In this document: positions 1 to 55,675 of the stretch, piece by piece | Layout: each line of letters opens with the position of its first letter | How positions within the stretch are numbered: the first letter of the stretch is position 1 | Assembly: GCA_902805665.1 (NCBI GenBank) | Contig: CADCTB010000143.1 | Location: 1-55,675 of the forward strand | Direction of reading: 5' to 3' | Origin: an uncultured Acidimicrobiales bacterium | GTDB lineage: Bacteria; Actinomycetota; Acidimicrobiia; Acidimicrobiales; AC-14 | Length of the DNA: 55,675 bases | Notes under the pieces: model-generated | Databases searched by the model: none | What the model saw: the letters and a program-made list of their open reading frames with translations, nothing else | Told to the model about the DNA's origin: nothing | Program-made: the position numbers and the translations under genes

Positions 1-1
1 C

Positions 2-151
2 AACCGGGCCACCCTCGACCAGCTGGCCCACGCCCTCATGGAGCAGGAGAGCCTGGAGGGCGACGCCCTCGACGACCTCCTCCTCAACATCACCCAGACC
101 GGCCCGACCGACGCGGCGCCGGCCGGTGCCCGCTCGGCTTCCGGCGCCTAG
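2..151 (+). CDS. ftsH: C-terminal end of FtsH-type ATP-dependent zinc protease (partial)
   Basis: Only the last 49 codons lie in the window, ending at TAG 149-151; the gene begins upstream. The piece begins NRATLDQLAHALMEQESLEG and matches the short helical end of the FtsH peptidase domain, where a 'LD.LA..L.E.E.L.G' pattern is usual, followed by an Ala/Pro/Gly-rich tail. FtsH is a membrane-anchored hexameric AAA+ protease that degrades misfolded membrane proteins and some regulators. Neither the ATPase domain nor the HEXXH motif is visible, so the call rests on this tail alone. The next gene starts a few bases after the stop. Confidence 0.55.
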   Translation, partial: NRATLDQLAHALMEQESLEGDALDDLLLNITQTGPTDAAPAGARSASGA

Positions 152-155
152 TCAG

Positions 156-1493
156 GTGGTCACGGCGGCCCCCACCAGCTGCGTCAACCACCGGCGGCGC
201 AACAAGGTCGCCACGTGTGGCACGTGTGGCAGCGCCCTGTGCACGGACTGCATCGTGCGCACCGGCGTGGGGGTGAAGTGCCCCAGCTGCACGGGGGTCA
301 AGGCGACCAAACCGTCGAAAGCGGCCAAGCCTTCGCTGAACCCGCCCACGGCCACGGGGGAGAAGGCCGCGGCGGCCAAACGCCGGCCACTGGGCATCGC
401 CCTGGTCGCCGGAAGCGTGGTGCTGCTCGCCTTCGCCGGCTACGGCCTGGCCACCCGGGACTCCGACCCTGTGGTCACCGAACAGGTGCAGGGTGGCCCC
501 GCTCCGGCCGCCGAGCCGGTCGAGCGTCAGACCGAGTTCGTCGGGGCCGGGGGGCAGCGCATCGGCGGCACCCTCACGCTGCCGGCCGTCGCCCCCGGGC
601 AGAGCGTGCCGGCCGTGCTGATCGTCCCCGGCCTGGGCGCCCTCGACCGCAATGCCGTGGTGTCCGCCAATCCCCCCGACGCGCTGCGGGACGCGCTGGT
701 CTCGAGCGTCGGCGGCGTCGGCCTGAGCACCGGCGACCCGCTGTACAAGGACCTCAGTGAGTCTCTGGCCCAGGTCGGCGTCGCCAGCTTCCGCTACGAG
801 AAGCGGGGCACGAAGTCCGTCCCGCTGCGCGACGGCCAGAAGCTGTCCCTCGACGACGAGGTGGCCGATGCCCGGGCCGCACTGGACCTGCTCGGCCAGC
901 GCCAGGAGCTGGGCGGCGCGCCGATGGTGGTCCTCGGCCACGACACAGGCGGCGTGGTCGCCATGCGGGTGGCGGCCGGGAATCCCCGGATCAAAGGCGT
1001 GGTGGCCGTGTCCACCCCCGCCCGACCCCTGGGCGAGGTCCTGGCCGACGACCTGGCCCGCTCGCGCGGCGGCCCGGTGGCCGACGCCTTTCGGGCGGCG
1101 ACGTCGACGCTCAAGAACACCGGCAAGGCTCCCCCGGCCGACAGCCTCCCCGAGATCATCCGGCCGATCTTCTCCCCGGGCCACGACGCCTACCTGGCCA
1201 GCCTCTTCGCCGTCGATCCCACGGTCGAGGTGGGCAGGGTGGCGGTTCCGGTGCTCCTCGTTCGCGGGGGCGCCGACCCGAGCGTCACCGCCGCGGACGT
1301 CGACCGGCTGTCCGCCTCGTTGCGGGTCGGCGGCCAGGTCATGGTGGGGAGTGCACAGGCCGACCACAACCTGACCCTCGCCGGCGGCGGCCACGAGCAC
1401 AGCAACTCGGCCGTCGCCCCCGCCATCCAGCGCGACACCGACACCCGGTCGGCCCTCACCGGATGGGTCAAGGCGCAGCTCGCGTCGGGCTGA
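156..1493 (+). CDS. Membrane-anchored alpha/beta hydrolase with N-terminal B-box-like zinc finger
   Basis: Predicted 445 aa from GTG 156, chosen because it lies just after the upstream stop; GTG 126 is an in-frame alternative inside the previous gene. Residues about 9-45 carry a Cys/His cluster (C..H, CGTC, CTDC, CPSC) typical of the small B-box-like zinc ribbons at the N-terminus of actinobacterial membrane proteins. One transmembrane segment follows at about 78-98, then an exported alpha/beta hydrolase domain with the 'FRYEKRG' strand-turn and a nucleophile elbow GHDTGG. The elbow has Asp (GAC 942-944) where Ser is expected, so a simple serine-esterase mechanism is doubtful. Candidate acid and His lie in 'GGADPS' and 'QADHNL'. 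Substrate unknown. Confidence 0.75.
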   Translation: MVTAAPTSCVNHRRRNKVATCGTCGSALCTDCIVRTGVGVKCPSCTGVKATKPSKAAKPSLNPPTATGEKAAAAKRRPLGIALVAGSVVLLAFAGYGLATRDSDPVVTEQVQGGPAPAAEPVERQTEFVGAGGQRIGGTLTLPAVAPGQSVPAVLIVPGLGALDRNAVVSANPPDALRDALVSSVGGVGLSTGDPLYKDLSESLAQVGVASFRYEKRGTKSVPLRDGQKLSLDDEVADARAALDLLGQRQELGGAPMVVLGHDTGGVVAMRVAAGNPRIKGVVAVSTPARPLGEVLADDLARSRGGPVADAFRAATSTLKNTGKAPPADSLPEIIRPIFSPGHDAYLASLFAVDPTVEVGRVAVPVLLVRGGADPSVTAADVDRLSASLRVGGQVMVGSAQADHNLTLAGGGHEHSNSAVAPAIQRDTDTRSALTGWVKAQLASG

Positions 1494-1548
1494 GCCCCGG
1501 ATCTCGGCACCACCGCAGAACCGAACGCAGGGCGGGGAAAGAAAGGGC

Positions 1549-1596
1549 TTGCACAGGACCGTTCTCGTAGTACGTTATCTACGTGACTACGCAGAT
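1549..1596 (+). promoter_or_regulatory. Promoter and operator of the arsR-CDF pair (leaderless)
   Basis: A -35-like TTGCAC (1549-1554) and a -10-like TACGTT (1571-1576) are 16 bp apart; the expected transcription start falls on the GTG at 1583, giving a leaderless mRNA. A perfect CGTAG-N8-CTACG inverted repeat (1566-1570/1579-1583) covers the -10, and a second imperfect repeat, ATCTACG...CGCAGAT (1577-1596), runs into the coding region. Either could be the autoregulatory ArsR operator. Confidence 0.55.
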
Positions 1597-1915
1597 AGAT
1601 GAGCCGACGGACGCGCAGGTCGCGACCGCCGTCGACACCTTGAAGCTGCTGGCCGACCCGACCCGGCTGCGCATCCTGTGGGCCCTGCTCCACGGGGAGC
1701 ATTCGGTCGGCCCCCTGGCCGAGCACGTCGGCGCCCCCGCCCCCGCTGTTTCTCAGCACCTGGCCAAGTTGCGGCTGGCCCGTCTCGTGCAGACCCGCCG
1801 GGACGGCAACCGCATCTTCTACCTGGCCGACGACGACCATGTCCGCCGGCTCGTCGAGGAGGCTCTTTTCCATGCCGATGGCGTCGTGCAGGGCCGCGAG
1901 GGGAGCTTCGCGTGA
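1583..1915 (+). CDS. ArsR/SmtB-family metal-responsive repressor (CzrA-like)
   Basis: 110 aa, GTG start. The winged helix-turn-helix spans about 18-80 ('LADPTRLRILWALL', recognition helix 'APAVSQHLAKLRLA'). There is no Cys metal box of the arsenic type. The alpha-5 helix carries D84-x-H86-x10-H97-x-D99, which matches the zinc/cobalt site of CzrA/SmtB (D-x-H-x10-H-x2-H/E) except that the last ligand is shifted or replaced. It should dimerise and leave DNA on binding Zn or Co. Its stop overlaps the GTG of the CDF efflux gene (GTGA, 1912-1915), the classic sensor-pump pair. It is probably autoregulated through the repeats at its own start. Confidence 0.88.
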   Translation: MTTQIDEPTDAQVATAVDTLKLLADPTRLRILWALLHGEHSVGPLAEHVGAPAPAVSQHLAKLRLARLVQTRRDGNRIFYLADDDHVRRLVEEALFHADGVVQGREGSFA

Positions 1916-2985
1916 GCGCCGACGACGTCCACGACCACGACCACGACCACGACCATGACCATGACCATGACCATGACCACGAGCATCAGGGCGGTCTGCG
2001 GGGTGCACTGAAGGGGCTCTTCGCCCCCCACAGCCACGACGCCGCCGACTCGGTGGACAGCGCACTCGAGGCCAGCCGCGACGGCATGCGCGCCCTCAAG
2101 ATCTCCCTCGTCGGCTTGGCAGTCACCGCCGCGTTGCAGGTCGTCGTCGTCCTCATCAGCGGCTCGGTCGCCCTGCTGGCCGACACGGTGCACAACTTCG
2201 CCGACGCCCTGACCGCGGTCCCACTCGCTATCGCATTCTGGATCGGCCGACGCCCGCCCAACAAGCGCTACACCTACGGCTACGGACGGGCCGAGGACCT
2301 GGCGGGCATCTTCATCGTGGCCATGATCGCCCTGTCTGCGGTCGTCGCCGCCTGGGAGGCCGTGCACCGCCTGCTCGACCCTCAGGACGTGCGAAACGTC
2401 GGCTGGGTCATCGCGGCAGGCGTGATCGGCTTCCTCGGGAACGAGCTGGTTGCCGTGTACCGCATCCGGGTCGGTCGCCGGATCGGTTCCGCTGCGCTCG
2501 TGGCCGACGGGCTCCACGCCCGGACCGACGGCGTGACCTCCCTGGGTGTGGTGGCCGGTGGCCTGGGGGTCGCCGCCGGGTGGGAGCTCGCCGACCCCAT
2601 CGTCGGGCTGGTGATCACGGTCGCCATCCTGTTCGTCCTGAAAGGCGCCGCCCGCGACATCTACCGCCGGCTCATGGACAGCGTCGACCCGGAGCTGGTC
2701 GACGCCGTCGAAGACCTGCTGGCGGGCGTGCCCGGCATCGAGGCAGTCGAGCGGGTCAGCATCAGGTGGGTGGGTCACGAGTTGCGGGCGGAGGCCGATG
2801 TCGTGTCCGACAGCCGCCTCACAGTGGCCGAGAGCCACCGCATCGCAGAGGAGGCCCACCACCAGTTGTTGCACGGCATCCCGAAGCTGGCTCGCGCCAC
2901 CATCCACACCAACCCGTGCGGACACGACGGCCTTGATCACCACCTCGTCACCAGTCACCACTTCACCCGGAACAAAGGGGCCTGA
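1912..2985 (+). CDS. Cation diffusion facilitator (CDF) metal efflux protein with His/Asp-repeat N-terminus
   Basis: Predicted 357 aa from GTG 1912, overlapping the arsR stop by 3 nt. CDF proteins export Zn, Co or Cd from the cytoplasm in exchange for protons. Residues 7-25 are an unbroken (His-Asp)8-His-Glu-His tract, a likely metal-buffering tail. Six transmembrane helices follow, with the transport-site motif H94-N-F-A-D98 in TM2 and H-A-R-T-D in TM5; HxxxD in both helices is the pattern of zinc-selective members. The C-terminal part ('VPGIEAVERV...') is the cytoplasmic ferredoxin-like dimerisation domain and ends in a His-rich tail ('CGHDGLDHHLVTSHHF'). Regulation by the upstream CzrA-like protein is inferred. 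Confidence 0.9.
   Translation: MSADDVHDHDHDHDHDHDHDHDHEHQGGLRGALKGLFAPHSHDAADSVDSALEASRDGMRALKISLVGLAVTAALQVVVVLISGSVALLADTVHNFADALTAVPLAIAFWIGRRPPNKRYTYGYGRAEDLAGIFIVAMIALSAVVAAWEAVHRLLDPQDVRNVGWVIAAGVIGFLGNELVAVYRIRVGRRIGSAALVADGLHARTDGVTSLGVVAGGLGVAAGWELADPIVGLVITVAILFVLKGAARDIYRRLMDSVDPELVDAVEDLLAGVPGIEAVERVSIRWVGHELRAEADVVSDSRLTVAESHRIAEEAHHQLLHGIPKLARATIHTNPCGHDGLDHHLVTSHHFTRNKGA
1931..1984 (+). repeat. Hexanucleotide repeat encoding the His-Asp tract
   Basis: Consecutive GACCAC and GACCAT units (eight Asp-His pairs followed by Glu-His) form an in-frame hexanucleotide microsatellite inside the CDF gene. Length change by slippage would add or remove His-Asp pairs without shifting the frame. 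Confidence 0.85.
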
Positions 2986-3010
2986 AGCCGCTTGAAGACC
3001 ACATCACCGT

Positions 3011-3040
3011 CCGCCCGGCACCCGCTAGGGTGCCGGGCGG
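3011..3040 (+). terminator. Strong hairpin between the CDF gene and the binding-protein gene
   Basis: CCGCCCGGCACCC (3011-3023) and GGGTGCCGGGCGG (3028-3040) form a perfect 13 bp stem with a GCTA loop. No T-run follows. It probably ends CDF transcription or protects its 3' end. It argues against starting the next gene at TTG 2992, since translation would run through the stem. Confidence 0.7.
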
Positions 3041-4677
3041 TGTCGCGACTCCGTACTAGCCATCCCCTTCCGGCGCTGAGAACCCTCGTCGTCCTCCTGC
3101 TCCTCACCGCCCTCGTCGCCGCCGGATGCTCGAGCGGCGGCGACGACTCCGAGGTCACCACTGACGAGCCTGCCGAAGCCCGAGCGAACGCCCAGGACCT
3201 CCGCGTCGCGGTGGGAGAGGATCCGTTCATGGCCGGCAACCCGCCGGTGTCCGACATCGGCATCCGCACCGTCGGCCCCAACCCCGGGATCTTCGAGACG
3301 CTCACCCGCCTGAGCCCCACCTACGGCGTCGAGGCGGCTCTCGCTGTCCGATGGGAAGCACCGTCGCCCAAGGTGTGGCGGTTCTTCCTCCGCCGCAACG
3401 TCTCCTTCCACAACGGCACCCCCTTCAACGCCGAGGCCGTCGTCGCCGCCATCGAGAGCTTCTCCACCCGCCAGACCCGTCCTCGGGGCCTCGACGCGGG
3501 CACGGCCAAGGCCACGGCCGACGACGTGGTGGAGATCAACCTGACCACGGACAACGCCCGCCTCGCCGAGCAACTGGCCAACCCCAACATGGCCATCGTG
3601 GCGCCCGGGACGCGGCCCGGTGCGGGCGACTCGCCCGAGACCACTCCCATCGGCACGGGGCCGTTCACCTTCGTCTCCTACGCCAAGGGCACCGACCTCA
3701 AGATGGCGGCCAACGAGAAGTACTGGGACGGATCGCCTGAGGTGCGGTCGCTGACGTTCCGGTTCGGCCCGGAGCGCGACGCCAGCCGGCTGCTGGCCAC
3801 CCGCCAGGTGGAGATCGCCGGCATGGTCGCCTACGCCAACCTGGCCTCGGTGTCGGGCCGCACCGACAAGAACGTGCAGTCCCGGCCGGGCCAGGCCGTC
3901 TACCTCCTCCTCAACAACGGCGGCATCGACGAGTGGACCACGCTCAAGGACGAGAACGTCCGCAAGGCCGTGGCCCACACCATCGACCGCAACGAGGTCA
4001 CCAAGGCCGCCTGGGACGGCCACGGTGAGGACAGCACCACCCTCATCCCCGAGATCGTCCTCGGGGCCGATGCCGCCGACCGCGTGCGGCCCCTGCCCCT
4101 GAACCGCACCGAGGCCAAGAAGATCCTCGACGGCGCGGGCTACCAACCGAGCCTTCCCAACGGCATGCGGGCCAAGGACGGCAGGCCCCTGGTTCTGAAC
4201 CTCCTGCTGTCCCGCCCTTCGGACCAGGCCAAGGCGGGCGAGGCGCTCAAGGCCCAGCTGGCTGAGGTGGGGATAGGCATGCAGGTCCAGGATCCGGGCA
4301 CCGAGACGCCCTTCACCAAGGTGAACAACGCCACCTTCGACCTGTTCCTCGACGTGCGGGCTCAGGACGACGCCAACCCCTGCGCCCTGTGCCGGTTCTT
4401 CACCATCCGCCCGGGTGGTCAGCTCAGCTTCTCGGGGTCGGTCGGCGGCGGCCCGAAGGTCGACGACGCCTACGACCGCATCTTTGCGTCGCCCTCGATC
4501 GACACCGCCCGGCGCACGGCGGCCGACATCATGCAGGTGGTCACCGCCGAGCGCTTCACCGCCGTCTCCATCGCCTCGCTGCGCACGCAATGGCTGATCT
4601 CGCCGCGGGTCCGGGGATTCGACCCGGCGGTGCTCACCGGCGACCAACGCTGGGACACCGTCTTCCTTACCGTGTGA
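3040..4677 (+). CDS. Extracellular solute-binding lipoprotein, family 5 (peptide/nickel type)
   Basis: Predicted 545 aa from GTG 3040, at the foot of the hairpin; TTG 2992 is an alternative. A lipoprotein signal peptide ('LVVLLLLTALVAAGC') ends at a lipidated Cys. The mature protein has family 5 hallmarks: 'IFETLTRLSPTYGVEAALA', 'WRFFLRRNVSFHNGTPFNAE', 'GTGPFTFVSY', and late-domain pieces 'VRKAVAHTIDR' and 'AKKILDGAGY'. Such proteins deliver oligopeptides, nickel or sugars to an ABC importer, but no permease or ATPase gene is adjacent, so it is an orphan or works with a distant transporter. Its TGA overlaps the GTG of the next gene (GTGA), suggesting coupled translation with the beta-propeller protein. 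Confidence 0.85.
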   Translation: MSRLRTSHPLPALRTLVVLLLLTALVAAGCSSGGDDSEVTTDEPAEARANAQDLRVAVGEDPFMAGNPPVSDIGIRTVGPNPGIFETLTRLSPTYGVEAALAVRWEAPSPKVWRFFLRRNVSFHNGTPFNAEAVVAAIESFSTRQTRPRGLDAGTAKATADDVVEINLTTDNARLAEQLANPNMAIVAPGTRPGAGDSPETTPIGTGPFTFVSYAKGTDLKMAANEKYWDGSPEVRSLTFRFGPERDASRLLATRQVEIAGMVAYANLASVSGRTDKNVQSRPGQAVYLLLNNGGIDEWTTLKDENVRKAVAHTIDRNEVTKAAWDGHGEDSTTLIPEIVLGADAADRVRPLPLNRTEAKKILDGAGYQPSLPNGMRAKDGRPLVLNLLLSRPSDQAKAGEALKAQLAEVGIGMQVQDPGTETPFTKVNNATFDLFLDVRAQDDANPCALCRFFTIRPGGQLSFSGSVGGGPKVDDAYDRIFASPSIDTARRTAADIMQVVTAERFTAVSIASLRTQWLISPRVRGFDPAVLTGDQRWDTVFLTV

Positions 4678-6158
4678 TCCGCTGGAGCAGGCTCATCGGC
4701 GCAGGCGTGGCGGTCCTGGGTCTGGTCCTGCTCGTCCTCGGCTTTCAGTCGGGACCCGCGCAGCTCCGGCCGGGCGCCACCGACTTCGTCAACGCCGACC
4801 GGCCCGGGATCAACGCCCACAACTCCCCGTCGGTGGCCGTCGACCCCGCGTCTCCCGCCGTCATCGCCCTGGCCGACCGGATCGACACGCCGCGCTTCTC
4901 CTGCTCGGTGTCCCTGTCCACCACGGGAGGCGCCAGCTGGAAGCCCCTCGCCCTCCCGCTGCCGGTCGATGCCCCGAACTGCCACCAGCCCGACGTCGCC
5001 TACACCTCGGCCAACCACCTGGTCGTGCTCTTCACGGCCACCGGCGGGCGGTTCAACCAGCCCGTCGGCGTCTGGTTGCAGCGCTTCGAGGGCGAGACGC
5101 CGATGGGACCGGCTGTCCCGGTGGCGCCCGCCGAGGCCTTCCACGCCCGCATGGCCGTCGACGGATCCCGGGTGTGGGTCACGTGGGTCCAGGCTGAGGG
5201 GGCGGCCGAGAAGCCCCTGGGGTTCGGGGCGACCCCCGCTCCGGTGCGCATGGCCCGGTCGGTCGACGCGGGCGCCACGTTCTCCCCCCCGGTGACCGTG
5301 AGCGAAGGGCGCCGGGCGATCCAGCCTTCACCCGTCCTCCTGGGTGGCGAGCGGGTCGTGGTCGGTGGGCTCGACCTCGCCGGCGACGTCACCAACTACG
5401 AGGCCCGCCACAACGGCCAGGGCGGCCCGCCGCCCGAGGACCGCTGGCGGGTGCTGACGTGGACGTCGACCGACGGCGGCGTCACCTTCGGGCCACCCGT
5501 CACCGTGGCCGGCGACCTGGCCGCGCCGAACCGCATCATCGTCAACCTCGCCCCTGCGCCGAGCTTCGCCGCCGATCCCAGCCGTGACGGGCGGTTGTAC
5601 GCGGCCTGGGACGCCGGCCAGGGCGACCGGCGTGACGTCTTCCTGGCCCGCTCGGACGACGCAGGGGCCACCTGGTCGGAGCCCCTGGCGGTGGCCTCCC
5701 GGCCGAGGGGACAGTTCCTCCCTGCGGTCGGCGTGTCGCCCGCCGGTCGGGTCGACGTGGTGTTCTACGACCGCAGCGGCGACCCCGACGACGTGCGGGC
5801 CCAGGTCACCATGGCGTCCTCGGCCGACGCCGGCCGCACGTTCCGCACCGCCACCGTCTCCGACGCCCCGTTCGACACCCGGATCGGCTTCGGGAGCCTG
5901 CAGGGGCTCCCGGTCCTGGGCAGCCGGCTCGCCGTCCTGGCCGAGGCCGACCGGTCCCTGGCCTTCTGGTCCGACACCAGCCGGGGGACGATCGACACCA
6001 ACGTCCAGGACCTGGCCGCGGTCAGCGTCGACGTGGAGGAGGCCGGCCGCCGCCGGCCGGCACTGATGGTGCCGGGTGCGCTACTTCTGGGGCTGGGCGG
6101 CGGGCTGGCTGTCGTCGCCCGCCTCCGACCACGTGACGGTGGACCACAGCAGGCCTAG
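4674..6158 (+). CDS. Asp-box (BNR/sialidase-like) beta-propeller membrane protein, copy 1
   Basis: Predicted 494 aa from GTG 4674, overlapping the upstream stop. An N-terminal signal or anchor helix ('GAGVAVLGLVLLVLGF') is followed by an extracellular domain with repeated Asp-box motifs (S-x-D-x-G-x-T-F/W type): STTGGASW, SVDAGATF, STDGGVTF, SDDAGATW and SADAGRTF. A C-terminal membrane helix ('MVPGALLLGLGGGLAVVARL') and short tail end it. Asp boxes mark sialidase-like six-bladed propellers, but I see no convincing sialidase Arg triad, so it may be structural or ligand-binding. A paralogue with the same layout lies at 8050-9588 on the other strand. Its 3' end overlaps a convergent gene by 78 nt. 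Confidence 0.8.
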   Translation: MIRWSRLIGAGVAVLGLVLLVLGFQSGPAQLRPGATDFVNADRPGINAHNSPSVAVDPASPAVIALADRIDTPRFSCSVSLSTTGGASWKPLALPLPVDAPNCHQPDVAYTSANHLVVLFTATGGRFNQPVGVWLQRFEGETPMGPAVPVAPAEAFHARMAVDGSRVWVTWVQAEGAAEKPLGFGATPAPVRMARSVDAGATFSPPVTVSEGRRAIQPSPVLLGGERVVVGGLDLAGDVTNYEARHNGQGGPPPEDRWRVLTWTSTDGGVTFGPPVTVAGDLAAPNRIIVNLAPAPSFAADPSRDGRLYAAWDAGQGDRRDVFLARSDDAGATWSEPLAVASRPRGQFLPAVGVSPAGRVDVVFYDRSGDPDDVRAQVTMASSADAGRTFRTATVSDAPFDTRIGFGSLQGLPVLGSRLAVLAEADRSLAFWSDTSRGTIDTNVQDLAAVSVDVEEAGRRRPALMVPGALLLGLGGGLAVVARLRPRDGGPQQA

Positions 6159-6548
6159 CCCGAACACGGCCAGCGCCGAGGCCGTGTGGTAGACGGTGCC
6201 GGGCCATGGCGCCTCGTCGCGCGTGGCCTGGGCCACGAGAGGGAGGTGGGTGGCCAGCATCCACATGCCGGCCAGCAGCACGGTCATGCCGGCTATCAAC
6301 CGGAGGGCCCCGGGGCCCTGCGGCCGGCGCCCGGCCAGGATGCCGACGATCGCGGCCAGCAGGACCACCACCGCCGGAAGGACGTGGGACGCGAACTCCG
6401 CGTCAGCTGAGGTGTTGAGCGCCGGGCCGCTGTACTTGGGCAGTGACGCCCAGAGTGCGACCCCGACGCCCACGACAGGCAGCATCTTGGCCAGGTCGGG
6501 CCCCGGCGCCGGGGTGGCGGCGACCGGCGCCGGCTTGCTCTTCGCCAT
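6081..6548 (-). CDS. Small polytopic membrane protein (unknown function)
   Basis: 155 aa, ATG start directly after the TAA of the seleno-ATPase gene (zero gap), so it is the last gene of that operon. A short Lys/Pro/Ala-rich N-terminus precedes about four hydrophobic segments: 'MLPVVGVGVALWASL', 'HVLPAVVVLLAAIVGILAG', 'LIAGMTVLLAGMWMLATHL' and 'ALAVFGLGLLWSTVTW'. No family was recognised. Tight coupling suggests it works at the membrane with the two ATPases and the propeller protein. The 3' end overlaps the convergent propeller gene by 78 nt. Confidence 0.7.
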   Translation of the reverse strand: MAKSKPAPVAATPAPGPDLAKMLPVVGVGVALWASLPKYSGPALNTSADAEFASHVLPAVVVLLAAIVGILAGRRPQGPGALRLIAGMTVLLAGMWMLATHLPLVAQATRDEAPWPGTVYHTASALAVFGLGLLWSTVTWSEAGDDSQPAAQPQK

Positions 6549-7289
6549 TTAGTTGGGGCTGGGCATGAGGGTGGAGGCCAGGCCGATGAGGGCCCGCACC
6601 GCCGGCGCGTCGGGGTCGAGGTCGATCGGGGCGACACCCTTGCGGTCGGCTTCCACGATCTTGGGGTCGTGGGGGACGCCGACGACCTCCATGCCCGGGA
6701 AGGCCGCCTTGACCGTCTCGAGATCCTCGTCGTGACGGATGCGGTTGGCGACCACCACGATGCGGGCCACGGTGCGCTCGGCGGCCAGGGCCGCAGCCCG
6801 GGCGCCGACCTCGAGTGACTTGGGAGTGGCCTCGACGACGATCACGACAGTGTCGACGTGCTCCTCGCCCAGGCGGGTGAGGGTGCCGACGCCGGCCTCG
6901 AAGTCGGCGACGACGACATCTTCTTCAGGGAACTCAACGGAGCCGAGCAACTGCTCGGGCGACAAGCCACATCAGAGTCAGCCAGGTTCCGGATTGTCGA
7001 TCCGGCTCACCACCGCCAGTCGCACACCGTCGGGCCCGTCGGAGCCGTAGCGGCTGATCAGGGTGTCCCAGTTGTTGGCGTGCTCCTCTTCGCCCTCGTC
7101 GAGGGCCTGGCGCATGGAGACCAGGCGCTCGGTCTCCTCGTCGCCCACGCCCAGGGAGATACCGAGGTTGGGGTTCGAGTCGCAGTCGAGCGCGACCACG
7201 GCCGTCCCGTTGCGCGCCAGTGTGCGGGCGATGACCGACGAGGTCGTCGTCTTGCCCGACCCGCCCTTGCCTACGACTGCGAGTTTCAT
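6549..7289 (-). CDS. CooC/ArsA-like P-loop ATPase, predicted selenoprotein with Sec-Leu-Sec-Cys motif
   Basis: One reading frame from ATG 7289 to TAA 6549, 246 residues if both internal UGAs are decoded. Codon 104 (6980-6978) and codon 106 (6974-6972) are TGA, giving G-U-L-U-C-G-L-S at 103-110. Before them lie the deviant Walker A GKGGSGKT (7-14), 'ALDCDSNPNLG' and 'DGVRLAVVSRIDNPEPG'; after them 'SPEQLLGSV', the switch II/Walker B 'VADFEAG' (128-133) and 'VVVEATPKSLEVG', as in SIMIBI ATPases that insert nickel or move oxyanions. In CooC-type proteins this place holds a Cys-x-Cys metal motif at the dimer interface; as I recall, actinobacterial relatives read C-x-C-C. A SECIS-like hairpin follows at 6958-6943. 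The start overlaps the upstream ATPase stop (ATGA). A pseudogene with two nonsense mutations is the alternative, but nothing else in the frame is damaged. Confidence 0.82.
6943..6958 (-). promoter_or_regulatory. Predicted bacterial SECIS hairpin in the ATPase mRNA
   Basis: On the coding strand CCGAGC pairs with GCTCGG (6 bp) around an AGTT loop. The loop starts 20 nt after the second UGA and 26 nt after the first, leaving 19 and 25 nt between. G and U at loop positions 2-3 match the GU contacted by SelB in bacterial SECIS elements. The rhodanese gene has the same spacing and the same GU. Confidence 0.75.
6972..6980 (-). other. Two in-frame UGA codons (UGA-CUC-UGA) predicted to encode selenocysteine
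   Basis: Minus-strand codons TGA (6980-6978), CTC, TGA (6974-6972), TGT interrupt an otherwise continuous ATPase frame at the expected C-x-C-C position. Both lie within normal reach of the one downstream hairpin. Confidence 0.78.
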
Positions 7290-8053
7290 GCAACCCTCTC
7301 TTCGCTCAGGCGTTCCACCAGCGATTCTACTGCTCGAACCGCCGGAGAGGCGGGGGCAAAGTCGAGAGGCGCCAGCTGGCGGCGTTCGGCCTCGGCCAGG
7401 TCCTCGTCCCACGGCACCGAAGCGATGACGTCGAGCCCGGTCCCCTTGGCGATCATCTCCACGTCGTCCGGCTCACGGACCTTGCTGGCCACCACCATGA
7501 CCCGCTTGGGGTTCTCGGGGTCGAGGTCGGCCATGCGGGCCAGGCGCCGGCCCGACAGCAGGGACTTGGCCGTGGGCTCCACCACGATCAGGATCGTGCT
7601 GGCCCAGCTCCCCCAGCCGGTGAAGGCCTGCCTGGTGCCGCCGGGCAGGTCGCCGACCACGTTCCACCGTCCTTCGGGGAGCTTGTTGATGATGAAGCGG
7701 AAGGCCATCTGCGACCGCCACAGGTTCTTGGGGTCGCCCATGATCTTGCCGAACTGCAGGAACCGGACGCCGTCGGGTGCTTCCACCGACCACTTCTCGA
7801 CCGCCTCGAAGGGGTCGACGTCGGGGTTCAGCCGCCAGCGGGGGCCCTCCTCGCCCTCCTTGCGCTCGATCACCGCGTCGTCCGGGATGGGCGGGGTGCG
7901 GTCGATGGCCAGGCCGAGGGAATAGGCAAGGCCGGGGAGCGGGTCGGAGTCGATGGCCAGGACCTTGTGGTCCTGGCGGGCGAGCTGCCGGGCGAAGGTG
8001 CCGGAGATCGCGGACTTCCCGGCCCCTCCCTTGCCCACGAATGCCAGTCTCAT
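7286..8053 (-). CDS. CooC/ParA-like P-loop ATPase (partner paralogue, no Cys/Sec motif)
   Basis: 255 aa, ATG start overlapping the upstream propeller stop (ATGA); its own TGA overlaps the ATG of the seleno-ATPase. The N-terminus MRLAFVGKGGAGKS holds the deviant Walker A with signature Lys. 'LAIDSDPLPGLAYSLG' and 'VVGDLPGGT' correspond to the switch regions, and 'VVEPTAKSLLSG' plus 'VMVVASKVREPDD' match the same strands in its neighbour. The segment where the neighbour has its U-L-U-C motif instead reads 'GKIMGDPKNLW', without Cys. The two are therefore clear paralogues, one metal-site-bearing and one not. They could form a heterodimer or act in turn; this is inference. Confidence 0.85.
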   Translation of the reverse strand: MRLAFVGKGGAGKSAISGTFARQLARQDHKVLAIDSDPLPGLAYSLGLAIDRTPPIPDDAVIERKEGEEGPRWRLNPDVDPFEAVEKWSVEAPDGVRFLQFGKIMGDPKNLWRSQMAFRFIINKLPEGRWNVVGDLPGGTRQAFTGWGSWASTILIVVEPTAKSLLSGRRLARMADLDPENPKRVMVVASKVREPDDVEMIAKGTGLDVIASVPWDEDLAEAERRQLAPLDFAPASPAVRAVESLVERLSEERVA

Positions 8054-9588
8054 GAGGAAACCACCTGTCTGTTCTGGGCGTCGATCGGGGTGGAGGCGCC
8101 GCCGCGGTTGCGCCGGGAGAGGGCCAGGACGAAGAAGGCGCCGCCGAGCAGGACCGCCAGCCCGGCGCCGAGGACGAGCGGGCGCCCGCTGGTGCCGGGG
8201 AGGTCGACCGGGGCGAAGTTCACGTCCTGGCGACCGGTGTTCACGTTCCCTGCGCTGGTGTCGACCCACGCGGCGAAGAGCTTGCCGTCGCCGTGGGCCA
8301 GGCCCAGCTTGGTGCCGAGGTCGGTGCCGTATTCATCGCCGAAGGTGGGACCGATGGCCTCTTCGAAGGACCGCACCGAGAGGCGGACGTTGTCGAAGGT
8401 CTTGCCACCGTCGGTGGAGGTGGCCAGGTAGGCGTCGAGCAGCTCCTTCTTCTCCGGGTCGTTGCGCCCGTCGAGGAAAAGGATGCTCACCCGGTTGCCG
8501 GGGCCCACGTCGACCTTGGGCAGGAACTGGGCGGTGCCGTCGGCCCCGTTGTCGTTGACCTTGACCGGCTTGGTCCAGCTGGAGCCACCGTCGGACGAGC
8601 TGCGCAGGAACACGTCGTCGTCGCCGTCGCGCCCGTCGGCCCACGTGGCGTACAGCTTCCCGTCGGACGACGCCGCCAGCTGGGGCAGCTCGGGCAGGAA
8701 CGGCAGGAAGCGCCGGGTGGCGAGGATGTCGCTCTCGAACTCCGTCCCGGGGGCGAAGGTCTTCCCCCCGTCGGTGGAGCGGGTGAGGACCAGGGCGAAC
8801 GGGTTCTCGGCCGGCGGTCCCGGCTGGTTCTCGAAGTCACGCCGGTTGCCCTTGAGATCCTGGTACATGACCACCAGGTGGCCGTCGTCGTCGACCAGGG
8901 GACTTGGGGCGACCACCCGCTCCCGCTGGGCGTCGCTGACCCGGACCGGGGGCGAGAAGGTGCGCCCGCCGTCGTCGCTGCGGGCGGTGACGATCTGCGG
9001 CGGCCGGCCGGAGAACCGCAACAGGCCCACCTCGTCGGCCTGCAGCCAGGTGGCGTACACCGGGCCCTTGGGGTCGACCGTCACCCGGGGCATGAAGGTC
9101 AGGGCTCCGGCGATCCGGGTGGGGAGCGAGAGGGTCCTGCCACCGTCGGTGGAGGTGGAGATCCAGAGGTTGTCGGGCCGGTTGCCGTTCCCGACCAGGT
9201 TCACGTAGGTCACGTACAGCGTGCCGTCGGGCGCGAAGGCCAGGTCGGGGGCGAAGGGGCACGGCTCGTTCTGGGAGGCCGTGCAGCCGGTGATGCCGGG
9301 GGGCAGGGGTAGGACGGTCTGCTCCCAGCTCTCGCCGCCGTTGTAGCTGTAGGCCAGCAGGGCGGAGTACCCGGGCCGGTCCTTGCGGTAGCTGACGACG
9401 ACATTCCCCTTGCGGGCCGGGTTGTAGGCGACGGTCGGGGAGTTGGAGACGTCGATGAACCCCTCACGGTTGACGAGGATGTTCCCGTTGACCTCGATGC
9501 TGCCGGGCGCCGTGAGGGCCAGGCCGACGCCGACCATCGCGGCCAAGCCGACGACCGCAGCGACAACGGCGAGCACGGTCCGCCTCAC
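8050..9588 (-). CDS. Asp-box beta-propeller membrane protein, copy 2; first gene of the ATPase operon
   Basis: Predicted 512 aa from GTG 9588. An N-terminal anchor or signal ('TVLAVVAAVVGLAAMVGVGLAL') precedes an extracellular propeller with at least six Asp boxes: NGGESW, STDGGRTL, SDDGGRTF, STDGGKTF, SSDGGSSW and STDGGKTF. A C-terminal helix ('PLVLGAGLAVLLGGAFFVLAL') and a short cytoplasmic tail end the protein. Sequence around the boxes is close to copy 1 at 4674-6158, and both end with the same anchor layout. Its stop overlaps the ATG of the first ATPase, so the four genes 9588-6081 form one coupled operon. Enzymatic activity is not evident. Confidence 0.82.
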   Translation of the reverse strand: MRRTVLAVVAAVVGLAAMVGVGLALTAPGSIEVNGNILVNREGFIDVSNSPTVAYNPARKGNVVVSYRKDRPGYSALLAYSYNGGESWEQTVLPLPPGITGCTASQNEPCPFAPDLAFAPDGTLYVTYVNLVGNGNRPDNLWISTSTDGGRTLSLPTRIAGALTFMPRVTVDPKGPVYATWLQADEVGLLRFSGRPPQIVTARSDDGGRTFSPPVRVSDAQRERVVAPSPLVDDDGHLVVMYQDLKGNRRDFENQPGPPAENPFALVLTRSTDGGKTFAPGTEFESDILATRRFLPFLPELPQLAASSDGKLYATWADGRDGDDDVFLRSSSDGGSSWTKPVKVNDNGADGTAQFLPKVDVGPGNRVSILFLDGRNDPEKKELLDAYLATSTDGGKTFDNVRLSVRSFEEAIGPTFGDEYGTDLGTKLGLAHGDGKLFAAWVDTSAGNVNTGRQDVNFAPVDLPGTSGRPLVLGAGLAVLLGGAFFVLALSRRNRGGASTPIDAQNRQVVSS

Positions 9589-9654
9589 GGGTTTCGATGC
9601 TAGCTGTCGCGGAGCCGTCAATAGTCCGCCTGCCGTCGATAGTGTGGCGCCACC
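9589..9654. promoter_or_regulatory. Divergent promoter region between the propeller operon and the DJ-1 gene
   Basis: 66 bp. Leftward, a -10-like TAGCAT (9602-9597) lies 8 nt before GTG 9588; a TTGACG (9621-9616) upstream is too close (about 13 bp) to be its ideal -35. Rightward, TAGTGT (9640-9645) lies 9 nt before GTG 9655. Both transcripts would be leaderless or nearly so. No clear operator was seen. Confidence 0.4.
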
Positions 9655-10296
9655 GTGGAGATCGCCATCCTCCTCTTCGACGGGATCACCGCCCTCGACG
9701 CCGTGGGCCCCTACGAGGTTCTGGCCATGATGCCCGAGGCGCACGTGCGCTTCGTCGCGCCGGAGCGGGGGGCCAAGCGCACGGCCCGGAACGGCGCGCT
9801 GGCCCTCATCGCCGACCACACCCTGTCCGAGGTCCCCCGGCCCGACATCATCCTCGTCCCTGGCGGCCCCGGCGAGGCGGAGATGCGCACCGACCCAGCG
9901 GTGCTGGGGTGGCTCCGCAGCGCCCACCAGACGTCGCGCTGGACCACGTCGGTGTGCACCGGCGCCCTCACACTTGCCGCCGCCGGGTTCCTCGATGGCG
10001 TCGAGGCCACCACCCACTGGTCGTCCATGGACGACCTCGCCGCTCTCGGCGCCAAGCCCATCGCCGAGCGGGTGGTGGTCAGGGACAAGGTGATCACCGC
10101 CGCCGGGGTGTCCGCGGGGATCGACATGGCCCTGCGCCTGGCTCAGCTCGAGGCCGGCGACGACGTGGCCATGGCCATCCAACTCATCCTCGAGTACGAC
10201 CCCCAACCGCCGTTCGACGCCGGCTCACCGGCCAAGGCGCCGGCCCACGTCATGGAGCTGGTCCAGGACCGCAGGCGTCGCCGGGCCGGCACCTAG
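9655..10296 (+). CDS. DJ-1/PfpI-superfamily protein (isonitrile hydratase/AraC-N-like glutaminase fold)
   Basis: 213 aa, GTG start. It opens 'MEIAILLFDGITALDAVGPYEVL', characteristic of the DJ-1/PfpI branch that includes isonitrile hydratase and the ligand domains of GlxA-type regulators. The nucleophile elbow is 'TSVCTGAL' with Cys101; 'LDGVEATTHWSSMDDL' and 'ITAAGVSAGIDMAL' are the usual following elements. The domain is complete and there is no fused DNA-binding domain. Activity could be isonitrile hydration, amidase or glyoxalase III-like; sequence alone does not decide. A strong hairpin follows the stop. Confidence 0.85.
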   Translation: MEIAILLFDGITALDAVGPYEVLAMMPEAHVRFVAPERGAKRTARNGALALIADHTLSEVPRPDIILVPGGPGEAEMRTDPAVLGWLRSAHQTSRWTTSVCTGALTLAAAGFLDGVEATTHWSSMDDLAALGAKPIAERVVVRDKVITAAGVSAGIDMALRLAQLEAGDDVAMAIQLILEYDPQPPFDAGSPAKAPAHVMELVQDRRRRRAGT

Positions 10297-10332
10297 TAAA
10301 GCCGTAGCCCTTACCGGTCGATGAAGGGAGGG

Positions 10333-10376
10333 CGACCTTCTCTCTCGATCAAGCAGCTGGGGGAGAGAGAAGGTCG
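10333..10376. terminator. 14 bp inverted repeat, probable terminator after the DJ-1 gene
   Basis: CGACCTTCTCTCTC (10333-10346) and GAGAGAGAAGGTCG (10363-10376) pair perfectly over 14 bp around a 16 nt loop. The right arm is followed by TCTCC rather than a T-run. It lies between the DJ-1 stop and the DUF5996 start at 10441 and may end transcription or act as a leader structure of the next gene. Nothing else was recognised in 10297-10440. Confidence 0.6.
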
Positions 10377-10440
10377 TCTCCCCGTTTCGCGCCCGGAGGC
10401 GTCTGATCCAGGAATGCGCAGCGCCCTAGGCTCGCTGGCC

Positions 10441-11400
10441 ATGGGCGCCACGCTGCCGGTACTCGACCTCCACCCGTGGGAGCCGGCCAAGGACACCCTG
10501 CACCTGTGGTGCCAGATCCTCGGCAAGACCAGGCTGGCCCTCACCCGGCGCCGGAACCACTGGTGGAACGTCACGTTGTACGTCTCGGCCCGGGGCCTGA
10601 CCACCCACCGGATGCCGACCGACACCGGCAACCTGGAGCTCGAGGTCGACCTGGTCGGCCACCGGCTCCGGGCCCGCACCACACATGTCGAGGACGGCTT
10701 CGAACTGGTCGACGGTCTCTCCGTCGCCGCCTTCCACGAGCAGTACCTCGCCCTGCTGGACCGGCTGGGCGTGAAGGCCGAGATCCGGTCCGAGCCCTTC
10801 GGCGTGCCGGTCACCACCCCGTTCGCCGACGACGTGCAGCACGCCAGCTATGACGGCGAGGCCGCCGGCCGGTTCCTGTCCGCGCTCCAGTGGAGTGCCG
10901 ACGTCTTCGACGAGTTCGCCGGGTGGTTCTCCGGCAAGACGAGCCCGGTGCACCTCTTCTGGCACAGCTTCGACCTCGCCTTCGCCCGCTTCTCCGGCCG
11001 GCGGGCGCCGGCCATGCCGGGTGCCGACCCGGTGACCGCGGAGGCCTACTCGCACGAGGTGGTGGCCTTCGGGTTCTGGCCGGGCGACCGGGTCAACCAG
11101 TTCCCGGCCTTCTACTCCTACACCGCCCCTGAGCCGTCCGGGCTGCGGGAGCGGCCGCTGCGGCCGGCGGCCGCGGGCTGGATCGAGCAGCGGGGCGGTT
11201 CCCTCGCCGTGCTGCCTTACGACGCGGTGCGGGAGTCTTCGGACCCTCGGGCCGACCTGCTCGAATTCCTCCAGTCCGCATACGAGGCGGGCGCTCCGCT
11301 CGCCGGCTGGGACCTCGTCGCCACCCGCTCCGACTGGTGCCCCGTCACCGTCGAGTGGTTGGCGGAGCTCACCCCTTCGACAGGAGACGACAATGGCTGA
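10441..11400 (+). CDS. DUF5996 family protein
   Basis: Predicted 319 aa from ATG 10441, after the hairpin. Diagnostic family strings are 'LHLWCQILGKTRLAL', 'NHWWNVTLYVSARGLTT', 'DDVQHASYDGEAA', 'GKTSPVHLFWHSFDLAFARFSGR', 'EAYSHEVVAFGFWPG' and 'PAFYSYTAPEP'. The family is common in actinobacteria and proteobacteria; its biochemical role is unknown to me. There is no signal peptide or membrane segment, so it is cytoplasmic. The 3' end overlaps the next gene by 8 nt, suggesting co-translation with the UBP zinc finger protein. Confidence 0.85.
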   Translation: MGATLPVLDLHPWEPAKDTLHLWCQILGKTRLALTRRRNHWWNVTLYVSARGLTTHRMPTDTGNLELEVDLVGHRLRARTTHVEDGFELVDGLSVAAFHEQYLALLDRLGVKAEIRSEPFGVPVTTPFADDVQHASYDGEAAGRFLSALQWSADVFDEFAGWFSGKTSPVHLFWHSFDLAFARFSGRRAPAMPGADPVTAEAYSHEVVAFGFWPGDRVNQFPAFYSYTAPEPSGLRERPLRPAAAGWIEQRGGSLAVLPYDAVRESSDPRADLLEFLQSAYEAGAPLAGWDLVATRSDWCPVTVEWLAELTPSTGDDNG

Positions 11401-11683
11401 AAGCTGCACCCATCTCGACCAGGTCGACGAGGTGACCCCGTCCAGCGGAGGTTGCGAGGACTGCATCCCGATCGGTGACTCGTGGGTGCACCTGCGCGTC
11501 TGCATGTCCTGTGGCCACGTCGGTTGCTGTGACAGCTCGAAGAACCGCCATGCCACCGCCCACTTCCACGCGTCGTCCCATCCACTGATCCAGAGCTACG
11601 AGCCCGGCGAGGACTGGTGGTGGTGCTTCGTCGACGAAACTGCCTTCGCGGTCGAAGGCGGCCCCTCGTTCTCGTACTCCTGA
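11393..11683 (+). CDS. UBP-type zinc finger protein
   Basis: 96 aa from ATG 11393. A complete zf-UBP domain: C5 and H7 ('SCTHLDQV'), 'GCEDCIPIGDSWVHLRVCMSCGHVGCCDSS', then 'HATAHFHASSHPLIQSYEPGEDWWWCFVD'. In eukaryotes this fold binds the C-terminal Gly-Gly of ubiquitin; the stand-alone bacterial form is widespread in actinobacteria and its ligand is unknown. The start lies inside the end of the DUF5996 gene, and RNase D begins 3 nt after its stop. Confidence 0.9.
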   Translation: MAESCTHLDQVDEVTPSSGGCEDCIPIGDSWVHLRVCMSCGHVGCCDSSKNRHATAHFHASSHPLIQSYEPGEDWWWCFVDETAFAVEGGPSFSYS

Positions 11684-11686
11684 CCC

Positions 11687-12814
11687 GTGCTCGTCGCCGA
11701 CGACACCGGATTCGCGGCGCTGGTCGACGAGCTTCTCGAGGCCGAGGCGTACGGCCTCGACGCTGAGTTCCACGGGGAGAGCTCGTACTACCCCCGCCTG
11801 GCGGTGCTGCAGGTGGCGACGCCCACTCGTGCTGCCGTGGTCGACGCCACCCTCGTCGACGTCAGCCCGCTGCGGGCCGTACTCGAGGGCCCCGGGCTGA
11901 TGGTCGCCCACGCCGGCGAGCAGGACCTCCAGGTGCTGCAACGGGCCACCGGGGCCATTCCCGCCCGGATGCTCGACACTCAGATCGCCGCCGGATTCCT
12001 GGGCTTCGGCTCGCCGTCGCTGCTCAAGCTGGTCTCCGAGCTCCTCGGCGTCCGCCTGGAGAAGGGCGCCCGCATGAGCGACTGGTTCAAGCGGCCGCTC
12101 ACGCCGGAGCAGATCACCTATGCGGCCGCCGACGTCCTCCACCTCCTCGACCTGCGGGCCGTCCTGGAGGAGCGGCTCACGGCCGCCGGTCGCCTGGAAT
12201 GGGCCTTGGAGGAGTGCGAGCTGCACCGGCGCGTCCGCCAGCCGGACATCACCGCCGTCTGGTGGCGGGTCAAGGGCTACCGGCAGCTGCGGGGGAAGTC
12301 CCGCGGCGTGGCCCAGGAGCTGGCGGCCTGGCGGGAGACTGCCGCCATGGCGGCCGACAAGCCGGCCCGGCGCATCCTCGCCGACGAGGCTTTGATGCTC
12401 CTGGCGGAGCGTCCTCCGCGGTCCGCGCGGGACATGCCCACATCGCGTCTCTTCGACGTCCGGCGCCTGTCTCCCGAGCACCTCGAGGGCATCATGGCTG
12501 CGGTGGCCCGAGGCCTCGAGCTCCCGTCAGATGCGCTCCGCCTGCCGCCCGACACCGACCTTCCGCCCCATCTGCAGCCGCTGGCCACCCTCCTGTCGGC
12601 GTGGATCGCCCAGCAGGCCCGGGACGCGTCGATCGACGTCGCGCTCGTCGCCACCCGCACCGACATCGAGGCCTTCCTGCGCCGCACGCCGGACAACCGG
12701 CTGGACCGGGGCTGGCGCGCCGACCTGGTGGGATCGACGGTGGGGAGGATCATGGCCGGAAAGGCCGCCGTGGCCTACGACGGCAACGGCCGCCTGGTGC
12801 TCGTCGATGTCTAG
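11687..12814 (+). CDS. rnd: Ribonuclease D (3'-5' exonuclease with HRDC domain)
   Basis: 375 aa, GTG start 3 nt after the zinc finger gene. The DEDD exonuclease domain shows motif I 'GLDAEFH' (D25, E27), motif II 'VAHAGEQDLQVL' and motif III 'YAAADVLHLLDL' (Tyr-x3-Asp, DEDDy type). The C-terminal part ('DKPARRILADEALMLLAERPP...') is an HRDC-like nucleic-acid-binding domain. RNase D trims the 3' ends of tRNA precursors and other stable RNAs. All catalytic carboxylates are present and the length is typical. Confidence 0.92.
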   Translation: MLVADDTGFAALVDELLEAEAYGLDAEFHGESSYYPRLAVLQVATPTRAAVVDATLVDVSPLRAVLEGPGLMVAHAGEQDLQVLQRATGAIPARMLDTQIAAGFLGFGSPSLLKLVSELLGVRLEKGARMSDWFKRPLTPEQITYAAADVLHLLDLRAVLEERLTAAGRLEWALEECELHRRVRQPDITAVWWRVKGYRQLRGKSRGVAQELAAWRETAAMAADKPARRILADEALMLLAERPPRSARDMPTSRLFDVRRLSPEHLEGIMAAVARGLELPSDALRLPPDTDLPPHLQPLATLLSAWIAQQARDASIDVALVATRTDIEAFLRRTPDNRLDRGWRADLVGSTVGRIMAGKAAVAYDGNGRLVLVDV

Positions 12815-12841
12815 GCGGAGCCCGCGCCGTGACGGCTCCTG

Positions 12842-13078
12842 GTGGTGACGACGTGGCCAACGGCGACGGTGGCCCTTACCTACTTCGACCTGTTCGACGA
12901 CACCCAGGAGATGTCGGAGGAAGTGCTCCGGTGGCGGATGCTGCTGTGGGAGCCGTGGTTCCTGGTGTGGGAACTGATCCTGGGACTGGCGGCCTGGCAG
13001 TTCGGGCGCACCGGCGATCAGCCGCCGTCCTCCTCCACCACCAGCCGGGCCAGCCGTTTGGGCGCCACCAAGGTGTAG
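12842..13078 (+). CDS. Small hypothetical membrane protein or truncated remnant
   Basis: 78 codons, possible GTG start. The central part 'VLRWRMLLWEPWFLVWELILGLAAWQFGR' looks genuinely coding and resembles the last membrane helix of small actinobacterial membrane proteins (DUF3995-like; weak resemblance). The last about 20 residues are low-complexity Ser/Thr and run 61 nt into the convergent MmcQ gene, so the natural 3' end may have been lost. It may be a leftover of a longer gene. Low confidence that it is expressed. Confidence 0.3.
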   Translation: MVTTWPTATVALTYFDLFDDTQEMSEEVLRWRMLLWEPWFLVWELILGLAAWQFGRTGDQPPSSSTTSRASRLGATKV

Positions 13079-13386
13079 GAGGTGCGGACCCACTCCTCGA
13101 TCTGGCGCCAGCGCTCCTCGTCAGGGTCGTCGTCGACGTTGAGGGCCACCCAACCGTGCCGGCCGAGCCCGTAGCCGGCCGGGTGCACGGCCGGGTCCGT
13201 GGCCACCACCGCGGCGGCCTCCTCCTTGGGGAGTTTGAGCGACAGGTCCCGCGCCGCCTGGTCGCTGAAGACGAAGTTCTTGCCCCGGATCCGGAACGTC
13301 GGGTGGTCGCCCCACTCGGCGATGTCGACCCGCTCTGCTTCCGGCAACCGGCCGACGATGGCCTCCAGCCGGTCCATGTTGGTCAT
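13018..13386 (-). CDS. MmcQ/YjbR family protein
   Basis: Predicted 122 aa from ATG 13386; the TGA of the upstream DUF427 gene overlaps this ATG (ATGA), fixing the start. Family features: 'MDRLEAIVGRLPEAERVDIAEWGDHPTFRIRGKNF' at the N-terminus, 'PAVHPAGYGLGRHGWVALN' in the middle and 'RTSYTLVAPKRLA' at the end. MmcQ/YjbR proteins have a CyaY-like fold and are often called DNA-binding, though the function is not settled. Small and cytoplasmic. Confidence 0.87.
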   Translation of the reverse strand: MTNMDRLEAIVGRLPEAERVDIAEWGDHPTFRIRGKNFVFSDQAARDLSLKLPKEEAAAVVATDPAVHPAGYGLGRHGWVALNVDDDPDEERWRQIEEWVRTSYTLVAPKRLARLVVEEDGG

Positions 13387-14144
13387 GACCAGGGCGTGAA
13401 CGGTCGAGGCTGGGGGACTCCGTCGATCACCAGGTCGACCTTCTCGTTGAAGAAGCAGACCAGGCCGGCGATGCGCGGGCACTCCGGCACCGGCTCGGCG
13501 TACGACCAGGCCAGGTCGCGGTGCACCTCGCCGCCGGCTCGGACCGACCAGTACCTCGCCGTTCCCTTGTAGGGGCACTGGCTGACGGTGTCCGACGGCT
13601 CCAGCAGCTCCGATGCGACGTCGTCGACGGGCAGGTACCAGCGGGTCGGCAGCCCGGTCTCGAAGAGGGCGTGGGGACGGGTCGACTCGGCGACGACCTG
13701 CCCGGCGACCTCCACCCGGATCTCGCGCTCGCTCGGGACCACGTCGACCCGTTTCGACGGATCACGGGCGTGCACGTGCACCTCCAGGGCTTCCTCGAAC
13801 CACGACACCCGCCCGTCCCACGTGAACGACCAGTGCCCTTCGACTGCCGACAGCGGCGGGCCGGGATCACCGAAGCGCATGGCGGCGCCCGCGAGCACAA
13901 CGTCGCCCACCTGCACGTCGTGCGCCACCGCCACGGACGACCCTCCGCCCGCCGACGGGCGGAACAGGTCGGCGCGCACGTCGTCCGGTGGGAAGCAGTA
14001 CGTCGGCAGCATGTCGGGGCCGTACCAGGCGAGGAGGAGGGCCCGCCGGCTGTCGGCCACCCAGACGTCGCCCGCCCGGACCCGCACCCAGCGGGGCGTC
14101 GGCTCCACCCGAGGGCCGTGCAGCGGGATGTCGAAGGACTCCAT
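13383..14144 (-). CDS. DUF427 domain protein (tandem)
   Basis: 253 aa, ATG 14144. Two DUF427 units in tandem: the first about residues 20-120 ('RVRAGDVWVADSRRALLLAW...LPTYCFPPDDVRADLF'), the second about 145-245 ('VEVAGQVVAESTRPHALFETGLPTRWYLPVDDV', 'CPYKGTARYWSV', 'DLAWSYAEPVPECPRIAGLVCFFNEKVDL'). The family is widespread in actinobacteria, with unknown function. A -10-like TAGGGT precedes the ATG by 9 nt, so the mRNA may be nearly leaderless. It is co-transcribed with the MmcQ gene through a 4 nt overlap. Confidence 0.88.
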   Translation of the reverse strand: MESFDIPLHGPRVEPTPRWVRVRAGDVWVADSRRALLLAWYGPDMLPTYCFPPDDVRADLFRPSAGGGSSVAVAHDVQVGDVVLAGAAMRFGDPGPPLSAVEGHWSFTWDGRVSWFEEALEVHVHARDPSKRVDVVPSEREIRVEVAGQVVAESTRPHALFETGLPTRWYLPVDDVASELLEPSDTVSQCPYKGTARYWSVRAGGEVHRDLAWSYAEPVPECPRIAGLVCFFNEKVDLVIDGVPQPRPFTPWS

Positions 14145-14156
14145 GGCGCCTCGACC

Positions 14157-14777
14157 CTATGCGGACAGGCCCCGGCCCTGGACGTCGATGACGTGGCCCA
14201 GCAGGCGGTCGACGTCGGGCCAGGGGAAGTCGGGGCGGGCGATGAGAAGCGACGTGATCCCGTGAACCCCGGTCCAGAGCCCGGTCGCGACGAGGAACGG
14301 GTCACCGGCAGCCAGGAAGCCGGCGTCCATGCAGCGGGCCACGTCCTCGACCAGGTGGCTGAAGGCGGTGAGGCCGGGAAGGTCGCCCTCGTCCTTCGTC
14401 GGGCGCTCGGCCCCCGGCTTGGTCATGAACAGGATGCGGTAGTGCTCCGGGTTCTCGAGGCCGAAGCGGACGTAGGCCCGGCCCCGGGCCCACAGGGCGT
14501 CGACCGGGTTGTCGGCCTTGCCCGCCGCCTCCTCCATGACCCGGTCGAGGTCGTGGAACCGGGCCTGGCACACCGCGGCCAGCAGCTCGGTCTTGTCGGC
14601 GAAGTGCATGTAGATGGAGGGCGGGGTCACCCCTGCAGCGTCGGCGATGGCCCGGATCGACACCGCGCCCTCGTCGCCGGTCTTGATGAGCAGTCGTTCT
14701 GCCGCGGCCAGGATCTCCGCCCGCAGAAGTTCACCGTCGCCCCGCCGGGCGCGGGCGCGGCGGGTGGCCGGTGTCAT
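14157..14777 (-). CDS. TetR/AcrR-family transcriptional regulator of the MMPL exporter
   Basis: 206 aa, ATG overlapping the MMPL stop (ATGA). The N-terminal helix-turn-helix spans about 18-65 ('ILAAAERLLIKTGDEGAVSIRAIADAAGVTPPSIYMHFADKTEL'). The C-terminal ligand domain has 'YVRFGLENPEHYRILFM', typical of the WHG-type TetR subgroup. Because it follows the exporter in the same operon, and a 21 bp near-palindrome lies upstream of the exporter, it most likely represses its own operon until a ligand binds. Confidence 0.9.
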   Translation of the reverse strand: MTPATRRARARRGDGELLRAEILAAAERLLIKTGDEGAVSIRAIADAAGVTPPSIYMHFADKTELLAAVCQARFHDLDRVMEEAAGKADNPVDALWARGRAYVRFGLENPEHYRILFMTKPGAERPTKDEGDLPGLTAFSHLVEDVARCMDAGFLAAGDPFLVATGLWTGVHGITSLLIARPDFPWPDVDRLLGHVIDVQGRGLSA

Positions 14778-17008
14778 GTGCTCACTTTGTCACGGGCCTT
14801 CACCGGGCCGGCGGCGGTCTCACCGGCGTCACCCCCCTCGGAGATGCCGAAGCGGGCGTGCAGGCGGCGCAGCGGCGCGGGCGCCCACCAGTTGGCGTTG
14901 CCGGCAAGGCGCATGAACGCCGGGACCAGGGCGGCCCGGATCAGGGTGGCGTCGAGGATGACGGCCAGGGCCAGGCCCAGGCCGAACAGCTTGATGAACG
15001 TCACCTGCGAGGTGGCGAAGGCCAGGAACACCACGGCCAGCAGGGCGGCGGCGGCGGTCACGATGCGGCCCGTCCGCTCGAGGCCGAGAGCCACCGACGA
15101 CACGTTGTCGCCCGACACGTCGTACTCCTCCTTGATACGGGAGAGCAGGAAGACCTCGTAGTCCATGGACAGCCCGAAGGCGATGCAGAACATGAGGATC
15201 GGCATGGTGGTGGCGATCGTCCCGGTGGCGGTGAAGTCGAGGAGGCCGGACAGGTGGCCTTCCTGGAAGATCCACACCATGGCCCCGAAGCTGGCCGAGA
15301 GGCTGAGCAGGTTGACGATGATCGCCTTGATCGGCACCAGCACCCCACCGGTCATGAGGAACAGGGCGACGAAAGTGACCAGGGCGATCAGGCCGCCGGC
15401 CAGCGGCATGCGGCCGAAGAGCGATGTCTTGGAGTCGACCAGCTCGGCGGAGGCGCCGCCGACCTTGACGTCGAACGGCGACGGTACGTCGCGCACCGCG
15501 TCGACCAGCTTCTCGCCCGCCTCGGAGTACGGCTCGACCGAGGGCACGACCGAGAGCCACGTGCCGGTGTCGCCGGCGAACCGGGCCGTGGCCTCGTTCG
15601 GCGGGGCGGCCAGCTCTCCGCCGACGTAGGACCCGGTCATGGCGTCGACCCGTGCCGCGCCGGGGGCGCGGGACAGGTCCCTGGCGTAGCGGTCGACTTC
15701 GGCGGCCCGGGTGTCGGACATCGCAGCACCGGCGGCCACGACCGACAGGGCGCTCGCCTCGTTCGACGTGAACTGGGTGCGGATCGTGTCCTGTACCTGG
15801 CGGCTCGACGCCGAGGCCGGCAGGTTCCGGTCGTCGGGCAGGCCGAAGGCGATGCGGAGGAAGGGGGCGCCCAGCACCAGCAGGAAGACGATGACGGCAG
15901 TGGCCACGGTGACCGGGCGGCGCATGACGGCCACCGCCACCCGGTGCCAGAACCCGGTTCCCTCTGGCTTGGCCGGGCGGTGCCAGAGCACCCACTTGTC
16001 GACCCGGTGGCCCAGCACGGCCAGGAGGGCGGGGAGCACGACGACCGCGCCCACGGCAGCCAGGGCGACGACTGCGATGCCGGCGTAGGCGAAGGAGCGC
16101 AGGAAGGCCAGCGGGAAGACGAGCATGGCGGCCAGGGAGACGGCGACGGTCAGCGAGCTGAAGATCACCGTGCGCCCGGCGGTCCGCACCGTGCGCTCGA
16201 TGGCGTCGGGCGGCGCCAGCCCCGCCCGCAGCTCCTCCCGGTACCGGGAGACCACGAACAGGCTGTAGTCGATGGCCAGGCCCATGCCCATGGCCGTCGT
16301 CAGGTTGAGAGCGAAGATCGACACCTGGGTGAACGAGGCGAGGACGCGCAGGACCAGGAAGGTGCCCACGACGGCCAGCGCCCCGATGCCGAGCGGCAGC
16401 GATGCGGCGACCACGCTCCCGAAGACGAGGACGAGCAGCACGAGGATGATCGGGAGGCTGATCATCTCCGCCCGGACCAGGTCGTGCTCGATCTGGGTGC
16501 TCACCTGGCGGAACACCTCGGCGAAGCCGCCGACCGCCACGGTGAGCGTGCCGTCCGACCGGGTGTAGCGGGGGGAGATGTGCTCGATGTGCTCGGCGAC
16601 CTGGTCGTCGTCACCCCCGATGGTGGCGAGCACCAGCGCCTGGCTCCCGTCGTTGCTGCGAAGGGGAGGGGGTGCGCCCAGGGTCCAGTACGACACCGAC
16701 TGGGTGACGCCCGCCTCCGCGCCCAGCTCCCGGGTCAGGGCGGCGCCGGCCTCGGCCGCGGCGGCGCTGTCCACCGATCCGTCGGCCGAGGTGACCAGGA
16801 GGACGACGTTGGGGCTCCGCGTCCCGAAGGACTGCTCCAGCACTCGCTTGGCCTGGCTGGACTCGGCGGCCGGATCCTCGAACCCGCCACCCGACAGGTG
16901 CTTGGCCACGCCACCACCGAGGGCTCCGGCGACGAACATGGCGAGGACGCTGGCCACCAGCACCGCCACCCGCCGACGAACCACGAACCGACCGAGCGTC
17001 CCGAGCAT
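14774..17008 (-). CDS. MMPL/RND-family membrane transporter
   Basis: 744 aa from ATG 17008, with a GGAGGTC ribosome site upstream. Two repeats of about six transmembrane helices and two large extracytoplasmic loops are visible: N-terminal helix 'RRRVAVLVASVLAMFVAGAL'; first bundle 'ISLPIILVLLVLVFGSVVAASLPLGIGAL' and 'AMGMGLAIDYSLFVVSRYREEL'; second bundle 'GGLIALVTFVALFLMTGGVLVPIK' and 'CIAFGLSMDYEVFLLSRIKEEY'. The two 'DYSLF/DYEVF' motifs are the proton-relay signature of MMPL proteins. Substrates in this family are lipids, hydrophobic drugs or siderophores; the paired TetR suggests inducible efflux. Confidence 0.93.
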   Translation of the reverse strand: MLGTLGRFVVRRRVAVLVASVLAMFVAGALGGGVAKHLSGGGFEDPAAESSQAKRVLEQSFGTRSPNVVLLVTSADGSVDSAAAAEAGAALTRELGAEAGVTQSVSYWTLGAPPPLRSNDGSQALVLATIGGDDDQVAEHIEHISPRYTRSDGTLTVAVGGFAEVFRQVSTQIEHDLVRAEMISLPIILVLLVLVFGSVVAASLPLGIGALAVVGTFLVLRVLASFTQVSIFALNLTTAMGMGLAIDYSLFVVSRYREELRAGLAPPDAIERTVRTAGRTVIFSSLTVAVSLAAMLVFPLAFLRSFAYAGIAVVALAAVGAVVVLPALLAVLGHRVDKWVLWHRPAKPEGTGFWHRVAVAVMRRPVTVATAVIVFLLVLGAPFLRIAFGLPDDRNLPASASSRQVQDTIRTQFTSNEASALSVVAAGAAMSDTRAAEVDRYARDLSRAPGAARVDAMTGSYVGGELAAPPNEATARFAGDTGTWLSVVPSVEPYSEAGEKLVDAVRDVPSPFDVKVGGASAELVDSKTSLFGRMPLAGGLIALVTFVALFLMTGGVLVPIKAIIVNLLSLSASFGAMVWIFQEGHLSGLLDFTATGTIATTMPILMFCIAFGLSMDYEVFLLSRIKEEYDVSGDNVSSVALGLERTGRIVTAAAALLAVVFLAFATSQVTFIKLFGLGLALAVILDATLIRAALVPAFMRLAGNANWWAPAPLRRLHARFGISEGGDAGETAAGPVKARDKVST

Positions 17009-17023
17009 TCCGCTGACCTCCGA

Positions 17024-17044
17024 TAACCTAACGACGTTAAGTTA
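17024..17044. promoter_or_regulatory. Operator-like 21 bp near-palindrome upstream of the MMPL-tetR operon
   Basis: Half sites TAACCTAACG and CGTTAAGTTA around a central A match in 18 of 21 positions when the sequence is compared with its complement. It lies 15-36 bp before the MMPL ATG and covers a minus-strand -10-like TAGGTT. Likely TetR binding site. Confidence 0.6.
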
Positions 17045-17259
17045 ACGGGAGTATGCTCCGCCCGGGCGCGGCTGTCCAGAGGTCAGCGAAAAAAAGGGGG
17101 AGAAAGGGGGCGGGCAGGGGACTCGACTGGCGAATCCCCTGCCCGGGAGGGGTTGTTTCACACCGCGCTGCGGCGCATCGAGGCCCTACCCGGGGGTTCG
17201 CGGGGCAAAACCGGGAAGACCGGAAATTCCGGGGCCGCCTTTTCGGGTAGGTCCAGGGG
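17045..17259 (+). promoter_or_regulatory. Structured 5' region of the seleno-rhodanese gene (no gene seen)
   Basis: About 215 bases with unusual A- and G-runs (AAAAAAAGGGGG near 17090) and two hairpins. CGGGCAGGGG (17111-17120) pairs with CCCCTGCCCG (17136-17145), and CTACCCG (17186-17192) pairs with CGGGTAG (17244-17250), enclosing CCGGAA-A-TTCCGG (17220-17232). No known riboswitch, tRNA or stable RNA pattern was recognised. It could be a regulatory leader or a small RNA. The only ribosome-site-like AGGGG abuts the ATG at 17260, too close for normal use. Confidence 0.4.
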
Positions 17260-18159
17260 ATGTTCAAGAACGCGAGCAGAGAGCAGGTCCGCCGGCTGGC
17301 CGACGAGGGTGCGCAGGTGGTGGAGGTGCTCGAGCGCCGGCAGTACCAGCTGGCCCACCTCCCGGGCGCCGTGCACATCCCGGCATGGGAGCTGACACCG
17401 GCCCGGGCCGCCGAGCTCGACCGCACCCGGCCTGTGGTCGTCTACTGCTTCGACACCCTCTGAGACCTCAGTCCCCGAGCAGCGTGCCTGCTCGATCTCT
17501 ACGGCTTCTCCGAGGTCTACGACTACGTCGACGGAAAGTCCGACTGGATGGCGTACGGCCTGCCCGTGGAGGGCACCGACGGGCCGTTCCTCGGCGGCCA
17601 GCTGACCGACGTCGCCACCTGCGACGTGGGGCTCACGGTGGCCGACGCCCGTAAGGTGCTCGACGGCTCGCCGGACGGGTCGGTCATCGTGCTGGCGGGC
17701 GACGGGTTGGTGGTCGGCGAGTTCGAGGCCGGGACGCTCCAGGGGCGTGACGACGCCGACCGCCTCCTCGACGTGATGGACCCCGTCCCGACCACGGTCC
17801 GGCCGAGCGTGACGGTGGCGTCGGTGGCCGAGGCCGGTGGCGGACCGAGCCTGGTGACCACCTCCGACGGCCGGCTCCTGGGCCAGGCCACCGTCGACGC
17901 AGTCGACGGGGAGCACGACCAGGAGGGCCACGACCATGAGGGCCACGACCACGAGGGCCACGACCACGACGCGGACACGGACGCCTTCGACCGTGAGCTG
18001 GCCTCGGTCATGGAGGCCATCGAGGAGCGCTTCGGCGACGAGGAGCCGTCCGAGGACGAACTGCGGTCCTTCCTGCGCGAGCGGCTGCTGGCCGAGGGCA
18101 AGAGCGCCGAGGACGCCGACCGCTTCCTCGACGAGCTCGAGTCCGGGGACGACGGTTGA
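17260..18159 (+). CDS. Rhodanese-CBS-like protein, predicted selenoprotein (Sec68), with His-rich linker
   Basis: One frame from ATG 17260 to TGA 18157-18159, 299 residues if UGA at codon 68 (17461-17463) is decoded. Residues 1-96 are a rhodanese domain: 'AHLPGAVHIPAWEL', strand 'PVVVYC' with catalytic Cys63, active-site loop 'FDTLU-DLSPRAA', then 'LYGFSEVYDYVDGKSDWMAYGLP'. The frame is plainly continuous through the UGA. Related actinobacterial proteins, as I recall, have Cys there. Residues about 114-211 look like a CBS pair ('VMDPVPTTVRPSVTVASVAEA', 'TSDGRLLGQAT'). Residues 218-242 are a (GHDHE)n metal-binding stretch, followed by an acidic helical tail. A SECIS-like hairpin sits 19 nt after the UGA. 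Likely role: sulfur or selenium transfer or redox chemistry with metal and nucleotide sensing (inference). Confidence 0.85.
17461..17463 (+). other. In-frame UGA codon predicted to encode selenocysteine (Sec68)
   Basis: TGA between 'CFDTL' and 'DLSPRAA' in the rhodanese active-site loop. Both flanks belong to one domain in one frame with no gap, and the next start-like codon is 28 codons downstream in the middle of the domain. Confidence 0.82.
17476..17494 (+). promoter_or_regulatory. Predicted bacterial SECIS hairpin in the rhodanese mRNA
   Basis: CGAGCAG (17476-17482) pairs with CTGCTCG (17488-17494), a perfect 7 bp stem, around the loop CGTGC. The loop starts 20 nt after the UGA and has G-U at positions 2-3 (+21/+22). 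Spacing and GU position are identical to the hairpin in the seleno-ATPase gene. A longer-range GACCTC/GAGGTC pairing (17464-17469/17512-17517) could extend it. Confidence 0.78.
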
Positions 18160-18201
18160 GCAACTAGGAGCAGCGAACGGCGCTGGGCCAGACTGTCGAC
18201 C

Positions 18202-19941
18202 ATGGCCGAGACAGGGGCGGATCCGCGCTCCGACCGCCCCCCGTGCCCGGTTCGCCCGGCGTCCTCCGAACTGGCCGACCTCGGGTTCGAACGCCGGCCG
18301 ATGGTCCGCTGGCTCGATCCCCACCAGCTGGTCGACACCGCGGTGCGGGTGCTCGTGGCCGGTGTCTTCAGCTCCTACGCCGACAACCGCGAGCTCCAGG
18401 CGCTGGTGCCGGGGGAGGTCTTCGACCGCCGGGAGGGGCCCGAGCTCTGGCTCGACTACGTGGCCGACCTGGGCGACGGCTGGAACTCCACCTACACGGT
18501 GGCCGGCCTCCTCGCCGCCGAGGAGCTGAAGCTGGAGTGGGACGGCGAGTCCTACGCCACGGAGCGGGGCCGCATCCTCGTGATGGGCGGCGACCAGGTG
18601 TACCCGGTGCCCAAGCGGATCGAGTACGAGAACCGCCTGCTGGGGCCCTACCGGTCCGCTCTGCCGTGCGCGCCCGACCCGGCCCCCGAGCTGTTCGCCA
18701 TCCCGGGCAGCCACGACTGGTACGACGGCCTGGTCAACTTCACCAGCATCTTCTGCCGCAGCCGGTGGATCGGCGGGTGGCGGACCCAACAGCGCCGCAG
18801 CTACTTCGCCCTGCAGCTGCCGGCGGGGTGGTGGTTGTGGGGCATCGACATCCAGTTCGGCGCCTACATCGACGAGGCCCAGCTCGAGTACTTCGCCGGC
18901 GTCGCCCGCGACCGCATACAGCCGGGCGACCGCATCGTCCTGTGCATGGCCAAGGAGGTCGAGAGCGGCCGCAGCGACGCGGAGACGCACTCCGACCGCG
19001 ATGTCGACCACCTCGACCGTGAGGTCATCCAGCCGAGCGGCGCCCGTCTCGTCGTCTACCTCAAGAGCGGCAAGCACCACTACGCCCGGTACGAGGAGGA
19101 GGACGGCCCCCGCCAGCACGTCACCGCCGGCGGAGGCGGCGCCTTCCTCCATCCCACCCACGGCCTTCCCGAACGCATGCGCATGCCCGGCGAGCAGGAG
19201 CACAGGTGCTACCGCCGGGCGGCCACCTATCCCTCGGCCAAGACCTCGAAGGGGTTGCGCAAGCGGATCTGGCTCCTGGCCCCCTACAACCTGCCGCTCG
19301 CCGGCCTGTTCGGCCTGCTGCAGGTGGTGCTGGCCTTCATGCTCGCCCTGCACCTCGACGACCGCCACCTCGACCTCGGTCTGGGTGATCTGCGCCGGGC
19401 CCTGTGGGAGAGCCCCACCGCCTTCTTCCTGATCACGACCATGCTCGTCCTGCTCGCGGGCATGGTGCGCTTCGCCCACGACGCCAGCGGCCTCACCCGC
19501 TTCCTGCTGGGTCTCGTGCATTCGGCGCTCCAGCTGGCGAGCGTCGCCGCGGTGATGATGGTGGCCTCGCGCCTGTCGTCAGCAGTGGGGCTGCGGGGCG
19601 TCTGGTCCCTGGTCACCTTCCTTGTCCTTGTCGGGTTGCTGGGCGGGATCGGCGGCACGGTCGGCATGTCCGGCTACCTGTACGTCACCAACTGCCTGGG
19701 GTTCCACGGCAACGAGGGCTACGCCCCTCTCCATCACATGGACCTGAAGCACTTCCTCCGGCTGCACATCGACGCCGATGGCGAGCTCACGATCTACCCG
19801 ATCGGTGTCGACCACGTCGGGCGCCACTGGGAGCTCCGCCCCGACGACCCGCCGGAGGCACCCTGGTTCGCCGCCGTCCCCCCGATCGAGCCGCACCTCA
19901 TCGAGAAGCCGATCCGCATCGACGCCGACCGTCCCAGGTGA
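18202..19941 (+). CDS. Calcineurin-like metallophosphoesterase with C-terminal membrane domain
   Basis: 579 aa, ATG 18202. The phosphoesterase domain (about 80-320) has 'YVADLGDGW', 'VMGGDQVYP' (D131), 'AIPGSHDWYDGL' and 'TAGGGGAFLHPTH'. The usual GNHD is GSHD (Ser170), and the usual 'SGDxHHY' block reads 'KSGKHHY', so two metal-ligand regions deviate from the family pattern and activity may be altered. About four membrane helices follow ('LAGLFGLLQVVLAFMLAL', 'AFFLITTMLVLLAGMV', 'LHSALQLASVAAVMMVAS'-like, 'LVTFLVLVGLLGGIGGT'), then a cytoplasmic end. The family is a membrane-bound phosphoesterase of unknown substrate. The TGA overlaps the GTG of the DUF72 gene. Confidence 0.82.
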   Translation: MAETGADPRSDRPPCPVRPASSELADLGFERRPMVRWLDPHQLVDTAVRVLVAGVFSSYADNRELQALVPGEVFDRREGPELWLDYVADLGDGWNSTYTVAGLLAAEELKLEWDGESYATERGRILVMGGDQVYPVPKRIEYENRLLGPYRSALPCAPDPAPELFAIPGSHDWYDGLVNFTSIFCRSRWIGGWRTQQRRSYFALQLPAGWWLWGIDIQFGAYIDEAQLEYFAGVARDRIQPGDRIVLCMAKEVESGRSDAETHSDRDVDHLDREVIQPSGARLVVYLKSGKHHYARYEEEDGPRQHVTAGGGGAFLHPTHGLPERMRMPGEQEHRCYRRAATYPSAKTSKGLRKRIWLLAPYNLPLAGLFGLLQVVLAFMLALHLDDRHLDLGLGDLRRALWESPTAFFLITTMLVLLAGMVRFAHDASGLTRFLLGLVHSALQLASVAAVMMVASRLSSAVGLRGVWSLVTFLVLVGLLGGIGGTVGMSGYLYVTNCLGFHGNEGYAPLHHMDLKHFLRLHIDADGELTIYPIGVDHVGRHWELRPDDPPEAPWFAAVPPIEPHLIEKPIRIDADRPR

Positions 19942-20693
19942 GCGCCGGTGTGGCCCGGGTCGGCTGCTCGGGCTGGGTCTACAAGCACTGGCGGGGGCCG
20001 GTGTACCCGCCGGACCTCCCCACCGGCCGGTGGTTCGAGCACTACGCCACCCTCCTCGACTCGGTCGAGATCAACAACAGCTTCTACCGGCTCCCGACTG
20101 AGGCGGCGGCCGAGGGATGGGCCTCCCAGGCTCCGCCCGGGTTCGTCTACGCCCTCAAGCTCGGTCAGTTCGGGTCGCACCGGATGAAGCTCAAGGACGC
20201 CGGCTCGTGGCTGCACAACCACCTCGACCGGGTGGAGCGCCTGGGCGCCAGCGGCGGGCCCACGCTCGTGCAGCTGCCGCCGCGGTGGAAGCGCAACGCC
20301 GAGCGCCTCGACGAGTTCCTCGCCGTGGCCCCCAAGACCCTGCGCTGGGCGGTGGAGGTCCGGGAGGCCTCGTGGCTGCACGAGGAGACCTACGAGGTCC
20401 TCCGTCGCCACGGCGCCGCGCTCTGCATCCACGACCTGCTCGACGGCCACCCCTGGGAGCTGACCACGGACTGGACCTACGTGCGGTTCCACGGCCCCCG
20501 GGCCACCGAGGCCGCCTATCAGGGGCGGTACGGCCCGGACGGCCTGTACTGGATGGGGGAGCGGCTCAGCAGCTGGCTGGCCGAGGGCCACGACGTCTAC
20601 GCCTATTTCAACAACGACGACTCCGGGTATGCGGTGGACGACGCCCGGTGGCTGGCCGACCGTCTCGGCCACCGCCCAACCCGGAATGGTTGA
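19938..20693 (+). CDS. DUF72 family protein (YecE-like, TIM barrel)
   Basis: Predicted 251 aa from GTG 19938, overlapping the upstream stop (GTGA). Family markers: 'VARVGCSGWVYKHWRGPVYPPDLPTGRWFEHYA', 'SVEINNSFYRLPT', 'GFVYALKLGQFGSH', 'LVQLPPRWKRNAERLDEFL', 'WAVEVREASWL', 'YVRFHGP' and 'VYAYFNNDDSGYAVDDA'. DUF72 proteins adopt a TIM-barrel fold; a nuclease or metal-dependent role has been suggested but is not established as far as I know. The gene is complete and is the last of this run; its stop lies in a palindromic operator-like sequence. Confidence 0.9.
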   Translation: MSAGVARVGCSGWVYKHWRGPVYPPDLPTGRWFEHYATLLDSVEINNSFYRLPTEAAAEGWASQAPPGFVYALKLGQFGSHRMKLKDAGSWLHNHLDRVERLGASGGPTLVQLPPRWKRNAERLDEFLAVAPKTLRWAVEVREASWLHEETYEVLRRHGAALCIHDLLDGHPWELTTDWTYVRFHGPRATEAAYQGRYGPDGLYWMGERLSSWLAEGHDVYAYFNNDDSGYAVDDARWLADRLGHRPTRNG

Positions 20694-20701
20694 AGGTTCA
20701 A
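20690..20701. promoter_or_regulatory. Palindromic operator-like site upstream of the VOC gene
   Basis: TTGAA-GG-TTCAA is a 12 bp palindrome with two central bases, a shape often bound by MarR-type regulators. It lies about 40 bp before the VOC start at 20742 and overlaps the stop codon of the DUF72 gene. No regulator gene is adjacent. Confidence 0.35.
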
Positions 20702-20741
20702 AGATGTTGGACACAGAGGTGACCGTCCGAAGGAGCAGCCC

Positions 20742-21266
20742 ATGCCCGTGACCCGTCTCAACCACGCCGTGCTCTACGTCCGCGACGTCGAGCGCACCCG
20801 GGAGTTCTACGAGAACGTCCTGGGGTTCAAGACCCTGATCTGGGCGCCCGGCCAGGCCGCGTTCTTCCAGGCTCCCGGCTCCACCAACGACCACGACCTG
20901 GGCACCTTCCAGATCGGCTCCGGCGCCGGGCCGTCCACGGCCGGGCGCAGCACCGTCGGCCTGTACCACCTGGCGTGGGAGGTCGACACCCTCGCCGAGC
21001 TGGCCCGCATCCGGGCCCTCCTGACCGAGCGGGGCGCCCTCACCGGGGCCTCCGACCACATCACCACCAAGGCGCTGTACGCCCGCGACCCCGACGGCAT
21101 CGAGTTCGAGGTGTCCTGGCTGCTGTCCGCCGACCTCATCACCGACGAGATGCGAGCCCAGACGGCCACGCTCGCCCGGCCCCGTCCCCTCGACCTGGAG
21201 GGCGAGATCGTCCGCTACGGCGCCGAGACCCGCGGCGGGGTGGGCGTTTCCATGCCGGTTGGGTAG
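20742..21266 (+). CDS. VOC-family (glyoxalase/dioxygenase-like) metalloenzyme
   Basis: 174 aa, ATG 20742 with an AAGGAG ribosome site. Two beta-alpha-beta-beta-beta modules: 'RLNHAVLYVRDVERTREFYENVLGFK' (metal His) and 'LYHLAWEVDTLAEL' (second His), ending 'ARDPDGIEFEVSW' with the Glu ligand. This H-H-E pattern fits catechol-2,3-dioxygenase-like or glyoxalase-like proteins. The substrate cannot be assigned. It stands alone behind its own promoter region and a TTGAA/TTCAA palindrome. Confidence 0.9.
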   Translation: MPVTRLNHAVLYVRDVERTREFYENVLGFKTLIWAPGQAAFFQAPGSTNDHDLGTFQIGSGAGPSTAGRSTVGLYHLAWEVDTLAELARIRALLTERGALTGASDHITTKALYARDPDGIEFEVSWLLSADLITDEMRAQTATLARPRPLDLEGEIVRYGAETRGGVGVSMPVG

Positions 21267-21276
21267 GGGGTCGGCG

Positions 21277-21453
21277 ATGCCCGACCGACCGCAGGACCAC
21301 GACGACACAGCGATCCGCCCCTCGCCGGGCGCCAGCGGCCCCGGCGAACCGGGCTACGAGGGTGACGCAACGGTGGGCGATGAAGGGGCCGCCGCCGGCG
21401 ACGAGGCCTACCAGGACCCCTTCGGTCGCCCGGACAGCGGCGCGGAGCTGTGA
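21277..21453 (+). CDS. Small acidic hypothetical protein
   Basis: 58 aa from ATG 21277, 10 nt after the VOC stop, with a G-rich ribosome site. The protein is short, hydrophilic and disordered-looking, rich in Asp, Glu, Gly and Pro ('RPQDHDDTAIRPSPGASGPG', ending 'YQDPFGRPDSGAEL'). It has no signal or membrane segment. Codon bias agrees with the neighbours. Function unknown; an alternative in-frame start lies 18 nt upstream. The following 21454-21561 shows no gene. Confidence 0.5.
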   Translation: MPDRPQDHDDTAIRPSPGASGPGEPGYEGDATVGDEGAAAGDEAYQDPFGRPDSGAEL

Positions 21454-21561
21454 CGGTCTAGGGGCGCTGCCGATCCATCGCGCTGCGCCGGTGGCGATGC
21501 TCGCGGCGCCGCAGGTCAGGGCTCCGGGCCGCAGGCTCGGTCTACGTGGATCTGCAGCGTC

Positions 21562-22023
21562 CTAGGGGACGGTCGGCATCGGCATGGGTTTGGCGTCGGC
21601 CATCCGCTCAGGCGTCCAGTAGTTCGGGTCGTACGGCAGGACCGGCGAGCTCACCGCCGCGTCAGGGTTCTCAGGCCGGGGCCCGGCCGGCGCAGTCGAC
21701 GAGGGGGAGATGGGAGGCGGGGGCGGGCCGGTGCGTGCCCCGGACCGTGCTCCCGGATCGGGCTCGATCGGCGGCGCCGGCTCGGTCGGTCCGGCGGCCG
21801 GTGCCGGCTCCACCGACCCCGGCCCGACCGCGGGCTGCACCCACACCGCGCCCACAGCCGGCTCGGCCGCCACCGGGGCCGGCTCGGGCACCTTCCGGGC
21901 GCCGCCGCCGTCTCCGTCTCCGGCTCCGGCCAGGCCGGGGACCACCAGCACCGCCGCCGCCACGATCACCAACGCGCCGGCGACGGCCAGGACGACGTGG
22001 GCCGGTCTCCTTGAAGTGTTCAT
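21562..22023 (-). CDS. Membrane-anchored, Pro/Ala/Glu-rich extracytoplasmic protein
   Basis: Predicted 153 aa from ATG 22023. One N-terminal membrane helix or uncleaved signal ('HVVLAVAGALVIVAAAVLVVPGLAGAG') is followed by a low-complexity region rich in Pro, Ala and Glu ('EPAPVAAEPAVGAVWVQPAV', 'PPPPISPSSTAPAGPRPENP') and a short conserved-looking end ('LPYDPNYWTPERMADAKPMP'). It is probably a cell-wall-spanning or periplasm-like linker protein. No family was recognised. An ECF-type promoter candidate lies upstream. Confidence 0.6.
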   Translation of the reverse strand: MNTSRRPAHVVLAVAGALVIVAAAVLVVPGLAGAGDGDGGGARKVPEPAPVAAEPAVGAVWVQPAVGPGSVEPAPAAGPTEPAPPIEPDPGARSGARTGPPPPPISPSSTAPAGPRPENPDAAVSSPVLPYDPNYWTPERMADAKPMPMPTVP

Positions 22024-22077
22024 CACCGGTCCGACGACCCGGAGAACGGCTTGGTTCCCGATGTCTCTGAAGTGTTC
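22012..22077. promoter_or_regulatory. Direct repeat and ECF-type promoter candidate upstream of the Pro-rich protein
   Basis: The 10-mer TGAAGTGTTC occurs at 22012-22021 and 22068-22077, 46 bases apart. On the minus strand GGAAC (22058-22054) and CGTC (22036-22033) are 17 bp apart, resembling an ECF sigma promoter, with the CGTC box 9 nt before ATG 22023. The repeats flank this promoter and could be a regulator site. Confidence 0.35.
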
Positions 22078-22099
22078 GGCCCCCGTAGGCTGCCGGGTC

Positions 22100-22852
22100 G
22101 TGGGAACGCCACCGGTCAAGGTCCTCCCCAGCGCGGAGCTGATCGAGGAGACCCCGGGCGAGCCCCGCCTTCGCCGGGTCACTGTCGCAGGGACCGACGT
22201 GCTGCTCGGCCGCCTGTCCGGTGGTCAGGTCGTGGCCTTCTCGTCCACCTGCCCCCACCAGCAGACCGACCTCGCGGGCGCCACGTTCTTCGACGGCCGG
22301 ATCCGCTGCCCGCTCCACGTCTACCTCTACGACCCCCGGACGGGCGAGAACGTCATTCCCGCCACGACCGCTGACCCGCTCAACCTCTGGAAGCTGAAGC
22401 CCGGCTACCTGCCGGTGTACGAGGTCGAGGAGCGCGACGGGTGGATCTGGGTCGGGCCCGATCCGAAGCCCCCGCCCCCGTCGTACGACCCGGAGCGCGA
22501 GCGCCCGCCGGCGCCCGGCACCCGCCCGGCCGCCGCCGCCGCTGCCCCGGCGGCGCCTGCAGCCGACACCCGGACCGAGCATCCGACGAAGACCGTGCGG
22601 GTGGCCCCCGGCACGACCTTCGCCCTGCGCCTGCCGACCACGCCGCGCCCGGGGTTCACCTGGCGGGTGGAGGCCGACGGCCCGCTGCTGAACGTGGTGG
22701 AGGAGCGCTTCGAGCCCGGAGAGCCCGCCCGCCACCTCGTCCGGCTGGCCACCCGGGGCGTCGGCGAAGCGACCGTGCGCTGCCTCTACGCCCGGCCCTG
22801 GGACACCAAGCCCGCGGAGATCCGCACTTACGAGGTCCGCATCGAGCTCTGA
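22100..22852 (+). CDS. Rieske [2Fe-2S] domain fused to a chagasin-like (I42) inhibitor domain
   Basis: Predicted 250 aa from GTG 22100. Residues 1-118 are a Rieske ferredoxin-type domain: C51-P-H53 and C70-P-L-H73 give the Cys-x-His...Cys-x2-His cluster site, followed by 'PLNLWKLKPGYLPVYEVEERDGWIWVG'. A Pro/Ala linker (about 120-155) leads to a C-terminal domain with the chagasin/I42 pattern: 'LPTTPRPGFTWRVE' (NPTTGY-W-like), 'FEPGEPARHLVRL' and 'YARPWD' (RPW). No signal peptide was seen, so it is probably cytoplasmic. Rieske ferredoxins carry electrons to oxygenases; I42 domains block papain-like proteases. This combination is unfamiliar to me. Confidence 0.85.
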   Translation: MGTPPVKVLPSAELIEETPGEPRLRRVTVAGTDVLLGRLSGGQVVAFSSTCPHQQTDLAGATFFDGRIRCPLHVYLYDPRTGENVIPATTADPLNLWKLKPGYLPVYEVEERDGWIWVGPDPKPPPPSYDPERERPPAPGTRPAAAAAAPAAPAADTRTEHPTKTVRVAPGTTFALRLPTTPRPGFTWRVEADGPLLNVVEERFEPGEPARHLVRLATRGVGEATVRCLYARPWDTKPAEIRTYEVRIEL

Positions 22853-22862
22853 GGGGAGCCGG

Positions 22863-25391
22863 TCACTCGTGCGAGATGGCGGCCAGCACGTCGAGGCGGG
22901 CGGCCCGGCGGGCAGGGAAGACCGCAGCGACCACACCGGCGATCCCGGCCAGGACGACGTAGGCGATGAGCTGGCCACCCGGGATCACCACCTTTCCGAT
23001 CCCCTCGTCGTCGAGGGCGCCCACGATGGCGTACCCGAAGAGCACCCCGACGCCGAGGCCCAGGACGGCGCCCAGGACGGCGATGATCACCGACTCGCCT
23101 CGAATCATCGACCGCACCTGGCGGCGGGCCATCCCCACCGCCCGCAGCAGACCGAGCTCACGCGTCCGCTCGAAGATGGACAGGGCGAGGGTGTTCACGA
23201 TCCCGAACAGGGCGATGATGATCGACAGGGCGAGCAGCGCGGTCACCAGACCGAGGATCTGGTTGACCTGGTTCTCCTGCTGCTCCTTGAACTCGGCCTG
23301 GTCCCGGAGCTCGACGTTGGGGAAGTCTGCGGTCACCCGCTCCACCGCGGCCCGTGCCGCGGCCGGCGGGGTGCCGGCCCGGGCCTTGGCCAGCACGACG
23401 AAGTCGAGGCGGTCGGTGAAGTTGGCGTCGAAGGTGGCCGTCGACACGACGTAGCTCCCGAGGAGCTGGTTCTTGGCGAAGGTGCCGGCGATGCGCAGCT
23501 CCTGGTTGCCGGTGCGGGCGAACGTCATCGGCAGCGTGCTGCCGATCTCCAGCTTCTTGTCCTTCAGCTCCTCCTCCCCGACGAGGATCTCGCCCCGTGC
23601 CAGCCCGCCGATGTCCCCGGCGGTGACGTCGACCTTGAGGACCTGTCCGACCGACGCCGGGTCGGCGCCGTAGATCGACCGGCTCTGGCCCTGCGCCCGC
23701 CACTCGCCGGTCTGCAGTCCGGACACCGCCGCCAGCTCCGGCTGCTGGGCCAGTCGGGGCGCGAGGTCGGTGCTGATGCTGGGCATGAAGTTGGCAGTGC
23801 TGACGATGTAGTCGGCGGCCAGGTATTCGTCGACGATGTCGGCCGCCGAGGACTTGATCGACGCGGCGAGCACGCTGACGCAGGCGACCAGGCCGAGGCC
23901 GACGGTGAGGGCGGCTGCAGTGGCAGCCGTACGCCGGGGGTTGCGCATGGCGTTCTGCCGGCCGAGCTTCCCCGACATCCCGGCGATGAGGGGAAACGGG
24001 GCGCCGATGACGCGGGCCATCGGCACCGCGGCGAGAGGGCTGAGCAGGGCCACGCCGACGAAGACGAGGGCGGCCCCCAGGCCCACCAACGAGATCCCCC
24101 CGCCGAACAGGCCGAAGAGCATGGCCCCCGCGCCGACGGCGGTGACGACCGCGCCGGCCACCGAGCGCCGTCGAAGCGACCCGCCCTGCTCGACGCCGGT
24201 GCCGCGGAGGGCGGCCATGGGGGCGATCTTCGACGCCTTGCGGGCCGGTGAGATCGACGACAGGACGGTCACCCCGACCCCGACCACGAGCGACGCGATG
24301 ATCGTGCGGGGCCGTACGACGGCTCCGGCGGCCGGGAGGTCGATGCCGAACGCCTTCAGCAACTCCTGGAGGCCGAGGGCCACGAGCACCCCGAGCCCGA
24401 GGCCGACGAGAGACGCGAACAGGCCGACCAGGAACGCCTCGGCTATCACCGACACCATCACCTGCCGACGGCTGGCGCCCAGGGCCCGTAGCAGCGCCAG
24501 CTCGCGGGTGCGCTGGGCCACCAGGATCGAGAACGTGTTGAGGATGATGAACCCGCCGACGAAGAGCGAGATCCCGGCGAAGACGAGCAGGGCGGTGCCG
24601 AAGAAGCCGAGCGCCTGCTGGACCGAGTCCGCGCTCTCGTCGGCCACCTGCTGGCTGGTGACCACCTCGACACCCGGCGGGACGGCGCTCCTGACCCGGT
24701 CTCGCAGGTCGAGCGACGACACCCCCTCGACAGCCTTGGCCTCGACGCTGTCGAAGCGCCCGACCTTGCCGAACACCCGCTGGGCCGTGCCCTCGTCGAA
24801 GATGGCGAGGGTGGCGCCGGCCAGGTTGTCGGCCTCCCCGAAGCCGGTGATGCCCACGACGGTGAACTCCTCGGTGGGGCCGCGGAACAGCACCTTCACC
24901 GTGTCGCCGAGGGCGAAGTCGTGGTCCTTGGCCGTGACCGCGTCGACGACCACCTCACCGGCGCGCTGCGGCTCCCGCCCCGATCGCAGGGTGAGCGGCG
25001 AGAGGTCGGGATCGGTCCAGTTGAAGCCCAGCGTCGGCGCGCCGGTGGTGGTGACCGCCTTGCCGGCCTCGTCGACGAACTGGGCGTAGCCGCTCACCGT
25101 CCCGTCCGCCGTCTGCACCCCGGGTACCCGGCGCACCACCTCGAGCACCGATGCCGGGACCGTGTCCCGAAGCGTCTCGGCCGGTGCATCCTCGCCGAAG
25201 CCGGAGGCGGCCCGCACGGAGACGTCGGTACCGGCGGAGATCTCGTTGAAGAGGCTGTCGAACGTCTTGTTGATCGTGTCGGTGAGGACGAACGTCCCGG
25301 CCACGAAGCTGACCCCGAGCACCACGGCCATCGCCGTGAGGAAGAGCCGCAGCTTGTGGGCGAGGACGCCCTTGAGGACGGCACGGACCAT
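22863..25391 (-). CDS. ABC transporter permease, FtsX/MacB family (two FtsX domains)
   Basis: 842 aa from ATG 25391, 2 nt after the ATPase stop. N-terminal helix 'LRLFLTAMAVVLGVSFVAGTFVL', a large MacB-type extracytoplasmic domain, then an FtsX domain with 'VGGFIILNTFSILVAQRTRELALLRALGASRRQV'. A second set repeats this near the end ('IALFGIVNTLALSIFERTRELGLLRAVGMARRQVRSMIRGES'). The 'ERTRELGLLRA.G' coupling helix contacts the ATPase. The domain count matches the long actinobacterial permeases that export or mechanically release lipids, antimicrobials or lipoproteins. It works with the ATPase encoded just upstream. Confidence 0.93.
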   Translation of the reverse strand: MVRAVLKGVLAHKLRLFLTAMAVVLGVSFVAGTFVLTDTINKTFDSLFNEISAGTDVSVRAASGFGEDAPAETLRDTVPASVLEVVRRVPGVQTADGTVSGYAQFVDEAGKAVTTTGAPTLGFNWTDPDLSPLTLRSGREPQRAGEVVVDAVTAKDHDFALGDTVKVLFRGPTEEFTVVGITGFGEADNLAGATLAIFDEGTAQRVFGKVGRFDSVEAKAVEGVSSLDLRDRVRSAVPPGVEVVTSQQVADESADSVQQALGFFGTALLVFAGISLFVGGFIILNTFSILVAQRTRELALLRALGASRRQVMVSVIAEAFLVGLFASLVGLGLGVLVALGLQELLKAFGIDLPAAGAVVRPRTIIASLVVGVGVTVLSSISPARKASKIAPMAALRGTGVEQGGSLRRRSVAGAVVTAVGAGAMLFGLFGGGISLVGLGAALVFVGVALLSPLAAVPMARVIGAPFPLIAGMSGKLGRQNAMRNPRRTAATAAALTVGLGLVACVSVLAASIKSSAADIVDEYLAADYIVSTANFMPSISTDLAPRLAQQPELAAVSGLQTGEWRAQGQSRSIYGADPASVGQVLKVDVTAGDIGGLARGEILVGEEELKDKKLEIGSTLPMTFARTGNQELRIAGTFAKNQLLGSYVVSTATFDANFTDRLDFVVLAKARAGTPPAAARAAVERVTADFPNVELRDQAEFKEQQENQVNQILGLVTALLALSIIIALFGIVNTLALSIFERTRELGLLRAVGMARRQVRSMIRGESVIIAVLGAVLGLGVGVLFGYAIVGALDDEGIGKVVIPGGQLIAYVVLAGIAGVVAAVFPARRAARLDVLAAISHE

Positions 25392-25393
25392 CG

Positions 25394-26161
25394 CTAGTCG
25401 CCCAGGCTCTTCATGCGGTCGAGCACCTTCTCGGCGGTGGGCGACGTCATCTCGTCGACGATGCGCCCGTCGGCCAGGAACACCACCCGCTCGGCGTAGG
25501 ACGCTGCCGATGGGTCGTGCGTCACCATCACCACCGTCTGGTCGAACTCGTGCACCGACTTGCGCAAGAACTCGAGCACCTCGGCACTCGACCTGGAGTC
25601 GAGGTTCCCGGTGGGCTCGTCGGCGAAGACGATGCTCGGACGCGATGCCAGTGCACGGGCCGCGGCCACCCGCTGCTGCTGGCCGCCGGACAGTTCCGAA
25701 GGGCGGTGCGACAGCCGCTGGCGCAGACCGACCGTGTCGATCAGCCGGTCGACCCACACCTGGTCCGGCTTACGCCCGGCGATGTCCATGGGGAGGGTGA
25801 TGTTCTCCGCCGCGCTCAGCGTGGGCACCAGGTTGTACGCCTGGAAGATGAAGCCGATCCTGTCGCGCCGGAGGCGGGTCAGCTCCTTGTCGTTGAGGCT
25901 GCTCAGCTCCACGTCGCCGACGAACACCTGGCCGGACGTGATGCTGTCGAGGCCGGCCATGCAGTGCATGAGGGTCGACTTGCCGGAGCCGGACGGGCCC
26001 ATGATGGCGCTGAACTGCCCGGGCGCGAAGCCGACGGAGACGCCGTCGAGCGCCCGGACGGCGGCATCGCCCTGGCCGTAGACCTTGACGAGGTCCACGC
26101 CGCGTGCCGCGGGCACGACGGAACCGGAGAGGGGTGTGGCCGGCTGCATCATCGAGCTCAT
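25394..26161 (-). CDS. ABC transporter ATP-binding protein, MacB/LolD type
   Basis: Predicted 255 aa from ATG 26161, whose ATG overlaps the TGA of the upstream permease (ATGA); ATG 26179 is an in-frame alternative. Walker A 'GPSGSGKST', Q-loop 'FIFQAYNLVPTLSAAENI', signature 'LSGGQQQRVAAARAL', Walker B 'IVFADEPTGNLD' and switch 'VMVTHD' are all intact. The 'FQ..NL.P.L.A.EN..LP' stretch marks the LolD/MacB ATPase group that pairs with FtsX-type permeases, which is the next gene. Confidence 0.95.
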   Translation of the reverse strand: MSSMMQPATPLSGSVVPAARGVDLVKVYGQGDAAVRALDGVSVGFAPGQFSAIMGPSGSGKSTLMHCMAGLDSITSGQVFVGDVELSSLNDKELTRLRRDRIGFIFQAYNLVPTLSAAENITLPMDIAGRKPDQVWVDRLIDTVGLRQRLSHRPSELSGGQQQRVAAARALASRPSIVFADEPTGNLDSRSSAEVLEFLRKSVHEFDQTVVMVTHDPSAASYAERVVFLADGRIVDEMTSPTAEKVLDRMKSLGD

Positions 26162-26931
26162 TTCTTGACTGGATCCCATCGGAAGAGGCGGACGGCGAGG
26201 ACGGACCCGGCAACGGTCCAGGCGAGCAGGCTCCACAGGTCGCGGGCGTTGAAGCCGAGGCCGGTCGTGCGGGGGTCGAAGGCGTACTGCAGCCCGTCCG
26301 CCAGCTGCTGCATGGGGAACACCTTCCCGACGGCGGTGAGCCATGCCGGAGCGTTGTCGAGCGGGAAGAAGATGCCGGACACGAACAACAGCGGGAAGAT
26401 CGAGAAGTTGACGATGGCCGGGGCCGCGTCCGCGTTGGGGCACATGCCGCTCACGGCAAGTCCCAGGGCGCAGAAGCAGGCAGCCCCCAGTGCGAGCGTG
26501 GCGAACAGCCCCGCGGCGGTGCCGGTGCGGAATTCGACCCCGAAGGCCACCACGCCCAGCCCCACGGTGAGGAAGAACAGGATGAAGGTGATGATCACCG
26601 ACGACGCCACCTGCCCGGCGAGGTAGGCCCACGTCGGCACCGGAGTTCCCCTGACCCGCTTGAGGATCCCGAAGTCCCGCGAGATCGTCATCCGGATCGC
26701 CAGGTTCGTGTAGCAGGCCGAGACCAGTCCGAAGGCGACGATGCCCGGCACGAAGAAGGTGACGAAGGAGATGTTGCCCCGCTCCTCGATCCGCATCCCG
26801 GAGTTGAGGGTGGAGAAGATGACGAGGAACAGGAGGGGAAAGGCAAAGGTGAAGACGGCTCCCGCAGGGTTGCGCCAGAACGCCTTCTGCTCGAACCGGA
26901 CCTGGCGGGCGGCGATGGCGGCGTCGTTCAT
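26158..26931 (-). CDS. ABC-2 type transporter permease
   Basis: Predicted 257 aa from ATG 26931 with a GGGAGGG ribosome site. Six transmembrane helices: 'PAGAVFTFAFPLLFLVIFS', 'VTFFVPGIVAFGLVSACYT', 'VASSVIITFILFFLTVGLGV', 'GLFATLALGAACFCALGLAV', 'APAIVNFSIFPLLFVSGIFFPL' and a last one near the C-terminus. 'RDFGILKRVRGTPVPTW' between helices 2 and 3 is the ABC-2 coupling region. It forms the exporter with the DrrA-type ATPase immediately upstream. Drug, lipid or polysaccharide export is possible. Confidence 0.93.
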   Translation of the reverse strand: MNDAAIAARQVRFEQKAFWRNPAGAVFTFAFPLLFLVIFSTLNSGMRIEERGNISFVTFFVPGIVAFGLVSACYTNLAIRMTISRDFGILKRVRGTPVPTWAYLAGQVASSVIITFILFFLTVGLGVVAFGVEFRTGTAAGLFATLALGAACFCALGLAVSGMCPNADAAPAIVNFSIFPLLFVSGIFFPLDNAPAWLTAVGKVFPMQQLADGLQYAFDPRTTGLGFNARDLWSLLAWTVAGSVLAVRLFRWDPVKK

Positions 26932-26942
26932 GAACCCTCCCC

Positions 26943-27845
26943 TCACTGGCCGTTCGCCGCCTCGGCGGTCAGCTCGAGGTAGACGTCCTCGAGCGTGGGC
27001 CGACTGACGGTGAGGCCGTCGAGGGTCACGCCCCGTTCGAGCGCCCAGCCGGTCACGACGTGAAGCACCGCCGTGGGGTCGTCGGTGCGCACGACCACCC
27101 CCCGGTCGAGGGCCGTCACCGAGGCGCCGGCAAGGTCGGGCAGCCGGTGGTCGGGCGGCGCGGTGAACCGGATCTCGGTGGCGCGGTTCCTCCCGGCCAG
27201 GCGGTCGGGTGGTCCTGCGGCCACGATACGGCCGGCGGCGATCACCGCCACCCGGTCGGCGAGGTGCTGGGCTTCGTCCATGTAGTGGGTGGTGAGGAAG
27301 ATGGTCTTGCCCAGGGAACGGAGGTTGCGGATGACCTCCCACGCCTCACGCCGGGCAGTGGGGTCGAAGCCGGTCGTGGGCTCGTCGAGGAAGACGAGGT
27401 CCGGGTCGCCCGCCAGGCCGAGGGCCAGGTCGAGGCGCCGGCGCTGCCCGCCCGAGAGCTCCTTGACCACCTCGTTGCGCTTGTCCTCCAACCCGGTGAG
27501 GGTCAGCAGCTCGTCGACCGCCCGGGGGCGGGGGTAGTAGCCGCAGTAGAGCTCGAGCACCTCGGCCACCGTCAGGAACCGCTCCACCCCGGTCTCCTGG
27601 AGCACGATGCCGATGCGTTCGCGAAGGGCCCGTTCCCCCTTGGCCGGGTCGTGGCCGAGGACCGTGACCTCGCCCGCGGACCGCTGCCGGTAGCCCTCCA
27701 GGATCTCCACGGTGGTGGTCTTGCCCGCGCCGTTGGGGCCGAGGAAGCCGAAGACCTCGCCCTCCTCCACGTCGAAGTCGACGCCGCGGACGGCCTCCAT
27801 CGCGCCGTAGGATTTCCGGAGGTCCCGGACCCGAATGGCCGCCAT
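26943..27845 (-). CDS. ABC transporter ATP-binding protein, DrrA/CcmA-like drug-export type
   Basis: Predicted 300 aa from ATG 27845. Walker A 'GPNGAGKTTT', Q-loop 'VLQETGVERFLTVAEVL', signature 'LSGGQRRRLDLALGLAG', Walker B 'LVFLDEPTTGFD' and 'FLTTHYMDEAQ' are intact. The C-terminal about 80 residues ('ATEIRFTAPPDHRLPDL...PTLEDVYLELT') match the DrrA-type extension, ending with the 'PTLEDVYLELT' signature. Partner of the downstream ABC-2 permease (11 nt gap). Confidence 0.95.
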   Translation of the reverse strand: MAAIRVRDLRKSYGAMEAVRGVDFDVEEGEVFGFLGPNGAGKTTTVEILEGYRQRSAGEVTVLGHDPAKGERALRERIGIVLQETGVERFLTVAEVLELYCGYYPRPRAVDELLTLTGLEDKRNEVVKELSGGQRRRLDLALGLAGDPDLVFLDEPTTGFDPTARREAWEVIRNLRSLGKTIFLTTHYMDEAQHLADRVAVIAAGRIVAAGPPDRLAGRNRATEIRFTAPPDHRLPDLAGASVTALDRGVVVRTDDPTAVLHVVTGWALERGVTLDGLTVSRPTLEDVYLELTAEAANGQ

Positions 27846-27888
27846 GGGAGCGACTCCTCTGCAACGTGGGTCCCAGCCCCGGGCGACT

Positions 27889-28230
27889 CTAGCCACGAGC
27901 ACCGTCGTTTCGGGACCGGTCGACGCCGGCGATCAGCTCCCGCAGCGCGGCGACTTCGGAGGCAAAGGCTGCCCGCCCCGCCTTGGTGGCGGAGATCCAG
28001 GTGCGGGGCCGGCGGCCCTCGAACGTCTTTCGCACCTCGATGAAGCCGGCCTCCTCGAGCACCTGCACGTGCCGGGAGAGGTTGCCGTCGGTGAGGTTGA
28101 GCGCGTCCTTGAGGAACCCGAAGTCGGCCTGGTCGGCCTCGGCCAGCACCGCGAGGATGCCCAGCCGCACCCGCTGGTGGACGGTGTCGTCGAGGCGCTG
28201 AGTGGGGTGAGAATCGTCGTCCGAGGCCAA
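27889..28230 (-). CDS. Winged-helix transcriptional regulator (DUF2087/MarR-like fold)
   Basis: 113 aa, ATG 28230, 3 nt after the stop of the upstream membrane protein gene. Helix-turn-helix 'DFGFLKDALNLTDGNLSRHVQVLEEAGFIEVRKTFEGRRPRTWISATKAGRAAF' is split over recognition helix and wing; the 'LTDGNLSRHV..LE.AG.I' and 'P.T....T..GR..F' patterns define a common actinobacterial group that sits next to ABC exporters and DUF-type membrane proteins. It likely controls the whole minus-strand cluster 28776-22863. No ligand domain. Confidence 0.88.
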   Translation of the reverse strand: MASDDDSHPTQRLDDTVHQRVRLGILAVLAEADQADFGFLKDALNLTDGNLSRHVQVLEEAGFIEVRKTFEGRRPRTWISATKAGRAAFASEVAALRELIAGVDRSRNDGARG

Positions 28231-28233
28231 CGC

Positions 28234-28776
28234 TCAGGCCCGGTGGCTACGGCGGAGCAGCACTCCGGTGGAGGTGAAGGAGGAGCCGAACGCCAGCGCC
28301 AGGAGCAGGTCACCGTAGGAGGGGTCGGCCACGGCGACCACCGCGGCCGCTACCCCCAGGGCGATCGAAACGCCCGCCACCGCCCAACTTCGCTCGAGAC
28401 GGGCGAAGCCGAGATAGGCGACGGCGATCACCAGCATCGGCGCGGCGGCTGACTCGGTCACCGCCCCGGCGCTCGAGGCGGCCAGGAACAGGGCGACGGC
28501 GAGGGCGACGTATGCCCCGCCCCGAACCCCGGCTCCGAGAGTGATGGCCCGCCTTCGGTAGTAGAGCGAGGTGGCGACGCCCCCGGCCGGCCCGGCCACG
28601 AACCAGAACAGCCCGATAGCTTCGCCGTCACCGACGAGCGTCAGCGGGGAGGAAGCCAGAGCCAGGAGGCCGAAGAGCAGCATCGGGAACCACGCAGGGT
28701 GCACTGCGGCGCGTGTGTGGCGACGGACCCGCTCCAGCTCGTCGAGTGTGGCTGTGAGCTCGTCGTCTTGCGTCAT
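28234..28776 (-). CDS. Polytopic membrane protein, first gene of the ABC cluster
   Basis: Predicted 180 aa from ATG 28776. A cytoplasmic N-terminus ('TQDDELTATLDELERVRRHTRA') precedes about six short hydrophobic helices ('WFPMLLFGLLALASSPLTLV', 'AIGLFWFVAGPAGGVATSLYY', 'GGAYVALAVALFLAASSAG', 'APMLVIAVAYLGFA', 'WAVAGVSIALGVAAAVVAVA', 'LLLALAFGSSFTSTGVLL'). Such proteins are often paired with this type of winged-helix regulator and may act as its membrane sensor; this is inference. Transcription probably starts at the ATG itself: -10-like TAAAGT lies 7 nt upstream. Confidence 0.75.
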   Translation of the reverse strand: MTQDDELTATLDELERVRRHTRAAVHPAWFPMLLFGLLALASSPLTLVGDGEAIGLFWFVAGPAGGVATSLYYRRRAITLGAGVRGGAYVALAVALFLAASSAGAVTESAAAPMLVIAVAYLGFARLERSWAVAGVSIALGVAAAVVAVADPSYGDLLLALAFGSSFTSTGVLLRRSHRA

Positions 28777-28834
28777 GCAAAGAACTTTACAACGCAAAGC
28801 GACGCCGTTCAAGACGTGATTTATCCTGGACGAC
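28777..28834. promoter_or_regulatory. Divergent leaderless promoters between the ABC cluster and SRAP gene
   Basis: Leftward: -10-like TAAAGT (28789-28784), then 7 nt, then ATG 28776. Rightward: -10-like TATCCT (28822-28827), then 7 nt, then ATG 28835. Both spacings predict transcription starting at the A of ATG. Two GCAAAG copies (28777-28782 and 28794-28799) and the partial palindrome CTTT-N7-AAAG (28785-28799) may be regulator sites. Confidence 0.5.
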
Positions 28835-29524
28835 ATGTGCGGTCGCATCGTGGTCACCCGACCGGTCGACGTCCTGGCCGCGTTCTTCGGAGCCGTCGAG
28901 GTGGTGGCCGGCGAACGGGCGCCGAGCTGGAACGTCGCCCCCGGCGCCGAGATCCTGGCGGTGGCCGGTACGCGCACCGGCCGGCGCCTGGGGACGATGC
29001 GATGGGGGCTGGTGCCGTCGTGGTCGAACGACGCCGGCGCCGGTCCCCGCCCGAGCAACGCCAGGGTGGAGGGCATCCTCGACCGAGCCGTGTTCGCCGA
29101 CTCCCTGGCTCGGCGCCGCTGCCTGGTGGTGATCGACGGCTTCTACGAGTGGCGCCGCCCGCCAGGCGGCCCCAAGCAGCCGTACCTCCTCGACCGGGCC
29201 GACGGCTCCGGTGACCCCTTCGCCCTGGCCGGCATCTGGGACCGCAACGACGGCGACGTGAGCTGCGCGGTCGTCACCGGACCGGCCGACGGCGAGCTGG
29301 CCTGGCTGCATGACCGCATGCCCGTCCGCATCCACCGCGACCACTGGGACTCCTGGCTCGACCCGAGCAACCAGCAGCCGGCAGGGCTCGTGGACCTGCT
29401 GACCGCGCCGCCCTCGGTGAAACTACGGGCCCGCCCGGTCGGCACGCGCGTCAACAACGCCCGCAACGACGGTCCGGACCTGGTCGAGGTCCTGCCCGGC
29501 GAGATCCAGCCCCAGCTCCTCTGA
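28835..29524 (+). CDS. yedK: SOS response-associated peptidase / abasic-site-shielding protein (YedK/HMCES)
   Basis: 229 aa, ATG 28835. Catalytic Cys2 directly after the initiator Met ('MCGRIVV') forms the thiazolidine crosslink with abasic sites in single-stranded DNA once the Met is removed. Other active-site residues are Asn33 ('SWNVAPG'), Glu106 ('DGFYEWR') and His159 ('LHDRMPV'). The protein protects abasic sites at replication forks. No LexA box was recognised nearby; the promoter appears leaderless. Confidence 0.95.
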   Translation: MCGRIVVTRPVDVLAAFFGAVEVVAGERAPSWNVAPGAEILAVAGTRTGRRLGTMRWGLVPSWSNDAGAGPRPSNARVEGILDRAVFADSLARRRCLVVIDGFYEWRRPPGGPKQPYLLDRADGSGDPFALAGIWDRNDGDVSCAVVTGPADGELAWLHDRMPVRIHRDHWDSWLDPSNQQPAGLVDLLTAPPSVKLRARPVGTRVNNARNDGPDLVEVLPGEIQPQLL

Positions 29525-29538
29525 CCCCACCTCCTGCC

Positions 29539-29587
29539 GAGGTCTGCACCGAAAACCCCGCATAGCGGGGTAAACCGTGCAGACCTC
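29539..29587. terminator. Bidirectional terminator between the SRAP gene and valS
   Basis: Outer stem GAGGTCTGCAC (29539-29549) with GTGCAGACCTC (29577-29587), 11 bp perfect; inner hairpin CCCCGC-ATA-GCGGGG (29556-29570) flanked by AAAA and TAAA. It lies between two convergent stops and fits both directions. Confidence 0.75.
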
Positions 29588-29592
29588 CTGTC

Positions 29593-32130
29593 TCAGGGCT
29601 GGGCCAGCTCCACGGTGACGGAGGGCTGGTCGGCCTCCTGGGTGACCAGGTCGGCGATGCGGCCGGCGTCGCGGACGTCGCCCTCCGCCGCGGCCAGCGC
29701 GCCCAGGCGCTCCGGTGTGTCCCCGACGACGGCTCGCGCCACTTCGGCCCGCATGGAGACCTGGGCCACCGTCTTCGCCTTGCGCACCTCGCCGAGCACG
29801 GACGAGGCCACCTCGAGGACGAGGGGATCGGCGCCGGCGCCGGCCGGGCCCCGCAGCTCCTCGGCGGTGGGCCAGGTCGCCCGGTGGACCGACCCCTCCT
29901 TCCACCACGACCAGACCTCCTCGGTGACGAAGGGCAGGAAGGGGGCGAAGAGGCGGAGCATGGTGGACAGCGACACGGTGAGCGCCCGGTTGGCCGACTC
30001 CGCCGCCTCGTCGCCCTGGCCGCCATAGGCCCGGCTCTTGACCAGTTCCAGGTAGTCGTCGCAGAAGCTCCAGAAGAACGACTCGGTCCGCTCCAGCGCC
30101 CGGGCGTAGTCGTAGCCGTCGAAGGCGGTGGTGGCCTCGTCGACAAGGGCGGCCAGCCCGGCCAGCATCGCCTTGTCGAGGGGCGCGGTGACCTCTCCCT
30201 CTTCACCCAAGCGGGACAGGACGAACTTCGACGCGTTGAGGATCTTGATGGCCAGCCGCCGTCCGACCTTCATCTGGCCCTCGTCGAAGGCGGTGTCGAC
30301 GCCCGGACGCCCGCTCGCCGCCCAATAGCGGACGGCGTCCGACCCGTACTGATCGAGCAGCCCGATCGGCGTCAGGGCGTTGCCCTTCGACTTCGCCATC
30401 TTCTTGCGGTCCGGGTCGAGGACCCAGCCGGAGATGGCGGCGTCGGTCCACGGCAGGGTGCCGTGCTCGAGGTGGGACCGGACGACCGTGGAGAACAGCC
30501 ATGTGCGGATGATCTCGTGGGCCTGCGGGCGCAGGTCCATGGGGAAGACCCGGTCGAACAGATCCGGGTCGTCGGCCCACCGCCCGGCGATCTGCGGCGT
30601 GAGTGACGATGTGGCCCAGGTGTCCATGACATCGGGCTCGCCGGTGAACCCGCCGGGCTCGTCGCGCTGGTCGGGCGTGTAGCCGTCGGGCACGTCGGTG
30701 GACGGGTCGATCGGCAACCGGCTCTCGTCGGGAACGATCGGGTCGTCGTAGCGGATTGAGCCGTCGTCGCCCAGGCGGTACCAGAGCGGGAACGGCACGC
30801 CGAAGAACCGCTGGCGGCTGATGAGCCAGTCGGTGTTCAGCCCCAGGACCCAAGACTCGAACCGGGCCCGCATGTACGGCGGGTGCCAACGGAGCTCCTT
30901 GCCCCGTTCGAGCAGCCGTTCCTGGTGGTCGAGCGTGTGGATGAACCACTGGCGGCTGCTCAGGATCTCCAGGGGCTTGTTGCCCTTCTCGAAGAACTTG
31001 ACCGCGTGCGTGATGGGTCGGGGATCGCCGACGAGGTCGCCCGAGTCGCGAAGCAGCTCGACGGTCCTGGCGCGTGCCGGCTCCAACTTCTTCCCCGTCA
31101 ACTCGGCCCAAGCCGGCGACGGCTCCAGGCCGGGCGGCGGGTCGGCCTGGATGCGGCCGTCACGGCCGACGATGGTGCGCGTCTCGAGGTCGAGCTCCCG
31201 CCACCAGATGACGTCCGTGACGTCGCCGAACGTACAGATCATGGCCACGCCCGTTCCCTTCTCGGGCTCGGCCAGGGGGTGGGCCACGATCGGCACGCCG
31301 ACCCCGAACAGCGGCGTGCGGGCCTGCGCGCCGAACAGCGGCTTGTAGCGCTCGTCGTCGGGATGGGCGACGAGGGCGACGCACGCGGGGATCAGCTCCG
31401 GGCGGGTGGTGTCGATCTCGATGGCCGTGCCGTCCGGTCCGCCGAAGCGAATGCGGTGGTATGCGCCGGTGAGCTCGCGGTCCTCGAGCTCGGCCTGGGC
31501 GATGGCCGTCTGAAAGTCGACGTCCCAGAGCGTCGGCGCCACCTTCTGGTAGGCGCAGTTCGACGCCAGGAGGTGGAGGAACCCGCGCTGGGACGCCCGC
31601 TGGGCCTCGGGCCCGATGGTGGTGTACGTCATGCCCCAGTCGACCGAGAGGCCGAGGCGCCGCCACAGCTCCTCGAACGACTTCTCGTCCTCGACGGTCA
31701 GCCGGACGCACAGCTCGACGAAGTTGGGGCGGGAGACGGCCACCGGCGGCGAAGGTGGTTTGGCGGGCGGCTCGAAGGACGCGTCGTAGGGAAGGGCGGG
31801 GTCGCAGCGGACGCCGAAGTAGTTCTGGACCCGGCGCTCAGTGGGCAGGCCGTTGTCGTCCCAACCCATCGGGTAGAAGACCTCACGCCCCCGCATGCGC
31901 TGGTAGCGGGCGACGGTGTCGGTGTGGGTGTACGAGAAGACGTGGCCCACGTGGAGCGACCCGCTCACCGTCGGCGGCGGCGTGTCGATCGAGTAGATCT
32001 CCCCGCGGGACTTCGACCGGTCGAAGCGGTAGGTGCCCTCGGCCTCCCACCGCGCGCCCCACTTCTCCTCGAGCCCGTCGAGTGCCGGCTTCTCAGGGAC
32101 GCGATTATCGGGGACCTCGGGTGCCGGCAC
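29593..32130 (-). CDS. valS: Valyl-tRNA synthetase
   Basis: Predicted 845 aa from GTG 32130, the only usable start before the conserved region. It charges tRNA-Val. The class I HIGH motif appears as HVGH (60-63, 'TVSGSLHVGHVFSYTHTD'), and KMSKS as 'KMAKSKGNALTP' near residue 575. 'VFYPMGWDDNGLPTERRVQNYFGVRCDP' and 'DVMDTWATSSLTPQIAG' are typical of the actinobacterial/archaeal-like ValS subgroup. The editing (CP1) domain spans about 180-370. The C-terminal coiled coil of longer ValS proteins is reduced, as in this subgroup. It diverges from cysS across only 17 bp. Confidence 0.96.
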   Translation of the reverse strand: MPAPEVPDNRVPEKPALDGLEEKWGARWEAEGTYRFDRSKSRGEIYSIDTPPPTVSGSLHVGHVFSYTHTDTVARYQRMRGREVFYPMGWDDNGLPTERRVQNYFGVRCDPALPYDASFEPPAKPPSPPVAVSRPNFVELCVRLTVEDEKSFEELWRRLGLSVDWGMTYTTIGPEAQRASQRGFLHLLASNCAYQKVAPTLWDVDFQTAIAQAELEDRELTGAYHRIRFGGPDGTAIEIDTTRPELIPACVALVAHPDDERYKPLFGAQARTPLFGVGVPIVAHPLAEPEKGTGVAMICTFGDVTDVIWWRELDLETRTIVGRDGRIQADPPPGLEPSPAWAELTGKKLEPARARTVELLRDSGDLVGDPRPITHAVKFFEKGNKPLEILSSRQWFIHTLDHQERLLERGKELRWHPPYMRARFESWVLGLNTDWLISRQRFFGVPFPLWYRLGDDGSIRYDDPIVPDESRLPIDPSTDVPDGYTPDQRDEPGGFTGEPDVMDTWATSSLTPQIAGRWADDPDLFDRVFPMDLRPQAHEIIRTWLFSTVVRSHLEHGTLPWTDAAISGWVLDPDRKKMAKSKGNALTPIGLLDQYGSDAVRYWAASGRPGVDTAFDEGQMKVGRRLAIKILNASKFVLSRLGEEGEVTAPLDKAMLAGLAALVDEATTAFDGYDYARALERTESFFWSFCDDYLELVKSRAYGGQGDEAAESANRALTVSLSTMLRLFAPFLPFVTEEVWSWWKEGSVHRATWPTAEELRGPAGAGADPLVLEVASSVLGEVRKAKTVAQVSMRAEVARAVVGDTPERLGALAAAEGDVRDAGRIADLVTQEADQPSVTVELAQP

Positions 32131-32147
32131 AGGGTTACGGTAACCCG
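32131..32147. promoter_or_regulatory. Symmetrical divergent promoter shared by valS and cysS
   Basis: The 17 bp spacer contains the palindrome GGGTTA-CGG-TAACCC (32132-32146). Rightward, TACGGT (32136-32141) is a TAnnnT -10 box, 6 nt before GTG 32148. Leftward, TACCGT (32142-32137), almost the same base pairs, is 6 nt before GTG 32130. Both mRNAs would be leaderless. There is no room for other promoter parts outside the coding regions. Confidence 0.65.
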
Positions 32148-33506
32148 GTGATCCGCCTCCACGACACTGCATTGGGCCGGTTGGCCGACGTCGAGCTCCG
32201 CGACGCCGGAAAGGTCTCCATGTACGTGTGCGGCCCGACCGTCTATGACCTGCCCCACATCGGCCACGGGCGGATGGCCCTGGTCTGGGACGTCCTGCGC
32301 CGCTATCTGGAGTGGACCGGGCTCGACGTCCGCTTCGTCTCGAACGTCACCGACATCGACGACAACATCATCAAGCGGGCCAACGAGCAGGGACGGTCGT
32401 CGGAGGAGGTGGCCGTCCAGTACGAGGGGGCCTGGTACGACGCCATGGACCGGTTGTACGTGAAGCGCCCCACCGTCGACCCCCACGCCACCGCCTACGT
32501 CGAGCAGATGGTGGAGCTGGTGGCGCGACTGGTCGAAGCGGGGAAGGCGTATCAGACGTCCGATGGTGCATATCTGTCGGTCGACGCGGTTCCGGGCTAC
32601 GGGCTATTGGCCCGCCAGCCGCTCGACAGCCTGCGTTCCGGCGCCCGCGTCGACGTGGTGGAGGAGAAGCGGTCGCCGCTCGACTTCGCCCTCTGGAAGG
32701 TCGCCAAGCCGGGGGAGCCGACGTGGCCGTCGCCCTGGGGCGACGGCCGGCCGGGCTGGCACACCGAGTGCGTGGTGATGTCGCTCGACCTGTTGGGCGA
32801 GGGATTCGACCTGCACGGTGGGGGGATCGACCTGGCCTTCCCGCACCATGAGAACGAGCGGGCCCAGGCGATCGCGGCCGGCCATGATTTCGCCCGCCGG
32901 TGGAGCCACAACGGCCACGTCCAGATGGGTGGGGAGAAGATGTCCAAGTCGCTGGGCAACTTCACCACGCTGACCGACCTGCTCGAGATGGTCGACCCCC
33001 GCGCCTACCGGCTGGTGGTGCTGCAGTCGCACTACCGGGCGCCGGTGGAGGTGACGGCGACGACGCTCGACGCCGCGACCAGGACCCTTGCCGGGCTCGA
33101 CGGCTTCGCCCGGCGGGCGGCCGAGCTCCCGGCCGCGGCGCCCGATCCCGAGGCCCTCGACCGGTTCCGCGCCGCCATGGACGACGACCTCGACACACCC
33201 CGTGCGGTGGCGGAGATGTGGAGCCTCATGAAGGCGGCCAACACCGCGCTCGACGCCGGCGACGCAGCCGCGGCGGCGCCTCTCGCGGCCGCCGTCCGGG
33301 AGATGGCGGACGCAGTGGGCATTCCGTTGACCGGCGGTGAAGGGGAGATCCCGCCCGACGTGGCGGGCCTCGTGTCGTCCCGCGACGAGGCCCGGGCCAG
33401 GCGCGACTTCGCCGGCGCCGATAGCCTCCGTGACCGGTTGGAATCGCTCGGATGGGCGGTCGAGGACACCCCGAAGGGCACCCGCATCCATCGCAAAGAC
33501 ACCTAG
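32148..33506 (+). CDS. cysS: Cysteinyl-tRNA synthetase
   Basis: Predicted 452 aa from GTG 32148. It charges tRNA-Cys; a zinc ion bound by Cys28 and partners selects the thiol substrate. HIGH is at 37-40 ('YVCGPTVYDLPHIGHGRM') and KMSKS near 264-268 ('GEKMSKSLGNF'). 'HHENERAQA' and the second zinc Cys ('WHTECVVM') are present. The C-terminal anticodon-binding domain is complete ('RDFAGADSLRDRLESLGWAVEDT'). It is transcribed away from valS from the 17 bp symmetrical promoter. Confidence 0.97.
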   Translation: MIRLHDTALGRLADVELRDAGKVSMYVCGPTVYDLPHIGHGRMALVWDVLRRYLEWTGLDVRFVSNVTDIDDNIIKRANEQGRSSEEVAVQYEGAWYDAMDRLYVKRPTVDPHATAYVEQMVELVARLVEAGKAYQTSDGAYLSVDAVPGYGLLARQPLDSLRSGARVDVVEEKRSPLDFALWKVAKPGEPTWPSPWGDGRPGWHTECVVMSLDLLGEGFDLHGGGIDLAFPHHENERAQAIAAGHDFARRWSHNGHVQMGGEKMSKSLGNFTTLTDLLEMVDPRAYRLVVLQSHYRAPVEVTATTLDAATRTLAGLDGFARRAAELPAAAPDPEALDRFRAAMDDDLDTPRAVAEMWSLMKAANTALDAGDAAAAAPLAAAVREMADAVGIPLTGGEGEIPPDVAGLVSSRDEARARRDFAGADSLRDRLESLGWAVEDTPKGTRIHRKDT

Positions 33507-33624
33507 AGACATCGGGGGTTCCGACTGGTAACTTCCGGCGCGGGGAATTCGCTTTTGCACGGCATCACCGCACGGTTGGGCAGTCCCCGGGGTGTAGGTC
33601 CAACGCGAGAAGGGGGACGCCACA
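33507..33624 (+). promoter_or_regulatory. Leader/promoter region of the cold-shock gene
   Basis: 118 bp, less GC-rich near 33545-33560 (GGAATTCGCTTTTGCA). An AGAAGGGGG ribosome site precedes GTG 33625. Cold-shock genes often have structured leaders, but no clear hairpin or cold box could be assigned here. Confidence 0.35.
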
Positions 33625-33828
33625 GTGGCGACCGGAACCGTCAAGTGGTTTAACGCCGACAAGGGCTACGGGTTCATCCAGCAGGAGGACGGCGGCGACG
33701 TGTTCGTCCACTTCAGTGCCATCCAGAAGCCGGGCTACCGCAGCCTGGAAGAGGGTGAGCCGGTCGAGTTCGAGGTCCAGACCGGTCCCAAGGGCTTGCA
33801 GGCCGCCAACGTGCGGCCCAAGGAGTAA
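33625..33828 (+). CDS. cspA: CspA-family cold shock protein
   Basis: 67 aa, GTG start. A single OB-fold cold-shock domain with RNP1 'KGYGFI' and RNP2 'DVFVHFSAI' intact ('[17 protein letters not shown]...', 'GEPVEFEV', 'GLQAANVRP'). It binds single-stranded RNA and DNA and melts mRNA structure. Length is standard and no extra domain is present. Confidence 0.97.
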
Positions 33829-33905
33829 CAGCCGCCGTTCCCGGCTGACAAGCGCGGCGGTCAGTACGCTGGCCCCGGTGGACGCGGCTGCTATCTGTGG
33901 GGGCA

Positions 33906-33986
33906 GGCACAGTCGGCGGAGAGCCGCCATGAGGCACAGTCGGCGGAGAGCCGCCATGAGGCACAGTCGGCGGAGAGCCGCCATAG
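33906..33986. repeat. Three tandem 27 bp repeats, each carrying a hairpin
   Basis: Units at 33906-33932, 33933-33959 and 33960-33986 are identical except for the last bases. Each contains GGCGG-AGAG-CCGCC, a 5 bp stem, and the start GGCACAGTC. They lie between cspA and the coiled-coil gene, ending 9 bp before its GTG. They may terminate, attenuate or stabilise transcripts. Nothing else was seen in 33829-33905. Confidence 0.8.
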
Positions 33987-33995
33987 GAAGCACTC

Positions 33996-36278
33996 GTGGC
34001 TGACGTCGACGCCGCGCCTCCGACGCCGAGCCCTGCGCCGGGCGACTCCGATCGGTTGGAGGCCCTGGAGCACCAGGTCCGCCAGCTGACGAGCAGGCTG
34101 GCGGGATGGGTGGAAGCCCAACTGGTCCAGGCACTCGACGACCGGCGCAACGACATGAAGGCGTTGCGGTCGGAGATGCAGGTCCTCCTCGACGAGCAGC
34201 TGGCCGGCATACGGGCGGAGGCCGGCTCGGTGGTCTCCGTCGCCACCCGTCGCCTCGAGGCCGGTCAGGAGCAGCTCAACGAGCGACTCGACTCGGTTGC
34301 CGAGCGCGCCGACGTCGAGCGGCTGGAGGCGCTGGAGCAGCGGGTGCGCGCCGCGATGAGCCGGCTCAGCGATTCGGTGGAAGCGCGGCTGGCCCAGGTC
34401 GTCCAGGAGCGGAAGGCGGCGCTCGACGGGCTCCGCCGCGAGCTCCGCACCGTCGTCGACGAGCGGGTCGGAGAGCCGGCGTCGGCAGCGTCCCTTACCG
34501 CGGTTCAGGACCGGCTGGCCGCGCTGTCCACCACCCTGAGCGAGCGGCTCGACGAGGTCGGCCGCCAGGCTGCCGGCGCAGCCGATCTGGCAGCCGCATT
34601 GTCAGCCGACGTCGAGGCCGGCCCGGCGCGCGTCGACGCGTTCGAGCAGCGGGTAAAGGCGGCGATGGCCCGTCTGACCGACTCCGTCGAGAGCAGGCTG
34701 TCGGAGACGATCAGCACCCGGACGGCAGACCTCGAGGCGCTGCGGTCGGAGCTCGAGAAACGCCTCGACGGCCTCCAACGGGCCGGGACCCCCGTGAGCG
34801 AGCGGCTGGAAGCAGTGGCGCAGCGGACGGCGGCGGTCGGCGACGACATCGGTGCGTTGCGGGCCGACGTCAAGGCGGCCACGGCCCGCAGCGACGAGCT
34901 GGAGAAGCGGGTGAAAGGTGCGGTCGGGCGCCTGGCCGAGTCGGTGGAGACACGTCTCGCCGAGCTCACCACGGAGCGGGCGGCCGAGCTGGAGACGTCA
35001 ACGGCCGCCCTGCGCGCCGGCATCGCCCGGGTCGAGGAACGCATCGACGCGGTGGCAAGCGATCAGCTCGAGGCGCGCGAGCGGGTCGGCGAGCTGGTCG
35101 AGGCCAAGCTGGCCGAGATCGTCGACCAGCGGCGGGTCGAGCTCGAGGCCATGAGAAACGAGCTCGATGAGATGCTGACCACACAGCTACGTGAGGCCCG
35201 CAGCGAGATCGGCGTCGCCGTCGCCGACGCGCACCGCCGGTTCGTCGTGTCGGTCGACCTGCTCGAAGAACGCATGCACGCGGTGGCCGAGCAGGCCACC
35301 GCGGCATGGACGGCCGTCGCCGGCATCGAGACCCTGCAGGAGACGGTCACCTCCGACGGTCGCCGGATCGAGGCGCTGGAGATGCACACCCGCCGTACCG
35401 ACGCCCGCCTGGGCGACGTGGTCGAGGCCAAGCTGGCGGAGCAGGCCGGCCAGGACGGAGTACGGCTGGAGGAGTTCCGCGACGAGCTGCGAGCCGCGGT
35501 GGACAAGGTCCAGGAGCAGGTGGCCACGACCCTTGCCGGCCTTCCCGCCCAGGTGGGCGCGGCCGCGGCAGGCGTCCGGAGTCAGATGCGCACCGCCCTC
35601 GATGCCCACCTCGCCGAGACGCGCGCCGAGGTGACGCTGGCGCTCGGGAAAGGTCGGGAGGAGCTGGCGGCCGGTGCCGCGCAGCTGGAGTCACTCCAGG
35701 CCGCCTTCGACCAGCAGGCGGCCAGGACGGTCGCCAGCCTCGACACACTCCGCACGTCGGTCGAGGCCACGCTGTGGGAGGCAGAGGCTCGCCTGGGGCA
35801 GACGGTGCACGACAAGCTGGCCGACGCCGAGGCGGTCGCCGGCCGGATCGCCACGGACCGCGCCGAGCTCGACGCCGCTGTCCAGTCGCTCACCCTCAGG
35901 GTGGCGAAGGCCCAGGAGCAGCTGCTGAAGCGCATGGCGGCGGTCACCGAGCAGGTTGAGGGCCTGACCGGGGCGGCCGCGGCGGAGACCTCGTCGCTGG
36001 CGCCGTTGCGCAGCGACCTGCGCCTCCTGCGGGGCCAGGTGGAGGAGCTGGCGGACGTCGTCGCCGACCTTCGCCCCAAGCGCAAGGCGCCCACCGTCCC
36101 GGCCAAGAGACCGTCGGCCGTGGCGAGGAAGCTGGCTGCGGCCGCCCCGGCGACGAAGGCTGCGGCCGCCCCGGCCACGAAGGCGGTGACCACCCCGGCC
36201 AAGAAAAGGACGGCCGACCTGGCCAAAAAGGCGGCAGCCCCCTCCGCCAGGAAGGCCCCCCGCCGGAAACCTCAGTAG
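33996..36278 (+). CDS. Long coiled-coil protein with histone-H1-like basic tail
   Basis: 760 aa from GTG 33996. After a short Pro/Ala-rich start the protein is almost wholly helical to about residue 690, built of degenerate repeats of roughly 90-110 residues: 'RLEALEQRVRAAMSRLSDSVEARL', 'RVDAFEQRVKAAMARLTDSVESRL' and 'RSDELEKRVKGAVGRLAESVETRL' each begin a unit. Charged heptads predict a long coiled coil. The last about 70 residues are Lys/Ala/Pro-rich ('AKRPSAVARKLAAAAPATKA', 'AKKRTADLAKKAAAP', 'RKAPRRKPQ'), like mycobacterial HupB or histone H1 tails that bind DNA or polyphosphate. No membrane segment or enzyme motif. A chromosome-organising or cytoskeletal role is possible (inference). Confidence 0.78.
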   Translation: MADVDAAPPTPSPAPGDSDRLEALEHQVRQLTSRLAGWVEAQLVQALDDRRNDMKALRSEMQVLLDEQLAGIRAEAGSVVSVATRRLEAGQEQLNERLDSVAERADVERLEALEQRVRAAMSRLSDSVEARLAQVVQERKAALDGLRRELRTVVDERVGEPASAASLTAVQDRLAALSTTLSERLDEVGRQAAGAADLAAALSADVEAGPARVDAFEQRVKAAMARLTDSVESRLSETISTRTADLEALRSELEKRLDGLQRAGTPVSERLEAVAQRTAAVGDDIGALRADVKAATARSDELEKRVKGAVGRLAESVETRLAELTTERAAELETSTAALRAGIARVEERIDAVASDQLEARERVGELVEAKLAEIVDQRRVELEAMRNELDEMLTTQLREARSEIGVAVADAHRRFVVSVDLLEERMHAVAEQATAAWTAVAGIETLQETVTSDGRRIEALEMHTRRTDARLGDVVEAKLAEQAGQDGVRLEEFRDELRAAVDKVQEQVATTLAGLPAQVGAAAAGVRSQMRTALDAHLAETRAEVTLALGKGREELAAGAAQLESLQAAFDQQAARTVASLDTLRTSVEATLWEAEARLGQTVHDKLADAEAVAGRIATDRAELDAAVQSLTLRVAKAQEQLLKRMAAVTEQVEGLTGAAAAETSSLAPLRSDLRLLRGQVEELADVVADLRPKRKAPTVPAKRPSAVARKLAAAAPATKAAAAPATKAVTTPAKKRTADLAKKAAAPSARKAPRRKPQ

Positions 36279-37378
36279 ACGATCACTGTGCGGGCGCCCT
36301 CCCCCGCCTTCATGGCCTCCAGCGCCTGGTTGACCTCCGACAGGTCGATGCGGCGGGAGACCAGTTCGTCGAGCTGGAGCCGCCCGTCGCGGTAGAAGTC
36401 CACCAGGCGGGGGACGTCGCGGCGGATGTCGGACGAGCCGTACCAGCAGCCCTTGACGGTCCGCTCCTGGAGGACGACGCCGAGCATGGCCGGCAGCGTC
36501 AGCATGACGTCGAGGCGGGGGATGCCGACGAGGATCGCCTGGCCCCCGCGTCGGGTCATGTCCACCGTCTGCTCGATCGTCCGGCCGTGGCCGAGCGCCT
36601 CGAAGGCCACGTCGGCACCCCGCTGGCCGGTCAGGTCACGCACCGCGTTGGCCGGGTCCACCTGGCTGGCGTCGACGCGGTGAGTGGCGCCGAAAGCCTG
36701 GGCGGTGGCCAGCTTCGCCGGGTGTACGTCGATGGCGACGATGGCCTCGGCGCCGGCGATGCGGGCGCCCTGGACGATGTTGAGCCCCACGCCGCCGCAG
36801 CCGACGACGGCGACGGTGTCCCCCTCGCGGATGGTGGCGGTGTTGAGGGCCGCACCCACGCCGGTCAGCACCGCGCAGCCGAGGAGCGCGGCCACGTCGA
36901 GAGGCACATCGTGGGGCACCTTCACCGCCGCGCAGGCCGGGATCACCGTCTCGTCCGAGAACGTGCCGGCCCCCGACATCTGGAACAGGGGAGCGCCGTC
37001 GAGCCGCAGACGGGGGGTGCCGTCGAGCAGTCCGCCGGCGAGCAGGACCGCGTCGGCGGCCTGGCACAGCTGTGGCTGTCCTCGCCGGCAGAAGAAGCAA
37101 TCGCCGCACTGCGGCACCCACGAGACGACCACGTGGTCCCCGGGCACCAGGTCGGAGACCCCGTCGCCCACCTCCTCCACGACGGCCGACGCCTCGTGGC
37201 CGAGGACCGCAGGCATCGGGATGGGGAGCGTGCCGTCCTGCATGGACAGGTCCGACCGGCACACACCGCAGGCGGCCACCCGGATGCGGATCTCGCCGGC
37301 CCGGGGCGCCTCCACCATCACGTCGTCGCGGATGGTCAGGGGGAGGTCGAGGGCGGTCAAGACGGCGGCTCTAGCCAT
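36272..37378 (-). CDS. Zinc-dependent alcohol dehydrogenase (MDR superfamily)
   Basis: 368 aa, ATG 37378. Catalytic zinc ligands in 'CGVCRSDLSMQDG' and 'LGHEASAVVEEVGDGV'; structural zinc loop 'CGDCFFCRRGQPQLC' with four Cys; Rossmann motif 'AVVGCGGVGLNIVQGARIAGA' followed by 'AIDVHPAKLATAQAFGATH' (Asp, so NAD-preferring). Full-length medium-chain alcohol/formaldehyde dehydrogenase-like enzyme, close to the NDMA-dependent or class III-like actinobacterial group; the substrate is uncertain. It overlaps the upstream small membrane protein gene and its 3' end overlaps the coiled-coil gene by 7 nt. Confidence 0.92.
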   Translation of the reverse strand: MARAAVLTALDLPLTIRDDVMVEAPRAGEIRIRVAACGVCRSDLSMQDGTLPIPMPAVLGHEASAVVEEVGDGVSDLVPGDHVVVSWVPQCGDCFFCRRGQPQLCQAADAVLLAGGLLDGTPRLRLDGAPLFQMSGAGTFSDETVIPACAAVKVPHDVPLDVAALLGCAVLTGVGAALNTATIREGDTVAVVGCGGVGLNIVQGARIAGAEAIVAIDVHPAKLATAQAFGATHRVDASQVDPANAVRDLTGQRGADVAFEALGHGRTIEQTVDMTRRGGQAILVGIPRLDVMLTLPAMLGVVLQERTVKGCWYGSSDIRRDVPRLVDFYRDGRLQLDELVSRRIDLSEVNQALEAMKAGEGARTVIVY

Positions 37379-37676
37379 GCCTGCCCCCTTCGCCAGGACC
37401 CCGTCGCTCGTCGCGGTCGGCGGCGCGCACGCCGTAGGAGATCACGATCGACGGAGCCAGGAGCGCCGAGCCTGCGGCCAGGCAGCCGATGACGATGGTG
37501 ACCATGGCCGGGCGGAAGCCGGTGACCGCACCCACCACGAACACGACGATCGCCACCAGCCAGAGGCTGTAGCCGACCTTCTGGCCCAAGGCGACCAGGC
37601 GGCCGATCTGCGCCCGCCGGGTGAGCACCGGGTCGTCATCGGGTTGGGGTCGGTCGGCCACGGGGCATGCTGACAC
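37371..37676 (-). CDS. Small two-helix membrane protein
   Basis: 101 aa from ATG 37676. A hydrophilic N-terminus ('DRPQPDDDPVLTRRAQIGRLVALGQK') precedes two hydrophobic helices ('VGYSLWLVAIVVFVVGAVTGF' and 'AMVTIVIGCLAAGSALLAPSIVI') and an Arg/Glu/Gly-rich tail. No family was recognised. The stop lies inside the start of the alcohol dehydrogenase gene, so the two are translationally coupled. The opposite-strand M48 gene begins about 70 bp away. Confidence 0.65.
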   Translation of the reverse strand: MSACPVADRPQPDDDPVLTRRAQIGRLVALGQKVGYSLWLVAIVVFVVGAVTGFRPAMVTIVIGCLAAGSALLAPSIVISYGVRAADRDERRGPGEGGRHG

Positions 37677-37744
37677 GGCTGCCGCGGGTGTTGCCTGCGC
37701 CGGCCGACCTTCAGGGGCCGCTCGGTCGTGCCGATATTCGGCTC

Positions 37745-39769
37745 ATGGTCGCGCCTGCTGTGCCTCATCAGCCGCTGCGCGACGGCCCGGCGCACACCGG
37801 CGGACCGTCGCTCACCGGACGAGCTCTCCTCGCCCTCGCCTTCCTCCTCGGCTTCTACGTGCTGGCCGGCGCGGTGGTCGGCGCACTGGTGGGCGCCAAC
37901 GTGGCCCTCTACGCCCTCGGCGGCCGGGCCTCGGGCCAGCTGGTGCTCGTCACCCTCGTGATCGCCGCCGCCGTCCTGCGGGGCGTCTTCTTCGTCGCCC
38001 GCTCCGATGGCGCCGAGCTGCCCGGTGTCGCGATCGACGAGCACAGCCAGCCCGAGGTCGTCGACCTCGTCCGTTCTGTGGCCGGCGAGATGGGGACGGA
38101 GCCGCCCGCCCGCATCCTGCTGGTGCCCGAGGTGAATGCCGCAGTCACCCAGACCGGCGGGCTGCTCGGCTTCCGCCGCGGGGAGCGGGTCATGGTCCTC
38201 GGTGTGCCGCTGATCCACGCCCTCACCGTCGACCAGCTCCGGGGCGTCGTCGCCCACGAGCTGGGGCACTATGCGGGCGGCGACACCCGCCTCGGGGCGA
38301 TCACGTACCGGGCGGGGGCGTCGATCTACCGGACCGTCGAGAACCTCGGCGACCACACCCTCCTGGGCCGCCTGTTCAGCGCCTACGGGCGCCGGTACCT
38401 CCTCCTCTCCCTCCGCGTCCGCCGCCAGCAGGAGCTTTCCGCCGACGCCGCCGCCGTCCGCCTGGCGGGACGGGACAGCCACATCTCCGCCCTGCGCCGC
38501 ATCGAGGTCACCGCGATGGCCTTCGACCACTTCCTGCGCTTCTACCTGGCCCCCCTCTGGCAGAAGGGTTACGACGCGGAGAACGCCTTCGACGGCTACC
38601 GGGCCCTCCTCGCCGACCCGGCCCGTGAGGCGGAGCTCGCCGAGCTGGAGGCTGCGGCCCAGGACGTGGTCGCCGACCCCTTCGACTCCCACCCCTCCCT
38701 CGCCGAACGGGTGGCCCACGCCGGACGGCTTCCCGAGGGCGCATCCGCCGAGCAGGACCCCCGCCCGGCCGGCGTCCTCCTCCAGAACAACGAGAACGTC
38801 GAGCGCGAGGTCGGCCGCCTGCTGACCCGGCAGGTCACCGGGCGCCAGATGGATCACGTGGTCCGCTGGGACACCACGGCCGCCGAGGTGTTCGCCGCCG
38901 ATCTCCACGAGGACAGCGACGTCCTCCTGCGGGCGGCCGCGACGGTGGTCGGCAAGCCGGAGGCGGCCACCCTGGCGTGGGCGTTCGCGCTGGTGGAGGA
39001 CGGCCGGGCCGATGAGCTGGCCGCCGCGCTCACCGGCCCGCTCGAGGACGCGACCCCGGAGGAACGAGCGGAGCTCAACGCCCGGGTGCTCCGTCACTAC
39101 ATGGCCAGCGCCATCGGGTCCTACCTGGCCGCGGATCGGGGCCACACCTGGGCCATCTCCTGGTCCGGGCCGATCGGCCTGGTGGACGGAAAGGGCAAGG
39201 TGAAGGATCCGTTCGCCATGGCCGGCTCGCTGATCGACGATCCGGCATCAGGCGGCCGCCTGCGCCGTTCACTGGGTGGGGTGACCCGGCTGAGCGCCTT
39301 CCGCGCCGATCCGGCCGCCAGCGCCGAGCCCCAGCCCCCGGAGGCCGAGGTCGTGCTTGTCGTCCCCGAGGTCCACGCCCGTCGCCGCTACTTCGACCTC
39401 ATCCTCTCGACCTCTGCCGTCGTCCTGCATCCCATGGCGGGAGGCGTGAGCCATTTCGTGCACCGGATGATGACCTCCCAGGGCGTGACCGGTCCTGCGG
39501 CGAAGGCCGCGCAGCTCCGGCTGGAGAAGCTGTTCTCCCTCCCCTCCGAGGAGCTCCTCGGCAAGGCGCCCGCCGCCGTCGTCCTCCCCCTCGACTCGGT
39601 CACGCATGTTCGCAAGCGCCGGGGCTGGGCGGTCGAGCTCGAGGTGGGCGGCGACCCGAAGCCGTGGCGACTGCGCTGTCAATCCAAGCAGGCCCGCGAG
39701 GATCTGCTGGGGGCGATCCAGCAGCAGCTCGTCGCCCGGGTGTCCTCGGCCTACCGGGTGGCCGGCTGA
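37745..39769 (+). CDS. M48-family membrane metalloprotease with long C-terminal extension
   Basis: Predicted 674 aa from ATG 37745. Two N-terminal membrane helices ('LLALAFLLGFYVLAGAVVGAL', 'QLVLVTLVIAAAVLRGVFFVA') precede the peptidase core: H171-E-L-G-H175 ('VVAHELGHYAGGD') and Glu230 in 'QQELSADAAAVRLAG' as third zinc ligand. 'GLLGFRRGERVMVLG' is the usual strand before the active site. M48 proteases (HtpX/Ste24-like) degrade misfolded membrane proteins. The C-terminal about 350 residues ('VTGRQMDHVVRWDTTAAEVFA...' onward) have no assigned domain and no membrane helices; they may be a regulatory or scaffold region. Confidence 0.88.
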   Translation: MVAPAVPHQPLRDGPAHTGGPSLTGRALLALAFLLGFYVLAGAVVGALVGANVALYALGGRASGQLVLVTLVIAAAVLRGVFFVARSDGAELPGVAIDEHSQPEVVDLVRSVAGEMGTEPPARILLVPEVNAAVTQTGGLLGFRRGERVMVLGVPLIHALTVDQLRGVVAHELGHYAGGDTRLGAITYRAGASIYRTVENLGDHTLLGRLFSAYGRRYLLLSLRVRRQQELSADAAAVRLAGRDSHISALRRIEVTAMAFDHFLRFYLAPLWQKGYDAENAFDGYRALLADPAREAELAELEAAAQDVVADPFDSHPSLAERVAHAGRLPEGASAEQDPRPAGVLLQNNENVEREVGRLLTRQVTGRQMDHVVRWDTTAAEVFAADLHEDSDVLLRAAATVVGKPEAATLAWAFALVEDGRADELAAALTGPLEDATPEERAELNARVLRHYMASAIGSYLAADRGHTWAISWSGPIGLVDGKGKVKDPFAMAGSLIDDPASGGRLRRSLGGVTRLSAFRADPAASAEPQPPEAEVVLVVPEVHARRRYFDLILSTSAVVLHPMAGGVSHFVHRMMTSQGVTGPAAKAAQLRLEKLFSLPSEELLGKAPAAVVLPLDSVTHVRKRRGWAVELEVGGDPKPWRLRCQSKQAREDLLGAIQQQLVARVSSAYRVAG

Positions 39770-39858
39770 CGGTTCACTGCAAACGGCGCCTAGTCGAACC
39801 CTGTCGAATGCTCCTCTGAGAAGGGGTCCCTGACGGTGATGATGCACGGTCCCACGGT

Positions 39859-39996
39859 TCACCGGGAGAGTGCACTATCCCAAGCCCGTCGAGTCCTCCC
39901 TCCGGTGCGTCTCCAGCCGTGGGCTGCGATGCAGAACTCGTTGCCCTCAGGGTCCTGGAAGGTCATCCAACGCAGGCCGTCCTGGTCGCCCGACCG
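39859..39996 (-). pseudogene. Remnant of a VOC/glyoxalase-family gene (C-terminal end only)
   Basis: About 45 minus-strand codons read 'RSGDQDGLRWMTFQDPEGNEFCIAAHGWRR', the last beta-strand and metal-ligand Glu region of VOC proteins ('DPEGNEF'), then stop at 39861-39859. The N-terminal part is missing: the sequence directly upstream is the end of the sortase gene. No start codon or ribosome site is present. Probably a decayed fragment; 39770-39858 shows no gene. Confidence 0.6.
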
Positions 39997-39997
39997 G

Positions 39998-40915
39998 TTA
40001 CACGTTGGCTGGAAGTAGGCGGGCGACGTTCTCGAAGAAGACGAACAGCATGACGAAGAAGATCGGGGCGCCGACGATGTAGGCGGTCCAGCGGCGGCCG
40101 GTCCAGCGGCCGATGGCCCAGGCGGCCAGCCACACGCTGCCGGCCAGGATGCCCCAGGCGATGGCCGGGCGGTTGGCGGCGCCTGCGCCGGACAGCCCCG
40201 CCCGTTCCGGTCCGGCGGCCAGCTCGCTGGTGCGGGGCTGGGTGGCGCTCGGGGTGGTGCCCGCCGGCACCGCCGGGGCGTCGACGGGTGGCCCGACCAG
40301 CTGGGCCACGACGATCAGCCGCTGCTCGGCGCTGTACTTGGGATGGCAGGTGGTGAGGGTCAGTCGGTTGTCGGGGGTGGGGTCGAGAACCTCCACCGTC
40401 TCCGGCGTGACGACCTTCTTCTCCGACACGGTGTACCGGAAGGTCGCGCCCCTGGTGGTGACGAAGGTGATCTCGTCGCCCGCCGCCAGTTCGTCGAGCC
40501 GGTTGAACGGGTGGCCGTAGGTGGTCCGGTGGCCGGCCAGGGCTGCGTTCCCGCTCTCGCCCGGCAGCCTGGTGTCGGGATAGTGGCCGATTCCCTTCTT
40601 CAGCTCCTCGACCCCCACGCCCTCGACGACGATGCCGTCCAGGCCGATCTTGGGGATCATGATGGCCCCCGCCGGCCCGCCTTCCACCAGGGGCGGCGGC
40701 GGTGTGGTCGTCGGCGTCGGGGCGCCGGGTGTGGCCGGGCCGGGGTCGGCCGCCGCCGGAGCCGCCAGCTGGCGGGCGAACTCCGAGCGGAGGGACTTCT
40801 GGGCGCGGTCGTGCGTCAGCCCGGTACCCCAGAGCTGAAACACCACGAAGAGGAGGATGAGGACGCCCACGGAGATGAGCGTCTTGCCCATTCCCCGGAC
40901 GATGCGCCGGATCAC
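39998..40915 (-). CDS. Class E sortase
   Basis: Predicted 305 aa from GTG 40915; TTG 40951 would add 12 residues. N-terminal helix 'TLISVGVLILLFVVFQLWG', then a Pro/Thr-rich stalk and the sortase barrel: 'IGLDGIVVEGVGVEELKKG', catalytic His129 ('AGHRTTYG'), Cys190 ('LTLTTCHPKYS') and Arg199 ('EQRLIVVA'), with numbering from GTG 40915. A C-terminal helix pair ('AWGILAGSVWLAAWAIG', 'VGAPIFFVMLFVFFENVA') follows, as in some actinobacterial SrtE proteins. SrtE anchors proteins with LAXTG-like signals to the cell wall; no substrate gene is seen nearby. It is divergent from the ccm operon. Confidence 0.92.
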   Translation of the reverse strand: MIRRIVRGMGKTLISVGVLILLFVVFQLWGTGLTHDRAQKSLRSEFARQLAAPAAADPGPATPGAPTPTTTPPPPLVEGGPAGAIMIPKIGLDGIVVEGVGVEELKKGIGHYPDTRLPGESGNAALAGHRTTYGHPFNRLDELAAGDEITFVTTRGATFRYTVSEKKVVTPETVEVLDPTPDNRLTLTTCHPKYSAEQRLIVVAQLVGPPVDAPAVPAGTTPSATQPRTSELAAGPERAGLSGAGAANRPAIAWGILAGSVWLAAWAIGRWTGRRWTAYIVGAPIFFVMLFVFFENVARLLPANV

Positions 40916-40986
40916 AGCGGCCGAGGCTACCGCCTCCCCTGCTTGGACCAACGTTCATCCCCGCCGGTACCTTGGTGGGGGTATCC

Positions 40987-41748
40987 ATGGCCCTTGCCGT
41001 CCGTCTTCGTGGCGCAGTCTCCCTGCTCGGCCGGTTCCCGGCCCTGGCCGGAGTCGACTTCGACGTGGCCGGCGGGGAGATCGTGCTGGTCCAGGGGGCC
41101 AACGGGGCGGGCAAGACCACGCTGCTGCGGGCGTGCGCCGGCCTGGCCGCCTTTGTCGCCGGTGAGGCCGAGGTGCTCGGCCACGATCTCCGCAAGGAGC
41201 GCAAGGCGGTGCGGCGGCGCATCGGCCTGCTGGGCCACGCCACCTTCCTCTACGACGACCTCACCGTGGCGGACAACCTCACGTTCTCCGCCCGGGCGGC
41301 CGGGGCCGACCCGTCCTCGGCTGCGGAGGCGATGACCCGGATGGGGCTCGACGGCCGCCTGCGCGACGTGGCCGCCGGAAGGCTCTCCGCCGGTCAGAGG
41401 CGCCGGGTCGCCGTCGCCGCGGTGATCGCCCGCCGCCCCGACCTCTGGTTGCTCGACGAGCCCCACGCCGGCCTCGACGCCGCCGGCCGGGACCTGCTCG
41501 ACCAGATCGTGCTGGACGCGACCGCCGCCGGGGCCACCGTCCTGCTGGCCTCCCACGAGCTCGACCGGGCCGCGGCCCTCGCCACCCGCACGGTGGTCAT
41601 GGCCGGGGGCCATGTCGTCGGCGGCCTGCTTCCCGCCCCGACCGAGACCTCGGACCCGATCCTCACGGCGCCGGGCGGGGAAGGGCCCCCGCCTCGGCGA
41701 GGAGCCGGGGATGGGGCCCCGGCGGGGAAGGCAAGCAATGTGGCGTGA
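40987..41748 (+). CDS. ccmA: Heme exporter ATP-binding protein CcmA
   Basis: Predicted 253 aa from ATG 40987 with a GGTGGGGG ribosome site. Walker A 'GANGAGKTTLL', Q-loop 'GLLGHATFLYDDLTVADNL', signature 'LSAGQRRRVAVAAVIA' and Walker B 'LWLLDEPHAGLD' are intact. 'LLGH.TFLYDDLTV.ENL'-type sequence and the LSAGQ variant are typical of CcmA. With CcmB it is part of the CcmABCD complex that releases holo-CcmE from CcmC. The C-terminal Pro/Gly-rich tail overlaps the ccmB start by 11 nt. First gene of the ccm operon. Confidence 0.93.
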   Translation: MALAVRLRGAVSLLGRFPALAGVDFDVAGGEIVLVQGANGAGKTTLLRACAGLAAFVAGEAEVLGHDLRKERKAVRRRIGLLGHATFLYDDLTVADNLTFSARAAGADPSSAAEAMTRMGLDGRLRDVAAGRLSAGQRRRVAVAAVIARRPDLWLLDEPHAGLDAAGRDLLDQIVLDATAAGATVLLASHELDRAAALATRTVVMAGGHVVGGLLPAPTETSDPILTAPGGEGPPPRRGAGDGAPAGKASNVA

Positions 41749-42406
41749 CGCCGCCCTCGTGGCCGGCAAGGACCTGCGGGTCGAGGCCCGCTCCCGGGTG
41801 GGCATCAACCAGGTCGTCCCCTTCGCCCTCCTGGTCCTCATCGTGTTCGCCTTCGCCCTCGATTCCGACCGCAACATGCTCATCTCGGCCGGGCCGGGCC
41901 TGTTCTGGGTCACCGTGATGTTCTCGGGCCTGCTCGCCATCCAGCGGTCGTTCGTGATCGAGTCCGACGACGACGCCCGCGACGCACTCCGGCTGTCGGG
42001 GCTCGACGGTGCCGGCATCTTTCTGGGCAAGGCCGGTGCGGTGGCGGCCCAGCTGGCGCTGTTGGAGGTGGTCCTGACCCTGGGAGTGATCGTGCTCTAC
42101 GGCGTGGAGCTGCGGGGCCCGGTCATGCTCCTGCTCACCTGCCTGGCGGCCACCGTGGGCCTGGCCGCAGCAGGGACCGTCTACGGGATCATCGCGGCCG
42201 GCCTCCGGGTCAGGGACACCTTGCTGCCCCTGCTGGTCCTCCCGGTGCTCGCCCCCGTACTCTTGGCCGCGGCGCGAGCATGTGAAGCAGCGCTTGCCGG
42301 CACGCCAGCCGATGGTTGGCCGTGGGTTCGGCTGCTCTTCGTGTTCGCCATCATCTACGTGACGTTCGGGGTCGTCGCCTTCGGCCCGCTTCTGGAGGAA
42401 GCTTGA
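41738..42406 (+). CDS. ccmB: Heme exporter membrane protein CcmB
   Basis: 222 aa, ATG 41738. Six membrane helices ('VVPFALLVLIVFAFAL', 'PGLFWVTVMFSGLLAIQRS', 'LALLEVVLTLGVIVLYGV', 'MLLLTCLAATVGLAAAGTVYG', 'LLPLLVLPVLAPVLLAAA', 'LLFVFAIIYVTFGVVAFGPL'). 'FALDSDRN' and 'RDTLLPLLVLPVLAPVLLA' match CcmB. Partner of CcmA. The stop overlaps the TTG of ccmC. Confidence 0.92.
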   Translation: MWRDAALVAGKDLRVEARSRVGINQVVPFALLVLIVFAFALDSDRNMLISAGPGLFWVTVMFSGLLAIQRSFVIESDDDARDALRLSGLDGAGIFLGKAGAVAAQLALLEVVLTLGVIVLYGVELRGPVMLLLTCLAATVGLAAAGTVYGIIAAGLRVRDTLLPLLVLPVLAPVLLAAARACEAALAGTPADGWPWVRLLFVFAIIYVTFGVVAFGPLLEEA

Positions 42407-43158
42407 CCATCAGTCCCAGCTCGGCCAGCACGAGCTCACGCACGACCACCATCCTCGGATGGCTGACTGTCGTCAGCCTGGCCCTCACTGCGGTCATGGC
42501 GCTGGTCATCTCGCCGGCCGACGTCAACATGGGCGACTCGGTCCGGCTGCTCTACCTCCACGTCCCCACCGCCTGGCTGGCCATGTACGTCTCGTTCGGG
42601 GTCACCACCCTGGCCAGCGTCCTCTACCTGTGGAAGCGCACCCGTTCCCGCTTCTGGGACCTCACCGCGGGTGCCTCGGCCGAGATCGGCGTGCTCTTCC
42701 TCGGGCTCACCCTGCTCATCGGCGCCATCTGGGGCCGCATCACCTGGGGCGTGTGGTGGACCTGGGACGCCCGCCTCACGACCACCGCCGTCCTCTTCGT
42801 CCTCTACATCGGCTACCTGGCCGTGCGGAAGGTGCCGGCCTCGCCCGAGGTGCAGTCCCGCCGGGCGGCCATCGTGGCCATCGCCGCCTTCCTCGACGTC
42901 CCCATCGTCCACTTCGCGGTCGAGTGGTGGCGCACCCTGCACCAGGACGCCACCTTCCTGAGCGACCGCCGGCTCCTCGACCCCCAGATCGGCGGCACCA
43001 TGGCCTGGACGCTGTTCCTCGGCGTCGTCGCGTTCACCCTTCTCTACTGCTGGCTGATGGCCCACCGCTTCCGCCTGGCCTGGCTGGAGGACCGCCTGGC
43101 CGACCGGGCCATGCAGGTCGCCATCGACGAGCGCCGGGCCGAGGCGGTCCAGTCGTGA
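42403..43158 (+). CDS. ccmC: Heme exporter/ligase protein CcmC
   Basis: Predicted 251 aa from TTG 42403, with GGAGGA 6 nt upstream and a 4 nt overlap with the ccmB stop (TTGA). Six helices with the tryptophan-rich WWD signature '[21 protein letters not shown]' and flanking His residues ('[14 protein letters not shown]', '[16 protein letters not shown]'). CcmC loads heme onto CcmE. The gene is complete and in normal operon order. Confidence 0.94.
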
Positions 43159-43283
43159 ACGACGCCGGGTACATCTTCGCCGGGTACTTCAGCACCTTCG
43201 CCATCCTCGCCGGCTACGCGGCCTGGGTCATCCGGCGCAAGCGAAGCCTGAGCCGGCTCCTGCGACCGGAGGACGGCGCTTGA
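43155..43283 (+). CDS. ccmD: Small heme exporter protein CcmD
   Basis: 42 aa from GTG 43155, overlapping the ccmC stop (GTGA) and in turn overlapped by ccmE. One membrane helix ('IFAGYFSTFAILAGYAAWVI') then a basic 'RRKRSLSRLLRPEDG' tail: the usual CcmD shape. It bridges CcmC and CcmAB during release of holo-CcmE. Confidence 0.85.
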   Translation: MNDAGYIFAGYFSTFAILAGYAAWVIRRKRSLSRLLRPEDGA

Positions 43284-43690
43284 TCGACACCCGCCGCCGG
43301 CTCTGGCTCGCGGGCATCGTGGTGCTGGCCGCCCTCGGGTTCCTGGTCTTCCAGGGCCTGGGCAACGCCACGCTCTACTTCCGTACCGCCGACGAGGCAG
43401 TGGCCCAGCGTGACCAGCTGGGCGACCGGCGCTTCCGCATCGAGGGCGACGTGGTCGACGGCAGCGTCCGCCAGGTCGGCAACGACGTGTCGTTCACCTT
43501 GACCAAGGCCAGCGTCGAGGTTCCCGTGCGCCACAAGGGCGATCCGCCCGAGCTGTTCCGGCCCGGCATCCCTGTCGTGCTCGAGGGCCGGTTCCAGGGC
43601 GACTACTTCTCCAGCGACCGGATCCTGGTCAGGCACTCCGAGACGTACGTGGCCGAGAACCCCGAGCGGGTCACCACCACGCTGCGATGA
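43280..43690 (+). CDS. ccmE: Cytochrome c-type biogenesis heme chaperone CcmE
   Basis: 136 aa from TTG 43280. One N-terminal helix ('LWLAGIVVLAALGFLVFQGL') anchors an OB-fold domain ('RFRIEGDVVDGSV', 'PPELFRPGIPVVLEG'). The covalent heme-binding motif is H119-S-E-T-Y123 ('VRHSETYVAENP'), the classic His-x3-Tyr rather than the Cys variant of some bacteria. It ferries heme from CcmC to CcmF-CcmH. Confidence 0.94.
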   Translation: MIDTRRRLWLAGIVVLAALGFLVFQGLGNATLYFRTADEAVAQRDQLGDRRFRIEGDVVDGSVRQVGNDVSFTLTKASVEVPVRHKGDPPELFRPGIPVVLEGRFQGDYFSSDRILVRHSETYVAENPERVTTTLR

Positions 43691-43712
43691 GCACGTTGTC
43701 CGACAGACAACC

Positions 43713-45719
43713 ATGAGCGCAGTGCTGGGGACGGCGGCTGTGGCCCTGGGCCTGGCCGCCGCAGTTCTGGGGATGGCGACGCTGGCGCTGGGCCTGCGCC
43801 GGAACAACCCCGGCATGCTGCGCGCCGGTCAGCGGTACGTGTGGCTGGTGCTCGGCGGCGCCGTCCTGGCCACCGTGGCCATGCAGTACGCCCTCCTGAG
43901 CCACGACTTCTCGCTGAAGTACGTGGCCGACAACGGCAGCCGCAGCACCCCGCTGCTGTACACGATCACCACCATGTGGTCGGCCCTCGAGGGGTCGATC
44001 CTGCTGTGGGCCCTGGTCCTGGCCGGCTACATCGCGGTGATGGCCCGCCACTTCCGCTCACGGGCCACCGACCCCATCGTGGCGTGGGCCACCATCGTCG
44101 CCCTGGGCGTGGCCGTGTTCTTCTTCGGCCTGATGGCCGGGCCGGCCAACCCCTTCCGCCTGGTCGCGGGGGCCGTCCCGCTCGACGGCCCGGGCCCCAA
44201 CCCCCTTCTGCAGAACCACCCGCTGGTGGCCTTCCACCCGCCGATGCTCTACCTGGGCTACGTCGGCTTCACCATCCCGTTCGCCTTCGCCCTGGCCGCC
44301 CTGATCACCGGGCGCCTCGGCGAGGGGTGGCTGGTGGAGACCCGGCGGTGGACGCTCTTCGCCTGGGGCTTCCTCACCGTCGGCATCGTCCTCGGCGCGT
44401 GGTGGTCCTACGAGGTGCTGGGCTGGGGCGGGTACTGGGCGTGGGACCCGGTGGAGAACGCCTCGTTCCTCCCCTGGCTGACGGCCACCGCCTACGTGCA
44501 CTCGGTGATGGTCCAGGAGCGGCGGGCCATGCTGCGGGTCTGGAACCTGTCGCTGCTGGTGGCCACGTTCTCGCTCACCATCCTGGGTACGTTCCTCACC
44601 CGGTCCGGGGTGCTCGACTCCGTCCACGCCTTCACCGAGTCGCCGATCGGGCCGGCCATCCTCGCCTTCTTCGTCCTCGTCGTGGCCGTCTCCCTCGTCC
44701 TCATCGGATCGCGGGGCGACAAGCTGCGCTCGCCCGGCTCCATCGACGCGCCCGTGTCGCGGGAGGCCGCCTTCCTGGCCAACAACGTGGCCTTCGCCGC
44801 CTTCGCCTTCGTGGTCCTCCTCGGGACGGTGTTCCCGCTGCTGGCCGAGGCCATCAACGGCGACCAGCTCTCGGTGGGAGCTCCCTACTTCAACCGGATG
44901 ACCGCTCCCATCGGCTTCACCCTGCTCTTCCTGATGGCCGTGGCCCCGGCGCTGCCGTGGCGCAAGGCGTCGACGGAGACCCTGCACCACCGCCTCCTCT
45001 GGCCGGCCTGGGCGGGCACGCTGACCGTGGTGGCGTGCGTGGCCTCCGGCCTGCGGGGCCTGGGCCCGCTGCTGGCCTTCGGCCTTGCCGCCTTCGCCGG
45101 CGCCGCCGCCCTCCGCCAGTTGGCGCTGTCGGTGCGGGCTTCCCGGCGGGCCGGGCAGCCGGTGCGGCAGGCGTTGTTGGGCCGGTCGAACGGCGGCATG
45201 GTCGTGCACCTCGGCGTGGTCCTCGTGGCGGTCGGCTTCGCCGCCAGCTCGTCGTACGGGCACCGGGCCCAGTTCCGGTTGGCCCCAGGCGAGTCGGCCC
45301 GCCTGGCCGGGCACTCCGTCACCTACCTCGGCACCACGGTGGAGGACCGGGCGAACAAGAAGACCACCTCCGCTCAGGTCCGGGTCGACGGGGGCAAGGT
45401 GTACGAGCCGGCGCTGCACCAGTTCCAATTCGGTTCCCAGGCGATCGGGTCGCCGTCGGTCCGCACCGGTCCGTTCTCCGACGTCTACCTCACCCTCATC
45501 GTCCCGCCCGACGCCGCGGGCGTGGCGGTGATCGGGGTCAACATCCAGCCACTGGTGGCGTGGCTGTGGGCCGGCGGCACGGTGATGGGCTTCGGGACGT
45601 TCCTCGCCGCCTGGCCTGGCCGCCGGCGCCGCCCGTCGACGTCGGACCCCGGGCCCGAAGTCGTGACCACACCCGACGACGACATCGCTCGGCCCGAGCC
45701 GGCGACGGTGTCCTCGTGA
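43713..45719 (+). CDS. ccmF: Cytochrome c-type biogenesis protein CcmF
   Basis: 668 aa, ATG 43713. About 14 helices; the WWD heme-handling signature 'LGWGGYWAWDPVENASFLPWL' is intact. 'FVADN.S'-like 'YVADNGSRSTPLLY' and 'NPFLLQNHPLVAFHPPMLYLG'-like sequences contain further heme His residues. Large C-terminal periplasmic-type loop ('AQFRLAPGESARLAGHSVTYLG'). CcmF, with CcmH, attaches heme from CcmE to apocytochrome c. It follows ccmE by 22 nt and its stop overlaps ccmH. Confidence 0.95.
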   Translation: MSAVLGTAAVALGLAAAVLGMATLALGLRRNNPGMLRAGQRYVWLVLGGAVLATVAMQYALLSHDFSLKYVADNGSRSTPLLYTITTMWSALEGSILLWALVLAGYIAVMARHFRSRATDPIVAWATIVALGVAVFFFGLMAGPANPFRLVAGAVPLDGPGPNPLLQNHPLVAFHPPMLYLGYVGFTIPFAFALAALITGRLGEGWLVETRRWTLFAWGFLTVGIVLGAWWSYEVLGWGGYWAWDPVENASFLPWLTATAYVHSVMVQERRAMLRVWNLSLLVATFSLTILGTFLTRSGVLDSVHAFTESPIGPAILAFFVLVVAVSLVLIGSRGDKLRSPGSIDAPVSREAAFLANNVAFAAFAFVVLLGTVFPLLAEAINGDQLSVGAPYFNRMTAPIGFTLLFLMAVAPALPWRKASTETLHHRLLWPAWAGTLTVVACVASGLRGLGPLLAFGLAAFAGAAALRQLALSVRASRRAGQPVRQALLGRSNGGMVVHLGVVLVAVGFAASSSYGHRAQFRLAPGESARLAGHSVTYLGTTVEDRANKKTTSAQVRVDGGKVYEPALHQFQFGSQAIGSPSVRTGPFSDVYLTLIVPPDAAGVAVIGVNIQPLVAWLWAGGTVMGFGTFLAAWPGRRRRPSTSDPGPEVVTTPDDDIARPEPATVSS

Positions 45720-46165
45720 GCCGGCGGCTCTCCTGGGCCGTGCTGGGCCTGGTGCTCGTAGGAGCGCTGGCTGTGGGGTCGGGCGGCCGATCGGGGCCGC
45801 CCACGGAAGACCAGCGGGTACAGCGAATCTCCTCTGTCGTACGTTGCCCGACGTGCCGAGGACTGTCCGCCGCCCAGAGCGACGCCCCGCCCGCGGAGGC
45901 CATCCGTGAGGAGGTCCGCCGCCGGGTCCAGGCCGGGGAGACCGACGCCGAGGTCAAGGGCTATCTGGTCAGCCGGTACGGCGAGGACATCCTCCTGCAG
46001 CCGAAGACCGACGGGGTGGGCATCGTGGTCTGGGCCCTGCCCCTGATCGGCGTCACCGTGGCCGTCGGTGGCCTCGTGCTGGTCCTGCGCAAGCGGCGCA
46101 CGCGCCCGGGCGCCAAGGTCTCCGACGCCGACAAGGCGCTGGTGGAAGAGGCGTTGCGCTCGTGA
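45716..46165 (+). CDS. ccmH: Cytochrome c maturation thioredoxin-like protein CcmH (CycL)
   Basis: 149 aa from GTG 45716, overlapping the ccmF stop (GTGA). A signal helix ('AVLGLVLVGALAVGSGG') precedes the CcmH three-helix domain with the redox motif C44-P-T-C47 ('SVVRCPTCRGLSAAQSDAP') and 'EVKGYLVSRYGEDILLQP'. A C-terminal helix ('GIVVWALPLIGVTVAVGGLVLVL') anchors it. It reduces the CxxCH motif of apocytochromes before heme attachment. Confidence 0.93.
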   Translation: MSRRLSWAVLGLVLVGALAVGSGGRSGPPTEDQRVQRISSVVRCPTCRGLSAAQSDAPPAEAIREEVRRRVQAGETDAEVKGYLVSRYGEDILLQPKTDGVGIVVWALPLIGVTVAVGGLVLVLRKRRTRPGAKVSDADKALVEEALRS

Positions 46166-46172
46166 TCCGCCC

Positions 46173-46898
46173 ATGACGGTCACCAGCCGGGCCGAGCTGG
46201 AGGAGGAGCGCGACTTCCTCCTGGCCTCCCTGCGTGACCTGGAGACCGAGCGGGAGGCAGGCGAGCTGTCGGACCGCGACTACCAGGCGCTCCACGACGA
46301 CTACACGGCCCGGGCCGCGGTCGTGCTCCGGGCACTCGAGCGGGCCCCGGCCCGGCCCGGGCGCGGCCGGAAGCCGCCGCCGCCCGTGCGCACCCAGCGG
46401 CCGCTCGTCATCACCCTGGGCGTGATCCTGGCCATCGCCGCGCTGACCGGCGGGGCCGTCGCCGCCTTCTCGGGCCAGCGCGAGGCCGGCGCCCCCATGA
46501 CCGGGTCGCTGCCCGACAGCCCGTCCGGCCGGATGCAGCAGGCGCTGCAGCTGGAGAGCCAGGGCAAGGCGGCGGACGCCCTCAAGATCTACGACGAGCT
46601 GCTCGAGACCGATCCGCGCAACGTCCAGGCCCTTGCCTACCGGGGGTGGCTCCTCAAGCGCGCCGGCCTGCCCGACCTGGCCATGGCGTCCCTGGACCGG
46701 GCCGTCGCCGTCGACCCCCGTTTCCCCGACGCCCACTTCTTCCGGGGGATGGTGCTCTACCAGGACCGGGGCGACCCCGCCGGGGCCGTCACCGAGTTCC
46801 GCCTGTTCATGGCGAACAACCCACCGCCCGAGATGGTGCCCCTCGTGGAGGACGTGCTGAAGCGGGCCATGGCCGACGCCGGACAACCGGTCCCCTGA
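46173..46898 (+). CDS. ccmI: TPR-containing CcmI/CycH-like cytochrome assembly protein
   Basis: 241 aa from ATG 46173, 7 nt after ccmH. An N-terminal coiled region ('ELEEERDFLLASLRDLETEREAGELSDRDY') is typical of CcmI. One helix follows ('LVITLGVILAIAALTGGAVAAF'), then about three tetratricopeptide repeats ('MQQALQLESQGKAADALKIYDELLETDP', 'VQALAYRGWLLKRAGLPDLAMASLDRAV', 'AHFFRGMVLYQDRGDPAGAVTEF'). CcmI chaperones apocytochrome c to CcmF-CcmH. Last gene of the operon; no CcmG-type thioredoxin gene was found. Confidence 0.85.
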   Translation: MTVTSRAELEEERDFLLASLRDLETEREAGELSDRDYQALHDDYTARAAVVLRALERAPARPGRGRKPPPPVRTQRPLVITLGVILAIAALTGGAVAAFSGQREAGAPMTGSLPDSPSGRMQQALQLESQGKAADALKIYDELLETDPRNVQALAYRGWLLKRAGLPDLAMASLDRAVAVDPRFPDAHFFRGMVLYQDRGDPAGAVTEFRLFMANNPPPEMVPLVEDVLKRAMADAGQPVP

Positions 46899-46935
46899 TC
46901 AGTTAGCGCACGGCGGATCGGGGGACACTCCTTCT

Positions 46936-47199
46936 ATGGAACTGATCTACTTCATCATCGGTCTGATCATCACGGGCGCCATCTTCGGGGCCCTCGGGCG
47001 CCTCGCCGTTCCCGGCCCCAACCCCATGAGCATCGGGATGACCATCCTGGTCGGAATCGGCGGGGCATTCCTCGGCGGACTGGTCGCCGTCCTGTTGGGG
47101 GCGAGCGGGATCATCGTGTTCATCCTCCAGGCGCTGGGCGCGGCGTTGATCGTGTACCTCATGCAGCGCCGCGGTGGTGTGCGGCCCCGCACCTACTGA
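46936..47199 (+). CDS. GlsB/YeaQ/YmgE-family small membrane protein
   Basis: 87 aa, ATG 46936. Three short Gly-rich helices ('IYFIIGLIITGAIFGALGRL', 'IGMTILVGIGGAFLGGLVAVLLG', 'IIVFILQALGAALIVYLM') with the family pattern 'GA..G.L.R...PGP.PM....T...GI.G...GG'. The family is linked to general stress and often called transglycosylase-associated, without a proven enzyme role. It overlaps the convergent gene by 7 nt. Confidence 0.92.
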   Translation: MELIYFIIGLIITGAIFGALGRLAVPGPNPMSIGMTILVGIGGAFLGGLVAVLLGASGIIVFILQALGAALIVYLMQRRGGVRPRTY

Positions 47200-47651
47200 G
47201 CCCTGCTGGGCCAGACGTAGGGGAGGTCCGGCGGGACGTCGGTGAAGATGTCCCCGTACCAGTCGGGATCCTTGTGCAACAGCGACGAGCGGTGGCTGCG
47301 GTGGTAGGCCTCGTCTCCGAGCCAGGGCGGTAGCGCCCCCGCCTCCGCCAGCTCGGCCTGCCCGCGCACGGTGGTGATCCCAAGGGTGGCGAGCTCGGCC
47401 CGGATCTTCACGTCGCAGGTGTCCGTGTGTCCCCGTCGGCACCACTCCCGGCAGACAGCCACGCCATAGGCGGCGAGCGCCTCCTCGTATCCCTTCCACA
47501 TCTTCGCCGTGGGATGGTGGCGCCAGCCGTATCCCGGCACGGTGATGGCCCGCATGACCTGTAGGACCTCCACCCGCTGCTTGCCCAGCCTCCGCTGATC
47601 GAGCACCTCGGCCGACTTGGCGAAGTCGGGATAGGGCAGGAAGGTCTGCAT
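47193..47651 (-). CDS. MSMEG_6728-family protein
   Basis: Predicted 152 aa from ATG 47651, whose A is the last base of the upstream glycosylase stop (TGATG). Conserved string 'MQTFLPYPDFAKSAEVLDQRRLGKQRVE' followed by 'PGYGWRHHPTAKMWKGYEEALAAYGVAVCREW' and 'HRSSLLHKDPDWYGD'. The family is common in actinobacteria; pyrimidine-dimer DNA glycosylase-like relationships have been suggested. Coupling to a Nei-type glycosylase supports a DNA-repair role (inference). Confidence 0.9.
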   Translation of the reverse strand: MQTFLPYPDFAKSAEVLDQRRLGKQRVEVLQVMRAITVPGYGWRHHPTAKMWKGYEEALAAYGVAVCREWCRRGHTDTCDVKIRAELATLGITTVRGQAELAEAGALPPWLGDEAYHRSHRSSLLHKDPDWYGDIFTDVPPDLPYVWPSRAQ

Positions 47652-48436
47652 CAGCCGGGCTGGCAGCGCGGGCAGGCGTACGCGGTGCGGCCGGCCAGCT
47701 CCCAGGAGTCGACAGGCGTGCCGCAGGCCCGGCAGGTCGCCTGCTTGTAGACCATGCGCCCGTCGGCCTCGGCGACGGTGGCCCGCTCCGCGGCAGCGAG
47801 AGGAGCGCTGATGATGCGGCCGTCGTCGACGCTCTGGACCATGAGGTCGATCAGCCCGGCCCACAGCCGGTGGAACGTCTCCCTGTCGACTTCGGAGGCG
47901 GGACGGGACGGGTGGATGCCGGCCCGGAACAGGCTCTCGGCCCGCAGCACGTTTCCGACGCCCGCGACCACCGACTGGTCGAGCAGGGCGGCGCCGACGG
48001 TGCCTGCAAACGACGTGACGGCCTTCCACGCCCGCTCCTCGTCGGGGCGGCCGGCCAGGGGATCCGGCCCCAGCACCGCCACCAGCTCCTCCCAGGCGGC
48101 CTGGTCCATGAGCTCGCAGGTGCCGGGGGCGATGAGGTCCCAGGCCACGCCGGCTGTGGCCAGGCGCACCCGGACCTGAGGTCTCGGCGGCCTGTCGCCG
48201 GCCAGGCGGATCCACTTGCCCTGCATGCCGAGGTGGGTGTGCAGCCCCGGACCCGCGGCGCCGCCGAACCGGTGGTGGAGGTGCTTCCCGTAGGCCTCGA
48301 CCGATTCGAGGGGGCGGCCGTCGAGCCGGGCTGCACCTTCGGCGAACCGGCCCTGCGGTGAGGTGACGGCAGTCGCCTTGCCGACCAGCTCGGCCTGGTC
48401 CCGGGCCAGCCGGTGCAGGAGGTGTCCCTCGGGCAT
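47651..48436 (-). CDS. nei: Fpg/Nei-family DNA glycosylase (endonuclease VIII-like)
   Basis: 261 aa, ATG 48436. The catalytic N-terminus is M-P2-E3-G-H, the Pro2/Glu3 pair of the family; the H2TH region is 'LLDQSVVAGVGNVLRAESLFRAGIHP'; the C-terminal zinc finger 'CRACGTPVDSWELAGRTAYACPRC' has four Cys and includes the DNA-contacting Arg. It removes oxidised bases and nicks the strand. The 'PEGH' start is characteristic of the mycobacterial Nei1/Nei2 group rather than Fpg. Confidence 0.94.
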   Translation of the reverse strand: MPEGHLLHRLARDQAELVGKATAVTSPQGRFAEGAARLDGRPLESVEAYGKHLHHRFGGAAGPGLHTHLGMQGKWIRLAGDRPPRPQVRVRLATAGVAWDLIAPGTCELMDQAAWEELVAVLGPDPLAGRPDEERAWKAVTSFAGTVGAALLDQSVVAGVGNVLRAESLFRAGIHPSRPASEVDRETFHRLWAGLIDLMVQSVDDGRIISAPLAAAERATVAEADGRMVYKQATCRACGTPVDSWELAGRTAYACPRCQPG

Positions 48437-48523
48437 GGTTGACGTTCTCCCCATCGGCCGTGGCACCCACACGGTCCGGCCCGCATAGGGTCTGTTCCTC
48501 ATCCACCACGCTGAGGAGGCGCC
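48437..48523. promoter_or_regulatory. Divergent promoter region between nei and the OsmC gene
   Basis: 87 bp. A GAGGAGG ribosome site precedes ATG 48524 (plus strand). GGGGAGAACG lies just upstream of the nei ATG on the minus strand. Rightward, CATAGG-like sequence at 48484-48489 is a weak -10. No operator was recognised. Confidence 0.3.
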
Positions 48524-48952
48524 ATGGCCGACCGCACTGCAAGTGCCGTCTGGCAAGGGGATCTGTTCGAGGGAAGCGGCACCGTGTCGGCGGTGACCAG
48601 CGGGCTGTTCACCGAGGCCGGCGTGACCTGGGCGGCCCGCACCGAGGAGTCGGGCGGGAAGACGAGCCCGGAGGAGCTGCTCGCGGCCGCCCACTCGGCC
48701 TGCTTCTGCATGGCCCTCTCCAACGAGCTGAGCACGCGGGGCCATCCCCCGACCCGCCTCGAGGTCCAGGCCACCTGCACGTTCGAGCCCGGCAAAGGGG
48801 TCACCACCATGGCCCTCGACGTCACCGCCGAGGTCCCCGGGGTCGACGAGGCCGGCTTCCGCGAGGGCCTCGACGCGGCCATCGACTCCTGCCCGGTGTC
48901 CAACGCCCTCCGGGGCAACGTCGACATCCAGGTCGACGGCACGCTCGGCTGA
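48524..48952 (+). CDS. osmC: OsmC-family peroxiredoxin (organic hydroperoxide defence)
   Basis: 142 aa, ATG 48524. Peroxidatic Cys in 'AAHSACFCMALS' and resolving Cys in 'DSCPVSNAL', with the family 'SPEELLAAAHSAC' lead-in. Length and both Cys are standard for OsmC. It reduces organic peroxides using a dithiol partner. Its stop overlaps the presumed start of the DUF971 gene. Confidence 0.94.
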   Translation: MADRTASAVWQGDLFEGSGTVSAVTSGLFTEAGVTWAARTEESGGKTSPEELLAAAHSACFCMALSNELSTRGHPPTRLEVQATCTFEPGKGVTTMALDVTAEVPGVDEAGFREGLDAAIDSCPVSNALRGNVDIQVDGTLG

Positions 48953-49275
48953 CCCTGCACCCGGAGCCGCATCACCCCCTCACCGTCGACGTCGAGCGCG
49001 AGCGCGGCGTCACCATCACCTGGGACGACGGCCGGGTGAGCCGGTTCGGTCTGGAAGAGCTCAGGATCAACTGCCTGTGCGCCGAGTGCCGGGGCCGGCG
49101 CGAGCAGGGTCTCGAGGCGTGGCCCGGTGAGGGCGCGCCCGCCGTGCTCCGGATCGAGAACGCGCAGGAGGTCGGGAACTGGGGCCTCAACTTCGCCTGG
49201 AACGACGGCCACACCACCGGCATCTACACCTGGGAGATCCTGCGGGGGTGGGACGACGAGCGCGGGGATAGGTAG
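48949..49275 (+). CDS. DUF971 (GBBH-like N-terminal) domain protein, probable CTG start
   Basis: About 108 aa. The domain 'HPLTVDVERERGVTITWDDGRVSRFGLEELRINCLCAECRGRREQG' through 'VGNWGLNFAWNDGHTTGIYTWEILR' is complete. Cys residues in 'CLCAEC' are the zinc-binding or Fe-S-associated positions of the family. No ATG, GTG or TTG lies between the OsmC stop and the domain, so CTG 48949 (overlapping the stop as CTGA) or CTG 48955 is probably used, by coupling with osmC. DUF971 proteins are often near Mrp/Fe-S genes; a chaperone role is possible. Confidence 0.7.
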   Translation: MTLHPEPHHPLTVDVERERGVTITWDDGRVSRFGLEELRINCLCAECRGRREQGLEAWPGEGAPAVLRIENAQEVGNWGLNFAWNDGHTTGIYTWEILRGWDDERGDR

Positions 49276-49284
49276 CGTGCCCGC

Positions 49285-50130
49285 GTGAGCGACCGCAGAC
49301 CGACCGGGCACGACGTCCCCGATGAGGACGACGCAGCGTCGGCGTCGGGCACCCGGCCCCCCGGGCCGCCGCCGCCCGAACCGTCGCACGCCGAGAGGTG
49401 CCGCACGCTCGTCGCATCGGCGACCCGTGGCGCCCTCAGCACCATCGCCGTCGATCCGGCCGGCTACCCCTACGGGTCGGTGGCCACGTACGGGCTCGAC
49501 GACGCCGGCAATCCGCTGTTCTTCGTCAGCCTGATGGCCGAGCACACCCAGAACGCCATCAAGGACCCCCGGGGCAGCCTGTTGGTGACCGAACCGGTGC
49601 CCGACGGCGCCGACCCGCTGGCCAGCGGGAGAGCGACCCTGATGGGCCTCCTCACCCGGGTCGACGACGCCGACCGGCCCGCGGCCCAGGGGCGGTACCT
49701 GGCCGCCAACCCGACGGCGGAGTACTACATCGGCTTCGGCGACTTCGCGTTCTACCGCCTCGACGTGGGCAGCATCCGCTACGTGGGCGGGTACGGGCGC
49801 ATGAGCTGGGTCGACGCCGGCCAGTACGCCGCGGCGGAGCCGGATCCGCTGGCCGGATCGGCGGCGGGGATCATCGGCCACATGAACGCCGACCACGCCG
49901 AGGCCCAGGTCCTGTACTGCCGGCACCTCGCCGGTCGGCCGGACACCACCGCAGCCACGATGTCGGCGGTCGACCGGTACGGGTTCGAGATGGTGGCCGA
50001 GGGCCCGACCGGACGGGCGGCCGTCCGCCTGGGCTTCCCCGAACCGTGCTCCACGGGCGAGGAGGTGCGGCGGGCCATGGTGGCCATGGTCGCCGACGCC
50101 CGCCGGCGGGCTGCCTTTGTAGGGGATTGA
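49285..50130 (+). CDS. Pyridoxamine 5'-phosphate oxidase-like protein with DUF2470 domain (HugZ-like)
   Basis: 281 aa, GTG 49285. After a disordered Pro-rich start the split-barrel flavin/heme domain runs about 35-175 ('LVASATRGALSTIAVDPAGYPYGSVATYGLDDAGNPLFFVSLMAEHTQN', 'YYIGFGDFAFYRLDV'). The C-terminal DUF2470 domain ('IIGHMNADHAEAQVLYCRHLAG', 'VDRYGFEM') completes the layout of HugZ/HutZ-type heme oxygenases and related proteins. Heme binding or degradation is plausible, but the ligand His cannot be fixed here. Confidence 0.9.
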   Translation: MSDRRPTGHDVPDEDDAASASGTRPPGPPPPEPSHAERCRTLVASATRGALSTIAVDPAGYPYGSVATYGLDDAGNPLFFVSLMAEHTQNAIKDPRGSLLVTEPVPDGADPLASGRATLMGLLTRVDDADRPAAQGRYLAANPTAEYYIGFGDFAFYRLDVGSIRYVGGYGRMSWVDAGQYAAAEPDPLAGSAAGIIGHMNADHAEAQVLYCRHLAGRPDTTAATMSAVDRYGFEMVAEGPTGRAAVRLGFPEPCSTGEEVRRAMVAMVADARRRAAFVGD

Positions 50131-50835
50131 TCAGTCAGTTCGTCCGGAGGCCCAGGCCTCGGCGTCGGCGGCGATGTCGGGGGGCACGGTGTGGCCGCCG
50201 TCGAACTCGCGGTACTCCACGGAGTACCCGGCGTCACGCAACTGGGGCACGATGCGTCGGCTGCACCGGTCGATCGGGAGCACGTTGTCGCGGACGCCAT
50301 GGGATACGAAGATCCCGGGTCGCCCTCGCAGGTCGGCGGGGCTCATGAAGCCGGGCGAGAAGGCGACGATCCGGGAGAACAGGTCCCCGTTGCTGAGCCC
50401 CGCGGAGAGGGCGTACGACGCTCCGTCGGAGAACCCTTCGATGGAGATCCGGTCCGCATCCACCGAGTACCTGGCGAAGACGTTCTCCAGCGCCTCGTCG
50501 AGGAAGGCGATGTCGGGGCCGAAGCCGCCGCGTATGACGTCCCAGGTGGGGCCACGCGCGTCCACGCCGAGGAGCAGCATGCCCGCGGCGTCGGCCAGCG
50601 GAAGGAACGGACGCAGCCCGGCCCGGCCGTCGCCGCCGGCCCCGTGCAGCTTGACCGACAGGGGTGCGGCGACACCTGCCCGGTAGGTCGCCGGCACGTA
50701 GAGAGCGCCGTCGCGTGCGCCGCCCAGGCCGAGCGGTGCCAAGCCGGTCTTCGGCGGACGTCCCGAATCCGCGTCATCCACGGGCCCCGGTCGGGCCGAG
50801 AGCCGTCCCCCGTGGGGGCCGGACGATGCCCGCAT
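50131..50835 (-). CDS. Phospholipase/carboxylesterase or PHB-depolymerase-like serine esterase
   Basis: Predicted 234 aa from ATG 50835; ATG 50901 and GTG 50781 are alternatives. Alpha/beta hydrolase: 'APLSVKLHGAGGDG' (oxyanion region), nucleophile 'IEGFSDGASYAL' (GxSxG), acid in 'SHGVRDNVLPI', and His in 'FDGGHTVPP'. The triad is complete. The pattern matches predicted poly-hydroxyalkanoate depolymerase/esterase proteins of actinobacteria. No signal peptide, so probably cytoplasmic. Confidence 0.85.
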   Translation of the reverse strand: MRASSGPHGGRLSARPGPVDDADSGRPPKTGLAPLGLGGARDGALYVPATYRAGVAAPLSVKLHGAGGDGRAGLRPFLPLADAAGMLLLGVDARGPTWDVIRGGFGPDIAFLDEALENVFARYSVDADRISIEGFSDGASYALSAGLSNGDLFSRIVAFSPGFMSPADLRGRPGIFVSHGVRDNVLPIDRCSRRIVPQLRDAGYSVEYREFDGGHTVPPDIAADAEAWASGRTD

Positions 50836-50956
50836 CTCCAGCCGTCTACGCACCGGCAGGCCACTACCCGGAGCATCACCGCCGAAACGGGATCGCAGCA
50901 TGGAATGGCCGACCGCTGGGTAGTTCGCCGCCCGAACGCCAACGAGAGGAGCTGCG

Positions 50957-51610
50957 ATGCCGACTCCCGGAAGCCACGGCTACGACGTCCAGCGGACGCG
51001 CCTTCGGGGAAAGCTGGAGACCGAAGGCGTCAACGACAAGAACGCCGACGAGCTCGCCAACCGGATCATGCAGCGGGACAACCAGGCGACGTCGCCCGGC
51101 CTGCGCAGTGACCGCGCCGCCGGCCCCTACGGCGAGAGGTCGGGCGGTGGGGACCCGGGGAATGTCGTCGCCCTGCGCTCGCCGGCGTTCAACGACCACA
51201 CCATCATGCCGAACCGGCTGAGCCGGGAGGGCGATGACCGCTCACCCGCTCTGGACTGGGACGCGCCTCCTGAGGACACCGTCGAGCTCGCCCTGCTCTG
51301 TGAGGACCTCGACGCGCCGGAGGGCCCGTTCCTGCACTGGCTGGTGACCGGGATCTCGCCCGAAACGACGTCGATCGACGAAGGCGAGACGCCTCCCGGT
51401 GCGGTCGAATGGCCGAACGACTACGGGGATACGGGTTACGGCGGTCCGCTTCCGCCGGTCGGTGACGACGCCCACCGGTACGTGTTCCGCCTGTTCGCCC
51501 TGGACAGGCCACTCGGGCTGTCGCCTGGAGCGGACGTGGCCGAGGTACGGGCCGCGCTCGACGCCAACCACCTGGCCACCGGCACGCTGACCGGCCTCTT
51601 CATTCGCTGA
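50957..51610 (+). CDS. YbhB/YbcL-family (PEBP) protein with extra N-terminal helical segment
   Basis: 217 aa, ATG 50957 with GAGGAG upstream. Residues about 70-217 are a PEBP/Raf-kinase-inhibitor-like fold: 'SPALDWDAPPEDTVELALLCEDLDAPEGPFLHWLVTGI' and 'YGGPLPPVGDDAHRYVFRLFAL'. Residues 1-45 ('GSHGYDVQRTRLRGKLETEGVNDKNADELANRI') resemble small plasmid- or stress-related helical proteins with a 'R..L...GV.D..A..LAN' pattern and look like a fusion. Function uncertain. The 3' end overlaps the convergent cysteine desulfurase gene by 11 nt. Confidence 0.87.
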   Translation: MPTPGSHGYDVQRTRLRGKLETEGVNDKNADELANRIMQRDNQATSPGLRSDRAAGPYGERSGGGDPGNVVALRSPAFNDHTIMPNRLSREGDDRSPALDWDAPPEDTVELALLCEDLDAPEGPFLHWLVTGISPETTSIDEGETPPGAVEWPNDYGDTGYGGPLPPVGDDAHRYVFRLFALDRPLGLSPGADVAEVRAALDANHLATGTLTGLFIR

Positions 51611-52721
51611 CGGAGCGGAGCGACCGCAGCCGGCTCACCACACCGGGGAACGCGACGCGGAAGCCGTCGACGTCATCGTCGGTTGTCGACCAGCCCACGG
51701 AGACCCGCAGGGAGCGTTCGGCCTCGACACCCATGGCGGCCAGCACGGGCGACGGCTCGAGCGACTCCGACGAGCAGGCGCTGCCCGAGTGGGCGGCGAT
51801 CCCGGCCTGATCGAGGCCCAACAGCACCGCTTCGGCCTCCACCCCGGCGACGCCGAGGCAGGCGATGTGCGGCACCCGGTCCACCGGGTCGCCGTAGGTG
51901 ACGACGCCGTCGACGGCGGTGGCCGCGGCGATCAGGGCGTCGGTCCGGGCCCTGGCCCCCGCCGCCTCATGGTCGAGCGCCGAGGTCAGCGTCGCCGCTG
52001 CGGCGCCGAACCCGACGATGCCGGCCACGTTCTCCATACCGGCCCGGCGGGAGCGCTCCTGCTCCCCGCCGACCAGGAGCGGGCGCAGGCGCAGGCCGCG
52101 GCGCACGAGCAACGCCCCGACGCCCTGGGGCCCGCCCAGCTTGTGGGCGCTCACCGAGAGGAGGTCGGCGCCCAAGGCGCCGAAGTCGACCGGCAGGTGG
52201 CCGGCGGCACACGCGGCATCGACGTGGACCAGCACCCCGCGCTCACGGCACCCGGCGACCACCTCGGCCACCGGCTGAAGCGTGCCCACTTCGTGGTTGG
52301 CCCACTGGACGTGCACCAGGCCGGTCTCGCCCGGCCGGACGGCGGCCAGCACCTCGGCCGGGTCCATCCGGCCCTGCCCGTCCACGCCCACCTCGTTGAC
52401 ATCACCGAACGCGGCGGAGGCGTCGCGCACCGCCGAGTGCTCGACGGCAGGGACGACGACATGCCGTCGCTGCTCGGTGGCTCCCCAGACGGCGGCGACG
52501 ATCGCCTCGGTGGCGCCGCCGGTGAAGACCACCTCACGGGGCCGGGCTCCCAGCAGCGCAGCCACCTCTTCCCTGGCCCCTTCGATGGCGCCTCGTGACT
52601 GCCGGCCGTCGGTGTGGACCCGCCCGGGGTCGGCGGCGAAGGACAGCCACGGGAGCATGGCCTCGACCACCTCGGGCCGGGCGGGGGACGTCGACGCGTG
52701 GTCGAGGTAGTGCCGGGCCAC
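51600..52721 (-). CDS. Cysteine desulfurase (NifS/IscS-type)
   Basis: Predicted 373 aa from GTG 52721, 7 nt after the regulator stop. PLP Lys194 in 'SVSAHKLGGPQG', catalytic Cys316 in 'HSGSACSSESLEPS', and 'QWANHEVGTLQP' and 'VHVDAACAAGHLP' around the cofactor. It removes sulfur from cysteine for Fe-S clusters and thiolation; related enzymes can also handle selenocysteine. Given predicted selenoproteins in the same window, a selenium role is possible but unproven. It is in an operon with a SufR-like regulator and opposite Mrp. Confidence 0.92.
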   Translation of the reverse strand: MARHYLDHASTSPARPEVVEAMLPWLSFAADPGRVHTDGRQSRGAIEGAREEVAALLGARPREVVFTGGATEAIVAAVWGATEQRRHVVVPAVEHSAVRDASAAFGDVNEVGVDGQGRMDPAEVLAAVRPGETGLVHVQWANHEVGTLQPVAEVVAGCRERGVLVHVDAACAAGHLPVDFGALGADLLSVSAHKLGGPQGVGALLVRRGLRLRPLLVGGEQERSRRAGMENVAGIVGFGAAAATLTSALDHEAAGARARTDALIAAATAVDGVVTYGDPVDRVPHIACLGVAGVEAEAVLLGLDQAGIAAHSGSACSSESLEPSPVLAAMGVEAERSLRVSVGWSTTDDDVDGFRVAFPGVVSRLRSLRSVSE

Positions 52722-52728
52722 CGCCCGC

Positions 52729-53439
52729 TCAGACGAGCGTGACGCAGATGTCGTCGCCGCCCGGGCGGGAGGCCGACGTCTCGGGGACAGTGTCGCCGTA
52801 GAGGGTCTCCAGCATGCCCTTGACGATCCCCCGGTCGACCGCACAGATCACCGGGTGCTGCACCGCCGCCCCCCCGAAGGGGCACTGCTCGGAGATGATG
52901 GCCAGGCCTCCGTCGCGCGGCTCCGTGTGGGCCGCGAAACCATGGGCGGTGAGCGCGTCGGCCACCGCGTGCAGGGCGGCCTGCAAGGACCGGTGGCCCT
53001 CGCCGGGCGCCATGGAAGCGGCGAGCGACCGCCCGTAGTCCTCGCCCACCGACTCGGCCATGGCTTCGGCGGCCTCGATGGGCACCAGGGCCAGCATGCG
53101 CCCGAGCAGGGCGATCAGCAGGTCGTCGCGGCGGACAGGGAACTCGAGGGCCAGGGCCTTCTCGGTGACCTGGTAGCGCTTCGACGGGCGGCCGGCGCCG
53201 GGCTTGGCCGACCGGCCGATCTGGACCTCGAGGTACCCACCGGCAGCCAGCTTGTCGAGGTGGTGGCGGGCGACATTGGGGTGCAGACCGAAGCGGGAGG
53301 CGACCTCCGCGGTGGTCACGCCCTCGGTGGCGGCGTGGGCGAAGAGGTAGATGTCGCGGCGGGTGGCGTCGCCGAAAGCGGACGTGGCCGCAGCGACCCC
53401 TGCGGTGAAAGCCTCCGCCGAAAGGGGCACCTGCTCCAT
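52729..53439 (-). CDS. SufR-like Fe-S-responsive transcriptional regulator
   Basis: Predicted 236 aa from ATG 53439. N-terminal helix-turn-helix ('DIYLFAHAATEGVTTAEVASRFGLHPNVARHHLDKLAAGGYLEV'); C-terminal domain with C186-P-F-G...H195-P-x2-C199 ('EQCPFGGAAVQHPVICAVDRG') and C232, the arrangement expected for a SufR-type [2Fe-2S]/[4Fe-4S] sensor (Cys-x12-Cys). Such proteins repress suf/isc genes when clusters are sufficient. It faces the mrp gene and likely controls both its own operon and mrp through the palindrome at 53453-53466. Confidence 0.85.
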   Translation of the reverse strand: MEQVPLSAEAFTAGVAAATSAFGDATRRDIYLFAHAATEGVTTAEVASRFGLHPNVARHHLDKLAAGGYLEVQIGRSAKPGAGRPSKRYQVTEKALALEFPVRRDDLLIALLGRMLALVPIEAAEAMAESVGEDYGRSLAASMAPGEGHRSLQAALHAVADALTAHGFAAHTEPRDGGLAIISEQCPFGGAAVQHPVICAVDRGIVKGMLETLYGDTVPETSASRPGGDDICVTLV

Positions 53440-53475
53440 GCCCGGTATTCTACCTATGTCAATAGGAGAAATTGC
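53440..53475. promoter_or_regulatory. Divergent promoters and operator between the SufR-like gene and mrp
   Basis: Leftward -10 TAGAAT (53452-53447) lies 7 nt before ATG 53439 (leaderless). Rightward -10 TATTCT (53446-53451) overlaps it almost fully; its RNA would carry an AGGAG site (53464-53468) before ATG 53476. CCTAT-GTCA-ATAGG (53453-53466) is a palindromic operator candidate over the shared start region. Confidence 0.6.
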
Positions 53476-54636
53476 ATGCCCACTCAGGAAGAAGTGCTCG
53501 AGGTCCTGCGCCCGGTGCAGGATCCCGAGCTGCACCGAAGCATCGTCGAGCTCGACATGGTGCGCGAGATCCGCATCGGCGCCGACGGCCGCGTCGGCGT
53601 CACCGTCGCCCTGACCGTGGCCGGCTGCCCGCTGCGAGCCGAGATAACGGAGCGGGTCACCCGGGCGGTGGGCGCCCTCGCCGGCGTGGCCGGGGTCGAC
53701 GTCGACCTCACCGTCATGACCGACGACCAGCGGGCCGCGCTCAAGACCCGGCTGCAGGGCGGCGCCGCCGGAGGAGCGGCCGACTCCGCCGGCCACGAGG
53801 GCCACGCCCACGCGGCCAACGACCGGCCGGCCCAGGTCATCCCCTTCGCCGACCCGGCCAGCAAGACGCGGGTGCTCGGGCTGTCGTCGGGCAAGGGCGG
53901 CGTGGGCAAGTCCTCGGTGACGGTGAACCTGGCCGTGGCCCTGGCCCGCCTCGGCCACGAGGTGGCCATCCTCGACGCCGACGTCTACGGCTTCTCCATT
54001 CCCAAGATGCTCGGCCTCGACCAGCAGCCGGTGGTGATCGACGGGATGATCGTGCCGCCCGTCGCCCACGGGCTGAGCGTGATGTCCACCGGCTTCCTGG
54101 TGGCCGACGACCAGCCGGTGATCTGGCGGGGGCCCATGCTGCACAAGGCCCTCAACCAGTTCCTGACCGACGTCCACTGGGGCGAGCCCGACTATCTGCT
54201 GGTCGACATGCCTCCCGGCACGGGCGACGTCGCGCTTTCCCTCGCCCAGTTCATGCCCCGCACCGAGGTCTACGTGGTGACCACACCGCAGCCCGCGGCC
54301 CAGCGGGTGGCCCAGCGCTCCGCCCTCATGGCCCGCAAGGTCAACCTGGCCGTGCGCGGCGTGATCGAGAACATGAGCTGGTTCACCGGCGACGACGGGA
54401 AGCGCTACGAGATCTTCGGCACGGGCGGCGGCCAGATGCTGGCCGACGACCTCCAGGTCCCCCTGCTCGGTCAGGTCCCGTTGGTCACCGCGTTGCGGGA
54501 GGGGGGCGATGTCGGCGCCCCCGTGACCTTGACCGACCCCGCGGGTGAGGCGTCGCAGGCGTTCGACACTCTGGCCAAGCGGGTCGACACCCTCGGTCGC
54601 GGCCGAAGGGCCCATCCCGAGCTGACGATCCGGTAG
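53476..54636 (+). CDS. mrp: Mrp/ApbC-family Fe-S carrier ATPase with N-terminal MIP18 domain
   Basis: 386 aa, ATG 53476. Residues 1-85 are a MIP18/DUF59 domain ('VQDPELHRSIVELDMV', 'VAGCPLR' with C51). A His-rich linker ('GHEGHAHA', about 106-113) follows. The Mrp ATPase domain has deviant Walker A 'GKGGVGKSS' (139-147), 'AILDADVYGFSIPKMLG', 'LLVDMPPGTGD' and 'VTTPQPAAQRVAQRS'. The C-terminal CxxC that binds the cluster in classic Mrp is absent ('ENMSWFTGDDGKRYEIFG'). It carries or inserts Fe-S clusters. Diverges from the SufR-like gene. Confidence 0.93.
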   Translation: MPTQEEVLEVLRPVQDPELHRSIVELDMVREIRIGADGRVGVTVALTVAGCPLRAEITERVTRAVGALAGVAGVDVDLTVMTDDQRAALKTRLQGGAAGGAADSAGHEGHAHAANDRPAQVIPFADPASKTRVLGLSSGKGGVGKSSVTVNLAVALARLGHEVAILDADVYGFSIPKMLGLDQQPVVIDGMIVPPVAHGLSVMSTGFLVADDQPVIWRGPMLHKALNQFLTDVHWGEPDYLLVDMPPGTGDVALSLAQFMPRTEVYVVTTPQPAAQRVAQRSALMARKVNLAVRGVIENMSWFTGDDGKRYEIFGTGGGQMLADDLQVPLLGQVPLVTALREGGDVGAPVTLTDPAGEASQAFDTLAKRVDTLGRGRRAHPELTIR

Positions 54637-54646
54637 CGAGTCCCAA

Positions 54647-55672
54647 CTATTCGAGCTCGGCAGCCACCCGCAGGGCCAGGACCGACACGACCCGATCGAG
54701 CCAAGGATCGAGGCCGTCGCCTGCCTCCAGGCGCAACCCGGCCTCCATCGCGCTGAGCACGACCGGGCCGTCGCCGTCCTCGGGGTGCGGGTCGACGCCG
54801 ACCACCTCATCGACCTCCCGCCCGTCGCCGAGCGGCACCCGGACGGTGATGGCGGCGTCGTGGTTCACGACGGCCGCCGAGAGGTCGGCGCGCCGGTCCG
54901 GACGCCGGTCGTAGCGCTCGAGCGCCTCGGTCAGGGCGGGCACCAAGCGGCGCGTGACCGCGTCGCCCGCCGCCTCCCGGGCCCGCCAGCGGTCAAGGTC
55001 GGGACTGTCCCCCTGTGCGGAGATCAGGACGTCGATGAGAGTCACGCCGGCTCGCTGGACGAGCTCGACCCATGCAGGCGGGTCGGGCGCGGTTGCATCG
55101 CCGGCCACCACCAGGAAGGGGATCCCCGCCGCCCGCAGGAGCACGCCTCCGGCGAGGGCGCGGGCGACGCGACCATTGCCGTCGGCGAACGGCTGGACGT
55201 GGTCCAGCGCGTGGAGCAGGTAGGCGGCTTGCACCACCGCCTGCAGGCCGGCGAACAGCGGGCTTCGCACATGGCCCACCAGGGCGGCCATCTCAGCGTC
55301 GACCTGAGCGACCGGAGCCGTCGCCCGCCAGTTCCCGGCTGGCTCGCGGAGGTGGTTGGGATGGTGCTTGTAGTCGCCGGCGGCGAGCACGTGGTCCTGC
55401 ACCCGGTCGTCGACGAGGACCGGGTGCGTCAGCTGGGGCCGGCACGCCACCTCGTGGATGCCGCGGATGGAGTCGTCCGACACCTCGACGTCGCGGGCCA
55501 GGCGGAGGGCGTCGTGGTTGGCACGGACGTGGGCCCGCGTGGCGTCGGCGAGCGTGCCCAACGACGCCTCCCCCCGCAGCAGCAGGAGAACCAGCTCCGG
55601 GTCGGCGGCGTGCATGCCGTCGAGGGCTCCCGACTGGTGGGCGGCAGCGAGGAGCATGCCGCGGTCCGCCAT
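54647..55672 (-). CDS. Fic-family protein, altered active site; may start beyond the window
   Basis: 341 aa as seen from ATG 55672, only 3 nt inside the window edge, so the true start may lie beyond. The Fic motif is 'DHVQPFADGNGRVAR': the family HxFx(D/E)GNGRxxR has Gln160 where the catalytic His is expected (H at 158 is one step earlier), while Phe162, D164 and GNGR are intact. An N-terminal segment ('GDYKHHPNHLREPAG') is the usual flap before the Fic core. Fic enzymes AMPylate or otherwise modify target proteins. The substitution could abolish or change activity. The C-terminal 100 residues are helical and acidic. Confidence 0.75.
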   Translation of the reverse strand: MADRGMLLAAAHQSGALDGMHAADPELVLLLLRGEASLGTLADATRAHVRANHDALRLARDVEVSDDSIRGIHEVACRPQLTHPVLVDDRVQDHVLAAGDYKHHPNHLREPAGNWRATAPVAQVDAEMAALVGHVRSPLFAGLQAVVQAAYLLHALDHVQPFADGNGRVARALAGGVLLRAAGIPFLVVAGDATAPDPPAWVELVQRAGVTLIDVLISAQGDSPDLDRWRAREAAGDAVTRRLVPALTEALERYDRRPDRRADLSAAVVNHDAAITVRVPLGDGREVDEVVGVDPHPEDGDGPVVLSAMEAGLRLEAGDGLDPWLDRVVSVLALRVAAELE

Positions 55673-55675
55673 CGC

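Follow-up and report, generated by a model that had tools for sequence, protein, structure and literature searches.

A CooC-like ATPase with a predicted Sec-x-Sec-Cys metal site in an uncultured Acidimicrobiales bacterium

Genes and features at the locus

We analysed a 55,675-nucleotide stretch of DNA from an uncultured Acidimicrobiales bacterium (hereafter the window); it makes up contig C143 of the draft genome (G000, 3.5 Mb). The gene under study starts with an ATG at 7289, ends with a TAA at 6549-6551 and comprises 246 codons, with only two interruptions, both TGA (Table 1). The codon after the second TGA is TGT, encoding Cys107. With TGA read as U, the translation runs MKLAVVGKGGSGKTT...NPEPGULUCGLSPEQLLG...SPN, followed by the TAA. 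The original prediction, made from the sequence alone, had described a single frame carrying two TGA codons separated by one codon and otherwise undamaged, and this held for the minus-strand frame; the place that it called the junction of the two ATPase halves is the CxC metal-site loop. The plus strand of 6549-7289 does not encode the gene.

Table 1. Features of the window around the predicted selenoprotein gene
Feature	Position	Strand	Remarks
ArsR/SmtB-type metalloregulator	1583..1915	+	Over NCBIfam cut-off; metal context, no functional link shown
CDF cation efflux transporter, His/Asp-rich N-terminus	1936..2985	+	Over cut-off; neighbouring metal context
SBP_bac_5 solute-binding protein	2992..4677	+	Nearest models are nickel ABC transporter NikA types, below cut-offs
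Small membrane protein, family unknown	6081..6548	-	Directly downstream in operon
CooC-like deviant-Walker-A ATPase, predicted selenoprotein, 246 aa	6549..7289	-	Motif PEPG-U104-L-U106-C107-G
Bacterial SECIS-like hairpin, CCCGAGC-AGUU-GCUCGGC	6942..6959	-	After second UGA
UGA codon 106, read as second Sec	6972..6974	-	Aligned with CooC1 Cys114; UAG in Blastococcus saxobsidens
UGA codon 104, read as first Sec	6978..6980	-	Aligned with CooC1 Cys112; Cys in all-Cys orthologues
Partner ATPase B, paralogue without CxC motif	7286..8053	-	Stop overlaps selenoprotein start (ATGA)
BNR-repeat (beta-propeller) secreted/membrane protein	8050..9640	-	Operon head; start uncertain; overlaps B ATPase start

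Because the start of the selenoprotein gene overlaps the stop of B and the downstream gene begins immediately behind its stop, we regard these genes as a tight operon, in the order BNR-repeat protein, CxC-less ATPase B, selenoprotein and small membrane protein. At almost every orthologous locus, B and the selenoprotein gene are direct neighbours. The small membrane protein had no match in Pfam or NCBIfam and is also conserved at five other loci (L063, L067, L112, L113 and L115), while the SBP_bac_5 protein stays near the ATPase pair at L063, L112 and L058/L137. Two BNR-repeat beta-propeller proteins (8050-9640 and 4700-6158 of the window) flank the ATPase pair in the window's genus, and in the related genome G225 one such protein, of unknown role, adjoins a hydrogenase-linked ATPase (L056).

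Protein family and fold

The ATPase matched CbiA in Pfam, and its closest sequence in the PDB was CooC1, at 2e-17 with the single sequence and 5e-61 with the family profile; the profile match to NifH was about 1e-11, although the NifH ligand columns were not compared in detail. The AlphaFold2 model (pLDDT 90, pTM 0.90) matched structures of the MinD, CooC1 and NifH type. A MinD-type ATPase of about 250 aa with a deviant Walker A motif, as expected of CooC, was present, and the CxC site occurred as U-x-U in the same columns, with Cys112-x-Cys114 of CooC1 aligned on U104-L-U106. Sequence profile and predicted model thus place the protein in the CooC/MinD (SIMIBI) ATPase superfamily. Membership of the HypB, MinD, ArsA or BchL families was rejected, all NCBIfam matches lying far below cut-off. 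In CooC1, the dimer interface binds Zn or Ni through Cys112 and Cys114 from both monomers, with one Ni per dimer, and ATP binding is proposed to release the Ni (PMC6006190). The original prediction had stated that the CooC-family Cys-x-Cys binds nickel or zinc at the dimer interface, which is correct for CooC1.

Conservation of the UGA codons and interchange with cysteine

Both TGA codons recurred in independent genomes from the window's genus and family (G225, 95% identical; G296/L112; G299; G300), indicating that they are neither chance events nor sequencing errors. Among named relatives that carry the gene, the closest is 'Acidimicrobiia bacterium nzgw82' (L112). Between the window and G225, codons 108-246 comprised 99 identical codons, 36 synonymous differences and 4 non-synonymous differences, which indicates purifying selection on the stretch after the TGAs.

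Homologue searches yielded 42 distinct orthologous motif stretches. The second position carried a Sec codon in 30 of the 42; 21 of these also had UGA at the first position, and 9 had Cys there. The remaining 12 orthologues were all-Cys. Sec-containing motifs took the forms ULUC, UPUC, UAUC, UTUC, CLUC, CPUC, CAUC and CQUC, and all-Cys motifs included CPCC, CQCC, CMCC and CSCC; Pseudonocardia nigra DSM 104088 has the CPUC form. Cys stood at exactly the UGA columns in G247 (GCPCCG), L120 (GCPCCG) and CooC1 (QCYCR), and the third Cys (C107) was constant across orthologues. Parsimony on the protein tree required at least six Sec/Cys changes at position 1 and at least five at position 2.

A SECIS-like hairpin after the second UGA

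The stretch GAGCAGTTGCTC (GAG CAG TTG CTC) after the second Sec codon was unchanged in 30/30 Sec forms and in only 1/12 all-Cys forms (Fisher p = 2.8e-9); among the Leu codons of these ATPase genes, 6.5% are TTG. It forms the apical hairpin GAGC-AGUU-GCUC, beyond which the outer pairs covary (CCC/GGG, GCU/AGC, GCC/GGC). The covariation score was 0.210 compared with 0.101 for shuffled alignments, none of 500 shuffles reaching it, and 96.6% of cells were paired compared with 19-48% in slid versions. The apical loop begins 19 nt after the second UGA; such a spacing falls in the usual range of bacterial SECIS elements. The window's own copy has 6 pairs, as its outermost pair does not form. Single-sequence folding was only moderately better than that of shuffles, and the minimum-energy fold in Blastococcus differs from the proposed hairpin. 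That one hairpin serves both UGAs is inferred.

Among the all-Cys orthologues, only that of G247 (L055:5423-6148) has retained the GAGCAGTTGCTC hairpin. This genome gave no tRNA-Sec match and its SelD lacks a UGA, so the hairpin is probably a relic of a recent Sec-to-Cys conversion. Sec paralogues of other clades carry a different covarying hairpin.

Selenocysteine machinery and a UAG variant

The window's genome encodes a tRNA-Sec with anticodon TCA (65 bits, cut-off 47), as well as SelA (405 bits), SelB (262 bits) and SelD; the SelD gene itself contains one in-frame TGA. Just downstream of selA-selB lie a Nik/Dpp-type solute-binding protein and permease (L071:8089-10537, on contig C62). Two draft MAGs carrying UGA forms (G321 and G397) yielded no tRNA-Sec.

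At the second Sec codon, Blastococcus saxobsidens DSM 44509 has TAG instead of TGA (L125:8316-8318), and its tRNA-Sec has the anticodon CTA (CUA), indicating that the ATPase codon tracks the tRNA for Sec rather than any stop codon in itself. The use of UAG for Sec with a CUA tRNA-Sec has been reported in Geodermatophilaceae, where the UAG selenoproteins named are FDH, UGSC and AhpC only (PMC5330540).

The original prediction held that both UGAs replace the metal-site Cys residues with Sec (U104-L-U106-C107), to be checked by Cys at these columns in homologues, by a Sec machinery in the genome and by the same UGAs in relatives. All three checks were passed, and relatives showed no unrelated damage. 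It is therefore very likely that SelB and tRNA-Sec read the UGAs at 104 and 106 as Sec, a single SECIS hairpin following shortly after codon 106. This support is comparative; there are no proteomic, 75Se or biochemical data. A softer or more reactive metal or redox site, also proposed there, is still an inference.

Sec paralogues and wider spread

The window's genome holds a second Sec paralogue (C221:504-1226, L050), found also in G225 (L052). Its motif is PG-U-GG; the same CAG TTG CTC stretch is present and the x-Cys part of the motif is deleted, leaving a single Sec without a partner ligand. A third Sec paralogue clade (G000:C190:1632-2387, L060; G225, L057; G138, L059) has U-T-G, the second Cys being replaced by Gly, and for this reason it cannot form the CooC-type four-ligand site; its role is perhaps redox. 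Outside the window's orthologous group, U-x-C CooC-like ATPases were seen at L140 and L161 (SAR324 MAGs), L166 (a Verrucomicrobia MAG), L139 and L129 (Siliceabacter), and those of L139, L140 and L161 adjoin [NiFe]-hydrogenase or hyp genes. As U-x-C forms occur outside the group and in other phyla, Sec use in the CooC-like superfamily is wider than the window's group.

Candidate clients of the ATPase

CO dehydrogenase (Ni-CODH) is an improbable client here, being absent from the genome and its close relatives. Among 16 genomes with CooC-like genes, CooS (Ni-CODH) occurred in 9/9 with classical all-Cys CooC hits and in 0/7 with the studied ATPase group; no TIGR01702 match was found in G000, G225, G138, G223, G257, G247 or G058. 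A CODH client was therefore rejected for this group.

About half of the sampled orthologues adjoin [NiFe]-hydrogenase and/or hyp genes. ATPase pairs lie inside [NiFe]-hydrogenase clusters that also encode HypC, HypD, HypE or HypF at L055, L058/L137, L061, L118-L126 (Blastococcus at L125), L132 and L184, and orthologues in hydrogenase clusters span Acidimicrobiia, Pseudonocardiaceae, Geodermatophilaceae, Nocardioidaceae and Thermoleophilia. A conserved protein of about 130 aa (...LYWREEILQVMFW..., cluster cl1), without a Pfam or NCBIfam match, recurs beside hydrogenase-linked ATPases (L055:3835-4221, L058:4606-4998 and others), as does a PadR-type regulator.

HypB over cut-off was missing from 6/7 genomes of the ATPase group and from 29/42 others. 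HypA gave no match in 16/23 genomes, and clear HypA matches adjoin HypB. Both proteins do exist in some genomes of the ATPase group; in G225, a hydrogenase served by them was sought around the HypA/HypB operon and not found. A scan of the hydrogenase clusters for HypA/HypB, with a crude pattern only, found nothing. The ATPase selenoprotein itself did not match the hypB family model TIGR00073. From the shared clusters and the missing HypA/HypB, that is, from neighbourhood and co-absence only, we infer that the ATPases deliver nickel to hydrogenase. A MinD-type stand-in for HypB has precedent, since an archaeal HypB that hydrolyses ATP (Mrp/MinD type) is known (Sasaki 2013, cited in PMC12134894).

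The window's genome has no HypA and no HypB over cut-off, and its hydrogenase, with HypC/D and a CxC paralogue, lies on contig C179. In the window's family, the ATPase pair adjoins BNR, NikA-like, CDF and ArsR/SmtB genes, away from the hydrogenase cluster. These neighbours still suggest metal handling, and the client there is left open.

Comparison with known systems

The protein resembles CooC1 of Carboxydothermus hydrogenoformans (3KJE-3KJI) in superfamily, length, deviant Walker A motif (GKGGxGKTT) and the columns of its CxC/UxU site. It differs in having two Sec and one Cys in place of two Cys, a CxC-less partner gene, and a context of [NiFe]-hydrogenase or metal-transport genes, the seven tested genomes of its group being without CooS. 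With HypB it would share the proposed job of NTP-driven nickel delivery to [NiFe] hydrogenase, but it falls outside TIGR00073, carries Sec at the metal site and occurs in examined clusters without HypA and HypB. The COG0523 G3E GTPases with CxCC and the CobW-related selenoprotein (NF041053), of which a Sec form (UxxC) is known, are also P-loop NTPase metallochaperones with a CxCC-type motif, and U-L-U-C reads like CxCC; there, however, the enzyme is a G3E GTPase and not a deviant Walker A MinD/CooC protein, and the motif lies at a different position. The NifH/BchL Fe proteins share the SIMIBI fold and chalcogen ligands at the dimer interface, whereas the sequence match is far weaker. As in known bacterial selenoprotein families (PMC13188914), a UGA with a downstream SECIS and SelABCD is present, and Sec replaces a conserved Cys.

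Proposed mechanism and alternative explanations

Our main reading is that the protein acts as a metallochaperone powered by ATP, that its cargo is probably nickel, bound by selenolates at the dimer interface, and that it stands in for HypA/HypB. We give this inferred mechanism a probability of roughly 0.6; there is no biochemistry. The ATPase would dimerise as CooC1 does, bringing together the Sec-x-Sec-Cys loops of the two subunits, whose selenolates and thiolates would bind a single soft metal ion, most likely Ni(II). Nucleotide binding and hydrolysis would open the metal site and release the metal. The ancestral client would most likely be the [NiFe] hydrogenase encoded in the same clusters, and the UxU/CxC member, the CxC-less partner B (whose role is likewise inferred) and further CxC paralogues would together replace the missing HypA/HypB. 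In the window's family, the pair would have left the hydrogenase cluster, with the hydrogenase still encoded elsewhere in the genome. Nickel has not been shown, the hydrogenase link rests on neighbourhood, and the U-x-G and single-Sec paralogues cannot form the same four-ligand site.

Two alternatives concern the decoding, and both are all but excluded. If the UGAs were ordinary stops, the gene would be a pseudogene or an artefact of assembly, or would deliberately encode only an N-terminal product; in favour of this, UGA is a normal stop in this genome and ends the B gene. Against it stand the purifying selection downstream, the recurrence of these codons in orthologues (two Sec codons in 21, one in 9), the exact interchange with Cys, the UAG with a CUA tRNA-Sec in Blastococcus and the covarying SECIS. 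Alternatively, a suppressor tRNA might insert Trp, Arg, Gly or Cys at UGA. Nothing was found in favour of this; the column holds only Cys or Sec, elsewhere UGA still means stop, a complete Sec machinery is encoded, and the UAG switch in Blastococcus tracks the tRNA-Sec anticodon.

The other two alternatives accept Sec and assign another function, and we consider both unlikely. The protein could be a Sec-based redox or electron-transfer ATPase resembling NifH/BchL, working through a Sec/Cys-ligated cluster or a reversible selenenylsulfide without carrying nickel. In its favour, selenoproteins are mostly redox enzymes, nitrogenase Fe proteins are also among the matches to the fold, and some paralogues keep one Sec after losing the second ligand (UTG, UG), which suits redox better than metal binding. 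However, the profile is far closer to CooC1 than to NifH, neither CooS nor a nitrogenase-like partner was seen among the gene's neighbours, and metal-related and hydrogenase-maturation genes adjoin many orthologues. The protein could also serve metal, metalloid or selenium homeostasis (through export, detoxification or delivery of selenium) and, in the window's family, have nothing to do with hydrogenase. This reading draws on the ArsR/SmtB regulator, CDF exporter and NikA-like binding protein nearby and on the location of the hydrogenase cluster on another contig. Yet orthologues in all five of the lineages listed above sit in hydrogenase clusters, and the ArsR and CDF neighbours are noted in the window, their conservation beside orthologues being unchecked.

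Beyond the metallochaperone reading lies a bolder one, on which we would not wager either way: in Actinomycetota of soil and groundwater and in other phyla, a whole set of MinD/CooC-type ATPases, several of which are selenoproteins, has taken over from HypA/HypB the insertion of nickel into a [NiFe] hydrogenase. The nickel carrier would be a Sec-x-Sec-Cys site (up to four selenolates per dimer), and its two Sec, two codons apart, would both be under one SECIS hairpin.

Novelty and significance

The original prediction knew of no described selenoprotein in this family, which agrees with the sources consulted. The 2026 inventory of 119 prokaryotic selenoprotein families (PMC13188914) lists no CooC/MinD/ParA-type ATPase and no UxUC motif; its nearest entry is the CobW-related UxxC selenoprotein, the only other P-loop metallochaperone selenoprotein there. 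NCBIfam release 20 has no model for the ATPase selenoprotein, and no CooC or MinD selenoprotein was found in the literature searched, which was open-access only. To our knowledge, no selenoprotein family has previously been described among the CooC/MinD ATPases, nor any Sec-x-Sec-Cys site.

The Sec codons 104 and 106, one codon apart and with a single hairpin, offer a test case for SelB with closely spaced UGAs. The natural U.U, C.U and C.C forms within one orthologous group are a ready-made test of the contribution of selenium to the metal site. Because standard annotation reads these genes as truncated or split, this part of hydrogenase maturation would be missed. For [NiFe] hydrogenases in lineages without HypA/HypB, the finding points to a route of nickel delivery that has so far gone unrecognised.

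Follow-up and report, generated by a model that had tools for sequence, protein, structure and literature searches.

A rhodanese-CBS protein with a predicted selenocysteine at the end of its active-site loop in an uncultured Acidimicrobiales bacterium and its actinobacterial relatives

Selenocysteine (Sec, U) has been described at several positions in rhodanese domains, and a 2026 selenoprotein inventory distinguishes five rhodanese forms, with the motifs UxxS, UxxG, CxU, UxxG and UxxxxU (PMC13188914). Form 5, TsoB (NF045694), is a rhodanese/DsbD fusion-like protein, named as a DsbD fusion in a model of 572 positions. Form 3, rhodanese_LYCAU (NF041203), has a Cys before the Sec. Among rhodaneses of known structure, BH2092 (PDB 3nhv/3o3w) has a loop of the type C-x4-C, but is an all-Cys protein with no CBS module and no function named in its records. 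To cleave thiosulfate, characterised rhodaneses depend on an Arg, Thr or Ser as the last residue of the active-site loop (PMC8533005).

The gene described here occupies positions 17260–18159 on the forward strand of a 55,675-nucleotide stretch of DNA (the window) from an uncultured Acidimicrobiales bacterium. Its product combines a rhodanese domain, in which the active-site loop reads C-F-D-T-L-U from Cys63 to the predicted Sec68, with a CBS-like module. The CxxxxU spacing and the CBS module set it apart from TsoB, and the spacing from the CxU of rhodanese_LYCAU; the protein belongs to neither model, scoring 23.6 bits against NF045694 (cut-off 805) and 15.7 bits against NF041203 (cut-off 115). 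The UxxxxU spacing of TsoB is nevertheless the same as that of the double-Sec relatives described below, and the spacing suggests that position 68 is probably equivalent to the second Sec of TsoB. Forms 1, 2 and 4 also have Sec within the rhodanese domain. The UxxG motif of forms 2 and 4 fits a Sec at the catalytic position of a CxxGxR loop, unlike Sec68, while the UxxS string of form 1 (WP_010941598.1) also fits the U-D-L-S of the window protein. Within the open literature, a CxxxxU rhodanese-CBS protein has no clear entry in the inventory (PMC13188914), as far as form 1 can be compared by its motif string alone, and none of the models in NCBIfam release 20.0 reached its cut-off with the window protein or with the two double-Sec proteins tested. 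RefSeq cuts the gene in two at the UGA in plasmids of Pseudonocardia broussonetiae and P. autotrophica, and in Rubrobacter marinus its gene model is limited to the CBS part. With the same reservation about form 1, these genes probably represent a widespread actinobacterial selenoprotein family that has so far gone unlisted. If so, the inventory would gain a family that includes cultured Rubrobacter and Pseudonocardia, and the gene models now cut at the UGA would be corrected.

A single frame runs from 17260 through the TGA at 17461–17463 (codon 68) and ends at the TGA at 18157–18159, giving 299 codons plus the terminal TGA. A preliminary description of this DNA had proposed that the rhodanese domain continues in one frame through a TGA five residues past the catalytic Cys, and that the downstream piece has no plausible start of its own until mid-domain. 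All of this held up: the PF00581 match spans the TGA (residues 8–98, 17281–17553, E = 1.1e-9), the Cys63 codon that heads the six-residue loop is found at 17446–17448, and the next in-frame ATG, at 17548, is still within the rhodanese domain. When the gene was compared with that of a member of the same genus (G001), dN was 0.096 and dS 0.43 upstream of the TGA, and 0.175 and 0.42, respectively, downstream of it, with most substitutions at third codon positions. By this measure, purifying selection is acting on both sides of the TGA. Because the reading frame is conserved on both sides, the in-frame TGA is not a chance occurrence. Sequencing error, which the preliminary description had raised as a possible source of the TGA, is ruled out by its independent recurrence in homologues. 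A reassigned genetic code, in which TGA would encode Trp or Gly, was rejected because the gene itself terminates at TGA and homologues have Cys.

A scan of the genome contigs with the single protein as query returned one relative only. In the family as a whole, about 87 distinct genes, spread over many families of Actinomycetota, have TGA in the identical column, and the alignment at position 68, proposed earlier as a check, gave 87 Sec, four Cys and at least two Ser, i.e., Sec or Cys with rare exceptions. The distinct sequences in the tree comprised 69 of the type C-x4-U, 18 U-x4-U, four C-x4-C of the family proper and two with Ser, together with six sequences of a more distant CxxxxC group. 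The TGA-bearing genes cluster on this tree, and the four Cys forms (L023, L031, L158 and L173) make up a small clade nested in a Sec-dominated one; Cys is also found at this position in the wider CxxxxC rhodaneses. In about 18 relatives of the same class, a second in-frame TGA replaces the catalytic Cys, giving UxxxxU. Read in this way, the alignment indicates that Cys and Sec replace each other at both ends of the active-site loop, and that in the U-x4-U clade both positions tolerate, and apparently favor, Sec. In most of the family, Sec would be the rule and Cys the exception, one clade having Sec at both redox positions, and with the matched natural variants CxxxxC, CxxxxU and UxxxxU one could test directly what a rhodanese loop gains from Sec in place of Cys. 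The two sequences with Ser, from G516 (L179) and G561 (L180), are diverged members, one of which also has Asp at position 63 and is probably inactive; both genomes keep a tRNA-Sec.

Just downstream of the UGA, at 17476–17494, the window gene can form a bSECIS-like hairpin in which the 7-bp stem CGAGCAG/CUGCUCG closes the loop CGUGC. The hairpin also appears in the minimum-energy fold, and its loop lies about 22 nt past the U of the UGA, with a G early in the apical loop, as in bacterial SECIS elements. All seven pairs form in 73 of 76 distinct Sec genes, and the loop reads CGUGN in every gene of two sets (53 of 53 Sec genes in one, and 17 of 17 double-Sec genes in the other). No gene with the full seven-pair hairpin was found among the four Cys-form family genes or the 16 CxxxxC genes examined. 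At the sixth pair, C-G alternates with A-U and U-A even though this alters the protein (Arg to Leu or Gln), and the covariation score was above those of all 500 shuffles. Double-Sec genes have the same hairpin, placed 15 nt farther from their first UGA. An Rfam scan of the window gave no matches and did not report the hairpin.

The window genome encodes SelA, SelB and SelD as well as a tRNA-Sec (a match of 65 bits). The selA and selB genes adjoin, as in a SelA-SelB operon, and selD itself has an in-frame TGA. Two single-contig genomes differ in both respects: the Sec form occurs together with a tRNA-Sec in G434, whereas in G640 the gene is of the Cys form and no tRNA-Sec was matched. Among the other Cys-form genomes, no tRNA-Sec match was found in G070, and the match in G664 is weak (49.8 bits) and probably reflects another tRNA, while G054 has a clear tRNA-Sec. 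Of the Sec-form carriers among 66 genomes, about one-third gave no tRNA-Sec match; these are mostly fragmented metagenome-assembled genomes, although G158, rated 99% complete, is one of them.

We conclude that UGA codon 68 is almost certainly decoded as Sec, as the preliminary description had proposed; the homologues, the bSECIS-like hairpin and the complete Sec machinery all support this. The alternative is that the TGA is a true stop, so that the gene is either decayed or split into a rhodanese and a separate CBS protein. The two ORFs in the RefSeq annotation of Pseudonocardia would fit such an arrangement, but it accounts poorly for a TGA at the identical position in so many genes, for selection on both sides of it, for the covariation of the hairpin, for the presence of Sec machinery in the genome and for the replacement of the TGA by Cys in four members, three of them from genomes (G070, G640 and G664) with no convincing tRNA-Sec. 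We regard a true stop as very improbable.

The AlphaFold2 model of the window protein (mean pLDDT 92, pTM 0.71) has a rhodanese fold in its N-terminal domain, with best Z scores of 18.6 to 3tp9 and 18.1 to 3nhv; BH2092, at Z = 18, also ranks with the closest rhodanese structures in sequence-profile comparisons. The rhodanese profile was matched by all 53 aligned members, in which Cys63, Asp65, residue 68, Asp69, Ser71 and Arg73 are invariant. The second module, at about residues 109–212 (17584–17895), has near its start Cys121, which is kept in 47 of the 53 members. The earlier label "CBS-like" is borne out for the family, since PF00571 is matched by 47 of 53 members. The window protein itself, one of the diverged members of the family, has a module too diverged for Pfam and gave no match at a threshold of E = 0.01. 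A profile search did match CBS structures over residues 109–223. A His/Asp-rich linker (17905–17967), with pLDDT below 50 at residues 223–235, and a C-terminal three-helix module (17968–18147) follow; the linker is confined to the members from the window, G001 and G049, all three of which also have the helical tail. The helical module is also present in proteins of G001, G002, G005 and G006 and in a second rhodanese of the window genome (L048, G000:C162, 3644–4219 on the reverse strand), which has the loop CRAGTR. Another rhodanese in the window genome (L002/L047, G000:C213, at about 6056) has a CxxxC (YCSRSCEMS) in place of the CxxxxU.

Because the loop ends in Sec and carries Asp65 and Asp69, the protein is most likely not a classical thiosulfate sulfurtransferase; in all 53 aligned members, the loop-end Arg, Thr or Ser of those enzymes is replaced by Sec or Cys. 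A Sec at the end of an Asp-bearing loop instead favors a Cys63/Sec68 pair, and this pairing gains weight from the relatives that have Sec at both positions. In the mechanism that we propose, SelB and tRNA-Sec would decode UGA 68 through the hairpin just downstream. Cys63 and Sec68 would work as a closely spaced thiol/selenol pair, either passing through a selenenylsulfide in each cycle or binding a soft group (sulfane sulfur, selenium or a soft metal ion) and letting it go again, while the CBS module would sense a nucleotide and gate the activity. We put the probability of this whole explanation, a selenoprotein with a rhodanese-CBS fusion, a redox or soft-group pair and CBS gating, at about 0.6. 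Judged one by one, Cys63 and Sec68 probably act as a pair, a role in redox or soft-metal chemistry, as opposed to the transfer of sulfur from thiosulfate, is about as likely as not, and gating by the CBS module is conceivable but somewhat doubtful. A selenenylsulfide between Cys63 and Sec68, or the handling of persulfide or selenium, both raised in the preliminary description, is plausible.

Sec68 might also be decoded in a protein that is a sulfurtransferase or selenotransferase, in which Cys63 would carry the sulfane sulfur or selenium and Sec68 would help to accept or release it. The catalytic Cys63 is intact on a rhodanese scaffold, and the sequence weakly resembles rhodanese domains of the MnmH type, which act on selenium. 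On the other hand, the loop is acidic and lacks the terminal Arg, Thr or Ser (PMC8533005), one clade has Sec in place of the catalytic Cys, and an all-against-all comparison of ORFs at the family loci revealed neither a conserved neighbor for sulfur or selenium delivery nor any operon partner conserved across the whole family. A transferase appears unlikely, and we give a similarly low rating to a role in soft-metal or organomercury handling, in which MerB or thiols would pass Hg(II) or an ion like it to the Cys/Sec pair. The latter idea stems from the gene neighborhoods. Linkage to MerB, MerR and the DF family (seleno)protein (NF049942; a separate protein and a frequent neighbor of part of the family, the copies here carrying Cys) was noticed first in named plasmid loci, and the enrichment test was chosen after the first case. 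DF and/or MerB genes were found within 6 kb of 9 of 49 family loci and in none of 40 control regions (Fisher p = 0.004, in a post hoc test on loci that are not independent). MerB, DF and the selenorhodanese are contiguous in G434, G441 and a Pseudonocardia autotrophica plasmid, MerB adjoins the family gene in G005, and DF is directly upstream in at least nine of about 19 double-Sec loci, together with a MerR-type regulator in eight of these. However, most family loci have no DF, MerB or MerR genes, and because genes of this kind move jointly on mobile islands, their linkage need not reflect a common chemistry. Co-occurrence with DF at the genome level in close relatives was unconvincing (carriers G017, G036, G049 and G054 among 15 DF genomes). 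Since none of the three genes is present in the region around the window gene, and neither DF nor MerB was found in the window genome, the link to MerB and DF cannot explain everything.

The preferred reading, a Cys63/Sec68 redox or soft-group pair, could be extended to the double-Sec relatives, in which the exchange of Cys and Sec at both loop ends would make UxxxxU a possible diselenide center, and the branch with MerR, DF and MerB a selenium-based soft-metal or redox relay; we offer this extension as a tentative idea, and a rather unlikely one. At the C-terminus of many U-x4-U members is the motif DC-x-GC (D-C-[DEN]-G-C), which might provide a resolving pair. In L153–L156 and L159–L177, many of the double-Sec C-termini carry a conserved motif of the type DC-x-GCPG-x-W, which the window protein does not have. 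In-frame TGA codons were also seen in MerB matches. Those in G027, G071, G015, G067, G091, G033, G013 and G107 may be alignments overrunning a stop. In L251 (G060:C83, 44200–45900), the TGA of a MerB-like protein falls in the matched domain, close to where MerB has a conserved Cys, and this is a possible Sec-containing protein. Finally, the L144 locus (G288:C13) has two selenorhodanese copies within about 6 kb, one of which adjoins a MerR-type regulator.
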